From Bryum argenteum (Eukaryota > Streptophyta > Bryopsida > Bryales > Bryaceae): a stretch of 64,000 bases of DNA. How positions within the stretch are numbered: position 1 is the stretch's first letter; every line of letters begins with the position of its first letter. Below, in pieces: positions 1 through 64,000 of the stretch. A program made the position numbers and the translations under genes. The notes under the pieces were generated by a model, which was not told where the DNA came from, ran no database searches, and saw only the letters and a program-made list of their open reading frames with translations. Where the stretch lies: contig CM073330.1 of assembly GCA_037043015.1 (NCBI GenBank), positions 8,202,012 to 8,266,011 on the forward strand. Reading direction: 5' to 3'.

Positions 1-84
1 GTTTTGTCCGCGCTCTTTTTTCTTCTTGTTCTCATTGCCTTCACCTTGCTTGGATAAATGAATCATTTGCACGGTGGCCTCGCT

Positions 85-1055
85 TCAAACATAAAAATAA
101 ATATTCCTCTTGGCGACACCGTTGTTGTTCCTCCAAAGTCGACGTCTCCGAAGCTTACTTATTTGGACCGTAGGCATCCAATCCATCTCATCTCCATCCG
201 CCATACGCGATTTGATGTCGCGATCGGAGCCGCAGACGACCTTTCCGATATCGCAAGCAATCGCTTGAGAGCCGACCGCCAACAAAGCTTGGACAAACAT
301 ACCATAATCGATGTACGTCACAAGTCCAATCATCGCGCGTTGCATCTCTGAGTTGAGAGCACCGCGAAGATATCCTATCTTCACCATATCCGGAACCATG
401 GTAAGTTGACTCTCACCAAGCTCCTTCTCAAACTTGGGCAAGAATGTTGCGAATGACTCCCTACCCTCGCTTCATTGCTTGAAGCCGATTCAATGCCTAC
501 ACACACGATTCATTCGGGTCGATGTAAACGCTGTCAAGATGTTGAATAAAAGTCGCCGCATTGCAACCACGTTGATTTTGGTAGAAAGATACTACCATCA
601 TCTGCGCCTTCGCATCCATCCTCGAAAACATGTATGCGGCTTGATCTTGAGGTGTACCAAGATACTCCATCAATTCGAAGCTTGTTATCCGCTTCGACCT
701 TCCATATCGGGTAGCCCTTGCGACTCCCGTCAAACTTTGAAATATCGGCAATCGCTTGCGCAATGCGACGGCGCTTCTCCATATTGTTGCCGATCGATTG
801 CGGCATCATCTCGATGAAGACGGACCTCCTAAACTCGTGAATTGTCCAAATTACCGAGCCACCGCAAATCAAGTTGCAACCAATCGCTGATAGCCAACTT
901 CTCAACCACGAAGCTTGAAATTGTGTCGCAACCTCACGATCTCCTCGCTGATAGTCTTCCGCCGTAATTTCTCCTTGCGCTGCTGCTTCTGCTGCTTCAA
1001 AGATCTCATCATCGATCATCCGGGCGTTCTCCATCTCAAAAAGAACACCTCTCAA
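85..1055 (-). pseudogene. gag remnant of the chromovirus
   Basis: Frames at 534-1055, 497-763 and 85-441 each carry part of one Gag. The N-terminal part has MENARMIDDEI. The central part is the characteristic block FDGSRKGYPIWKVEADNKLR followed by YMFSRMDAKAQ. From memory, this block resembles Gag of fungal Ty3/gypsy elements. The frame changes at least twice. No clear CCHC zinc knuckle is seen. Confidence 0.75.
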
Positions 1056-1214
1056 TCGACTCTTCAGCTCGCAAAACCTTCAAAATACGTCCCGGTTCTC
1101 GTGGCTATCTTCAATCACTACCACGAGGGTGGATAAGTTCCTCAATCTAATCAATGTCCTACTTTTGTCGTTTGAAAAACAAGGGAGGATGAAGCCCTTC
1201 GTAAAAATCAAGAG

Positions 1215-1225
1215 AAGTCTTGGAT
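1215..1225 (-). other. Putative self-priming site of the partial chromovirus
   Basis: AAGTCTTGGAT on the plus strand, 3 bp outside the LTR, is the exact reverse complement of ATCCAAGACTT at 1280-1290 inside the LTR. The same arrangement occurs in the complete copy. See the finding on self-priming. Confidence 0.7.
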
Positions 1226-1228
1226 TAT

Positions 1229-1464
1229 GTAAGAGTCTAGTCACAAAAAACAAGCAAAAACTATAAAAGAAATATATTGATCCAAGACTTAGGTTTACAA
1301 TGAATAAGAGTCCCTTATATACTAATCTCTTGGCTCAATCTGCCGAGGCTATACTTTAGCTCTCTCTGCTGAGGCTATACTTTAGCTCTCTTCGCCAAGT
1401 TCTATTTATAAAATTAATAGCGAGTGAACATCCGAGCTTATCAACGAGGCCTTGGCCCATGACA
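1229..1464 (-). repeat. 5' LTR of the partial chromovirus
   Basis: 236 bp with TG..CA ends (TGTCATGGG at 1464 reading leftwards, TCTTACA ending at 1229). It holds two diverged copies of the 25-bp unit GCTGAGGCTATACTTTAGCT(CTCTC) that also varies in number between the LTRs of the 21.4 kb element. A TATATAA box lies about 30 bp before the predicted transcript start. Confidence 0.88.
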
Positions 1465-3180
1465 GTCCAAATAGTAATTATTTTTATTTATTTTTTTTAA
1501 TTTTTTTTTTTTACAATTTCTAGTAATTTCCAAATTGTTTCTTACAGTTAGTTTGTTTTTTTTTTTTTTTTTTTTTTTTTTTCAAAATTCACAAAGTGAT
1601 AGAGGCACCTACTTGCCGTTCAGATCTTTGATTGAATCAGATTTTACCTAATAAAATGCATGTTTTACTTGTATAGTTGTTTTTAGACCTTCTTCTAGAA
1701 AATAATTTGCATGAAAGTCTGAAAAGCAAAATGGATCTCTAAAATTTTGCATGAGCGTACTTAACTTAATTACCTACTTGGAAAAAAATAAGAGCATAAA
1801 GTTTGGAGTAACAATCATCAAGTTTCCCTTGACACCATTTAGACTATGTCTTTGAGGCAAAGCCCAAAAAAACTATTCAGTCAACTTTGAATGTTATGAT
1901 CTTACAGAGATCCAATGGTTAGAATTTTGTTAGTGCAGATAGTAAGGTTAAAGATCTTATGGTTGAAAATACAAAATATGTAAATTAAAGTGAATCATAC
2001 CTCAACTTGTACAACGTGGTGAAAAATCGCACTTTTTTGGTTTTGAAGGTCCAATACACGCATGGGCCTTTAGAGATTAATGCAAAATCTTGCTCTTTGG
2101 GAGTTCAGGTAGCCTAGAAGAAGAGTTTAAAAATATTATTCTTGCCTAAGATTTTTACTTGGTGCTCTCTATAGTGAAAGGTGTATGTGGTGAACTTTGC
2201 AAAGCCAAATTTCAAGTTTAGAACCTCCATCTAAAAATTTAAAGTTTTAAGTCGGGAATGCGCAACTTATAAAAGTAATTTTTTTTTTCAGATTTGTTCA
2301 TTACTGAGCCACTAACGCCAATTTCAAAGTGACCTAACTTAAAAACTTTACCAACTTTACAAGAGCAACACCAAAATATTTCAAAATTAATCTTCACAAT
2401 GTCTAAAGAAACTTGAGAGACAAAATTTGGATGTTATGATCTCTCAAATGGTAAACATCCAACGGTCAATTTCTTAAACTCTAATTAAAAATAATCTAAG
2501 TTGGAAGTTTAAAGTTCATACCTCTGGAAGTGTATAGTAGTAGAAAATTACACATTTCAACTTTCAAGCTCCTAAATACAAAGAGGTCAAAGCTTTAATC
2601 CCTAACTATCTTTGAAAGCCAAATAAGCTTTTTGTTGTTTCAGGTAGGTTTTATGGAGGTGTTAAAATCAATATTTCTCCCTTAGATTCCTATAGGGTAC
2701 TTCTTATACTAGAAGGTTTGTGTAAAGCAAATTGCAATGTTTTTTAAAAATTTTAAAGTTTTTAAAGTTTTTAAAAGCAAGATTTTAGTTTCACACCCTT
2801 TGCAGCAATAATGACTTTTATTTTTTTAGGTTTCCTAGAATTTTATTCTGTAGAATGTTTATAACCATATTTTTACCTAAGTATATCTCCATGTAACTCA
2901 AGTCAAAGCTTTCACAAAAGGGCATCCTTCAAGATTCACTAAAGTAAGTTTCGAAGTTTAAAAAAATAAACTTTGGATATTATGATCTTGCAAGGATGAA
3001 CATCTAACAAACAACTCTTGGTTGAGTAACCAATAATTAACTTATTTATAAGATTTTACTCTTGAAAATCTTTATTTTTTTAAAAAAATTTGGTTCATAC
3101 TTTGTGGAGTGCATAGAGTTGGAAAAATTGCAATTTTGAGGTTTCAAGCTCCAAAAACAGAAGAAAATTTAGGGGGTTTA
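1465..3180. repeat. Dispersed AT-rich repeat, diverged copy
   Basis: No gene is seen. There is a poly-T run at about 1553-1583. Segments such as 1710-1960 match 33490-33700 and the reverse complement of 51930-52150 by eye (shared phrases ATCATCAAGTT, CACCATTTAGACTATG, and ATGATCT..ACA..ATCCAA.GGTT). It is therefore a degenerate relative of the repeat family defined at 32931-33867 and 51779-52725. Ends are not clear in this copy. Confidence 0.55.
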
Positions 3181-3229
3181 ACAAACTATCTTAGAACATT
3201 GAAAGAAAATACTTCAAATTGACTAATTT

Positions 3230-4720
3230 GAATTATTATATGACAATGCTTGAAGTACGCCGTTTTAGAAAACTCAAAGACAGTGCTTTGAGTTTGGAAA
3301 CATTGAACAACAATGCTCCAAGCCTGCCGTCTTGAACGACAATGCTTCAAGTCTCCTTTCAAACATTGAAAAACAATGCTTCATGCCAGAAGTCTTAAAG
3401 CATAATAACCCAATACTTCAAGCCAACCAGTTTCAAATAGTATAGAGAAATGTTAAATTAAGACGTACATATACAATAATTAAAGGTCTTTGCTTTAGGA
3501 GGACCTCCTTCAAACATTAATGAACAGTGCTACAATCATGTAGTCTTAGAGCAAGGTAGGATATAATTGCTTTAAGCTGTTTGTTTTCAAACACTAAGGA
3601 CCATCTTAAGATGAAATATTGTATGCCAATGCTTTGAGGTGGCCTTCAAATATGGAGGTGCAAAGTTGGAAAACACTCTCTTGAAACATTAATAGGGAAT
3701 GCTTCAAGCTAGCTACTTCCAAGATCGAAGGGCAATGCCTTAAGCGGTTACACTTAAAATGTTGTAGGGCTATGCTCTTAACCGACCATCTTAAAGCACT
3801 AGTGGGGCCCGTGCCGTTGAGCACGTTCAACATGGATTGCCTAAAGCTATAAAACATTCATAAACTTCAAATAAGTCAAAATATTTAATATCCCTTCAAG
3901 TCTCCATGACGGATTCCAGCACGGAACCGTCGTGTGAGACAAAGCCTCCTGTATTGTAATAGAGATTGGAAGGCAATACTTTAAGCCAACTGTGTTGAAA
4001 CATTGAAAGACAATGCTTTAAGTGGATCGTCTTCAAGCATTAAAATGTAATGCTTCCAGGTCGTTTTGAAATAGTAAAGGCCTGAAGGGCAATGTTGAAA
4101 GCTAGCCGTTTATGAACATTAAAAGTTTAAGCTTTAAAATAACCTTCTTAGAATATTGAAGGGTAATAATTCAAGTGGATCATTTAAAAAATTCAAGGGT
4201 AGTGCTACAAGTGGGCCGTTTTTGAAAATTGATGGGCAACACTTCAAGGTCACCCTTTTGAAGTATTATATGGCAAAGAACTGGCCGTTTTAAAATGGTG
4301 AAGGGCAATGTTAGAAGCCAACCATCTTGAAATATTAAAGGGCAATTTTCTAAACCGACCATTTGAATTTATTGTAGGTAATGTTTTAAGGTGACATTTG
4401 GAAACACTCCATAACAATGCTTCAAGTTGGACATCGATGGAGAGTGTTTTAAGCCATCCGTCTTTAACCACTAAAGAGCAATTTTAATATTGAGTCGTCT
4501 TGAAACATTGATGGCCTCTATTTTAAATCATTGAATACATTAAAAACCTCTTAATGCTTCAAATCAACATACTTGAACCTTTTTTGAGTAATGTTAATTG
4601 TCAACTTTCTTAAAACCTTCAAAAGTAGTGGTTTAGGCCGCCTATCTCTAAACATTGATGAGGTTTGCTTTAAGCCGACCATCTTCAACCACTAAAGGTC
4701 AATCATTGCGATGATAACAT
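3230..4720. repeat. Old, degenerate tandem repeat array
   Basis: About 1.5 kb of imperfect units of roughly 40-50 bp built around AACATTGAAGGGCAATGCTT and CAAGCCGACCGTCTTGA. At least 25 recognisable but diverged units occur (for example at 3305, 3366, 3975, 4080, 4220, 4300 and 4640). Short open frames here (3606-3857, 4180-4471 minus) are by-products of the repeat. No gene. Confidence 0.7.
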
Positions 4721-5400
4721 GTGCCATTTACTTGTGTACACTCGCCAACAAATAGATAAAAATGTTCTTTCACATTGTTTTGGTATTTTATGTACTAATA
4801 TGATTTTTTTTTATTTTTTTATTTTCTTTAGAATGGTGAGTATAGTCTAACCTATACCCGAATACTATATTTTATATACACATAGGGTACATGCAATAAT
4901 GTAGTATGGTGCAAAGATCTAGAAAAATGTGGTTCACTATTTGCTTGCGCTTAAGCAATCGCTTGCCTAAGGCTGTGTCGAGCCTAGGTTAGGAAGAGTA
5001 TGGATTACCCGGGATGGTTGAGGTGGTTGGAACACATTGCCAAAAACTTTAGCCAAACTACCTGCTAACGATAGGCATAAGTACGTCTCCTCAAATCCTA
5101 TTTGCACCATTATTGTTTTTGTGCATACTTTCAGATAAGCCATTTTCTCAAGGAAAATTGCCTACTCATGGGACAGATATAATGAGACGTTTGCAAAAAA
5201 AGATAACAAGTATTATTGTTATTAAAAAAAAATTGTAAAAATGTACGTTCAAATCTTAACAAAATCATCAAATTAAAACTTTCGGCATTCTCTTTTATGC
5301 AAATCGCCCCCACATACTGTCAAACCGAAATAACTTATCTCTTTCTTTTTGCAGCCGAAAGACTCAACGTAGCCGATTTCTCTCCAAAGTTTCTCCACAT
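4721..5400. other. AT-rich intergenic DNA, nothing recognised
   Basis: I see no coding potential, RNA gene or element boundary. Poly-T/A runs occur at 4806-4830 and 5223-5231. Confidence 0.5.
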
Positions 5401-6720
5401 GGTCAGAGGATGAGGCGAAACGAAGCAGCAAGGAGACTGGTGACGCACGATGACGCGCCCGGTTGGTAGCTTGGTATCATTCGCACGCGAGAAGGCCCGA
5501 GGCCCAAAAAAGAGTCAATTAAACCCTGCGCGCGCTTTACCGCTCCGTCATCGTCACTCACGCCTCCCTTGCCGTACCTCACCTCCCAGCACTCACTACC
5601 TTCTCCTCGTACATGCTGCAATCCAAGCCTTTGCATTCTCTCCTCCATCCGAGCAAAAAAAATCTATCCCGCCAGCTACAATTGATCTCCATTGATTCCA
5701 CTCGCAGCTAGCTCCCAATCATGAGTTAGAACCTTTCGAATGGTTAGGACTAGACAACCACCACGCCAGTAATTAAATTATCAACCTCGCAAGGTAACCG
5801 TGTCTCCCAATCGTGCGAGCTCATTCCTGTCGGACCTCATATATGTTGCTGTCGATCATGTCATGGGTACGCAGAATCTTTGGAACACTGTGTCGATTGC
5901 GGTAGTTGAGTGGCTGGTTGAAACTGTCCCTTGTACAGGCTGGACATCATCAGAGTGCAGTCACACGGAAATGATATTTGTACCCGTCACTACTGATCAG
6001 TACCAGAAGCACCGCAGCCCGAAGATACAATCCCTGAATGCCCCTGCATGATTACGATCGAAACTCTAGTGCATCAGGCTGATTTGTACATTTTTATGTG
6101 CTTGAGTTGGTGATCACTCCTGCTATGCCGTGGTTGAGAGCCACTTGGTGTAATTCTGCATTGTCAAGTATCTGCTGCTTGGTTACTAGTAAGAGATGAT
6201 TAATTGTTGTGCGATTCTTTGATGCAGACTCTCTCTCTCTTGTTAGCAGACTGCCGTTGTCGAAGCCATCAAATTTCAGACTCAGAGATATCAAGTTTAA
6301 TACACCTTGTTGCAATAGGAAGTCCATTGACAACGCAGGCAGGGGTACATGAGCAGTGCTCGTTGCAATCTTTGTTTATTGTTTGCTTTGTGGAGGTTGG
6401 GCTGTGTATTTCCAGGGAGCAGCATTCTCAGCGTGGTTCAACACGATCTTGCTTGATAGTCGTGCTGCTGCCCAACGCATTTGTATCCGAGCTGCCCGCT
6501 CAAATGGTCAAGGGTTAAGAACGTGGATAGAGTGACTCTCAGCGAAGTTCGGCCTTGTATGCAACTTCCGGAAGTCGAGGAGCAGCTGAGCCCTAATATC
6601 GAAAGCTTCAAAACGCCCACTGTATCAGACGTCAAAATCAGGCGTTTAAGTAGGTTGGCAAGGGAATGAAAACGCATCAGTTCAAGCAACTATGATCTGA
6701 ACTCGCAAGCCATTTAAAGT
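5400..6720. other. GC-richer segment, possible transcribed region of unknown nature
   Basis: Base composition rises sharply against the flanks from about 5400. The stretch 5440-5700 is rich in CpG and looks like a promoter or 5' leader. The open frames (5450-5695, 5800-6051, 6204-6518) are short, overlap in several frames and show no recognisable domain. A CT microsatellite lies at 6230-6242. It could be a non-coding transcript or the upstream region of a lost gene. Confidence 0.3.
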
Positions 6721-7193
6721 TTATCAGCAAAGTAACGAAAGTCACATAATTAAGACTTCCCTCGCCCCAAGAGTTGACCTCTCATCTAGTCACAGACGTT
6801 ATAAGACAAAAGAAGGAAAACTGCTTCTTGGGATGAGGATTCTGCGCCTTGCGTGCCGCTTTCGTTTCATCAGAGTGAAAGGCAGTGCACGTAGCGAGAC
6901 TGAAAGGGAGTACAAAAGAAAGAAAAGTTGCTGAAAAGGAAGATCATGAAACAATTGAATTCTGATATGTAAGAGATATATTATTTGTATTCACGTTAAG
7001 AGTAAGTCATGGAAGAGTAAGGAGTCCAATCGTTCACTGATAGGGTTCTCCCGTCAGTTTAATATACAACCCTGGCTTGTTTGTCAGGGACTTCTACTCA
7101 AGACGAGTTCACAGCAGTTGTAGAAGAGCCCGATGTATTCAGTTCATATGATCTTATATCAGTATAGTTCTTACGAAACATGCTCAATGATGA

Positions 7194-9336
<2,143 letters not shown>

Positions 9337-10320
9337 CGAAGTCCGTCGTCCACTTCGAGTTCGTACAAACGATCAAGTACGAACTGAGAAGGAGATGAGT
9401 ATCAGTAATCGATCGATAGTCCAGTGCGGGGTACTCACTTCAATTATGGAATACGATAGACCTCGGTCCGCTAGATCGTACAGCACTGTATGCTTTCACG
9501 CACTCGACTTTCGATTGCCAGAATCTTTTCGTGTACGTGGTTGCTGATTCTAAGCTTGCTAATCTTCAGCTAGCAAGAGTTTCTGCATCCAATCATCGCA
9601 AAGCAGAGTCAGTATCATCAACTCCTGCAATGAATTCTAGCATGTTTCGTAAACTAACCATCCACGACTGTATTCATTCAGTCACTGCATCACCACTAGC
9701 GAACCGACCAGAAACGTGCTCTGCCATGAATGGTACGTACTAATGATATGTTAGAGGCGCGGCATCCAGGGACCGAGATACATGAATGCAAGAATCTTGA
9801 CAGAGCTGAGTGTGTTAGTATCGGTTGTGGCTGATGTCCGCTTTATAAGTGGATATGGTCAGAGCAGCCAGCGACTGTAGAGGACGCAGTCGTCGAGGGA
9901 GCTAGCGAGCGCCGAAATCCAACTACCCGTGACAGGATCGTGAGAAGCTTACGTACGAGTAAAAGGACACAGTTAACTTGCCATATATCGATTCTGCAGT
10001 TCCGTTCCTGGGTGGTTGGCCCCAGGCATGCTAGTCCATCGGAAGCTTCCAACTCATGGGAATGAGTGAAAACTAGCCAGTATCTAGCTAAATCTGTTGG
10101 CGGATCTGCTCCAGGGATAGTGAGCGCTAGGACGGCATCGAAGCGGACCCAGCTAGCTCCGATTTTGCAACTGGAAACCGAGGAAAAGAATGTGAAAAAT
10201 GAGCTCGAATTGATTTATTGTAGCGATGGATTGCGGCATGCTTTAGAGGATGATGGTGACGAGGAGGAAGGTAGCCCAACGGATCGAGCCAGAGCGCGAG
10301 AAGCGTGAGAAAAGATTTTT
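9337..10320 (-). promoter_or_regulatory. Upstream region of the OPR gene
   Basis: GC content is higher than in the flanks, and AT-rich DNA resumes after about 10.35 kb. It contains no convincing frame. The short frames at 9272-9547 and 10066-10308 have no domain. It most likely holds the promoter and leader of OPR. Confidence 0.4.
9842..9847 (-). promoter_or_regulatory. Possible TATA box of the OPR gene
   Basis: TATAAA on the minus strand, in ACTTATAAAGC, lies about 500 bp upstream of the OPR start codon. If used, the 5' leader would be long or contain an intron. This is position and motif only. Confidence 0.3.
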
Positions 10321-12828
10321 AGGGCTTTGGGATCTCCCATGTATGCGCGCTCGTCACCTTTGCGTCACTTCCGTTTTCACTTTCGGTCTCTTTTGAGAAC
10401 TTTAATACAATGTACAATCTCCACTTGAGATATCCGTCCATATAGGACATAACACCATATTCGCTTAATTGGGACTATTCCTTAAATTTGGGACTAAATT
10501 TATATTGAAATTCACAGTAAAAGAGTTATAAAATTGCTAGTTGTTGCGAACTCTCACCCTGTAAAATGCGACATTGTCAATACTTATCTACTTACTATTA
10601 TGATTCGGAAATTTAAACTGTAAACCATAAAACAAAAACAAAGACGATGTGCGTTCGCGCTTGTAATTCCACCACTGGGCTTTTTGCAGGTAGGGTAAAC
10701 ATTTGCAACGCGCGGTACCTCCCTCCCTTTAGACAATTTCAGGCATGATTGACATGGGGCCAATAAACGTTCTCCCAAAAACTGCTCTTGCAATTGGGCA
10801 CCCTTACAACGGAAATAACTTAAAAGGCGACATTTGTTACGCTGAGACGATTTGAAGTCTCATATTTGATTCGGGGATAAAGAAAAACGGTTCAACATGT
10901 TCAATATTGAATCATTTTTATAATTTTAGGCTTTTACCTATTAATATACATGAATACCTCTTGTGCCCAGAAGTTGCATTTAAGTTTTATCCCCAGCCCG
11001 GGGATAAATTCACCAGACCTAAAGTATGCTCAAAGTCTCAAAGTACACATAGTCTCAATGTAACGAATATGACCATTCAAAAAGTGTACAAAAACTAGTC
11101 TACTCTTTGCAATGACATTGCAGATGATGAAGTTGATGATACAGTGATTGGTGCAATAAAATTTAATGTAAAAGTTCAAGGTACTTCCACATGAGCTTGA
11201 AGGTTACCGTGGGCTGATGTCATATTTCCATCTCACCAACACGTTTTGTAGTACACTTCCTATCCTCTTTATTCCAGGTGTATTGTTCTACCAGAATGTG
11301 TTTCAGAAGATTGAGTTCATGTATCAAGTTGCACTAAAACATGAGGTCTGATTCTTTTAGTTCCGTATAAATACTTGATCTAGAAAGATGTCTACTCTAC
11401 AAAGGTAGAGGAGCCAATTTAAGGAATATGTAACTAATTATGGACTAATTAGAAAATAGTATCAACGCACTGCTTGAGTCTCAGCTTCTACGTAAGAGGC
11501 TAGTGGTTGATACTATTTTCCTGCCATATTCTCAGAAATAGCCCCAAGCCATGCGTACTGTCAAACGAGTCCATTGGGGTTTGAACGCGGACCAGCACGA
11601 CTACAAACGTGGTGACGACGTACCCACCAATATCACATTCATACACCCATTGAACAAACCGCACCACAAATGGATATTGTATCTTGGTTTGTATAGTTTA
11701 GTTACAGTTCCGTGGAGTTTTAGTGTCTATCCAAAAGGGATGAGTAGTTTTTTTTCTTATACATCTTTGTCTTGTGGCCATTGAGGTAAATAAATTACGA
11801 ACAGATGTAGAAGAGCCGATCTTCGATTTGGAGACTGGAGTTCTTATCCATTGATATATCTGCAGACTTTTGAAATCGATATCATCTTGGTTCACATGGA
11901 GTTTAAGTATTACTATTGTATTGGTTGGCAACATATAGTCATAGTATACGAACTCAAGACTTTCAATCAATTTCAAGTAAAAAGATTTATACAATTCATA
12001 GTTTCCGTAATTGTACATTTCTATGTGAATTTACTTCGTATTGGGAGATTCTCACTGTCATAGATTTTTTCACTGAATCTTTGTGAGCTGTAGATTTTGT
12101 GGAGTCTTAGTATGATACAAATTCGTATTTTTCAATTTCGTATTAATAGGCCTTTCTTCTCAACTATTATTTTAAGTTTATGATACACCAGCACTATATA
12201 GTACAGTCTACCCTCTATTGTTAACTTTGATCTACTCGAGAGGTAACATAATTATATAGAGGTTATCAGTTTATTAATATTTATAAATTCATGCGTTTGT
12301 GAAGAGTCCATGTGAGAATACCATTGAAAGAGAATGTAGTTTTGTAGGATGTCTTTCTTTGTTAACATTTAGAGTCAAATTTACAAAGAAGGGAGTCAGG
12401 ACTCTTTCATTGTTAACATTCATAATGTGCAATATGTGGGGAGTAGAAGAAATTTAACGTTTACAAACAGTTTATATGGTACTTGTGAAGAAACTTATAA
12501 TTATAATATTGGACAAAATCATAACAGAAGTGTTGTTAATTACTGTAACCTGGAGACTAGTGGTCAACACTGAAAGTGACTGATTACACTGTAATATCTT
12601 TGGCAACTCTCATGAGAGTAGTATTTGCTTTTGGTTCCCATTGCAATCACTGAGAAAATGCGTAATATACATATCTCTGAAATAGAATAGGCCAACTATA
12701 CCTGTCTTTTGTAACAATTCTTATGTTGTAATTGTTTGTCAAATGATGATGGTTCAATCATTATGACTTAGAGCGAGTATTATTACAAGGATGTGGGCTT
12801 GGCAAAGGCCGAGTATACTGAAGTTCTT
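10321..12828. other. AT-rich intergenic DNA
   Basis: No gene recognised. The segment 10448-10500 (CACCATATTCGCTTAATTGG, then ACTATTCCTTAAATTTGGGA) recurs inverted at 44099-44150, so both are parts of an undefined dispersed repeat. Short frames at 11551-11784 and 11851-12063 look random. Confidence 0.5.
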
Positions 12829-13198
12829 GCACCTTAGTATAGAACTGTAGATGTATTGTACTAGATTTAATAATATATACAGATTACATGAAATTTATCT
12901 TCACTTTAGTGTAAGAAATTAATATACACTGAGGTGATGTAGTACTGTAGTATTTGGCATGTATGATGTCAAAGAATGTTCTATAACTTCTTATTTAAAT
13001 CAACTCCCAAAGGGATACATTATACAGCACAATGCCGGATGATCTACATGTATACTTGTATTGTAATGCACTACCCCAATCTTGAGACGAATGGATCTAT
13101 AATTTCTTACACTAAACTGGAGACGATAAATTTCATGTAATTTGTATATATTATTAAATCTAGTACAATACATCTACAGTTCTGTACTAAGGGAGTGC
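12829..13198. mobile_element. Foldback MITE of about 370 bp
   Basis: Two long inverted arms, 12829-12920 and 13101-13198, match with only a few differences. Both arms read CTTAGTAYAGAACTGTAGAT, then a TTGTACTAGATTTAATAATA segment, ending near GTGTAAGAAATT. The centre of about 180 bp has no coding capacity. No clear target-site duplication is seen, so the superfamily is not assigned. Confidence 0.72.
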
Positions 13199-13601
13199 GC
13201 AATATTCTGATTTATTGATTCTACAACTTATTAGTACATTTACTTTAAATTCTGTATTGTGGGAGTCGCTAAGAATGTCCACGGCTCTTCATGGTTGACT
13301 CCTGCATGTACGATGATTGACAAGCATGTACGGCTCTATGACGATGACTCCATGTCTGAGATATATCTAATGACCTTGCGCTTGCGACGTTTATGCATTA
13401 CCCAAACGTCAGGACTGGGTTTTACACGCTGCATATATGCAATCCACAGTCATGCAATGGATGTCAAACACCAGTGTTATGTTTTTGTCACCATATCACA
13501 TCATAAACCCCATCAACTTTGTACACAGTAATTACAAAAGTAGACTGCAGTGGTGAAGACTAATAAAGAGTTAACTACTAACAGTTTTTTTTCTACTTTA
13601 C

Positions 13602-14505
13602 CTTGCGATGATGGTACCGTTCATCGTCATCACCTCTATAGCCCTGAGCATTGCAAATAATATAATAAATATTAGTGTCCACTACATATTCCATATTTCC
13701 CTTTCACGGAAATGTTTGGTTCATGTGACCCATTGCGTGGTCTTGTCTGTCTTCAAAATTATTCCCCAGTATTCTTCAACAAAAACCCAAACAAAATAAA
13801 AAATGTTTTCTCGGGTAAAGTCCGGTACTATAAAGTGACTAGCCTCTATTCACACATGCTATAAATAGCTCCTATGCTATAAAAGGCTATGGGTATACGC
13901 GGTCTTCATAGTGCTGAGGCCTGTCCACAGCTTCAACTCGATGCGTCTTATGAAGTTTTTCATTTTCTCTGTAGGCAGACCCCACCCTTTCATTTAATGT
14001 GGGCAACATGACTCAAAAGAAAACGTGTGGTTAAGGCGAGTAAATGAGGGATATGGTAATGGAACTAACCTCAGGGACATTCTCTGCATTCGACGAGTCA
14101 TCTCGTCCCCGTAGTATGGATTCCTGTCATTCCACAGTTGTTTTGTAAGTTACATTGCTGCAATGAGGATATAAAGAAAATTTCACATGTCACAAAACCC
14201 AACGCACCTGGGTACATGGAATAACCTCTTCTGCAGCTGGTCGAATTCTGGGTGGGCATACCTCGGACCCCGACAACTCTGGTGCCGATGCAATGGAGGT
14301 GGTGGCTTGGCCCGGAAGTGGAGTAGACGGGGTGTCAGTATACTCTCCCCTACTGATGACGTGACTCAACCCAGCACTCCTGATAGTTTTCTCCGCTTCC
14401 TCGAGCTCCTTCTGTTTCAACTCAAGCTCCCGCATCAGTTTCCTATTCTGCATCTCAAGCTCACGGCTTTTCAGGCGGTTAGCTCTGTTCACGGTGTCGT
14501 ATTGG
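13602..14505 (-). CDS. Possible small multi-exon gene encoding a coiled-coil protein
   Basis: Three exon-like segments join in phase 0 with GT-AG sites: 14218 to about 14505, 14070-14123 and 13602-13643. The first encodes a charged heptad-like stretch (RELEMQNRKLMRELELKQKE and onward) followed by a Ser/Thr/Pro-rich part. The next two are acidic and short (ending RGDDDERYHHRK). No start, stop or known domain was found, and the upstream acceptor near 14505 is weak. It may be part of a transposon-associated or regulatory protein. The strongest evidence is the coiled coil and three consistent splice junctions. Confidence 0.33.
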
Positions 14506-14718
14506 AATTGCTTTCAACGTGTACACCTTTAGTGTACAGTAGATTTTATCGTAATGTTAGTTAATAAAACAAAACCACTTATATCATGATTAGAATCACG
14601 GTGGTTTGGGTTTAACACTTTTGGTGCTAAACTCTTGTCACATGTATAGCTCAGGGGTAGGTAGGCCGATGGTTGGGTTTCCTGCTTCACTAGCGTGCCA
14701 AGCCGCGGCCGCCCGATG

Positions 14719-14790
14719 CGCTCAACGGGATTCGAACCCCGGACCGTCGGGACAGCAATTGACCACTGATTCCAACCCACCAAGTCCACG
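14719..14790 (-). repeat. tRNA-derived sequence, likely SINE head or decayed tRNA
   Basis: On the minus strand there is a perfect B box GGTTCGAATCC (14728-14738) inside a T-arm CGGGGTTCGAATCCCG. About 24 nt upstream is an A-box-like TGGAATCAGTGGT. The interval is too short for a full anticodon arm, so it is not a working tRNA. A tRNA-derived SINE is the simplest reading, but the ends are not defined. Confidence 0.5.
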
Positions 14791-14929
14791 GCTTGGCGAC
14801 TGGAATCCACAATCAATAGTCCTTATACCTCTTAGATTTCTTCATGTGATTTCTATTTTCTATTTAGTACATTAGAATTTCTTTGTTTACCAAGGCTTTG
14901 ATACTTGCCTTGTAGTAAATAAAGGCAGT

Positions 14930-16093
14930 TAGAAGTAAAACTGCCGGCGTTTGGTAGTGTAGTTGACTTTTATTGTGTTATTAGACTTCTATAGGGAACC
15001 TAAACTAGGGGTATGGGCTGATGTATGGTCACTCTTATCCCTTAGGTGGAGAGGAAAGAAAGGAGGAAGAAAGGGGAAAGTAGATTCCCTTTGGAGTTCG
15101 TGTCAAGGTGGAGTTTTTGGTGTGTAGGGAGAGGGACTTTTTGGAGTGTGTTGATGTTGAGTGAGGAGAAACTTATGAAAAATAAAGTTTGTGGTGTTGT
15201 TCCTTATGCAATTATCTTTCTATAGACACCTTTCATGAATGATTTGGACTTGTGAGCAAAAAGCTATGAGAGTTAAAAGTTTTTGAGAATTCAAGGAATT
15301 TGTGACTACCCGATTGAGGAGTCAACTTTTTGAGGTTCTTAATTCTCAACCAATAGCTTGTTTTTGCTCAAATCTTTCAAGGTCTTGTAGTTCTTGAAGT
15401 CTTCTATCCAAAAAGACCTTGCACTCACGATTTGAAGCATTTTAGAGAGTTTTATAGTGATTTGAAGAAGGAGAGGTCTACTGCAGACTTATTCTCGGCC
15501 TACATCTTTAGAGGCCCATAGTTTGTGGACAGTAGTTTAGATTGTTTTGAGATTTTGAGGGAAGTCAGAAGGTGTTGTTAGCTTTCCAAAAAGCTATCAC
15601 ACTTGTTCATTGAACTCGTGAGCTGTTCGTGAGAGCCATTTGAAGTTGAGAAGCTTTCCTTGGAGTTTCGAGCTTGCTCCTTCAAAGGTTTCCTTTGAAG
15701 TGGGAGTGAAGGTTGAAAGTTGGAGAATCAAATCACACCAAGACTTGAAGATCTGAAGAGCCTCTAGGCTCTTCTTTGTGTTGTGGCTTGTGGTCCGATT
15801 TCCTTCTTGTTATTCCCAGCCGGCTTTGGAGGCTAGTTGCATTTCCTTTCTTGCATTGTAAACTCGTTGCGAGCTTTGTGTTTACACTTAGCTTCATTTT
15901 GTGTTGTGGCAACGAAGTGGGGTTAACGGCCCACATGGTTGATCTTATATGTTGTTCCCGCTGGTGAGGGCGCTCCCTGGTCACCGTGGGTTTGAAGTTT
16001 AGAGTCCATCTTACGGACGGCAGCTCGTGTCTGCTGTCCCGTTCTACCCGTCCGAGGACATGTGGTTTCTTATTACCTACCCGACCGAAACCC
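14930..16093. other. Unassigned segment, possibly remnant of an LTR or transcribed leader
   Basis: 15000-15700 is GT-rich plus-strand sequence without frames. 15770-16110 is GC-richer, with a 152-residue minus frame (15733-16191) that has no domain and biased composition. It could be an LTR/leader fragment, but no partner copy exists in the window. Confidence 0.25.
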
Positions 16094-16589
16094 TTACCTT
16101 GTAGAGCCAGCCACATGATAGGCCAACGGACCCGTGTTTGAAGATTCGAGACTCGAGACAGAAGATTGAAGAACAAAGACTGAAGATACAAGACTGTTTA
16201 TCTCACATCCTCTCACCGAGTCATTCCTAATTGCAGCCAGATACCCCGTGTGTTCCCAAAGCGTGCTCCTCTCATACCTGACAACGGCGAGCTTCTTCTT
16301 GTTAATTGCCCTCAATTGAATCCTCAAAGCTTTATCTTGCGACAACTTCTTATCACTGCCTGTCGATATTGTATCATCAGCAGTACCTTCCGACAACTCC
16401 GAAGACTGGTCCGTGGGATATTCCACAATTGTCTTCTTATACTGAAGATGATCGTCGTCACTGTCGATTAAGATGGGATTCTCTATATTCGAAGGTTTCG
16501 GGCCAGAAATCTCCACCTTTACTGCCCATAGTGCAGGTAATGGACTTTGCTTCACGGCGTCAACAGGTACAGCCAACTGGACAATGGCA

Positions 16590-17110
16590 CAATCTTGTTC
16601 GATAGGAGCCTTAACACCTTCTGGAATGGAGATCTGGGTCTCCGGAATACGATGGTCTTCTCCCTGCGATCCTGCATTCTCTGCCACTGGGCAATTGACC
16701 ACTGCCAAATTTGGGTGCCCTTCAGCGCCCGACGTGTTCAAATGGCTGCTGCCAGCGCCCGACGAGTGTTCAAATGGCTGCTGCCAGCGCCCGACGAGTT
16801 CAAATGGCTGCTGCCAGCGCCCGACGAGTTCAAATGGCTGCTACCAGCGCCCGACGAGTTCAAATGGCTGCTGCCAGCGCCCGACGAGTTCAAATGGCTG
16901 CTGCCACTGGGCGAAGGATCATCGGTGGGCGTAGGAACGGCATCTTGTTCGATAGGAGCCTGAACACCTTCTGGAATGGAGATCTGGGTCTCCGGAATAC
17001 GATGGTCTTCTCTCTGCGATCCTGCATTCTCTGCCACTGGGCAATTGACCACTGCCAAATTTGGGTGCCCTTCAGCGCCCGACGTGTTCAAATGGTTGCT
17101 GCCACTGGGC
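16590..17110 (-). repeat. Tandem duplication flanking the 30-bp repeat
   Basis: 16595-16745 and 16940-17095 are near-identical. Both encode AEGHPNLAVVNCPVAENAGS and then HRIPETQISIPEGV. Only a few bases differ by eye. Each copy contains a near-copy of the CAATTG palindrome inside the reading frame (AVVNCPVA). Confidence 0.88.
16737..16905 (-). repeat. 30-bp coding minisatellite, 5-6 units
   Basis: Tandem 30-bp units encode the decapeptide GSSHLNSSGA in the minus frame 16738-17718. One unit (near 16762-16772) has GAGTGTTC instead of GAGTTC, adding 2 bp. That shifts the frame, so the downstream frame 16094-16741 is separated from the upstream one. Confidence 0.9.
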
Positions 17111-19858
17111 GAAGGATCATCGGTGGGCGTAGGAACGGCAGCGACGTCATCGGGTGTAGGAACGGCAGAGGTGACTTCAGCAAGCGATTGATCGACTGGG
17201 TCAACAAGGCTCCCTTCAATAGGTTGAAGCCTTGGAAAGCCAAAAGACGGAGTTCCATCCGTTAACGTCTCACATGCCGGCGCTGGGACCACTGGGTTCT
17301 CAAATGACGTCGTCGCCGCGACTGGGTCTCCACCAATTAGAGGTTCAGAGCCATCTGCAGACCGTCCCTGACGAACAGGACCTTCCTGAGATGCAGTCTT
17401 GTAATCGGAACCTACAAAATCCCGACTTTCAGTTACCGGGTCTCCATGATTATATCCATCATCACAAGAGCAAACCGCTACGCCAAAGTTCTCCGGTTGC
17501 GCTGGTGCTGGCATCAGAGGCGCATTTGGGAAAAAACAGCGAAGAAAATCACATGAGCCACGAATGCGTCCCATCATCAGAGAGGACCTTTCCGCCATTG
17601 CCATATCCGTGGCCGTCCTATGCCCATCCGCAATGTCTGGCAGGATATTCTTCGAACTCTCGAGCAATGCTGCAAACCTCTCCGGATATGCGAGGTCTCC
17701 TTCGAAGACCGAAGTCACTTTAGTCGCAGGTGAATACTTGGCAGAGTCTTTGCCGTCCTCACCTTCATCCGCATCGTCCTCATCTTCGCCTTCACATTCA
17801 CAAATGAGAGAGTATACTTAGGTCAGCAGAAGAACTTAAAGTTGAGCATATAGAAATCGAAATATGAAGTGGGAAATACTTCCAGAGTCTGAACATATAT
17901 CCTTGAATGTTTGGTGCACTTCATCATCTGCACATTCGCCTTCTGCAGCTTCGGTGCCATCCCTAGCCAAAGTACCAGCATCGAAATTTGTCGCGATGTC
18001 TTCGTCGCAACCAGCTGAAGCACTCTCATCCGAGTTCTCGGGATTCAATTCTGTACCTTCGGATTTCCAACTCAAGCCATGATGATCTGAGACATCGGCA
18101 GTTGATTTTCCGGGGTGGAAAAGGTGCGCAAACCCTGTTAAGTTACATCCGAACTTGTGACTGAAGGCTAACATATCAAGCGAATCTCCCTGCAGAGCGA
18201 CAGCTATAGGTTTCAAACCATTCATCTGCCCAAAACAAAAAACCGGTCAGATTAGGATTCCCTGCCACTGGGCCATAGCCCCCTAGATTTTACAACTGTT
18301 CGAACCATAATTATACAAATAGGACTCGCAACTGCATACCGAAATATGTCAGGACCCTCGGACAGTGGGCAATTGCCCAGTGGATCTACAAACTAAATAA
18401 AAATGTGTGCGATCCTCACCACATCTGCAAAGAATCATCGGCTTTCGACCGCGCAGAATGCGATAAGCTTCACAGTGGGCCGTCATCTTCGTGAGTTTGA
18501 TGAAGTCGCTCAATGAAGTCTAGGTAGACCTCCATGCGCAGCTCGTCCTGATGAGATGGGTACTCTCGCACAAAGACCAATCTTCTTGAACTTCTCTTCA
18601 CTCACGGAGAACTTCTTTCCATGCCAAGGGTTGGCAACCGTTCTTGAATAGACGAGCACAACAACCCCATTACCCTTCTTGATCGTCTTTGTTCAAAAAG
18701 AAATATTTCTCCGCCGTTGCCGCTATGTCTCGAGATTCTTGCCTTTGTATAGTTCGAAAATACGCTGTCAACGTTGTTGCACTTCCTTTGATTTGTTACG
18801 ATGCGAGATCACCAACCAATGTGACGGGGGATGCAACAAATCTGCTGGGCTTGATGAGCACGTCAAGATGGATTTGTAAGTGCGCCCACTCATAGCATCA
18901 AACTCGAAATCCTCCTCTTCCGGAATTCGTCGATAGGACGGAAGTCTAAAATGCCACCCGCGATGTTCGATGACAATTCGGTTTCCCAATCCTCCTGAGC
19001 TACTTCACCCCATAGGTCCTGGTTTTCCACATGGATAACCTTCGAAAACTTCGTGAAATTCCGAGTTTTCTCCAATACGCCATACACAGGTGCAACGTCG
19101 GGTCGGAGAACGGGTTTCTTTTTGAACACGATCGATCTCCGCTAAAACCCAAGCGGAGGGCTCTCTTCTCGCGCCTCGGGTTGTCACTGGCTTTCATGAA
19201 CTTCGCCAGGTAGAGCTTAGTACCCCTCCGGCCATGTGGGCGGAGTTGAAACCTATCTCCGTCTTGAAGTGTTGCCAAGCCTCCGGATTTACGTCATCAT
19301 CTACCCAAAGCATAGCCGGGTAGTACTTGTTTATCCAAATAATCACGGCGTTCTTACGCTTCTTTCTCATCGATCCACTCCTTCAGATCAGAGCGAGAAT
19401 TTGTTTTTAGGTCTCATTAGACCCAATGTACACTTTGGGCGGAAGAACTACTTCTTCATTTTCCGGCGTTGGCGTGTGCTCCCCGTTAATCTCAAGGCCC
19501 TGTGTTATTCGTGCTACGAGCTCGGTCAAACTATACGTCCCCATACCACGGATACACTTGAACGTGTACGCAACGGTGTGTTTGCGTTCCCCATGGCTTG
19601 ACATCTTCCTTCCATTTATTCCCGTGTCCCGGATTAATCGGATCGCCACTTTCGTACCAGTGGAAGGCATCCATAATCGATTGTGCGGCTCATCCGCGCG
19701 CAAAATAACCCGAAACTCGCCCGGATATTCTTTTGCAGTCTTGTTCGCATTCCTCACTGTCATTGCGTTTAAAGTCTCCACTGCTTTCAATTGGAACTCC
19801 TACACAAGCAATAGCAACGAAGAAAATGATTCTCAAGTATCGTCGATATACACCTTAG

Positions 19859-19880
19859 CCAGTGGGCAATTGCCCACTGG
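19859..19880. repeat. 22-bp perfect palindrome, core CAGTGGGCAATTGCCCACTG
   Basis: Perfect dyad with CC and GG outside the core and ATTGCA following. One of at least four perfect copies. Degenerate copies in this cluster lie at 16683-16707, 17035-17059, 18362-18382, 19960-19977, 20411-20434, 20679-20697 and 21279-21298. Confidence 0.95.
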
Positions 19881-20984
19881 ATTGCAAATATCAATCCACC
19901 CGAGTACAAACTTCTAAGTGATTAGAAATGTGCAGTTAAAGATTTCAGTGTACTTCAGCAACTGCCTACTGGACCCAAATTACGAACAAGAAAATGATAG
20001 ACGACATACCTTCCAGTTTGACTTGGATTTGCCATCGGAAGTTGGGTTACCGTAGTGCACCCATAGGTCACGCGCGTACTGAATGTGTAGGAGGTACTCA
20101 GGGGAGTCCCAGTGGAAGAGATTTGTGTTGTTCACCCTTCTTGATAGCTCCGACAATAAGAGGTTGTCATCCGTCCAGACAAAATCGCATGTCCAGGTTC
20201 TGTATGTGTCCTTCACAGTTGAATCGGCGTCCTTACTCCCCAGTAGTCTGGACGCCGCTGCCCACGAGTGCTGCCCATTGATAATATAAAACGGCAGATT
20301 CTTAGCATCTTAGCATTCTTAGAAGTTATTGACATAGGCATATATCAACTCGTAGTAATAATTTCCTTTCATGACACAGCCTGGTAACAAGAATGAATTA
20401 TGTGAAATACGTTGGCCCACTGGTCAATTGACTGCTGGCCGGAAACGGCATCGACACCACTGTTACTCTTCAAACATTTTCAAAACTACAACGCAGTTCA
20501 TCGCTTGTTTATTATTGGGTAGGACTTCCTAGGCTTGATAATTGATGTTCTATTCCTTTGTATATGGATCCAGACAGTTCGGTTTTTAATGGCAATAGCT
20601 CACATGAAGATTGCCCAAGGACAGTGAATGATATTTAAAACATGAAAGCAGGTCTGGACCTAACGGGATATGTACCTTTCAGTGGGCAATCGCCTACTTG
20701 CTGCAAGGAAACTCGTTTTCGTTCACATATAATTATGGTCCAGGTTTTACACGGTTATGCAAGATAGTTCTTACAAGTATGATTAAACTTGATTGAATTG
20801 ACTACAAGCTTAGAATTAATTTCTAAACTTGACGATATCCCTCATTCTTCCAGGACTTCTCTAAAACATCTTCAATCCGTCATTTAATCCTTTGCATCTA
20901 GTATACTACTAGTTTTGTACAAGATTAGTAACTCGGAGGTTACATTAGTAATAGCAAGCCTAATTATAATCAAGAGCTAAAGTA

Positions 20985-21300
20985 GACGCACCTTGAAGTC
21001 GAACCGCTGAGGATGCAGAAGTAGTCTGTTGTAATCCGCACTCGAATTCTTCACAAATGGTCATTATTAAACCTGCCAATAAGACATGATTACAAAAGAA
21101 CTGAAAGTGTAAACTGCATATGACTTGACACTAAACTTCTGATTCTTCTTTCTGTGTTTCTCATCGACTCGACATACATTGCAAAATGTCGGGCGCTTTC
21201 GAAAATCACTTTGTGGACATGTCCACCGCTAAATCCTTTCTTTGCCGCCAAATGAACCAAAATCACAATCGTTTCCCAAGGCAATTGCCCACTGGTCCGA
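20985..21300 (-). pseudogene. Exon-like segments of the unrecognised gene, upstream of 20.3 kb
   Basis: 21120-21290 encodes LPWETIVILVHLAAKKGFSG, HVHKVIFESARHFAMYVESM and onward. 20994-21064 encodes PFVKNSSADYNRLLLHPQRF and ends at a CAAG/GTGCGT donor. The first exon starts inside or beside a CAGTGGGCAATTGCC copy. These join the pieces at 16.1-20.3 kb and, across the retrotransposon, those at about 27 kb. Confidence 0.45.
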
Positions 21301-21418
21301 TCGCATTTTCATTGTAGTTTAGGAATATTCGCACATACAGTATACATATTCGATACAAACTCTGGTGTACACTATAGACTGTAAATACAAATACATGCAT
21401 TACTTAATCTTTATACAC

Positions 21419-21423
21419 AGTTT
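21419..21423. repeat. Target-site duplication AGTTT (left)
   Basis: The 5-bp AGTTT directly before the 5' LTR is repeated at 26916-26920 directly after the 3' LTR, as expected for Ty3-type integrase. Confidence 0.95.
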
Positions 21424-21657
21424 TGTCATGGGCCAAGGCCTCGTTGATAAGCTCGGATGTTCACTCGCTATTAATTTTATAAATAGAACTTCGGCAGTAG
21501 AGCTAAAGTATAGCCTCGGCAGTAGAGCTAAAGTATAGCCTCGGCAGTTGAGCCAAGAGATTAGTATATAAGGGACTCTTATTCATTGTAAACCTAAGTC
21601 TTGGATCAATATATTTCTTTTGTAGTTTTTGCTTGTTTTGACAGCTAGACTCTTACA
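21424..21657 (+). repeat. 5' LTR
   Basis: 234 bp, TGTCATGGG...TCTTACA. It contains two full 25-bp units CGGCAGTAGAGCTAAAGTAT(AGCCT). TATATAA at 21565-21571 lies about 31 bp before AAGTCTTGGAT at 21596, the predicted transcript start. Confidence 0.95.
21596..21606 (+). promoter_or_regulatory. Predicted transcript start / 5' end of R, complementary to the priming site
   Basis: AAGTCTTGGAT begins 31 bp after the start of the TATA box. It is the exact reverse complement of ATCCAAGACTT at 21660-21670. Confidence 0.65.
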
Positions 21658-21659
21658 TA

Positions 21660-21670
21660 ATCCAAGACTT
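21660..21670 (+). other. Putative self-primer binding site
   Basis: ATCCAAGACTT, 2 bp after the LTR end, pairs over 11 nt with 21596-21606. In Tf1 of fission yeast the first 11 nt of the transcript prime reverse transcription at this position. I see no match to the initiator-tRNA primer site usual in plant elements. Confidence 0.7.
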
Positions 21671-21836
21671 CTCTTGATTTTCTGAAGGGCTTCATCCTCC
21701 CTTGTTTTTTCAAACGAGAAAAGTAGGACATTGATTAAATTGAGGAACTTATCCACCCTCGTGGTAGTGATTGAAGATAGCCACGAACCGGGACGCATTT
21801 GAAGGCTTTGCGAGCTGAAGAAGAGTCGATTGAGAG

Positions 21837-22730
21837 GTGTTGCTTTTTGAGATGGAGAACGCCCGGATGATCGATGATGAGATCTTGCGGCGGCAGCAGC
21901 AGAAGCGAGCGCAAGGAGAAATTACGGCGGAAGACTATCAACGAGAGATCGTGAGGTTGCGCACACAATTTCAAGCTTCTCAGCAAGCTGAGAAGTTGGC
22001 TATCGAGCAGTTGGTTGCACAACAGTTGCAGGTGGCTCCAGCGGCTGGACAATTCACGAGTTTAGGAGGTCCGTCTTCATCGCGAGATGATGCCGCAATC
22101 GATCAAAAATAATATGGAGAAACTAAATCGCATTGCGCAAGCGATTGCCGATATTTCAAAGTTTGACGGAGTCGCAAGGGCTACCCGATATGGAAGGTCG
22201 AAGCAGATAACAAGCTTCGAATTGATGGAGCTGTACTTGGTACACCTCAAGATCAAGCCGCATACATGTTTTCGAGGATGGATGCGAAGGCGCAGATGAT
22301 GGTAGTATCTTTCTACCAAAATCAACGTGGTTGCAATGCGGCGACTTTTATTCAACATCTTGACAAATTTACATCGACCCGAATGCGGTGTGTGGGCATT
22401 GAATCGGCTTCAAGCAATGAAGCGGGGTAGGGAGTCATTCGCAACATTCTTGCCCAAGTTTGAGAAGGAGCTTGGTGAGAGTCAACTTACCATGGTTCCG
22501 GATATGGTGAAGATAGGATATCTTCGCGGTGCTCTCAACTCGAGAGATGCAACGCGATGATTGGACTTGTGACGTCATCGATTATGGTATGTTTGTCCAA
22601 GCTTTGTTGGCGGTCGGCTCTCAACTTGATTGCTTGCAATATCGGAAAGGTCGTCTTCTCCGATCGCGACATCAAATCGCGTATGGCCGATGGAGATGAG
22701 ATGGATTGGATGCCTACGGTCAAATAAGTA
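21837..22730 (+). pseudogene. gag of the chromovirus, frameshifted
   Basis: It begins MENARMIDDEI and continues through the FDG...YGRSK / YMFSRMDAKAQMMVVSFYQN block to a C-terminal part near 22730. The frame changes near 22090, 22190, 22360 and 22550. The sequence matches the gag remnant at 85-1055. No intact CCHC knuckle is visible; CLKRGHVQM near 22798 may be a relic. Confidence 0.8.
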
Positions 22731-23099
22731 AGCTTCGGAGACGTCGACTTTGGAGGAACAACAACGGTGTCGCCAAGAGGGACGCTTTTTTTATGTTTGA
22801 AGCGAGGCCACGTGCAAATGATCATTTATCCAAGCAAGGTGAAGGCAATGAGAACAAGAAGAAAGAGAGCGCGGACAAAACTTGATAGTGCGCGCAGTGA
22901 GAAAGAAGAGCAATGTCAAGATAGAGGAGGTCAAAGAGATGGAGAGTTGTGACTACGATGTAGAGTCGGAAAAACGAGCGACTTCCAAAGATAAGACTCG
23001 ATCGAAGCGTGGAGGCAAGTTGTCAAAGTTGAAGAATCTAGGAGACAAACTTAGACACGGGTGTGTATGTATGTTGATGTTTTAATAAACTCAACTATA

Positions 23100-26000
23100 T
23101 CTACTCGTGCTTTGTGTGATTCTGGATGCCAATGCTTTGCAATCGTATGCGAGCAATTTGTTCGACGGAGAGGGTTGGATCGTCATCTATTCAACCTAGA
23201 TCTTTGGAGCAAGTTACGACAATGAAGAAGCGGCCTATGATTTGCCAAATTGCAAATTTTATGGTCGATATTGATGGTATGGAGGAGAAGATTGTTGCCT
23301 ATGTTAATCCGGGGACGGATAGATGATATAATCTTGGGAAAAGGTTGGATGGAGCGACATGATGCAAGTGTTCGACCACAGCTAAAGAAGAGGTTTGCGT
23401 TCGAAAACCTTTCAAGATGATTGTGAAGACTCGACCGATTACGTTGGAGCCAATGCAAGAGATACGTGCATCGATGATTCAAACTTTGCGGAGAAGCGGT
23501 GAACCAGAGTAGAGGTTTTTAGTGCCACTTGGTTGACATCCGAGGAAGCACTACAACGAAGGTGTATAGGGACCCGGCACAACATGCTCCCGACCGCTCA
23601 TGCCGATTATTGACGCTTTTAATCGACAAGATGCAAAGTCGTTGCCCCCGCATAGGAAAGGGGTTGATCACGAGATCAATCTTATTGAAGGAAGACTAAT
23701 GATGACATCCCCGCCATGCCATTGTGTCGGATGTCCAGGATCAATTATTAGTTTTGCGCAAGACCCTTACGGAGTTGTTGGATAATGGATTTATTCGCGT
23801 AAGTAATTCACTGCGCAGCACTCCGGTCATATTTGTGAAGAAACCTGGCGGAGGATTGCGATTACGTGTTGACTATCGGCGATTGAACGAGATGAGTCGG
23901 AAGGACAACTATCCGATTCCGCGCATTGATGAGACGTTAAGATCCATTCTTTGCACCCAAATATATCTCCAAGGTTGATGTAATCTCTGCGTTTACCGGA
24001 TACGTGTGAAAGAAGGTGACGAGTGGAAAACGGCGTTCAAAACACGCTTTGGCTTATATGAGTGGTTGGTCACACCGTTTTGGTAGCGAAGCGCACTGCA
24101 ACTTTTGTGATATATCAATTGGATACTTCGCGACGAATTGGATATATCTTTTCCGCGTATATTGATGACGTGGTAATCTATAGTGATACTCAAAAAGAAC
24201 ATCGTGATGCGATTCTCGTGGATCATCCGTAAGCTTGCTAACGCAGGCTTCAACTTGATTTTGATAAGAGCGAGTTTGAAGCGACACTATTAAGTATCTT
24301 GGATATTTGGTGAAGACCGGTTGGGGTTTGCGGTGATCCAAAGAAAACTTGAGGCAATTCGTCAATGGGAGCCGCCAACAAAAGTGAAAGGAGTTCGTGG
24401 ATTTTTAGGTTTACGCAATTATTATCGACAATTCATAGATGGATATTCTAACATTGCGTAACCTCTTACTCGACTAACGCGAAAGATCAACCTTTCCATT
24501 GGACATCGAAATGTCAACATGCCTTTGATCGATTGAAGGAGGCATTAATTCATGCGCCGGTGCTCGTTAAATGGACTCCAGTTTTGGAAACAACCATTGA
24601 ATGTGATTCCTCCGGTTATCTTTGTTGGTGGCACCTTAATGCAAAAGGTGGACGGACTTTGGCATGCGGTTGCTTATTTCTCGAAGAAACACAACGATCC
24701 GTGTCCAATTATCCGATTCATGACAAGGAAATGCTAGCGATTTATACATTGCATCCGCGAGTGGCGTACATTACTTGTTGGCCAACATTTTGAAGTGAGT
24801 TGAGATCATCGCAATTTGGCTTATTTTCGAAGAAGCAACATTTGAGCGAGAGGCAAATGCGTTGGGCCTACGAGTTGAATGATTTTGACTTTGAGATCGT
24901 GCACAAGCCTGGCAAGGATCAAGTTCAATCGGATGCACTTTCTCGTCGGGAATGCAGGATCTTCCCCAACACGCAGATGATGATCGAATCATGAATCGAT
25001 ATCATCGACTTTTGAGACGGAGATGATGGCGCTTTGAAGGTTGTCGCTAAATCCGCATGGATCACGATGGTGATGCGATTCGAGAAAGAGGCTCCTGCTC
25101 TGAGTCGATAATGACCCCGCGTCCTATATGTCCATTTATTGACGCAGAGATGATTGCATTATGGGATGTTGCCCTGCAAACAAATCATCGTTATTGGAAG
25201 ATGCGAAAGCGGTTATGGATGGTGAGCGCCGACTACCCAAAGAATGGGGCTTACCTATCACGATTAGTGAGTGTTACAGAGATTCGGTCATCGATTGCGT
25301 TGGCGTGGGCGAATATGGATTCCGCGCGCGAACCTCTTCGGACGCGTTTGATCCAATCTACTCATGATTCACCACTAGAAGGACATCCAGGTCGTGAGGG
25401 TGCGCGTGACTTGATTGCACGTGAATATACGTGGCGCAGGTTGACACAAAGATGTTCGGAAATTTGTATGGAAATCGCAACGTGTGTGGAAAATCGAAGA
25501 TTTGGCGGGAGCGAAGCGGGTTGCTAAAACCTTTGCCAATTCCGCACGGATTTGGACCGAGCTCTCCATTGATTTTATTACCGGATTGGCACCAAGCAAG
25601 CCGATCGTAAAATATCATGGTTGTGACAGACCGTGTGTGTCAAATCTATCATTCTTTGCCTATATGAAAACAATTCGTGCACTTGATGTGGCTCACAAAC
25701 TTTTAGAGCAAGTTTTTCAAGATCACGGATTGCCTGCAGCATTGTGTCGGATCGTGGTAGTCAATTTGTTAGTCCGCTTTGGGGCCAAGTATGCAGATTG
25801 ATGAAGATTACGATCGGTTGTCGGCGACTTTCCATCCGGAGACAGATGGTGCAACAGAGAGGGCGAATCAAGAGCTTGAAACATATCTTCGTATTTTCAC
25901 GACATTTGAGCAAGAAGATTGGGCTTTTCGATTGCCGATCGCGATGATGGCGTTGAATAATCGTGTGTCGCGATCTATAGGTATGTCTGCATTTTTATGA

Positions 26001-26640
26001 CTCACGGTTATCATCATTCGGTCATGAATATTACTATACCCGAGGAGGCGGGTTCTTCGTTGTCACCGGCGGAAAAAGGACGCAAAGCTTGTTGAAAGAT
26101 CGGGCGTAATTCAAGTGAATCGGCAACAACGGCAATGGCCATTGCGAAGAGACTCAAGAACGTCGATCAAATACACGACGCCGCTCGGTGGCGAGGATTT
26201 TCGTCCGGGTGATCGTGTGTGGTTGAAGTTGAAAAACATCAACACGCGTCCGCCAATCAAGAAGCTTGATTGGATTGCTCTTCCTTATCGTGTATTGGAG
26301 TGCGTGGTACACATGCGGTTCGTTTGAATACACCGCCGTATTCATCCTGCTTTTCATGTGAGTTTAGTGAAGAAGGCGGTGAGGATCCGTTGCCTTCCCA
26401 ACTACCTCATGATAATGAGCCCGGTGTTGTTTTGAGCAATCCCGCTTTCGGCATCCACTAGCGAGGACGAGTATCTTTGTTGAAAGAGTGTTGCAACATC
26501 GACGTCGTGGCGCGGTTGGCAACTACTTGTAAAGTGGACATGATGGCCGGAGCCTACTTGGGAACCTGTTTGCCAATTACAAAATGTCATGGCCTTAGAC
26601 GATTACGAGCGTTTGTTGCGCGCGTCTGGTACTGATATTC
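23100..26640 (+). pseudogene. pol of the chromovirus: protease-like, RT, RNase H, integrase, chromodomain, frameshifted
   Basis: Reverse transcriptase: TPVIFVKKPGGGLRLRVDYR (from about 23821) and the catalytic YIDD at 24158-24169. RNase H: ECDSSGY near 24600 and KPGKDQVQSDALSR near 24910. Integrase: a zinc-binding-like region at 25360-25500, the LSIDFITG aspartate near 25570, SDRGSQFVSP near 25748 and FHPETDGATERANQE near 25830 with the catalytic Glu. Chromodomain: frames joined across a shift at about 26515 give a block of RRRG, GWQLLVKWT, then WPEPTWEP, followed by LDDYERLLRASGTDIPW; a TGA replaces one residue of that block. More than ten frame breaks mean no enzyme can be made from this copy. 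Confidence 0.88.
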
Positions 26641-26706
26641 CTTGGGCACATTCTCTTGTATGACACTTGTTAATTCATCAGCACATGAGGAGGACGAGGA
26701 GGCATT

Positions 26707-26915
26707 TGTCATGGGCCAAGGCCTCGTTGATAAACTCGGATGTTCACTCGCTATTAATTTTATAAATAGAACTTCGGCAGTAGAGCTAAAGTATAGCCTC
26801 GGCAGTTGAGCCAAGAGATTAGTATATAAGGGACTCTTATTCATTGTAAACCTAAGTCTTGGATCAATATATTTCTTTTGTAGTTTTTGCTTGTTTTGAC
26901 AGCTAGACTCTTACA
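26707..26915 (+). repeat. 3' LTR
   Basis: 209 bp. It is identical to the 5' LTR apart from one G/A difference (position 26734 versus 21451) and the loss of one 25-bp unit. Confidence 0.95.
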
Positions 26916-26949
26916 AGTTTCTAAAATGCTAATTACGGCATTAAGATAA

Positions 26950-27100
26950 AACATTATACAAACCTGGGAATTAGAAGGAGCGTTTGCAAAGAATGCAATA
27001 TTGTAAATACTTACAGCTGACAGAGTGGTTGAAGATGTCCACGAAACTCGGATCCAAGTTCTGCTGGTAAAAGTCCTACTTGATGGTGCTAGATTTCTGC
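26950..27100 (-). pseudogene. 5'-side exon of the split unrecognised gene
   Basis: 27016-27099 on the minus strand has a TGCAG acceptor, an AGCT/GTAAGTATT donor and a frame encoding DFYQQNLDPSFVDIFNHSVS. An in-frame TAG precedes this stretch. A further fragment (IAFFANAPSNSQ) lies at 26951-26990. The LTR element sits just downstream, in what would be an intron. Confidence 0.35.
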
Positions 27101-27109
27101 ACATGAAAA

Positions 27110-28245
27110 GTTGGAAGTGTCAACAAATTAACATCTACATGATGCTACAAATGCAGACCGAATTCCATCCAGGAATCAGCGATTCACAACTTGACGTGTG
27201 AATTATGCAGAAGCACAGAGCCACAGACCAGGTGAGCATCATGACAAACAAGGTAGAATATTGAATTGGTGAGAACTATGTACCTTGTCTACCAGACTGA
27301 TAACGCCGTCATTGACAGTACAGCAAAAATGCTCAAGGCTGCAACATGGTCAAGGCTCAAGGCTGCAACATGCTCAAGGCTGCAACACAGAACACGCAGC
27401 AAGCTGTTTTGACAAGCTGTACTAAAATCTAGAGTCCAGACACAGTAACACTGATGCGCTTTTGCACGCCGAATTGCAGGTCCAACCTAAAAGCAGTGCT
27501 GCGCTTTTGCACGTCGAATTGGAGCTCCAACCTAAAAGCAGTTTTGCAAGAATGTGTAGCACAGGAGGGATTAGGGTTTTGATTCGAACCTTCAAGGGAC
27601 TGGTGGCTGCCACGGCCTGAAGCTTCGCGTGTGCGCACCTCGCAGCTCTCGCTTGCCAATACCCGAACGTGCCAAATAATGCTGGAAGTCGCCCTTCCCA
27701 AAAGCTCGATCTCCCGGTTGCCACAACGTTGCGCCTACGCGCCTCGCGCTTGCTAAAACCTTGCTTCTGCGCTCCTCCAACGTGCCACACAAGTCTCGAA
27801 GCCGCGCTTCACAAACTAAACCCTACACCCTTACTGCTGCAGCGAAAAGTACAGAATTGCAGCGCCGTAGTGAAAAGCACAGAAATGTTGCGCGGTAGAG
27901 GAAGAAGAAAAGAAGGCGACGAACACGAGGTGGAGAAAGTTCCCAAGAAGAGAGGCCGCGAAAAAAAAAACAAGCAAGGTACGGCCGCGCAGCAAGAGAG
28001 GTCGATCAGAAACGCAAAAAAAAGCTGGAGAGGGACGCGGGGGGAGAGAAAGTGAGCGGGAAGGGAGGATGCGCCGCCAAAGTCATAAAAGCCTCACCCG
28101 GCGAGACCCTGCAGAACATATACCCGCGAGCCGGATATCCGCCCCCCTCTTGAGAAGCTGATAACCGCCCCCCTCTTGAGAAGCTGATAACCGCCCCATT
28201 ATATAACCGCCTTATATCCGCCGGGTACCTGCTTCAACCCATGTA
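27110..28245. other. GC-richer region, possible 5' end of the split gene; short direct repeats
   Basis: 27335-27395 repeats CAAGGCTGCAACATG-type units. 27457-27545 holds two copies of a block containing GCGCTTTTGCACG and CCAACCTAAAAGCAGT. A plus-strand frame (27669-28055) encodes a basic, Lys/Arg/Glu-rich tail with no domain. 28138-28195 holds two copies of a 28-bp unit CCCCCCTCTTGAGAAGCTGA(TAACCGCC). It may be the promoter and leader of the minus-strand gene, but I cannot place a start. Confidence 0.35.
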
Positions 28246-28684
28246 ATAAAATACTGAATGCTCCATCTTGCCTCTTATTTTATTTTAATACCAAAAATAG
28301 TCTTAAAATGCAATTTCAGTACTAACTAATGTTTTTCTTCATATTGAACATATATACACCAAGAATGCATCTTAACCCTTAAAACCCGAATCGGGTTTGG
28401 AGGTTCCCGCAGGAGAAAAAATCAGCCAACTTTGACCATTATAATCTTACAAATGAGGAATAATGAACGGTTCAAATTTGGTATGTGAGAAGAATGTCAA
28501 GTGAACTTTGAGATCTTACGGTTGATCTTTTAAAGAATGCTTGGATTGAGATTGTTTGAGCTTAATCCAAAGGAAGGTCACATTTTGTGACTTAGACCGT
28601 TTTGCAACAAGGAGAGTTAGGGGTTAAAACTATTTTTGGTATTAAAATAAAAGAAGAGGCAAAATGGAGCATTGAGTATTTTAT
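28246..28684. mobile_element. MITE of about 440 bp with 53-bp TIRs
   Basis: Inverted arms at 28246-28298 and 28631-28684 share ATAAAATACTSAATGCTCCA, a TTGCCTCTTMTTTTATTTTA segment and ACCAAAAATAG with about three mismatches. Inside, 28371-28628 begins CTTAACCCTTAAAA and ends GTTAGGGGTTAAAAC, resembling the terminal motif of the repeat at 32931-33867. The MITE may therefore hold a nested or related unit. No coding sequence. Confidence 0.8.
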
Positions 28685-31600
28685 GATACGACTTCATCAA
28701 AATGCAAGTAAGTGAAATGAAAGTGGTGGATAGAAAGCTTCCATTGATTACTATTGTAAGTTGTAAAATTAATAAGGTCAAATACAAAAGCATCACATCA
28801 TTCCAATATTGATAATCAAGCTTAGAAAGGATTTTTATTAAATACTAAAAATTTCAAATACAAAATTAAATATATGCAATAATGGCCAATACTGTTTCAT
28901 GTGAGTCACTCGTGATATCCACAAATATCCCATGCTATCAATTCTACAAAGGATTATTAAATGTCATTCTCACAAAAAACATGTATTTTTCCACAGTTTG
29001 AGATTTATCTCAAGTGCACAAAGGTTGATTTCCATTGATGAAAGGCATATACATGTTCAAGATGATGGTTAACATTACCATAGAGGCAACACCAAAAAAG
29101 TTTGGCTTCATTCCAAATTGTGTAAATTTTGAAAGATGTTTTACCAATCTTGAACAAAACTGAGTATAAGACATACTCTACTTTGACTTTCAATATCTTC
29201 CAAACCACAATTCAACTCCACTTCAAACTTTTTATCATTGTGTGATACATTATGTACTACAACTTTGATTTGGACACTTTTGAGTTCTGCCCACTTACAC
29301 TTATGGTATGATTTTTTGAATTGAAGTGAGTTAGAAATGTACTCGGTTTTGTTCAATCCACTTTGTATGTGTGTACCAATTTCTTACCAATTGTTGGAAC
29401 CTAATATTCAAAGTTGAAACACAAATTTTTTCTCTTCTTGCAAATTTTATCTTTAGTTTTTTGCGAGCCCATAAAACCCGTGGAGGCTCTTATTTGAATG
29501 GAGGCTCTTCTTAGTCTTGTTCTTAGATGCATTATGAACATTTCTATGCAAATTTTTATCAAATTTGCAACTTAGAAAACGGAAGTAATGAGCTTTATTA
29601 GTCACATAGAAGTATGCGGAAATTCAAATACAAAGGTCGCTATATGGAAATAATATATGGCACGTAAAGACTACTTGGTTTTAGGAAACTCATAACAATG
29701 AGATGAAGCCTTAAAACCATATAAGCATGTACAAAAAACAGAACTCAGGAAGAACAAGAAATAACAAAACAAATTTTGTTCTATTTTCAAAGCTTCTAAG
29801 TTTAAATATATTTTGGCGAGATTTTTAGAAGACATCGGCATATTCCGCAATTTGGGCAGCTTTAGGCTTATTTTAAATAATGTTTTCAAACATTGATGAG
29901 AAATATCTTATTAAGTAGTATGCTATATTGGGCATTTGAAGTTAAATTGCATACTACTTACTATAGTAATCATTTACTTTATAAGTTACATGTTTTTACG
30001 ACACATACTACACTAAGGCCGCGTTGAAGTAGAAAAAATAATCCATACGGTTAAAACCTGTTGTCTTACTACATTTAATATCTTACTGTTTTTAATTCTA
30101 CTCATAATTGAATGTTATAGTAATGTTATATTTTTGTAATGGAGCGAACGAAGTGTCTTCAATTTAAGTACGTCTAAATTTGAGTAAGTTCAAATAACTT
30201 GAATACTACTTAAATTACTCGTTTTCTTGCTTTCATTTTGTAGATATATTATAGCTTAAGGATAATCAATTATGTAATAATAAAACAACTATGAATTATT
30301 TTCTTCAATTTTAAGATAATAATACATTTTTATCATACACTAGAATAAAATAACTTCAAGTTACAATAAGTATACCATATATGATAATCCTCTATCGGAA
30401 AAAAAAAAAAAAAATTAACTTTAAATCAAAATATACTAAGCGGTACGATTCGTTAATTTTTGTTTCATATCAAAGGCGTGATGTGCCTAAAACGACAACC
30501 TCAAGTTTTTCCTCATGTCCACAATTAGAATTGCCAAATTCTATCATGAATTATATCAGCTTACGACAATGAATGCAGGTTTCTGGGAGGCAAAATGACA
30601 ACGAAGTACGTATTTAGTTTACTGTGAAGCTTAGTTATCGAAGCCCGCTTTCAATGAATGTTTTTTTAAGCTTCTAGTTTAAAAAGATAATCCTGTGAGA
30701 TGCAGTTCTGAAGTCTCAATTGACATTGAAAATGCTCTCCTATTTCCTATTTTGTTTGCAAAGGCTTAGACAAAAGTGCCTTCAAAAAACAAGTACGTTG
30801 TTTAATACTAACCGTACCATGATTCAGAAATGGAGGCCATCATTCAATCTGAAGCTCTTAACTTTTGACAAGCATAGTAACTAGATTCGTCATTGTTTGC
30901 AAGAGCAACTGAGTTTATTCATGAATTACATTGAATAAGATTAAAGATAGACGGAGTTATTCCTTCCTCAAGTACCAAAAAATAATTTCTGAAGGTATTC
31001 AATTCCCTTGAACAGGCTATCGTTCACGTAAAGTATTATGCTGTAATTGTGTAAGGATCTTTGTTTTCATTCATACAATCAAAAGAAATAGTACTATTAA
31101 ATTGAGAAGTAAAGAACTTAGATGCAACAATGTTGTACACTCTATGAAGATTAAAGCTCTACATAAATAGCGGTTTTTAATAAAAACATATTTAGAGGTA
31201 AAGTCACTCGACATAAATAGCGGTTTTTGCTAAAAACATATTTAGAATTAAAGCAAATGATTCCTACTTTGTGTGCTAGAACTTTAAATCAAATAGTAAA
31301 TAGATAAATATACATACTATACATATATATAGTAAATAACATATATATTATATATACAACCATTATACAATACAATGATGATATATATTATATATAATAA
31401 ATACCTTAATATACATATTCCACTTTAAAAATAGATAGTAAATACATAAATATCCATACCCCATTTTATTAATACATAGTATATAGATAAATATACACAT
31501 CGTACTTTAAATATAAATAGTTTAAATATAGGAAGAGTAAGATTTTTCTAATTGATCTATTGATAAGATTTATTTTTAGAAATAGGAAAGTAAAAGACTA

Positions 31601-31739
31601 GAGAAAGACTTTTAGGTGGATATATAGACTTGTGGATAAGAAAGTAGAGACTATTTTTTGTTATGAGTTCTTTGGTTATATAAAATTGTTATATTTGATT
31701 TGAGGATTAGAGTTCTTATCTATCTATCTATCATTTAGT
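28685..31739. other. AT-rich intergenic DNA with short repeats
   Basis: No gene recognised. 31161-31255 has two tandem copies of a block ACATAAATAGCGGTTTTTRM (then TAAAAACATATTTAGA). 31295-31515 is a series of AT repeats of the type TAGTAAATAKATAAATATAC. Frames here are short and random-looking. Confidence 0.5.
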
Positions 31740-32720
31740 ATGGAGTCCTATAATCAGAAGGAATGTGACAAAATAATGAAAACTCAAGCACAACTTGAGT
31801 TTCATTATATGTCCAAAAAACATGTTGGAAAGGTTGTTGATAGTGAGAGTATTACAAGCTCTAATGATGTTGAAAATGAAAAGGTAGTAGCAATAATTTT
31901 TATTTCTTTTTTCTCCAATGAAGAAATTGACATATTGACTACGAATGTAGTAAACTATACGATCACGGGAGGAATAGTAAAAAGGGTAAAGAAAAGAGTG
32001 GTGGAGATATGGTTGTATTTGGATGGAGACTTACACCAACAGGATTTGGTATGTATACACAAACTTATAGAAAAGGGACCTAAAAAAGTATGCCAATTTC
32101 AAATAGAGATTTGAATTCACTTGCAAATGAACAATTAATAGAGTATATGAGGTGTTGAACTTTAAAATGTCATCTTGGATAAAAAGTTTGCAATATTTAG
32201 TTCCTAAAAAGTTAGGAACGACTTGGGGTAAATTTGGAATTACTCCATTTACAACAATGAGTGTGACACGAACTATTGGTCACCTAACCATATAGATAAT
32301 ACTGAGGGGAAAAAGTTCTAGATGCTTTTTTGGGTTCATGAAGGTAATTTTTTTTTTATTACAAGATTTATTTTTATATTTTTAAACTAGTATAAAAGTA
32401 TTTAATTGCATGTTATACGAAAAGTTTTTATTAAATTGTTGCATTTATTAGTCTCTAGTGTTCTAATTGAATTCAATATATTCTCAGAGAGATTGAAGAT
32501 GATTCTCATATTAAACGAGCACAATTTTGTCGTAAAGAGTATGGATTATTTTTCCGTCCAACCCGTGGGACTTTAACATGTTTTGATGCTTCAAAAATAT
32601 ACCACGGTACTAGTAAAAATACAAAGTACAAGCAATATGGAGTTGCCCTCATGGTGAAGCTCAATGTTTTAAATGCAGGCTTGGAAGCATTACAAATTTT
32701 AAGATTAGATCGATAACTTT
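31740..32720 (+). pseudogene. Decayed 2-oxoglutarate/Fe(II) dioxygenase-like sequence
   Basis: Four protein-like blocks lie in order, in different frames. 31740-32114 (124 residues) is unassigned. 32215-32290 encodes TTWGKFGITPFTTMSVTRTI, then GHLT, directly followed after a frame slip by HIDNTEGKK. 32322-32340 encodes FFWVHEG. 32500-32690 encodes FCRKEYGLFFRPTRGTLTCF, then DASKIYHGTSKNTKYKQYGV. An H-x-D, then GTL..FDAS..HGTS...QYGVAL with a distal His, fits the double-stranded beta-helix iron site. The basic residue expected after the distal His is Lys or missing. TET/JBP-type or transposon-associated relatives are possible but not established. An AT-rich spacer of about 130 bp splits the gene and could be an intron. 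Confidence 0.4.
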
Positions 32721-32930
32721 ATAGGTAAAAGAAATAGAGAAGAAGTCACCAAATGATTTTGACGGCTTGTATATATAGATTCATGAGCCTAGTTCGATCA
32801 TTTTAAATTTCTTTTCCTGCCCTTATTTGCAAGAATAGGTATATAGAAGTAGATAGAAGGATACATAGAGGGACACCAAGCACTATAACTTTAAACGTTA
32901 TGATCTTAGCAATGGATGAGATCTAACGGT

Positions 32931-33867
32931 TAACCCCTAAAAATCCAGGAAAACCGATTCGGTTTTCTGGGATTTCGTGCGGCTCAATTTAAGGAATTAA
33001 ATTGATATTATTGCCTAAGATTTTTACTAGATGCTTCCCATGCTGTGATGTGTATGTGGTAAAATTTGCGAAGCCAAATTTTAATTTTATAAACTTCATC
33101 TAGAAATTTTAGGTCTGAAGTCCAAAACGGGCAGTTTAACTTAATTTATTTTTTTGGGTATATTTTTGGGGAATATATTCATTAACAAATTACTATTCAA
33201 ATTCCAAAGTATCTGAAGTTAAAAAGTTTATCAATTTTAAAAGGGCAGCGTCCAAAACTTTTAAAAACAATCTTCACAATTTCTAGTAGTTTTACAACTT
33301 TTTCTTTCAAAAATTGCCCAAATTCGAGATTTTGGATTTTCCCGGAAGATTTTTCATTTTTGACATTAACATTCTCATAAAAGCACCTATTCGCCGTCCA
33401 TATTTTTCTCAAACTAAATATATCATATGTGCTGCTTGTTTTACTATATGGTTGTTTTTAGGCCTTATTTCATAAAATGATTTACAGTAAGGTCAAAAAG
33501 TGGAGTTGGTCTCTAAAATTTTCCATTAGCGTACACAACTTGATTATGTACATGGAAAAAAAATGAGGGAAAAATGTTTGGAGTAAAAATCATCAAGTTG
33601 CGCTTGGCACCATTTAGACAATGCCTCTCACGCAGCGGCAGAAAAAAGTGTTGGTCGAACTTTGATTGTTACGATCTCACAAATGAAAAACATCCAACGG
33701 TTGAAATTTTGACCGGTCCTTTGTATACAAGTTAGGTACAAGATCTTACGGTTGAAACTCTAAAATCAGAAAAAAAAATTCTCCATTTTCCCATTTCTCA
33801 ACGAAGGTGAAAAATGGCAGTTCTTGGTTTTGGAGGTCGAGGAAACACCTGGATTTTTAGGGGTTAA
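32931..33867 (+). mobile_element. Non-autonomous TIR repeat, copy A (TIR TAACCCCTAAAAATCCAGG)
   Basis: The 19-bp TAACCCCTAAAAATCCAGG at 32931-32949 is inverted at 33849-33867. The inside is non-coding and closely matches, in inverse, the repeat at 51779-52725. It includes the phrases GATCTCACAAATG...CATCCAACGG and AAGATCTTACGGTTGAA. The superfamily is not clear because target duplications are ambiguous. Confidence 0.78.
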
Positions 33868-35940
33868 AATTAAGATCAGCACTTTCAAATAGGGTTGGCC
33901 ACAAGATCTTAGGGTTGAAAATTTAAAATTAGTTGAAGAAATTGGATCATACCCCCAAGAGTGCATAGTGGAAGAAAATTGCAATTTTCTACTTTCAAGC
34001 TCCAAAAAACAGACGGACGGTTAAGGGTTAAGTAATACATCAAAATATGTCATGAACCTTAGACCCTAAACCCTCAAAATCCTAAGCTATAAAAACCCTA
34101 AAAACTCTGTACAACATAGCGACCCTATAACCCTACCTGGTTTTAGGAAAATCTAAAGGGTGGTTAGGTGCCTTTATGAGTTTTTGATTTTTAAGCAAAC
34201 ATTTTATTGAGAAATTCTAGGGTTGCCCTTGTAAATTAGTAAAGTCTTTCAGAAGGGTTTATTTGGAATTTGGGTATTGATTTGGTTAAAAATATATTTC
34301 CAGAAAATGTTGAAACAGAGAAAATGTAAAGTACTGAAAACTTTGAAGCTTGATCTTGTAATTTTTGAAGGCTGCCCTTGTAAAATTGGTAAAACTTTCA
34401 ACTTAGAATTCTTGATGATAAGAATATCAGTATTATTATAAACATATTTCCAAAAAATTATTTAAAAAAAACACACATATATATATATATAAATATATTT
34501 TTTATTTCTTTTTTAATTATTTTTTAATTTTATTTTTTTCTTCTAATGTGTTCTTATCGTTGCCGTAGGTGAGCTTCAAAATAAAAATCTTCATAATGAA
34601 ATTATAAAATTTCAATCTAGTTGCCCAATTTTTACCACACATAGTATGTATATATTACCACATGCACACCAAATTACAAGCCAAAATACCAAATTTAGAG
34701 CCTTCTTCTACGCTTTCAAAAATAGCAATATGCCATTTTCATTTTTAAAGGCCTTTAGAGGTTCAGCAATTGTGTCTATGGAAAAACTAGCATAATGATA
34801 ACCCACGGAGCATTTATCATTTATAATTCTTATTATTATTCTTAGCGAAACGCTTCTAAGGATATTTTATTGAGATTCCAATGTCGAACCAGCCTACTCA
34901 AATAATCTTTTGTCCCTACCTACTTAAATTATGATTTTTTTTTGTGAATGGGTTTAAGAATGTAAAAGATCATGTACTCTTTTTTATGTTTCTAGTTTAT
35001 TTCATAATTGTTTGAATGGCTATGCAGAAAGAAATTTCAATGTCTAATGCGGATACTTAGAATTATATTCATTTGTGAATGGGTATGAGATCGCAAAAGC
35101 TCATGTTTTATTATTTATTATTTTTTAATTTCATTAGACGTGTTTAAATGGTTATATAAAAGGACACATAACCTTTATCTGGAAACGTTTAGGCAAAGAA
35201 ACAAAGGAAGAAGACGACGACGCCGACCATATCCTTTAATTATTTTTTTGGTATAAAACCATGTTCGAGTACCTCGTCGACGGAATGCAGCTTCAATACT
35301 AAAAATTTAGAGATACATTACATAATACTTTACATCAATTTAGCATTAACGAAATGATTACAAATGTTGAACTACGTCAACTCAAGACAGTACCTCCCAA
35401 AGTAGTAAGTTAAAATGACTAAAAATTGTACATTAATATGGTAATTTCTTTCACTTGCAACAACTTGACCTTTTACTTAAATAGGAAACATCAAGTGTTA
35501 TAGATTTTGTAAAATGAGGGGTAATTTACTTGATTTAAATTTAGGACATTTTCTATTGCAACTTATTGAGCTAGGCAACACATTATTCATTACCAATCAT
35601 TAAAACTTACAAAATTTATTATACGAAAGTAAATGTAGTAGTGTTCTATGTTAATTTAGCGTTCATTTTATCAACCTCTATAGATATGTACATGTGAAAA
35701 TGGGTTACGACATTTGTTTATAATTCTTATTATCGCCATATTCGTTTGAATGGGAAAATTTTTGCGAGTTTGAAAGTATTCTAAATCTACAACTGCCATG
35801 GATTCTTTCATTGCCATGGATTCTTTCATTGAACAAGCAATGTTTGAAATATTGCATGAAAAGTTTGTTTATGGGTGTAGTAACTTTGAATGGGCATTAA
35901 TGCATGTACTGCTATTTAATGTAGCAGTGCCACGTCAGAG
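33868..35940. other. AT-rich intergenic DNA, repeat remnants
   Basis: 34100-34770 contains inverted fragments of the same dispersed family. 35795-35840 has two copies of TTGCCATGGATTCTTTCATT. No gene seen. Confidence 0.5.
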
Positions 35941-36510
35941 CACAAAAGTGGCGGCTCACAACGCATGACGGCTTCCCCTGTCTGCCCTCAGTTTCGGCGC
36001 TTCTCCTCCTCTTTTCGCAGCTCCTCCTCTCTCCGATGTCTGGTCGCCGCGATCTGGGCTGCTGCTCCTCCTCTCTCTGACGTCTCGTCGCCGCAATTTG
36101 CGCTCCTGCTCCTCCTCCTCTCTCCGACCTTTGTCGTCCTTCAACGCAAAGGACTTCTCTCCATCGCTGTTTCAGTCGCAGGAAGTTGAAGATGATTGCA
36201 CCTGCAGCATTGATTTCATTCTAGGCAGGACGAGCTTGGAGGCACAACGGTAGACGTCGATCACAACAGGTGCACTCGTAGTATTTGTCGCTGAGGATGA
36301 TTGTCCTCCAGCTAGGGCGCATGTGAACATCGAATTCCAGCTTGGGCGTTCACAAACATCGATTTCGAGCTTCGGCGCATGTGATCATCGATTTCAGCTT
36401 CAGCGCATTCCATCGTAGGTATGTAATGTGTACATTGAATGACTCCACTTTGCCTACCAAATGGATTTGGTAGTTTCAGCCGGGTAGATTTTGAGATCAA
36501 ATGCAATTGC
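35941..36510 (+). other. GC-rich island, possible exon or leader
   Basis: An abrupt rise in GC and CpG occurs at 35945-36150, with a CTCCTCCTCTCTCCGA-type repeat (three imperfect units). A plus frame at 35965-36189 is Ser/Leu-rich with no domain. 36310-36400 has three related copies of an ATCGATTTCAGCTTCGGCGC-like phrase. It could be the promoter and leader of a plus-strand transcript, but I cannot extend a gene from it. Confidence 0.3.
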
Positions 36511-36923
36511 AGTGCATAAACATCGAATTAGGTTTCGATCTCTCGTTTTTGAACACCAATTTTGCCATGGTTTTCCACTCATACCAGCTTTACACATTGT
36601 TTCTGCGCTGAGTGGGAAGGGACTGCCTAGTTTGTCATTGTTGTACGTTAATACGTCATTTGGTTTTGAGTTGATGTTCTCTACTATATCAGTAAGTTAA
36701 AGATTGCAGAATTCATGTACCTCTTGTTGGTCGTATAAATAATTTAGTTAATATATTATGTTTATTCTTATTTATTCCCTGAATTTTCATTACGAAAATG
36801 TGTATTAAGGTGAAGTATTTCATGTATTTCAATTTACAGTGGACGCTGTATAGCATAGTTTGTATCGAGTACGTATACGTCAGGGCCGAATATTCTTATA
36901 ATCGAGTAGAATGTTTCCTCCGT

Positions 36924-36945
36924 CCAGTGGGCAATTGCCCACTGG
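36924..36945. repeat. 22-bp perfect palindrome (core CAGTGGGCAATTGCCCACTG)
   Basis: Second cluster, copy 1. A second, different 16-bp perfect palindrome, GGCTGCCCGGGCAGCC, lies 21 bp downstream at 36967-36982. Confidence 0.95.
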
Positions 36946-37149
36946 GAATCGCATTTCCAATTCTTGGGCTGCCCGGGCAGCCAAGGTTTGAGATGCAGTA
37001 GACATGTCCAAAGCAGTTTTCCGAAGCTGCCCGATGTTCTGCAATGTATGCTATTACTTTGCTATGAGAGAATCCTGCTTAATTTCTTATCAACAATTCT
37101 CAATCTTGTTCCACGAAAATTTAGAAGTACTTGACAGGGATTACAATTT

Positions 37150-37745
37150 TGGAGTAGACATGCCAATGATTAGATATTAGGAGTACACATGCCACTGATT
37201 AGAAATTAGGAGACATGCCAGGGATAAGGAATTAGGATTAGACATTCATGCCACTGATTAGAAATTAGAAGACATGCTAGGGATTAGGAATTAGGAGACA
37301 TGGAAGGGAATAGAAATAAGGAGTAGACATGCCACTGATTAGGAATTAGGAGGAGACATGCCACTCATTAGGAATTAGGAGGAGACATGCCACTGATTAG
37401 AAATTAGGACATGCAAGGGATTAGAATTGAGTAAACATGCCAATAATTTGAAATTAGGAAGACAGCGAGGGATTAGAAATCAGGAGTAGACATGCGAGGG
37501 ATTAGAAATCGGGAGTAGACATGCGAGGGATTAGAAATCAGGAGTAGACATGCGAGGGATTAGAAATCGGGAGTAGACATGCGAGGGATTAGAAATCAGG
37601 AGTAGACATGCGAGGGATTAGAAATCAGTGGACATGCGAGGGATTAGAAATCAGGAGAAGACATGCGAGGGATTAGAAATCAGTATACATGGAAGGGATT
37701 AGAAATGAGTAGACATGCAAGGGATTAGAAATTCCGAGTAGACAT
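37150..37745. repeat. Minisatellite with a 29-bp unit
   Basis: About 20 units of GACATGCGAGGGATTAGAAA(TCAGGAGTA). The right half is regular at 29 bp and the left half is more diverged (GACATGCCACTGATTAGAAA type). It ends within 40 bp of the next palindrome copy. Confidence 0.92.
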
Positions 37746-37780
37746 GCCTGGAATCCGGACAATGGCCCACTAGATTGCAC

Positions 37781-37802
37781 CCAGTGGGCAATTGCCCACT
37801 GG
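37781..37802. repeat. 22-bp perfect palindrome, with a half copy beside it
   Basis: Perfect copy followed by ATTGCA. The 20 bp before it (AATGGCCCACTAGATTGCAC) is a diverged right half plus the same flank, so two units lie in tandem. Confidence 0.95.
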
Positions 37803-38338
37803 ATTGCATCAGTAGGTCGCACACATACCAGGATTACTTATTAGTAGTTCTGACAGGGATATGAAATTAGTAGACATGACAAATTACTACTACACTAGAC
37901 AGAGTAACTATTCTAGTTAAGAATAAGTAGTATAGAAGAGAATGATTGAAAAGAGACTTCACTTCCAATGTATCAGTATTGTTATTCTTTAATCTTGTAG
38001 TATAGTACTTAGGAACGACATTCATAGTGTAATAATCATGCCTTTGGAAGTTAACATCGGGCGTTGTGAAGATATCAGAGAGCGGATTAGAACTGACACC
38101 TGCTGCATCCTCAGCATTTCCAGAGGTGGGTTGTCTGCTTTAATTCATCATGATAGGTTATGTATGCTTTTACTAATAACCTCTAAGTTATAATTAATCT
38201 TGTAAAAAAATAGGAGTATAAATGAGAACGATTGACGAGCAATCACTGATGTTGAATTACAGAAGTCTAGTACTGAGATTAAGTAAAAGCGTCGAGTTTC
38301 GAAGAAGTTAAAGTAGGGTGCCAATACCTACCTTACAA

Positions 38339-38360
38339 CCAGTGGGCAATTGCCCACTGG
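38339..38360. repeat. 22-bp perfect palindrome
   Basis: Perfect copy. The downstream flank (ATCCGT...GTAATGCA) is shared with the copy at 38961-38980, so the repeated unit is longer than the palindrome. A degenerate copy, CCAGTAGGCAGTGGCCCACTGG without its last two bases, lies at 38575-38594. Confidence 0.95.
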
Positions 38361-38960
38361 ATCCGTAACAAGTGACAGTAATGCATATTTGAGAACTTAA
38401 TTTAGGTGTACTATGTGAAGAAAACCGTATCGATGCACGTAGAGGTGTTACATGTGGCCCCTTTTGAGAATGCCAGTAAGGTTGTTCAATATGATTAGTG
38501 TAGAGAATGGTAGAGGTTGTCGAGTACGTAGTGTAGAAAATGGTAGAGGTTGCAATGAAAAGCGGAGTAAAGTTCCAGTAGGCAGTGGCCCACTGGAAGA
38601 ACTACCCATGTATGCCAATCCACTTTTGTGCATACTTATTCCTCCTCTAAATTCATTATTGGGTTACTTTACTTACTACGCACTAAATAGTAAGTGTACT
38701 CATCAAAGCTTGGCAGGTTCTTCTCTACGGCGGGCGCAGTGGAGGAATTGGGAGCGGTTTACGACCAACCCTTACTGCCTTCCCAGACTTTTTTTATGCA
38801 CAGGTGCAACAACATCTTCGCCTTAATAATAGGATGCGCGTTATCAGGACTTATGAGTTCTGAAGAAATTTACTTGAGCAATCATGATTATCATCATTCC
38901 ATTATTGCATTATCGAGTACTAAGTAAGATTAGTGTCATTGGGAAGGCTCATAACAGAGA

Positions 38961-38980
38961 CAGTGGGCAATTGCCCACTG
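38961..38980. repeat. 20-bp palindrome, last copy before the DUF7869-type gene
   Basis: CAGTGGGCAATTGCCCACTG exact, followed by CATCCGTGCATGTAATGCAC. It lies about 650 bp upstream of the open frame at 39637. Confidence 0.95.
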
Positions 38981-39636
38981 CATCCGTGCATGTAATGCAC
39001 ACTTTGAAACATGTTAAAAGTAAATCATGAAGGAAACTAAGTATGTTCATATATAGGACGCTGTTAGAAGTGGCACATTCTAATAATGCAAGAATTGTAG
39101 ACTATGTATACTGAAACAATAGTTGAATCTGCGATCATATAGAAGTTCCAAGTTTACGATTCCAACTCTGAACACAGCGGTCATGCATACGATCTCTGAA
39201 TTCATGAAAGTCCGGGACTAAGAAAAATTGCTTTCTGGAATCATGAGGTAGATGCTGGTTGTTGAAGAATGTGTAGAGAACGTGGGTGTGGAGCATAAAC
39301 AGTACAGAATCAGTCAGGCAATTATGGAGAGTGATGCATCTGCAAGCGACATTGTGAGATTATAGTCAAAGAATATGACTACTTTCAAATGTTTAAATAC
39401 AATCACACTATAATTATTGTTCATTTATTCCTCATGTATGATGCACATTCAATGTCAATGTATACCCATATTTGTTTAAATGAAAATGTATCCAATATTT
39501 GACCGGGATCTCTCAAATTTACCAAATATTATCTATATAAATTTGGATCCAAAAATGATAAGAATGTGCGTAGGATAATTAGGAATAATAAACTAAAGCC
39601 GCACTATTATACCGGTTCACTTACGAATATCTTTGG

Positions 39637-42600
39637 GTGAACCGAATTGCAGAAAAACATCGAGATTCAGATGATGCTAATGGTGTGTATCACATCGGCG
39701 AGGAAGAGAGGCCGATCCCCATTTGCATCGGGATTGGTAGAGATGATTGGTGTAAAAAAGAAGTATCCCTTATAGACGAGAAGGGATTGGTGGTGGCGGA
39801 TGCGTATGTTGAGTTTTCAAAAGAGTGGCGATCCATAAATGGTCGAACGGAACTCGGAAAGGAGTATGTGGGAGTTGTTGTATGTGAAGTTCCTGCAACG
39901 CAAACATTATTAACACCTCATACACTTCAACGATGGCCTACAAGACGTGTACTTTACGAAGGAGTGAGTCTATACGATCATGAGCGTAAATACAACAAAG
40001 GTCTAGATGCTCGAGCAGCTCGCCTCGGCGATCGTCGAGGAAGTCGGCAGTATTTCTCTATTCGTAGTACTTCACGTCCTCCCAACAAGAAGCGAAAGGA
40101 TGTTCTCATAGACAAAAAGTCGATTGTAGATACATTGACAAAGTCGTGCTGCAAGCGAGAATGCATAACTCAGTTTAGCCCATCTCTTGTTGAGACACTG
40201 CGCTACGAGTTGCACCACGTAGACAGTAAGTTGAAAGAGTATTAAATTGGCGGTTCATAAAAACTTCCACTATATACTGAACACATCAAAGAAAGTATGT
40301 GTTGTGAAGGGAAGGTCATTTGCATGGGTGCATGGCGTATGATCTACGGTGTGTCAAAAACAGATTTCTATAGGTATCGTGCATACGCAGCGAGTGGGCG
40401 CCGTGCACAATATCATGGATTGTCGGGTAGACGGAAGACTTCGAGTAGCACAGCTCAAGCAGTGCAGACAATGTCAATGATATTGACAAATACAGCTGAG
40501 TCGATGCCACACAAGACACGGACTAAAACAGTTGGGTTAACAAAAGGTGATAAGGTGGTTCAGAGAATTCTTCCAACTGGTACAAAGTTGAAGAATATAC
40601 TAGAGGACATTAATAAGGTATGTTTCCATAAGTATCATCATTATCCGAGATTAATGAAGTTGCTAGAAAATAACGGTTATGTGAGGTTGTGTATGAAAAA
40701 ATAGAAGTGAGTGGATTATGTAGGATGAACTTAAACTTTCCGATATTTGATCCTATTATAAAAATCGTTTGAGTATATTGGGACCATGAAATATAGATGA
40801 TGTAAGTCAATTAGTCAATTGGACAATTGGTACCTTTATGGCAAATGGCAAATAGCTTCATAATGCCAAATTTCTCCACTTGGATGAAAATGCTAAGTTT
40901 GAATATGAGACATTGATGGATTATAATTCTAATACAATGGAGACGGTTGCAGATACAAAAAGAATGTGGTCAGAAACCCATATCGCAGTCCAGTTGCAGT
41001 AAGATTTGCAAAGAACACTTTTCGGAGTACCAGGTTAAGCGACGAGGTGATAATTTTGCGCGGTGTGGGAGGTGTGATGAACTAACTGCTTTGCATAATG
41101 TCCATGCTCATGGTTCCCCTGGTTACAAACATGCGAACCAACTTCTCACATTTCACCTTCGAGAACAAGAAGCCTCGCGTGCGCACTACTATTTGAGTCG
41201 AGCTTTATCATGCTATCGTCCTGAACAACTGTTGTGTATTATGCATGACAAAGTGGACCATTCAAAAACAGCTTCTCCATGTTTTGCGGCAAAGAACAAA
41301 GTGGTGGATGGACTTATGAAGCTTCCGATTTCAGTGACAGGAATGTTGGTGCACGGACACGGAGACAAGAAATACGCTCACTATGCCTTGGACTTGTATC
41401 CAGCAGATAGCAATCAAACAATTGGGTCTATTGCGAAGCTACTCCGCGATCTCGAAAACCCGCCAAAGTCAGCACAGCCAGAATCTTTATTTCTCGGTGC
41501 AGGTACCACCGAGTTATACGAAGCAATACTTGGAGGTTCAGAGCAATGTGTTACATCCATTTTGAAAAAACCTTTCACGCCTGCAACTTCGATCCGGTCG
41601 TTACCTCCTATCTTACACGTACAGCTTGACAATTTTTGGAAAGACAACAAAAGTCGACATATCAAATGCTTTTGGTCACTGCTAGTTGGCAAAGGTATTT
41701 TTGAGGAAATTCAAGTATCATTTTTATTGGTTGGACATACTCATGACGATGTTGATGCTTCATTTGGACGCTGGAGCATGAAACTACGGGAGAATGATTA
41801 TCCAACAATTCCCCTCCTGATGAAATCGTACATGGATTTAGATGACGAACCGTTTGTACATGCCCTCATCGAAGAAGTTCCAGATTTTAAATCCTTCATT
41901 GATGGATATATAAGCGATGACGAATTCATCGGACATTCCAAGGGGCAACAATTTCGGTTTTACAGGGATGGTAGTGGATGGCCTCTGATGCAATATAAAC
42001 TGCGATGTACTGATGAGAAGTGGCGCCCTGCAGAAGGTATCAAGTTATGGAAAGCAGACAATGAAGGGAAGCCGAAGTTGCCGCCGGGCACCCCACGTGC
42101 AGTGTTACCTCGTGGTATGAAGGGGCAAGACGAAATTGTGAAAGGCATTAAAGGCTTCATACAACATTGGAAAACAGTAGGTGATGCAGACAAATCGGGA
42201 GAGTATACGCGAAAATTTGCCTACGTTGTGGAGTCTCGGAGTAGAGTGAATGAAGCATTGAAAGAACCGAAAATGGAAGCGGTGGATGTACTTTGCATGG
42301 GGTTACGCCACGAACTAAACAATCATTTGAGGTACAAACATTATACAATGCAAATGGTCACCGCGAGACGAATTTGCGGAGGGCGATCACTATATCGGAC
42401 CAAGAAGCGCAAAACCAAAACCATCATTCCGGGTAGCTCGAGACCGTCGGGCCGATATCTATTGCTTGTGCACGCACGCACCGTAGAGACGATGAAGCAC
42501 CTATATGGCTAGGAGAAGCTCGTTCGGACCCAATACTTACATTCGGTGATGTGAATGAGAGGATGATAAAAGTAATGGTGGTACAAGCCTTGCAAACGGC

Positions 42601-42855
42601 GAGGAAAAGAGTCATGTCCTTATGACAATTGGGACGATCACGGTAAATTTCAAATGGGAGATTGATGAGACATACGAGGAGCAAATGACTAGTGTCATTT
42701 CTATATTAACAGCGTGGAAGCCAAAACGTGGAGAATGATCAACAAGTGTGACCGTTCCAAAACGTCACATTCTTCAAGCTTTAGCTAGAATAGCTCTTAG
42801 CATCAGAGCGTCCCCAAATGCTCCCGAAGTAGCTAGCTCGTCAGATAGTGAATAG
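39637..42855 (+). CDS. DUF7869-type, transposase-like protein, probably interrupted
   Basis: Pieces in order. 39637-40245 holds a region with INGRTELGKEYVGVVVCEVP and a CC..C motif (SCCKRECI). 40297-40617 contains GKVICMGAWRMIYGVSKTDF and ends at a good donor AATAAG/GTATGT. 40953-42512 (after a GGTTGCAG acceptor, in phase) has a C..C pair (FARCGRCDELTA), then LPPILHVQLDNFWKDNKSRH and FLLVGHTHDDVDASFGRWSM. The QLDN and HTHxDxD motifs with their spacing are those of the DUF7869 family, which has an RNase H-like, transposase-like look. The function is not established. After about 42390 the likely C-terminus is in other frames (RVARDRRADIYCL, APIWLGEARSDP, then VTVPKRHILQAL to 42855), so at least one frame break exists. 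Frames 1 and 2 are in phase, separated by two stops that a short intron might remove. Cell role, substrate and true start are unknown. Confidence 0.62.
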
Positions 42856-43593
42856 GCTTAATATATGAATGGTTACTTATTAGTACGTTTAAACGTGGAG
42901 ACGATTGTACTACATTGTTAACTACATTATGTACTGAAAAACTCTACTTATAAAAAAATATATGTACATGGAAAAGCAATAGTTTTATAACAGTTCGCTC
43001 TAAATATACAAATTACCATTAACTATCCAATTCCGTGAATTGGTACTTCATGTTCTATGAATATACTCACACCGTAACATTCAGAGGCAGTACAAAAGAT
43101 TGGTGTGAATTATACACTGTATCATACTAATTATGATAAACAAATTTAAATTTTGACACAAACTACGTTACGATGTTCTTAAAAACACATGAACATTGTT
43201 ACAGAATAGGAAAATAATACAAACAACTAAAACAACTCATCATAAATAGTGGATCATAAAATTTATCTCTCGAAACTTAATCCACGATTAGCAGTGAGAA
43301 CATGGTAGAAACATCAATAGTGTCTGAATTTATCAAATGATGTGCATACAAATCGTTGCGTTTATGGTTACAAGTGCCGATAAGTGAAATCAAATAATAC
43401 ATATATTTGCTAATGTGACATTGGTACATGAAGTTAATGCAAGGAAATAATAATCGAAAGTACATTTGTCAAAAGAATATGGTCAGACGAGAATGAATGC
43501 ATAAATTGATATAGCATGATTGTGTTCATTCTAATGATTGTTGGAATTTGAATTTTGTATTTGCCAAATATTGGAAATAGCAAGGAGCCGACA

Positions 43594-43638
<45 letters not shown>

Positions 43639-45640
43639 AAAAAAAGACTATATACAAACTCGCACTGTATATATAATTAAAACTATCACAGTATATCTAA
43701 GATGGAACGTCACAAACATGAAGAAAATAATATCTTAGCAGAAGCCCAATCATGAAACACATTCACAAATTTCTTAAAGTAGTTACACAATTTACCTCGC
43801 TACAAGAGGGGAAAATAAAAAATTAAAAAAATGTATTACACAATTTATGACGGACGCTTGGACTTCACAGTAGAGCAGATTGAAGAGCATGATACAACAT
43901 TCTTAATTTTGGGCAATTCTTTCCAAAGTGACCTCTTTTGGAAAATGGTGTCACCAGATTCAAGTACATAAATGTCCAACTCCCGTAACTTCCATAACCT
44001 ATGACTGCATCTACAAATGAAAACATGGACGTCGGACTTTGATAGTTGGATTTTTTCCTCCCGAAAACACCAAAACCTTTACGTACACACAACCAAAATA
44101 GTCCCAAATTTAAGGAATAGTCCCAATTAAGGGAATATGGTGTTACATGTAACAAGTCAAGTTTTATACAAATGATATAGTGGTCCTATGTTGTTCATAA
44201 TGACAAAAGAATGACAGATTTTCGATTTTGATGAAAAGAATGACAGGGAAAGCTTTATCCAACGTGATATTTGAAATAAATGACTGTCAACAAAAGACAT
44301 GTCCTTATTTCCAGCGGAGTCATTTTAACCAGAAAAACTCGACATGTGTTATGCTTTTTAGGCACAATTTTTTCATACGTGTTAATCCACTAGAAAAGAA
44401 AGTACATGATTACCAAGAGTAAATGTTGCTCAAGTGGAACAACATCTTTATACTTGCTCAGGCAATGTTTTTTACCTCAAAAAATATGGAAATATTAATA
44501 GAGTTGCTTATCAATACAATTATACATGTACCAAGAGGTTGCTTCATTTGAGCAACGTTTGTCAAGAAATGTCGCAAACCCCTCTTAAGTTCTAATAGTG
44601 CACCAATCTATAACATAATACCAAAGTCGAGCAGGACTTACATAACTAGATTAAATTCAAATAATCTTGTAAATGTAGAACTACCAACTTTGCATGAACT
44701 TGTAATATAATATAGAACTGAAAATATATCTTTAAAACTACAAATTTTATGATTGTGATTTATAACTATCAATTGAGTTTGTGATTCATGAAATGATATG
44801 AAAGATGTAATCGTTTTCAGAGAAATGGTTTGGAAAATAGTGACAATTTCAATGTTCTATTTTAGTGAAACAAGGCTTCTGATGTGACAATATTGGCCTT
44901 CTTATAAAGTCACTTCTTCCCCTTTATATTCTTTCAGAATATACCATATTCACACATAATGCAATCTTAACTTCTTAAGTTAACTTGCCAAATAGTGGCG
45001 CAAATCTCAACATGGAAAATCTATTATGAATTTAGCCATACAATTGTACCATGTACTCACTGCAGACATTACAAGATATCACTTCATAGCACCATTTTAG
45101 TAAGTCCTATATTTCCAACTTCGAAAATTCATAACTCACTCTAGAAGAGTCCAAAGAAGATGAATCCACATGCTCTGTCATAGGTTTCTATTGATTTTCC
45201 CCCATGCAAGAAAGTTACTTGCACTGGTACCATCTCTGTAATTTCCCGTGCTAAATATTGGCCACCTTACTATAGTAGATCACCTTCGAAATATGGTGTA
45301 CCTTTCAGTGGATCCGGTTGGTAGATAAAAATCACTTGTTGGTGCATAAGATTGGTAAACAAACTCAATAATAATAGTCCTGGCTTGGAGCACGGCTCCA
45401 GTTAAGCTCTGAAAGGCGGCTAGTCAATATATTCATTCCATTCCAAGATTTGGAATGATCAAGATTTGAACATGAATGAAAGATTGAGTTGGGAACTGTT
45501 ACGAGCATGAGTGTTACATTCAACTGGTCAGTAATTGACTAAACAAACACTGCACAATGTATGACCTAGAAGACTGTACTTAAGAAGTTTGTGGAACTTG
45601 CAGGTTTATTTGACTGGGGATAGATCGACCTGCACCTAAT
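42856..45640. other. AT-rich intergenic DNA
   Basis: No gene recognised. A poly-A run of about 40 bp lies at 43598-43636, continuing as broken A-rich sequence to 43647. 44099-44150 is the inverted partner of 10448-10500. Frames (43277-43465, 43865-44155, 44228-44422) show no domain. Confidence 0.5.
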
Positions 45641-45659
45641 TATTTTGGGGAGGGTCGGG

Positions 45660-46150
45660 CACGAGTGTTGGGTTGAAAAAAGAAGAGGTTTGGGTTGGAA
45701 TTGAGTTCAACGGGGAGAAAGATAAGGGAAAGTGGTTCCAATCCGAATGTTCCTCTATTGTGATCTTCACATTCGGTTGAAATTTTAACACTACTTTGCT
45801 CAAATAAGCTCAACGATGGAATGAGTGTTGGGTTGAACAGAAAAGGGTTTGGGTTGGAATTGTGTTCAACCGGGAGAAAGATAAGGGAAAGTGGTCTCCA
45901 TTCCGAATGTTTCTCTAGTGTGGTCCTCTCATTCGGTTCACTTGAAACTTTAAGTCATTAACACTAGTTTGCTCAAATAAGCTCACACAAGTGTTGGGTT
46001 GAAAAAAGAAGGGGTTTAAGTTGGAATTGAGTTCAATCGGGAGAAAAATAAGGGAAAGTGGTCCCCAATCCGAATGTTTCTCTACTGTGATCTTCGGATT
46101 GGGTTAAAATTTTAACACTAGTCTTCTCAAATAAGCTCAAAGATGGAATT
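45660..46150. repeat. Tandem repeat, three units of about 155-170 bp
   Basis: Units start at about 45663, 45819 and 45986. Each reads GAGTGTTGGGTTGAAMARAA, GGGTTTGGGTTGGAATTG, a GGGAAAGTGGT segment, TCCGAATGTTYCTCTA and CTCAAATAAGCTCA. Divergence is roughly 10 percent by eye. Non-coding. Confidence 0.88.
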
Positions 46151-47512
46151 CATGTCTCTATGAACCTCTAAAAATCCATGATGTTTTGGGGTAACACTGC
46201 AATTTTATACCAACTTGTTAACTTTGGGGTATGAGATGTTAAGTTACGCTTTTAAGAAATTTTTAATTGTAGGATCTTGAAGAGGACTACCATTAGAGGT
46301 AGAGGATGAAATATTGACTATTGGTTCTTCATCATTTCTGAGATTGTACCACTTAAAAGTTGTCTGATGTAATTTTTTGTTTTAACCATATTTGGTAAAC
46401 ATAGTCTACTTTGTGAAAAGAGGGAGTTGATGATTGGGTACCCCAAAAAGTTTGTTCATATTTTGTTCCATGTAGAAAATTAAGTTGAGCATGCACATGT
46501 ATGCAAAATTTTAGGGACTCATTTGGCTTTTTGAACGTTCGTGCAACTTATTTTCCAAAAGAAGTTGTGAAATCAACAATTTGGTAAAAAATGCAACCTG
46601 TCAGTTGTATTTGGTTTAGAAAAAAGTGAATAGGACGTAGGTACATTTATAAGTATCAAATTTTAAGAAAACTTATTTTTAGAAAATTTAAAGAACATCA
46701 AATTTTAAAAAAAATTTGAAGAAAAAACTGTAATATTACAAAACACATTAAAGCTTAATTTGAAAATTTGTAGGCTATCCTTGTAAGGTTTGAACTTGGG
46801 TTACTTGAAAATCTGAGTACAGTTTCGGTTATAAACATATTACCGAGAAAAAAATTCAAAAAAATGATTGGAATCAAAGTGCAATTAGAAACTTGAAAAC
46901 AATGCTTTTTGATTTGATCATTCAAAATTTGGAGTTTTACTTTGCAAATTTTTTTACATACGTGTACCTTGTAGTGTAGAGAACATCGGTATGTTGAAAA
47001 TCTTAGGCAAACACTATTGGAAAACGAAATATGACTGTGTTTTGTGATTTTTGAGTCACAGATACCATTGTGCCCGTGATTAGTCGTTCTCTTGTTATAG
47101 GTACTCGGTCAGGGTTGTCTTATGTAGCACTGTTAAACATCATAAAGACACGACGGATAAACAAAATTGAAGAGGCAAATGTTCATGTTTTTACTTTGCA
47201 TTTTATAGTATAGTTGGACAATTGTGTTGAACTGGATGACAGAGACATGACAAACACAACAATTTATACAGACATTACAAAAAGTGTGTCATGTAAGGCA
47301 ACCCTATGCCAAGTTTTAGATTGCATCCACTATTATATGACTGGGATTTCATTCATTTCGACATGGTTGGAATTTCTCATATGGCGTCCATGTCCCCAAA
47401 TATGTCAATTCAAAGTCACTCATTTGCAAGTCATGAAGTTATTGATTAGTAATATTCATAGTTTGCTATAAATACATAAGTCATAACATCGTCAAAGATA
47501 TGTCATTATGTA
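46151..47512. repeat. AT-rich DNA with an inverted fragment of the dispersed repeat
   Basis: 46440-47010 matches, in inverse, parts of 1620-1800 and 33000-33560 (for example AAAATTTTAGGGACTCATTT and CATGTAGAAAATTAAGTTGA). No gene. The frame at 47214-47471 has no domain. Confidence 0.45.
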
Positions 47513-48095
47513 CAATAGGGTGACATTCAAATTGGCCGTTTAGTAGTTCCAGGGATAGTGTCCTACACTGCTGCCAACTTTGACACCCTCCTCAAAGCTG
47601 AGAAATTTTTATTTTACCATGAAAATTTGGGGACAACATCATCTTTATGTTGAAAACATGCATACCAAATTTCAAGTCCAGGAGACTTATACAAAAAAAC
47701 TTATGCAAGATCTACCAACATGGGATAGCTGTGAGAAAAGTGTCACAGCTTCCAACTTTGACACCCTCCCAAGAATTGAGGAATTTTTTTTTTGCCCATG
47801 AAATTTTTGGAGCAAAAACATTTTTATGTTGTTTGCATGTGTGGAAAATTTCAAGTCCAAAAGACCCATACAAAAAATAATATTCCAAATCTATCAACAT
47901 GTGTAGTTTTGAGAAACAAAGGCTGGGGAAAACCATTTTACTACTTCCAACTTTGACGCCCTCCTTAGGATTGAGTTTCTGTTGATACATGGTGAAATTT
48001 TTGGCACAAGATCATCTCTACGCTGGTAACATATGAGATAAATTTCAAAGCCAAAAGATGTACACAAAAAAGTTATACCATATCTACCAACGTGT
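47513..48095. repeat. Left TIR of Tc1 element 1 (three tandem units)
   Basis: About 580 bp. Each of three units begins near CCAACTTTGACRCCCTCC (47573, 47751, 47945). Each continues with a TTTCAAGTCCA-like phrase and ends at ATCTACCAACATG or similar. The stop codon of the transposase lies inside this TIR. Confidence 0.9.
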
Positions 48096-49094
48096 ATGTC
48101 CTCCATTAGCGTCAATCACTGCTAGTAACCTAGAGGGCATAGAATGACATAGTTGAAGGAGCTTTGTACCATTGACTAACTTCCACTCTCTTTCAAGAAC
48201 TACCTTCAACACATCTAAGTTTCTAGGGCATTGTTTGCCATGTTGCACAACATCTTTTAACATCCTCCAAACGTTCTCGATTGGATTGAGATCGGGAGAA
48301 TTTGCAGGCCGGTTGAGCTTTTCGAGAAGGTGGCTTTGTCTCCATTCTTCACATATTTTGCTCCTATGGACGGGTGCCCCATCTTCCATAAGCACTCCTT
48401 GTGGAAATTGACCCATGAAATGAACCAATTTGGCATCGTAAACCACTTCTATAAAATCCTTAGCAAAACGCTGACCTTTAGGCTTAAAGACAAGTTCTGA
48501 CTTTTGTCCTCCGGCAAATGCGCCCCAAATCATTAAAGAAGTCCTTCCACTTTTAAAACTAGGAGCTAGACAACTTGATGAATAACGCTCGTATGTACTT
48601 CTCCAAACATGAATTTGCTGAGAATTTTTTCCAATTTCAAAAGTGGATTCATCTGTCCAAACAACACGCTCCCACTCTTTTGCACTCCATCCACGGTACT
48701 TCTGAGCAAAAGCTAATCGTTGAGACATGTGACGAGGTGTCAAAAAAGGTTTTTTGACTGCAATTCGACTAAAAATGCCATTTTTATGTAAGACCTTTTG
48801 AATAGTACGTCTACACACTTGAGTAGGACATGCATTGGTAATCTCTGAGAGTGAAGAGCAACGATGAATTTTTGAGTAATGCACAATACTACGAACATCT
48901 CTATCACTAAGTTTTTTAGCGTGACTTCCACCGCAAGGTTTGCGCTTGTAGGTTCCATTTTCTCTAAATGTTTTTACTAACCTTGTAACTGTTCTAATAG
49001 GAACTCCAATAGTAGCTGCAATTTGAACTCCTGTAAATCCTCCCTCACTCAAACCTATGATGCGAGCACGAATTTTATCTGAAATTGCCATCAT
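48084..49094 (-). CDS. Tc1-type transposase, intact, DD34E
   Basis: 336 residues, no stops. Cut-and-paste transposase acting in the nucleus on the element's TIRs. The N-terminal half has two helix-turn-helix regions (about residues 10-45, with RARIIGLSEGGFTGVQIA, and about 62-110). The catalytic core has WTDESTFE (Asp148), MEDGAPVHRS (Asp238) and SPDLNPIEN (Glu273). 34 residues lie between the second Asp and the Glu, the Tc1 signature, unlike the DD39D mariner-like type usual in flowering plants. The first of two adjacent Met codons is used here. Length is normal for Tc1. It is the sister of the ORF at 53387-54394, sharing roughly 70-75 percent of residues by eye. Confidence 0.95.
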   Translation of the reverse strand: MMAISDKIRARIIGLSEGGFTGVQIAATIGVPIRTVTRLVKTFRENGTYKRKPCGGSHAKKLSDRDVRSIVHYSKIHRCSSLSEITNACPTQVCRRTIQKVLHKNGIFSRIAVKKPFLTPRHMSQRLAFAQKYRGWSAKEWERVVWTDESTFEIGKNSQQIHVWRSTYERYSSSCLAPSFKSGRTSLMIWGAFAGGQKSELVFKPKGQRFAKDFIEVVYDAKLVHFMGQFPQGVLMEDGAPVHRSKICEEWRQSHLLEKLNRPANSPDLNPIENVWRMLKDVVQHGKQCPRNLDVLKVVLEREWKLVNGTKLLQLCHSMPSRLLAVIDANGGHTRW

Positions 49095-49615
49095 AAACTT
49101 ATAGAGTGCGTGATGCTAGCTACAGCAGTAGAGTAGGGATTAGAGTAGAGCAAGGGGGAGAGAAGGGAGCCAAGGTGCTGGAGCAGAGAGGAGAGAGAAG
49201 GGTCGCCAAAAGACAAGCCCATATGCATACATGAAAAATCATTTTGCTCTTAATCACTCATTATGTATGCCCAATGTGAATCAACACTCATGCATCCCAC
49301 AATACAAAACTCTCTGTTTTGAGGATTGTCTCAACATTCACTCTATCACAAATCACACACACCATTCCCTTTACATAGTATTCAATAGATATTTAGAAAT
49401 TTTTTTTTGTCATGTGTCTAATGCACACTTTATTGCCAAGTGGACTCTTCTGCATGGAACAGCTCTTCACTTCTTCATTTAGATGTTATTGATCTTTTTG
49501 AGAAGCATTTATGTTTGGTGGCTTACTCACATGATTGAGTTCAATGAAAAAGCATGAGGTGTCAAAGATATTTTGACATTTTCAATATGACCTTCAAATT
49601 GTTTATCATAATTAC

Positions 49616-50194
49616 ACATGTTGATAGATATGGAATAACTTTTTTGTGTACATCTTTTGGCTTTGAAATTTATCTCATATGTTACTAGCGTAGAGATGAT
49701 CTTGTGCCAAAAATTTCACTATGTAGCAACAAAAACTCAATCCTAAGGAGGGCGTCAAAGTTGGAAGTAGTAAAATGGTTTTCCCCTTTGTTTCTCAAAA
49801 CTACACATGTAGATAGATTTGGAATATTATTTTTTGTATGGGTCTTTTGGACTTGAAATTTTCCGCACATGCAAACAACATAAAAATGTTTTTGCTCCAA
49901 AAATTTCATGGGCAAAAAAAAAATTCCTCAATTCTTGGGAGGGTGTCAAAGTTGGCAGCTGTGACACTTTTCTCACAGCTATCCCATGTTGGTAGATCTT
50001 GCATAAGTTTTTTTGTATAAGTCTCCTGGACTTGAAATTTGGTATGCATGTTTTCAACATAAAGATGATGTTGTCCCCAAATTTTCATGGTAAAATAAAA
50101 ATTTATCAGCTTTGGGGAGGGTGTCAAAGTTGGCAACAGTGTAGGACACTATCCCTGGAACTACTAAACAGCCAATTTGAATGTCACCCTATTG
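49616..50194. repeat. Right TIR of Tc1 element 1
   Basis: Inverse of 47513-48095 with only scattered differences by eye. The 520 bp between this TIR and the transposase start is AT-rich and presumably holds the promoter. Confidence 0.9.
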
Positions 50195-50196
50195 TA

Positions 50197-51778
50197 CATG
50201 TGACTAAAACATAATTATAAAATGATTAACATGCCTATACTACGACAACTAGCAATTTGCCTCGGATATCTTTGAAATAAAACTTCTGCTCGCTACTGAA
50301 AATGGCACTCATTTTGCATGGTGCTATCTTGGATCTTGTCATAAGTAAAATAAAATAAAATACGTCCGGCACAACCATAAATCACACTAAGCAATTTAGA
50401 AACACAATACAATCAAGAAGGAAATATGCACAATATGAAATTTTACTACGCATACTTTAATTCCCTACAAGTCATTCTTTGGTCATTTATAGTTTTTGCA
50501 AGTCATTCTAAGTCTTACTATAACAATTAGTTCAAAACCCTAAAATTTAAGCCCTAGTATGGCAGCGCCGACAATATTAGATTTTCAAGAGTGTCGAGGT
50601 AATATCCTTGTAGATTGAGTACAAAGAATACTTGTTAGGCTTTATTATTGCCCTGTGTATCCTATCAGCTTTTTTTAAGTGTTATGTAGCTAGAATAATT
50701 ACTTCAAAAGTTTGTAATCACCGCCTGCTTCAACTTCCTACTCCGCTTAAAAACAAGGATAATAATCAGAATAAAAAAGGAAATAGGTATACCTTCACAA
50801 CTATGCTTTTCTACAATCTTTACTCAGAGAAGGCATCATCACACTTAAACTTACGAAAAGAAAAATAAAGGCATGTTTACTTAGTAATTTTTTATTCTTT
50901 CTCTCACTATTGTGAACCAAGTACTTTAAAACAAAGTCAAAAAATGCAAGGTAATCAAGAGGAGAGAGGGACTTGAATAAAAGACACTTAAAAAAAAAGA
51001 AGCTTAAGATTAAGAGGAGAGAGAAACCAAAGTTAAAAAGTGCAAGGTAATCAAGAGGAGAGAGGGGCTTTGTTAAAATACACAAAAAAAGAGAGCTCAA
51101 GATTAAGATTAGAGAGATGTAGACCCAAGAAATTGTATAGTTAAAAGATACTTTGGAAGATGGTGCAAGCCATAATATATGGGGTAATTAGTGTTAGCAT
51201 TTGAATAGGTTGCCCGCACTAGTTTTTGAACATTCAGCCTACATTAATTGTTGTAAATTGTGACTTCACATTAATAAATAGGTCTTATCTCAACCTTATG
51301 GTCTATGTTGAAAGACTGATAGAGTTTGTCACAAGGCCCAAATTTGTCATCTACTGGCTCTATTAAAGAAGACGGATGATATTCTGAAAGTTTGTATTGC
51401 GATGTGAGTCATTCTATTACTCTGAATGAAAATATTGCTATTTGATTATTTTACAGTAATAAAGAATGACTTGTTTGATTCCTCAGCGGAGAATATAATA
51501 TTAAAAAATTCACTTATTGAAATTGGACCCCTAAATATAGAAAATATAACAAAGAAATTCTTGATAACACAATGACTTCGAAATGATATCAAGTGATCCA
51601 CATAAGATTTTCCAACTTTATTACGTACAAAAACATAGAGCAACCATGTAAAAAAAAAAAAAAAAAAAAAAAAACAACCTGCAGTTCTCGGAGATGCACT
51701 GATGCTGTAGTTTGGGTGAAAGCACACTAGGGTGGACCACTCTGAGCAATTAAAAGTATAAAGAAACTAACCATGAAT
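50197..51778. other. AT-rich DNA with a short tandem duplication
   Basis: 50935-51115 has two copies of a block of about 95 bp containing AAAAAGTGCAAGGTAATCAA and GAGGAGAGAGG, then AAGCTTAAGATTAAGA or close variants. There is a poly-A run at 51651-51674. No gene recognised. Confidence 0.5.
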
Positions 51779-52725
51779 TAACTCCTATTAATCCAAGTGT
51801 TTCCTCGACCTCCAGAACCAAAAACTGCCATTTTTCACCTTTGTTGGGAAATGGGGAAATGGAGAAACTTTTTTTTTTCTGGTTTTAGACTTTGAACCGT
51901 AAGATCTTGTACCTAACTTGTATACAAAGGACTGATCAAAATTTCAACAGTTGGATGTTTGTCATTTGTGAGATCGTAACAATCAAAGTTTGTCCAACAC
52001 TTTTTTTTGCCGCTGCATGAGAGGCATTGTCTAAATGGTGCCAAGGACAACTTGATAATTGTTACTCCAAATATTTTTCCGTCATTCTTTTCCATGTAGG
52101 TAATCAAGTTGGGTACGCTCATGCAAAATTTTAGAGACCAATTCCACTTTTTGACCTTAATGTAAATTATTTTATAAAAGAACGTCTAAAAAAAACAATA
52201 TAGTAAACAAGCACCACATATGATATATTTAGTTTGAGAAAAATTTGGACGGTGAGTAGGTGCATATAAGAGAATTTGAATTTTGAAAAAAAAAATAATC
52301 TTGGAAAAAATCCAAAATCTCGAATTTTGGCAATTTTTGAAAGAAAAAAAATTGTAAAATTAGTAGAAATTGTGAAGATTGTTTTTGAACGTTTTGGAGG
52401 TTGCCCTTGTAAAATTGGTAAACTTTTTGACTTCAGACACTTTGGAATTTGAATATTAATTTGGTAATGAACATATTTCCAAAAAAAAAAAAAAACTTCA
52501 AAAAAATTTATTTTAAACTGTCCGTTTTGGACTTGAAACCTAAAATTTCTTGACGAAGGTTATAAAATTAAAATTTGGCTTTGCAAATTTTACCACATGT
52601 ATACACATTACAGTATGGGGAGCACCCAATAAAAATCTTAGGCAAAAATATCAATTTAACTCCATAAAATGAGCTGCCTGAAATCTCAAAAAACCAAATC
52701 GGTTTTCCTGGATTTTTAGGGGTTA
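51779..52725 (-). mobile_element. Non-autonomous TIR repeat, copy B
   Basis: Inverse of the repeat at 32931-33867, about the same length. One end is exact (CCTGGATTTTTAGGGGTTA, 52707-52725). The other is TAACTCCTATTAATCCAAG (51779-51797), 15 of 19 positions as in copy A. Non-coding. Confidence 0.75.
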
Positions 52726-52817
52726 AGATTTTTAATCATTAATTGACAAAAAGTCAATTCAAATGAACTTTATATGCAATTTGAGTATTTGGTCCTTCTA
52801 AGTTAGTCCTTGATGTA

Positions 52818-53398
52818 CAGTGGGGTACCAATCAAAATGTCGTTTTTGACTCTGCAGTGAGAAAAATTTCAGCATTGCGAACTTTGAAAGCCTCCTGAGA
52901 ACTCAAAAACTGGTATTTTACCACGAAATTTTTAACAAAGGTTTATCTTTAAGTTAATTACATGTATGCCAAATTTCAAGGCCAAAAGTTTCACTGAAAA
53001 AAAGTTATTCAAAATCTACCAACATTGGTAGCTGCGGAATTTTTTTCACTGCTGCCAACTTTGACAGCGTCCCAAAGAGTGAATAAATTTTTTATTACCA
53101 TGAAATTCTTGGACCAATAACCTCTTTAGGTTAAGAACATACGAAAAAAAAATTCAAGGCCAAAAGATTAATACAAAAAAAGAAATCCACATTATACCAA
53201 CATGTGTAGTTGTGGGAAACAAATGGGGGAAACCATTTTGTTGCTACCAACTTTGACACCCTCCCCACGGTTGAGAAATTGTCTATTTACCATGAAATTT
53301 TTGGCACAATATGCTCTTTATGATGCCAACATTCATACCAAATTTCAAGGTGCAAAAATTTTTATTAAAAAAAAAACATTTACAATCTACCAACGTGT
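52818..53398. repeat. Left TIR of Tc1 element 2 (three tandem units)
   Basis: Three units of about 180-190 bp, each with an AACTTTGA.A.CSTCC.. phrase (about 52879, 53057, 53248). They are homologous in plan to element 1 but diverged in sequence. Confidence 0.88.
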
Positions 53399-54394
53399 AT
53401 GTCTTCCTTTTGCCTCAATCACTGCTTGTAACCTAGAGGGCATAGAATGACATAGTTGAAGGAGTTTTGTATCATTGATTAACCTCCACTCTTTTTCAAT
53501 AACTACCCTCAAGTCATCTAAATTTTTTGGACATGTTGGGCCATGTTGCACAACATCTTTCAAAATCTTCCAAAGGTTTTCAATTGGATTGAGATCGGGA
53601 GAATTTGCAGGCCAATCGAGCTTCTCCAAAAGGTGTGTTTGTCTCCATTCTTCACATACTTTGCTACGATGAACGGGTGCGCCATCTTCCATGAGCAGTC
53701 CGTGTGGCACTCTACTCATAAAATGAAGCAACTCGACATTGTAAACTACTTCAACAAAATCCTTACCAGAACGTCTATCCTTGGGCATAAAAACAAGTTG
53801 TGACTTTTGCCCTCCAGCAAATGCACCCCAAATCATCAAAGAAGTTCTTCCACTCTTAAAAGTTGGAACTATACAACTTGATGCATAGCGCTCATATGCA
53901 TTTCTCCAAACATGAATCTGTTTAGAAATTTTTCCAACTTCAAAGGTAGACTCATCTGTCCAAACAACTCTCTCCCATTCTTTTATAGTCCACGGACGAT
54001 ACTTTTGAGCAAATGCCAATCGTTTAGACATGTGACGATGTGTCAGAAATGGTTTTTTAACAGCAATGCGACTGAAAATGCCATTCTCATGTAAGGTCCT
54101 TCGAATAGTCGATCTAGACACTTGAGTAGAACATATGTTAGTGATCTCAGAGAGTGTCAAGCGACGATAAGTTTTTGAAACGCGTATAATAGCACGGACA
54201 TCTCTATCATTAAGTTTTTTAGCACGACTTCCACTACAAGGTTTGCAATTATAGGTTCCATTTTCTCGAAATCTTTTCACTATCCTCTGAACCGTTCTAT
54301 CATCGACACTAACAATAGATGCAATGTCAACTCCTGTCTTCCCTGCCTCACTCAAACCTACTATACGAGCTCGAGTTTCATCTGAAACAGCCAT
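53387..54394 (-). CDS. Tc1-type transposase, intact, DD34E
   Basis: 335 residues from the ATG at 54394; the codon before it is GTG, so I start at ATG. Cut-and-paste transposase. Helix-turn-helix regions lie near residues 9-45 (RARIVGLSEAGKTGVDIASI) and 60-110. The catalytic triad is WTDESTFE (Asp147), MEDGAPVHRS (Asp237) and SPDLNPIEN (Glu272), with 34 residues between the last two. The frame is unbroken and the C-terminus (TRW) overlaps the left TIR, as in element 1. The intact frame in an otherwise decayed neighbourhood suggests recent activity. Confidence 0.95.
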   Translation of the reverse strand: MAVSDETRARIVGLSEAGKTGVDIASIVSVDDRTVQRIVKRFRENGTYNCKPCSGSRAKKLNDRDVRAIIRVSKTYRRLTLSEITNICSTQVSRSTIRRTLHENGIFSRIAVKKPFLTHRHMSKRLAFAQKYRPWTIKEWERVVWTDESTFEVGKISKQIHVWRNAYERYASSCIVPTFKSGRTSLMIWGAFAGGQKSQLVFMPKDRRSGKDFVEVVYNVELLHFMSRVPHGLLMEDGAPVHRSKVCEEWRQTHLLEKLDWPANSPDLNPIENLWKILKDVVQHGPTCPKNLDDLRVVIEKEWRLINDTKLLQLCHSMPSRLQAVIEAKGRHTRW

Positions 54395-54397
54395 CAC

Positions 54398-55175
54398 TCA
54401 CCATCATCCTGCCTCACAACCTTCACTCAATCACCATACCTCGCCAGTCACCACCATACCTCACCAGTCACCACAGTCATATGTTAAAAACCCATTCTGG
54501 GATGCTTAAATAAATAAGTAACGTACAAGGTGGCTTGTCCTCTAAATTGTCACCAGAGTCATCTCACATACCTCACCAATCAGTTGTTAAGTCCCTTTTC
54601 TAGGTAACTGAATGGAATGAAGTTCCAGAATCTGAGAGGACATACCTCACTAGTCACCACATGCATCTCATATACCTCAGCAGTCATTACAGTCATCTCA
54701 CATACCTCACATACCTCCATATATACTTCACATACCTCAGACACTCATTCCATGCCTCATTCTCTCAATTAACTGATCTCATACAACATCACTTGTTTCT
54801 CATCAATCCACATAAATCCACCTCCTATAATGCTTCATTGCAAATGCAAGCATTCTTGTTGAGAGAAAAAATCTTCTTCATGCATGTATGGTCTCCAATT
54901 TTTGAACAAGTGCACTTTTTGAGATGTGACAAGTGCACTTTTTGAGATGTGACAAGTGCACTTTTTGAGATGTGACAAGTGCACTTTTTGAGATGTGACA
55001 AGTGCACTTTTTGAAATGTGACAAGTGCACACAACTAAATTTGGCTATCCTTGATTTTTTTTGAGAAGCATCTATGATTAGAGATTGCATCATCTTGAAA
55101 ATTTCAATCTAGAGGCATGATTGTATGACATACTTCAACCATTTCAATATCTTTGATAAAAGGTATCTTACAACT
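54398..55175. repeat. 5' region of Tc1 element 2 with short repeats
   Basis: 54385-54745 is rich in imperfect CATACCTCACCAGTCACCAC units. 54907-55021 is a clean tandem array. There is no second gene. It presumably includes the promoter of the transposase. Confidence 0.7.
54907..55030. repeat. 23-bp tandem array, 5.4 units
   Basis: Five full units of CAAGTGCACTTTTTGAGATG(TGA) at 54907-54929, 54930-54952, 54953-54975, 54976-54998 and 54999-55021, plus a partial. Only the last full unit differs (GAAATG). It is absent from Tc1 element 1. Confidence 0.96.
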
Positions 55176-55758
55176 ACACACATTGGTAGATTGTAAATGT
55201 TTTTTTTTTAATAAAAATTTTTGCACCTTGAAATTTGGTATGAATGTTGGCATCATAAAGAGCATATTGTGCCAAAAATTTCATGGTAAATAGACAATTT
55301 CTCAACCGTGGGGAGGGTGTCAAAGTTGGTAGCAACAAAATGGTTTCCCCCATTTGTTTCCCACAACTACACATGTTGGTATAATGTGGATTTCTTTTTT
55401 TGTATTAATCTTTTGGCCTTGAATTTTTTTTTCGTATGTTCTTAACCTAAAGAGGTTATTGGTCCAAGAATTTCATGGTAATAAAAAATTTATTCACTCT
55501 TTGGGACGCTGTCAAAGTTGGCAGCAGTGAAAAAAATTCCGCAGCTACCAATGTTGGTAGATTTTGAATAACTTTTTTTCAGTGAAACTTTTGGCCTTGA
55601 AATTTGGCATACATGTAATTAACTTAAAGATAAACCTTTGTTAAAAATTTCGTGGTAAAATACCAGTTTTTGAGTTCTCAGGAGGCTTTCAAAGTTCGCA
55701 ATGCTGAAATTTTTCTCACTGCAGAGTCAAAAACGACATTTTGATTGGTACCCCACTG
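55176..55758. repeat. Right TIR of Tc1 element 2
   Basis: Inverse of 52818-53398. By eye nearly identical over the full length, which suggests recent insertion. Confidence 0.92.
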
Positions 55759-55760
55759 TA

Positions 55761-56735
55761 CTAGAATTAGTGATGAAGTTGAATGAAAACATTAACTGGA
55801 CTAACTTACAGTAAGTCAAAGATTTAGCACTTTTAGGAGCAAAAGTTATATAATAGAATTTCATTCTTTCAATGTAACAAGATGGAAACTTAATGCGTTT
55901 AAGATGCTCTTAAGCAGTTAAAATTTCCATTAGTACTATCTTTCTTTTTATGACACAAGTATAGTCCGTGTCATCCTAAGAAAGCAACCCTTTCTTTGGT
56001 GCTCTTCAAAAATTATCCCATGTCCCCCGCTCCCTCATTTTGAGTTCTAATTCCCCATTCTCCGTCTCCTTGTTTTTGGATCCGCGTCCTCCAACTTGCA
56101 TTCCTCGTTCTTGTTCGTTGTTCCTAGTTCCCTATACCCCCATTCTCTTATTCCTCTTTTCTGCTCCCGTTCTCAAAATCCTCATTCCTTCTCCCCCTTG
56201 TATACTTGTTATGTTAATTAGATTACATCAACTCTTAGTTTTCACACCCTAAGTGCGCAAAAAGAGCTTTATTTTACTTTTTAGAGTTTTATTATTTATT
56301 ATTTTATTTATTTTTTTGAAATAATGTTCGTAACTAAATCACTATTTGAGTTCCAAAAGGCCCTTAGTAAAAAAGTCTACCAATTCTACAAGGACAACCT
56401 TCAAACTTTGTAAGAGCAAACTTCAAATTTTTTAAAAAATTCTGTAAAACCATGTTCGTTTAAATTTTGAAGATTTTTTACTTTGCAAATGATAAACATC
56501 AACCGGCAAATTTTTAAACCAGTAACTCAAATTATGCTTATTTATAAGATCTTACGGTAGAAAATTTGGTCCACACTCCCATAAGTGCATAGAGTTAAGA
56601 AATTACAGTTTTCAGGTTTCATCTCTCAAAAACACACAAGGGAATTTAGGGGGTCAACTCAGCCAATGGTTTCTATAGATGCTTCTATTGTCGAAAAAAC
56701 GACATTTCGTGCTTTTTAGTATGTTTTAAAGCATA
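55761..56735. other. AT-rich intergenic DNA
   Basis: 56030-56200 is C/T-rich (CCTCATTC and CCCCATTCTC phrases). 56390-56660 carries phrases of the dispersed repeat (AAGATCTTACGGTAGAAAAT). No gene recognised. Confidence 0.5.
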
Positions 56736-56739
56736 TCTT

Positions 56740-57147
56740 CTTCCTTTTTACCCACCAATGTACCAACCTACCAAACTACGAACTTACCAACCTACGAACT
56801 TACGAGCCTACCTACCTTCTTTTATGTATTAAAAATATATGAATAAAGAGTGAGAAAAAGGGAGAAAAAAAACCGTTTGAGGAAATGGTAGACACGGGAT
56901 ACTTTTTTAAAAGTACCATGTAAAGACCTTTCCTGTCGGGACGATGGGAATCATCTACTTCTATAACATAATATTGTTCGGCGATCCTTCCTACCCACCA
57001 ACATACCAACCTACCAACATACAGACCTACCAACCTACCTACCTTCTTTAATGTTTTTTTGGATCTTGTTAAAAAAATAAAAAAATAATACTACGGTTTG
57101 GGAATTGGTACATATGTAATACTTTTCAGTGAGTACCATGTAAAGAT

Positions 57148-57189
<42 letters not shown>

Positions 57190-57342
57190 TTTTTTTTAAA
57201 AAATTAATTTTTTTTTTTTTTGGACGACGGGGACCTTACTAGTCTATAATAAATATTGTACGGCGATCCTTCCTACCCACCAACGTACCAACGTACTGCC
57301 CCTACAAACTTACTAACCTAACACCTTCTTTTATGTTTTTTG

Positions 57343-57435
<93 letters not shown>

Positions 57436-57560
57436 AAACACGAACATATATAAAAATAATAAACATAATATGAGGAAATGGTAGACACCGGATAATTTTA
57501 TGAAAGTACCATATAAAGAGCTTTCCTATTGGGAAGACGGGTACATTGCTAGTAAACTAA
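56740..57560. repeat. Tandem repeat, about three units of 240-300 bp with internal (TA)n
   Basis: Shared landmarks recur: GGCGATCCTTCCTACCCACC at 56981 and 57259, ACCTTCTTTTATGT or close variants at 56814, 57041 and 57322, GTACCATGTAAAGA or a variant at 56915, 57136 and 57506, and GAGGAAATGGTAGACAC at 56879 and 57472. (TA)n tracts at 57150-57185 and 57344-57430 sit at the same place in successive units. Confidence 0.82.
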
Positions 57561-58034
57561 TAGTTACAATTTATAATTGAACATCCTACTCTATGTACAC
57601 CCGGGGTACATTGAGGGTAACTGTAGGTTAATAAAATCTTCATTGAAGCAAGATTCTTGACCACGCACGCTTATAGGGGTGCTTGCCTTTATGTACTCGT
57701 AAGAGAGAGTACTCAATAATGGCTCAAATTTCACATTTTCTACTCTATAGTGAACTAACTAGTGTAAGTAACTTCTTTGCAAGAAGAAAGTAAGCAGGAG
57801 GAAAGTCAAAGTGGATTCATGAATTTTGAACTCTTCTACGATTTGTTATGAAATTTTGACTCGTTTCATAGGTGTTTCTAAAATGGTGCCCTAAGATTAC
57901 AACCTATAAAGTTTGCTGTGAATACATGCAACTGTTGAGTGAAGAAGCTATTATGTATCTCTGAGTGAAAAAGCCTAGTTTTCGAGCACTCTCCCTTCGA
58001 GAACTCTCCCGTCGAGAACATTCCATTTGAGAAC

Positions 58035-58042
58035 ATTCCATT
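58035..58042. repeat. hAT target-site duplication ATTCCATT (left)
   Basis: The 8 bp before the left end are repeated exactly at 62647-62654 after the right end. Confidence 0.95.
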
Positions 58043-59599
58043 CAGGGCTTTTATTTTTGGCTTTAGAACGCCAGATTGCACTCGTTTTTTTCCGGTGGCG
58101 AACCCACAGTAATAAAAGTTCACACTAAATTGCTTGCATTTCGCCACGTAGGCGTTCGTGGGCAAATTTGGAGCGCGCATCTTCGCCCATCGGACGGTCG
58201 GGATGTCGCGCTTTCGCCCGATCTTCTCCTCGGGCGGCTAGGGGTCGGGAGAGGTTCGCCCAAGTGGGCTTAGGGTTTGGGGCCTTTGCACCGGTGAATG
58301 CTTCGTCTTCGCCAAGTGTGCTTCACGCTAACTTACAATCTCGCCAGAGATTTGTCCTTCGCAAAGATCTCAGTACGCTCGGGTACTCGTCGAGATCGCC
58401 GCTTAATGCACTGTTTGAGTGGCCTATTCGCCAAGAGGTTGAGGGCTTCAAGCGGCGCTTTGGCGTAGGCCTCGCATTTGCTCCCACTACTCCAAATTGA
58501 ATAGCAATGGATTGTAGTTTGATTTGTAGTCACAATGCGATTCCGGTTTGGAGGCGGTCGTTGTGTCGTGCGCTCCAAATGAGGTGCGTCATCGTTAGTT
58601 TCGTTACTCGTATAACTTCTCTCGCTGCGAGTGATCGAGAATTCGAGATCAAGGATTTTCTTGGTTTTTGTGTGTTCGTTTTCTATTCAAGGTAGAGAGT
58701 TTTGTTGCTTAGGGTTTCGTTGCTTGAGGTCTAGGGTTCTAGTTTGTGACAATGGAATGCAATGAGGGATTGGGAGGGTCCGATGCGGCCCGAGGTGGGC
58801 GGGCGGGCAATGCCTTGGCGCTTCAAGAGCAAATGAGGGAGAAGAAGAGGGCGCGAGAGCCGCTCGGTAGCGGCCGGGGAGGAGTTCAAGAGAAAATCTC
58901 CAATGACGAAGAAGGCGCGGCGCAATGCTCGAGGGAAGATACTCTTCAAAGTTACTTTACGAGCTCACGGGATCTTTCGATCGGGCGTCGGCGATGTTGG
59001 AGCTCGACTCGAGAGTATCGATGCCCCGGACGCACGCAGATTCGCAGGAAGATTCGGCGGTCTTGGGGTTAGCAAGCTTGAGGGGTGGATCCGTGTCTCA
59101 TTGACACGGCGCGGACTCCTGGATTCTCTAGTGGATCCGGTGACACAAGTGGTGTTAAGTTCAAAGTCGCCCCTCATTCTCTTGCCGACATCGTCGGAGG
59201 AGGACGACAATCTTGGCTGAAGAAGTCCCCAACTCTTCCGAAGGTGAAGACGAAGAAGTGGAGTCCCCGCCGAAGAAGGGGAAGAGAGCGAAGAGTGAGG
59301 CGCAAAGACCGATACGACCACCATCGAAAGTTTCGGACCACTGTGGGCCGCAAAGCTTCCCCGGGCCGAGGGCATAATGGCCAGCGACGGTATTCTCCAC
59401 ATGGTGAAGTGTAAACCCCGCCAAAGAATCGATCGCAAGCCATGTATCATGGCTCCTAAGAGCGATACACTCTTCAAACACGACGGGAAGAGAATAGCGA
59501 AGAAGGATATGCCACAAGACAAGGTGAAGAAGGGGGAGCGATGACGTCGCTACTTAATGTCGCCATAAGAAGAACGTGAAGCTCTCGCGCGTGCCCGCC

Positions 59600-61730
59600 C
59601 GCCCGCCACCGTCTTGGAGCAGGTAAATCATTGCACAACCATCGAAGCTCGCAAAAACGGGTTCGATTTGCCTCCATATTTCAAATTCTTTGTGATGGTC
59701 GTCCGATGCTTGATTTCAAGTCACGCTATCCTTGTACAAGTTCTTGAATGTGCCTGATTTGCCAAATGCCCATTGGTGCGATAATTCGGGTTGAATGGCC
59801 TCGTACATGTATAAGATTGTCACCGCAGAGATTCGAAAGCTTATTCATCTGCTCGTATTCTTGCCTTATCCGTCGATGAAGTCACTACCGATAATAAAGA
59901 GCCTACCTCTCTCTACATTGCTATGTTGTTCAAGACTGGGTTCGAGTCCCACCGCTTGTGTCCTTGCGAAAAGTCGAATGTGCTCCAAATGCCGAGAACT
60001 TAACTAAACTCATAATGGAATCCTTTGCCGAGGGTGGGGGTTGGATCTCGAGTCTATTGCCCGCAAGCTAGTGAGTTTCGGAGCGGATGGCGCAAGCACC
60101 ATGCAAGGTCAGAGGGGCCGGTGTGACCACGATGGTGCATGAGAACTTTGCGCCTTTCATCACGGGGTTCACTGCGTTGCACACGATGCAACCTCGCTTT
60201 TAAGGCGCCGCAGTAGTATGGGTGTGTTTGGCGCAATCGAGCGAGTGTTGACTATCACGTATGCATACTTTTGCAAAAGTCCGAAACGTTTTTTGAGTTT
60301 AAACAATTAGCGGAATTAATGAAAACAAAAGGCCTTAAGATGCTTCGTCTTCGTGGAAACTCGGTGGGTTTCTTTGATCGAACCATTGCGCAGCTCTCGT
60401 CGGGGATACCGCACCCTCATCTACAAGATGACGGCGAGACTTGAGTGAAAATGACAAAGCCGAGGTAAGCTACTTCAAAGTTGAAAATTTCTATCAATTT
60501 TTTTTTTTATGGCATGGTGAGTTGCAACTAATCTCTTCCAATGTTTTACAGGCATGTCTTGTGTTGTTGCCGGATCCATACACCTTGCTTGGGATGTGTG
60601 CGTTGTTGCCTCTCATGGAAGCAATTGATCAATTAGTCACATTTGTACGAAGAGGGACGTCTTCATATGCGACTTTGTCGCAAAGAAATGAAGATCTGTC
60701 AAGCCTCTCTACATACTCTCTACGAAGACCGGGCCACCGATTACTCAACGGACGAGTTCTCGTCATTCAACAATCTTCCGGATTGCAACCATGAACAAAT
60801 CCATATTAAGTGGATCACCGATCTAAACGATGGGTCTCATTGTCCTCTCCTTCGTGTGCTTCGGTGAGTAGACAAGAGGTTATTCGTAGAAAAAACTTCG
60901 ATTAAAAGAGTGTTCAATCGCTTTATATTGATGTTTTGTGATCTTTTGCATGTGTGCGGTGAGCAGATTCACGCCGAGCACAACGGTGCTCCCGTGGACC
61001 GCGACATCCGGCGACTCTCTCTTGGCGGGGTGAAGGTGGAGTGCACAGGTGAGTTCACTAAACAAACATTCATTTTCAATGGTCTTGTTTTTGGGTTTGT
61101 GATAAGGGAAGGTTGTTGTTTGTTGACAGAGTCAGCCGCCAAGCTCATTTCGAGCCGGATACTCGGTTTCCTCGCCCAAAGATGTCATGAATGCCATGGG
61201 CATTCTATACCCGCATATTGGGTTCAAGGCCTAGGCGAGGAGAACTTTGACAAACACCTTCGCACACTCATGGATGCATACGGGCATGGCAAAGTTGTAG
61301 ACACGGGAGAAACTAAACACTTCATTCACCCCTCATCGCGAGGGACCAGCTCATGTCTCAAATGCATCTCTTCAAAACGTGCATGAAAAGCAATGCTAGG
61401 GCAGCCTTGATGCCTCCTTTTGACCTCGAATCCTCTAACTCGTGTTTGGAGAGTCTTTGGATGGGAACTCCGGTTTGTGTCAAAGCTTTTCCGAGTTTTT
61501 AAAACTTGCGGAGCTCGCAATCACCCATGTGATAGGTTCTGTTGAAGATGAGCGCCTATTCTCCGCCCGAAGTTCATGAAGTCCAAGCTTCGAGCCACTG
61601 GATGACCATCTCCAAGTGGCGTGTGGGGATGTACGCGCAACGGATTTTTACTCTCAAACATTCCCTTATCCGAAAGTTTTTGATGAGTGGTACTCTACAA
61701 TGGTGGTAGGGGCGGTATTTGGCCCATGCT
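59600..61730 (+). pseudogene. hAT transposase, frameshifted
   Basis: Blocks in order. 59850-59945: ILALSVDEVTTDNKEP, the region with the first catalytic Asp. 60055-60190: KLVSFGADGASTMQG and later HCVAHDATSLL. 60550-60866: PLMEAIDQLVTFV then MKICQASLHTLYEDRATDYS, ending at a CGGTGAGT donor. 60966-61048: IHAEHNGAPVDRDIRRLSLG. 61128-61320: ending with a YPHIGF-like remnant, then ENFDKHLRTLMDAYGHGKV. 61490-61710: the C-terminal dimerisation domain, EFLKLAELAITHVIGSVEDE, RLFSA, FMKSKLRA and FPYPKVFDEW. Introns with GT-AG sites are likely at about 60867-60965 and 61049-61127. Frame slips near 60120, 60660, 61185, 61570 and 61610 break it. The region 58750-59500 upstream may hold the N-terminus but shows no clear BED finger. 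Confidence 0.8.
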
Positions 61731-62365
61731 TAGCCTTGTTAGTGTTACTTCATACTTTTTCATTGTGGGTGTGTGTCTCCGCACGCTCACTAGTTGTAGT
61801 TGAGTAGTCATGGAATTAGAATTGGAGCCGATGTTGTGCAAATTGGCCCCTTTGTTTAAGTTATTTCCGTTGATAGGCTAAACTCATGTAGCCCTCAACT
61901 ACCAATGAAAGTATCTTAGTTTGTGATGTGCATCATGTTGCGGGCCTGTTGAGTGCTCCGCACCGATGAGGGCTCCCTTCACCGATTCGTGACATTGTTT
62001 CTTGTACTTGATTGTTTGCTTGTTTTTCGTTCTTCGTTTTGGTGCACGACTTTGTTTGTATTCTTTGTTTTATGCACCTTCCTTATTTGGGCGTCGGAGT
62101 GTTTTTGTTGTTTGAGCGGTCGAGCTTCCCGATGGTCACATGGTCGAGCTTCGTGATGGTCGGATGGTGGAGCTTCGTGATGGTCGGATGGTCGAGCTTC
62201 CCGACGGGAAGAGGATAGCGAAGGGTCCGCATCGACGCTCGTGATAACATTGGTATCGCCAGATAACATTGGAGTGGGCCTGGAGTAGGACTTTGAAGTG
62301 CCACCGGCTCGAATGCGGTATTAGTGCCGTGGGAGTGAGTGAGGAGCACCTAGATACTTAGCTTT

Positions 62366-62612
62366 TTCGCCATTTCAAATACGATTTGACTGTACAAAAT
62401 ACCCTTTCTCGCCAAAAATACTTCGTATATGTTTTGAATCTCGCCAAGTAAACTTTTTCGTGATTGAAATTCTCGCCACTAACAAGATGGCAAAAAATTG
62501 AATGTCGCCATAATTACCTTCCCCTGGAACGACTCAATCGCCAGAACAATTCCACATGAAATATATAATTTTCGCCACCTGTGCATTCATTACACTCAGA
62601 ATATCGCCTTAG
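62366..62612. promoter_or_regulatory. Phased TCGCCA array in the right end of the hAT element
   Basis: TCGCCA starts at 62367, 62409, 62441, 62473, 62505, 62538 and 62572, with TCGCCT at 62604. Spacing is 42, then 32, 32, 32, 33, 34 and 32. The left end has TCGCCM copies at 58141, 58183, 58214, 58256, 58309, 58341 and 58428, with an inverted one at 58096. Likely subterminal transposase-binding sites; this is inference. Confidence 0.85.
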
Positions 62613-62654
62613 CATCCATTTTAAAAATCTGAAAATAAAAGCCCTGATTCCATT

Positions 62655-62998
62655 CATGACTGCCTGCTTGGAGTTCGTCTTGCATGTAAAAGAAAGATAT
62701 TTCCAAAAGATATTTCCAAGGAGTACCAGTAGAGGCCACGTTGACACCGATTATCTTTAGTGACATGGCGGATGCTCGGAGTTACGCACGTGCGTAAAGC
62801 ACAAAGTATCTGAGTTGGCTCCAAAGCCCGTCGCGGTGTCAAAATCCCCACCTCAAGCCCGTCGACCGACTCTTTATCTCTCTCGAGCGACAGACTCGTC
62901 TTTTTCACTTCTCTAGAGAGACCTTCTCATTTCTGCAAAGAATCTTTCCGGCGTGCTTTCATCTTTCCGAGACTACGAGTACTGATCATTTTGTACTA
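62655..62998. other. Unassigned sequence upstream of the hairpin
   Basis: GC is moderate. No frame longer than about 85 residues and no domain. It may be the promoter of the gene at the right edge. Confidence 0.3.
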
Positions 62999-63110
62999 GA
63001 GAGCGGGCAGGAGCTGCCTGTTCTGCCGTGCAAGCGGCTATAGGGCGAGCCCGGCAGGGCGAGACCTGTGGCCGCGCGCGCGGCAGAACAGGCAGCTCCT
63101 GCCCGCTCTC
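62999..63110. repeat. Strong hairpin: 30-bp perfect inverted arms, 52-bp GC-rich loop
   Basis: 62999-63028 (GAGAGCGGGCAGGAGCTGCC...) is the exact inverse of 63081-63110. The loop includes GGCAGGGCGAGACC and GCCGCGCGCG. It could be a foldback element or an RNA hairpin. No expression evidence can be read from sequence. Confidence 0.95.
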
Positions 63111-63113
63111 AAG

Positions 63114-63276
63114 CGTTAATAGCGGGGCACAATTCCTGCAGGACACGGTGGTCGCACGGGTAGATCATTGTGACCGATTCTCACGACAGAATCAGCACCC
63201 TCGTCGTGGTTGCAGATTCTGTCACCTAACAGTGACGTGAAAACAGCAGAATATGCCAGCCCTGCTATTAACGAGG
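63114..63276. repeat. Short inverted-repeat element, about 163 bp
   Basis: CGTTAATAGCGGGG at 63114-63127 is inverted as CCCTGCTATTAACG at 63263-63276, with one or two mismatches. GACAGAATC at 63185 and GATTCTGTC at 63211 form a second dyad inside. MITE-like, adjoining the hairpin. Confidence 0.65.
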
Positions 63277-63819
63277 CTAAAGGCTTCAATCAGCAAGTGT
63301 TGTAAGTTGTTGCCGCCGCCGCACGAACTGATCATGCACTGTGCGTTGAGAGGGATTTCAAGGACAAATCCTCGGGATCTTCACCTTATCATTGCCACTG
63401 CATTTCGAACTCGTCACTGAGCGGTTAGTTTTTCTCGCTGACCTCAAGCTTGCGATCAGGCGCTGCAGTAATTCGAAACAGGGTCTGAGGATGTACCAGG
63501 GTACGCTCAAGCTTCAATTGTTTTGTTTCTTTTTTGCTTTTATTCTTCTTCAATTCTTGCCGATCGAAATGCTTGCGTATTTAAAGTTTTGGTTCCTCAC
63601 AGGTTTAGTGTGTCAAAAGCATTTTGTTTAGGTGTCGAGCATGATTGGACGATTAGGTTTGTGAGAGATTGAATATTGTTGGAAGCTGCTTCTGCGTTCA
63701 TTTTGGTGAAAGATCTGATGTTCTGGTGGCAATGCTGGTGGATTGGCAGTGTGCGAGCAATGGATCCCCTCCTACTTAACATCCGATCGTCCTTTTGAAG
63801 CCGATCTCGTCGACTCCGT

Positions 63820-64000
63820 TCGAGTCTGTACACTCCAGAGGAGCTAACATTCAAGGGCTACAAGAGAGAATTTATTGCTGATTTGAAGCAGTGGCTGGCT
63901 CCACCGAAGTGTAAATCGTTGAAGAGGGCGAAAGAGTGGTGGTTAGCGCAGCTGCGTCTCTACGGCATTGAAGGAGCCAAATCATTAATGAAAGTGGGAG
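63820..64000 (+). CDS. Partial exon at the window edge, unrecognised
   Basis: From about 63838 (after a CACTCCAG that could be a splice acceptor) to the end, one frame reads PEELTFKGYKREFIADLKQW, then LAPPKC, then KRAKEWWLAQLRLYGIEGAK. It has host-like codon use and composition. The same frame has a stop about 40 bp upstream, so the gene must start by splicing or lie mostly beyond the window. The charged, Trp-rich helix-like pattern (WWLAQLRLYG) is distinctive, but I cannot name a family. 63280-63640 upstream may be leader or intron. Confidence 0.45.

What the first reader, a model, noticed from the sequence alone, without database searches (positions are those of the whole stretch)
21596..21670. 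LTR retrotransposon with Tf1-like self-priming geometry in a plant genome
Seen: the 11 nt AAGTCTTGGAT in the LTR (21596-21606) is the exact reverse complement of ATCCAAGACTT 2 bp after the LTR (21660-21670). The LTR copy starts 31 bp after a TATATAA box, so it should be the very 5' end of the transcript. The same pair occurs in the independent copy at 1215-1225 / 1280-1290. Known: in Tf1 the first 11 nt of the mRNA fold back to prime reverse transcription at this site; Tf1/sushi elements are known from fungi and vertebrates. Inference: this is a self-priming chromovirus in a plant, where tRNA priming is the rule. A plant self-priming lineage would be unusual and may reflect transfer from a fungus.
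Basis: partly seen in the sequence, partly recalled or inferred. Interest (0 to 1): 0.86.

Follow-up and report, generated by a model that had tools for sequence, protein, structure and literature searches.

The report
Self-priming retrotransposon family in a moss
A moss genome carries a retrotransposon family that probably starts copying itself by folding back the first letters of its own RNA instead of borrowing a transfer RNA; this way of starting is known from yeast and has already been predicted for moss elements, so it is a good new example rather than a new kind of thing.

Summary
AAGTCTTGGAT lies in the 5' LTR, 31 bp after the start of a TATATAA box; its perfect reverse complement lies 2 bp after the LTR, and the second copy has the same pair. 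The host is a true moss (plastid matK). The family is a chromodomain Ty3/gypsy element whose RT groups with fungal-named elements, apart from other chromoviruses of the same genome. In copies chosen by RT alone, 19 of the 20 with both arms keep 11/11 pairing. In an older, decayed family one pair reads U-A instead of G-C in 7 of 8 copies. Tf1-type self-priming is the best explanation (0.88), but it was not demonstrated: there are no transcript data, only one compensated pair, no older copy with both arms intact, and the arms' lower variability is not significant alone (P = 0.08). Verdict: a well-supported new member of a known kind.

The parts
21419..21423 (.). Target site duplication, left copy (AGTTT)
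21424..21657 (+). 5' LTR (TG...CA), 234 bp; one more 25-bp repeat unit than the 3' LTR and one substitution
21565..21571 (+). TATATAA box, 31 bp (start to start) before the LTR arm; the same distance in 26 of 27 readable family copies
21596..21606 (+). Predicted self-primer: first 11 nt of the predicted transcript (AAGTCTTGGAT)
21660..21670 (+). Predicted primer-binding site (ATCCAAGACTT), 2 bp after the LTR, 11/11 complementary to 21596-21606
21852..26663 (+). Broken gag-pol of this copy (many 1-2 nt indels; ends drawn by eye from the first ATG to a stop before the 3' LTR). A piece of 23730-24170 matches RVT_1 weakly (20.9 bits, below the curated cut-off of 29.6); a piece of 24832-25960 matches the integrase H2C2 zinc domain (33.5 bits, above its cut-off)
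26687..26702 (+). Purine-rich run 4 nt before the 3' LTR, possible polypurine tract (by eye)
26707..26915 (+). 3' LTR; LTR arm at 26854-26864
26916..26920 (.). Target site duplication, right copy (AGTTT)
1228..1464 (-). 5' LTR of the second copy, whose interior continues to the window start
1280..1290 (-). Predicted self-primer of the second copy
1215..1225 (-). Predicted primer-binding site of the second copy

Best explanation
It is a chromodomain Ty3/gypsy LTR retrotransposon of a moss, best filed near the Tcn1 clade, the moss and club-moss branch of the Tf1/sushi group. It most likely starts reverse transcription by self-priming. Transcription would begin about 31 bp after the TATA box, so the RNA's first 11 nt are AAGUCUUGGAU. 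These fold back on the PBS 2 nt after the LTR, RNase H cuts after nt 11, and the freed 11-mer primes minus-strand DNA. Shown here: the element, its LTRs and duplication, the perfect arms, their spacing, their retention across copies, one compensated pair, the lack of a tRNA 3'-end PBS, and the RT's fungal affinity. Inferred: the transcript start, the RNase H cut, use as a primer, and entry from a fungus.
For: Exact arms and chance estimate. Of 30 LTR-selected copies, 27 were readable: 24 pair 11/11 and 3 have one mismatch. In an LTR-blind sample chosen by RT hits, 24 were fetched: 3 had no junction in the stretch, 1 had the PBS only, and 19 of the 20 with both arms pair 11/11, the other having one mismatch (4 of these 24 loci are also among the 30). 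Pairwise substitutions in those 20 copies: primer 0.91%, PBS stretch 0%, U3 end 2.71%, U5 2.84%, leader 1.6-3.0%, gag 6-11%. In an older family pair 3 is U-A in 7 of 8 junction copies instead of G-C. On 15 distinct rows, 90.9% of cells pair against 20-56% for structures slid by 1-3 columns, with GC:7 and UA:6 at pair 3 and a covariation score of 0.084 against a shuffled mean of 0.038, 1 of 500 shuffles as high. RNAalifold finds 10 of the 11 pairs unaided; the window RNA's minimum-energy fold pairs 10 of the 11. RT identity is 58-68% to fungal-named and unnamed relatives among the 120 listed, but 42-45% over the 8 long RT pieces of other chromoviruses of this genome, split 100/99 in the tree. 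Known precedent: PMC6317226 (passages); Tf1 mechanism from PMC7175516 (passages).
Against: No transcript or primer data. Only one of 11 pairs shows a compensated change, which may be a single event inherited by all; the shuffled control does not remove relatedness, and two of its five measures do not exceed the shuffles. No older copy keeps both arms intact: the older family's primer and PBS forms are read from different copies; the best is L068 with 10 Watson-Crick pairs and one G-U, and the others have 8-10. Own-arm pairing in those 8 copies (74 of 88 positions, G-U counted) is no better in sum than pairing their PBS with the young family's primer (76) and barely better than the reverse (71). 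L092 mixes the two forms. The arms' lower variability is not significant alone: 1 of 22 sites against 31 of 151, Fisher P = 0.08. The fold's z-score is only -2.0. No named Tf1, sushi or Tcn1 sequence was in the tree, and the tree program warns of long branches meeting.
Confidence: 0.88

Rival explanations
1. A cellular primer other than a 3'-CCA end, such as an internal or half-tRNA fragment, pairs with the PBS; the LTR match is a by-product.
For: Half-tRNA priming is reported for some plant Ty1/copia lineages (PMC6317226, passages). No tRNA gene set of this genome was searched.
Against: The LTR arm itself matches 11/11, sits at the predicted transcript start, and differs together with the PBS at pair 3 between families. 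A tRNA would not change with it.
Confidence: 0.05
2. The inverted pair is real and conserved but acts as an RNA hairpin for another step (packaging, translation, dimerisation), and priming is by something unseen.
For: The RNA fold closes a hairpin of the two arms, and a conserved hairpin would also covary.
Against: Arm length of 11 and complementarity of the predicted RNA 5' end to a site just after the LTR match Tf1 as described in PMC7175516 (passages); no tRNA 3'-end PBS candidate follows the LTR.
Confidence: 0.05
3. Chance complementarity spread by copy number in one family.
For: All near-identical copies descend from one ancestor, so copy number alone adds no evidence.
Against: 2 of 20,000 shuffled LTRs contain the 11-mer; an older family keeps most of the pairing with one compensated pair.
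Confidence: 0.02

Closest known systems
Tcn1-clade chromoviruses of mosses and Selaginella (Novikova 2010, PMC2864245; Neumann 2019, PMC6317226)
   Same: Moss host, chromodomain, Ty3/gypsy domains, RT close to fungal elements, no tRNA PBS, predicted self-priming.
   Different: Nothing defining was found. Direct comparison with a named Tcn1 sequence was not possible; the published Selaginella element SM-Tcn1 showed neither a tRNA PBS nor a self-primer.
Tf1 of Schizosaccharomyces pombe
   Same: First 11 nt of the predicted RNA complementary to the PBS just after the LTR; Ty3/gypsy element, with SH3_Tf2-1 and chromodomain matches in the relative P0001.
   Different: Host is a moss; self-priming here is predicted and not shown; Tf1 itself was not in the tree.
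Chromoviruses of the same moss genome with a tRNA-iMet-type PBS word (L076-L079)
   Same: Ty3/gypsy RT, same genome.
   Different: TGGTATCAGAGC 1-2 nt after ...CA (their LTRs were not worked out). RT pieces of three of these elements (L102, L104, L105) are 43-45% identical and fall in the separate clade, 100/99; the fourth (L109) gave only split pieces.
TAR-lineage Ty1/copia elements (Houba, Osr-1)
   Same: Also predicted to self-prime in plants (PMC6317226, passages).
   Different: Ty1/copia; here RT precedes integrase, the Ty3/gypsy order.

Membership tests
Tf1/sushi-type self-primed elements | About 11 nt at the predicted 5' end of the RNA complementary to the PBS beside the LTR | tested here: met
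Tf1/sushi-type self-primed elements | Transcript really begins at the first base of the primer | not testable with these tools
   Only TATA spacing (31 bp in 26 of 27 readable copies)
Tf1/sushi-type self-primed elements | RNase H cut between nt 11 and 12 that frees the primer | not testable with these tools
   Biochemical; described for Tf1 in PMC7175516 (passages)
Tf1/sushi-type self-primed elements | RT groups with Tf1/sushi and not with tRNA-primed plant chromoviruses | tested here: inconclusive
   Groups with fungal-named elements and away from plant chromoviruses at 100/99, but no Tf1 or sushi sequence was in the tree
Tcn1 clade of mosses and club-mosses | Moss or club-moss host | tested here: met
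   Plastid matK 78-82% to Bartramia, Orthodontium and Campylium, 54-55% to Sphagnum and Flatbergium
Tcn1 clade of mosses and club-mosses | Chromodomain after the integrase | tested here: met
   Pfam Chromo above cut-off in P0001 (100%, rounded, over the queried RT-RNase H region of L053) and in P0002; not shown in the broken window copy or in L053, whose fetched stretch ends before it
Tcn1 clade of mosses and club-mosses | RT-INT monophyly with named Tcn1 elements | not tested
   No named Tcn1 sequence among the 120 listed
tRNA-primed plant chromoviruses (Tekay, Reina, CRM, Galadriel) | PBS complementary to a tRNA 3' end (starts TGG) | tested here: not met
   No TGG in 100 nt after the LTR

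The most novel reading that the evidence does not exclude
A self-primed lineage acquired from ascomycete-like fungi still spreads in this moss, largely as frame-dead copies served in trans. The LTR-primer-PBS block would then be the real unit under selection: it stays nearly unchanged while gag-pol decays, and the two primer arms co-evolve. Mosses would then be a natural comparative test bed for self-priming in plants.
Probability: 0.3. Interest if true: 0.55.

Novelty: new member of a known kind. Interest (0 to 1): 0.33.

Why it matters
Self-priming was demonstrated for Tf1 (as PMC4600332 states, passages); for plant Tcn1 elements the case I saw in print rests on prediction. A moss genome with a young, many-copy family and an older one that differs in both arms at one pair gives comparative support for the prediction and names an exact transcript start that cheap 5'-end mapping can confirm or kill. 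It also adds a data point to the fungus-to-moss transfer question.

Tried and rejected
tRNA 3'-end priming was rejected for this family: there is no TGG in 100 nt after the LTR, while 4 of 10 upstream stretches of other chromovirus families in the genome (L071-L080) do carry TGGTATCAGAGC. The other 6 of those 10 lack that word, and neither their LTRs nor other tRNA types were worked out.

A search for self-primer geometry (TATA + 24-39, at most 1 mismatch) in 20 upstream stretches of several families hit only three young-family copies, L061, L063 and L064. L062 has the arms but a mutated TATA. The decayed older copies are not found by this scan. No third self-primed family was found.

A genome pattern search for the PBS gave 0 because I wrote one N too many; it says nothing. 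A viral-contig scan with the RT alignment matched 20 pattern stretches and no relative. Rfam (gathering threshold) and ARAGORN found nothing in the window. Asking whether older copies pair better with their own arm than across families did not separate.

Rows dropped: L016, L025 and L026 not parsed; L117, L127 and L133 without a junction and L115 with the PBS only. L084 and L086 (no primer arm) and L087 (long insertion) were left out of alignment A2, although L087 is counted. Of L065, L069 and L070 no junction could be used. Solo or 3' LTRs L093-L100 have no PBS. In the tree, 79 of 130 cut rows were used; L106, L109 and L111 gave only split RT pieces and were not cut. The 120 listed homologues are the best of 5,768, so distant clades are under-sampled. 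By whole-protein bit score the seed-plant Tarenaya protein (610 bits, 43% identity) ranks above every fungal-named one (best 553 bits, 62%); I went by identity and by the tree, where it falls outside.

Full report
What was checked. The 11-mer AAGTCTTGGAT at 21596-21606 and its exact reverse complement at 21660-21670 are present as described. The LTR runs 21424-21657, so the second arm starts 2 bp after it, and the TATATAA box starts 31 bp before the first arm. The 3' LTR is 26707-26915 and a 5-bp duplication AGTTT flanks the element. The minus-strand copy at the window start has the same pair. The 11-mer appears in 2 of 20,000 dinucleotide shuffles of the LTR.

Host. The window lies in a 258.8-Mb assembly of 25 contigs; C1-C11 run from 44 to 7 Mb. 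Contig C12 holds a plastid matK. Its protein is 97% identical to an unnamed protein, 78-82% to Bartramia, Orthodontium and Campylium, and 54-55% to Sphagnum and Flatbergium. The host is therefore a true moss (that these are mosses is recalled); I did not determine the species.

The element. The window copy's coding region is broken by many 1-2 nt indels. Against the open-frame copy L053, over 3.2 kb, it shows 153 substitutions and 51 gaps. In pieces of the window copy the H2C2 domain is recognisable and RVT_1 only below its cut-off. The L053 frame (827 aa inside the fetched stretch) has RVT_1 and RNase H. The database protein P0001, 100% (rounded) identical to it over the queried RT-RNase H region, carries RT, RNase H, H2C2, integrase core, SH3_Tf2-1 and Chromo, in that order along the chain. 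This is a chromovirus with Ty3/gypsy order.

Does the pairing persist? In 30 copies chosen for LTR similarity, 27 could be read; 24 pair 11/11 and 3 have one mismatch. Because that sample was picked for LTR identity, I took a second one blind to the LTR. It comprised four RT hits from the first upstream fetch (L061-L064) and 20 others from near the top of the RT ranking. Four of these 24 loci (L116, L119, L120, L121) are also in the first sample. Of 24, 3 had no junction in the stretch, 1 had only the PBS, and of the remaining 20, 19 pair 11/11 and 1 has one mismatch. In those 20, pairwise substitution is 0.91% in the primer and 0% in the PBS stretch, against 2.7-3.0% in the U3 end, U5 and first leader stretch, 1.6-2.6% in the rest of the leader, and 6-11% in gag. 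By variable sites the contrast is 1 of 22 against 31 of 151, Fisher P = 0.08, which is suggestive only.

Covariation. An older, decayed family in the same genome (about 73-74% identical over LTR and leader) reads AATTCTTGGAT as primer in L068, L083 and L092 (and in LTR-only copies L093, L094 and L099) and ATCCAAGAATT as PBS in L067, L084 and L085. The third pair thus changed from G-C to U-A on both sides; it is U-A in 7 of 8 junction copies and U-C in the eighth, L092. No single older copy has both arms intact; the best, L068, has 10 Watson-Crick pairs and one G-U. Over 15 distinct rows of both families, 90.9% of cells pair, against 20-56% for slid partners; pair 3 reads GC:7, UA:6, other:2. 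RNAalifold recovers 10 of the 11 pairs. Limits: this is one pair and perhaps one event; own-arm pairing in the 8 older copies (74 of 88) does not clearly beat cross-family pairing (71 and 76); and on two of five measures the shuffles do as well.

Relatives. Outside close unnamed hits (81-92%), the named relatives nearest by identity are fungal (Podosphaera, Hirsutella, Berkeleyomyces, Chaetomium, Thermocarpiscus, and a Colletotrichum protein named Transposon Tf2-6; that these are ascomycetes is recalled) at 61-63%, while the seed-plant Tarenaya protein is at 43%, though with a higher whole-protein bit score. Other chromoviruses of the same genome are at 42-45% over the 8 long RT pieces; over the 75-residue query they were at 48-55%. 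The tree separates the two groups at 100/99 and places the moss family inside the fungal-named group, next to a clade with Podosphaera and Berkeleyomyces (99/77). The root is at the midpoint, the program warns of long branches meeting, and many rows have no named host, so the direction of any transfer is suggestive only. The older family's RT (L112) falls inside the moss clade on a long branch.

What is already known. Neumann et al. 2019 (PMC6317226; passages read) write that the Tcn1 clade of mosses and club-mosses clusters with Tf1/sushi, that the majority of its members lack tRNA PBSs and are predicted to self-prime, and that this supports ancient horizontal transfer. Novikova et al. 2010 (PMC2864245; passages read) described the clade's fungus-plant distribution and found neither kind of PBS in the Selaginella element. 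A review (PMC7175516; passages read) gives the Tf1 mechanism and says fungal Tcn1 was proposed to self-prime. Passages of PMC4600332 describe Tj1 of S. japonicus as likely self-primed. The listings of my searches showed no experimental test of self-priming in a plant; I did not read the listed papers beyond the four named, and the library holds only open-licence papers.

How it most likely works. Shown: the geometry, its retention, one compensated change, and the absence of a tRNA 3'-end PBS. Inferred: transcript start at the LTR arm, fold-back on the PBS, RNase H release of an 11-nt primer, minus-strand synthesis. The arms are at the right place for the first DNA base to be copied from the LTR side.

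A side pattern. The window copy's two LTRs differ by one substitution and one 25-bp repeat unit, so it inserted recently, yet its frames are dead. In LTR-blind copies gag diverges two- to four-fold more than the LTR end and leader. The simplest reading is that defective templates are copied in trans, keeping the cis-acting block; recombination between templates is an alternative, and assembly error in repeats is not excluded.

Verdict. Observation confirmed. Self-priming is likely (0.88). Family: near or in the Tcn1 branch of Tf1/sushi, by host, domains, priming and RT affinity, without a direct test against named Tcn1. Novelty: new member of a known kind.

Noticed in passing
window 21424-26915; L061-L064 and L114-L133: A young insertion (LTRs differ by 1 substitution and one repeat unit) with a coding region full of 1-2 nt indels; across 20 copies gag diverges 6-11% while the LTR end and leader differ 1.6-3% and the arms under 1%. 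Suggests defective copies mobilised in trans, or template recombination.
   Followed up: partly
window 48084-49094 (-) and 53387-54397 (-): Two related 336-aa ORFs that look like mariner/IS630-type transposases (by eye, no family search), lying between long inverted repeats (47508-47922/49785-50199 at 98% and 52815-53398/55178-55761 at 100%). The repeats themselves hold internal units spaced about 180-195 nt.
   Followed up: no
window 37133-37764: 29-nt tandem minisatellite with near-identical units in the middle and more divergent ones towards both ends.
   Followed up: no
window 16592-17140: 30-nt tandem units beside a duplicated 163-nt block, overlapping ORFs on both strands.
   Followed up: no
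L092 (G000:C1:33605450-33605900): One old copy has the older family's primer and the younger family's PBS base at pair 3, so the compensated pair is broken there; possibly an intermediate, a recombinant or plain decay.
   Followed up: no
L071 and L074: Other chromovirus families of this genome carry a perfect 13-nt hairpin (TCGACATCTACTC...GAGTAGATGTCGA) upstream of the RT and lack the TGGTATCAGAGC word in the stretch; their priming was not worked out.
   Followed up: no
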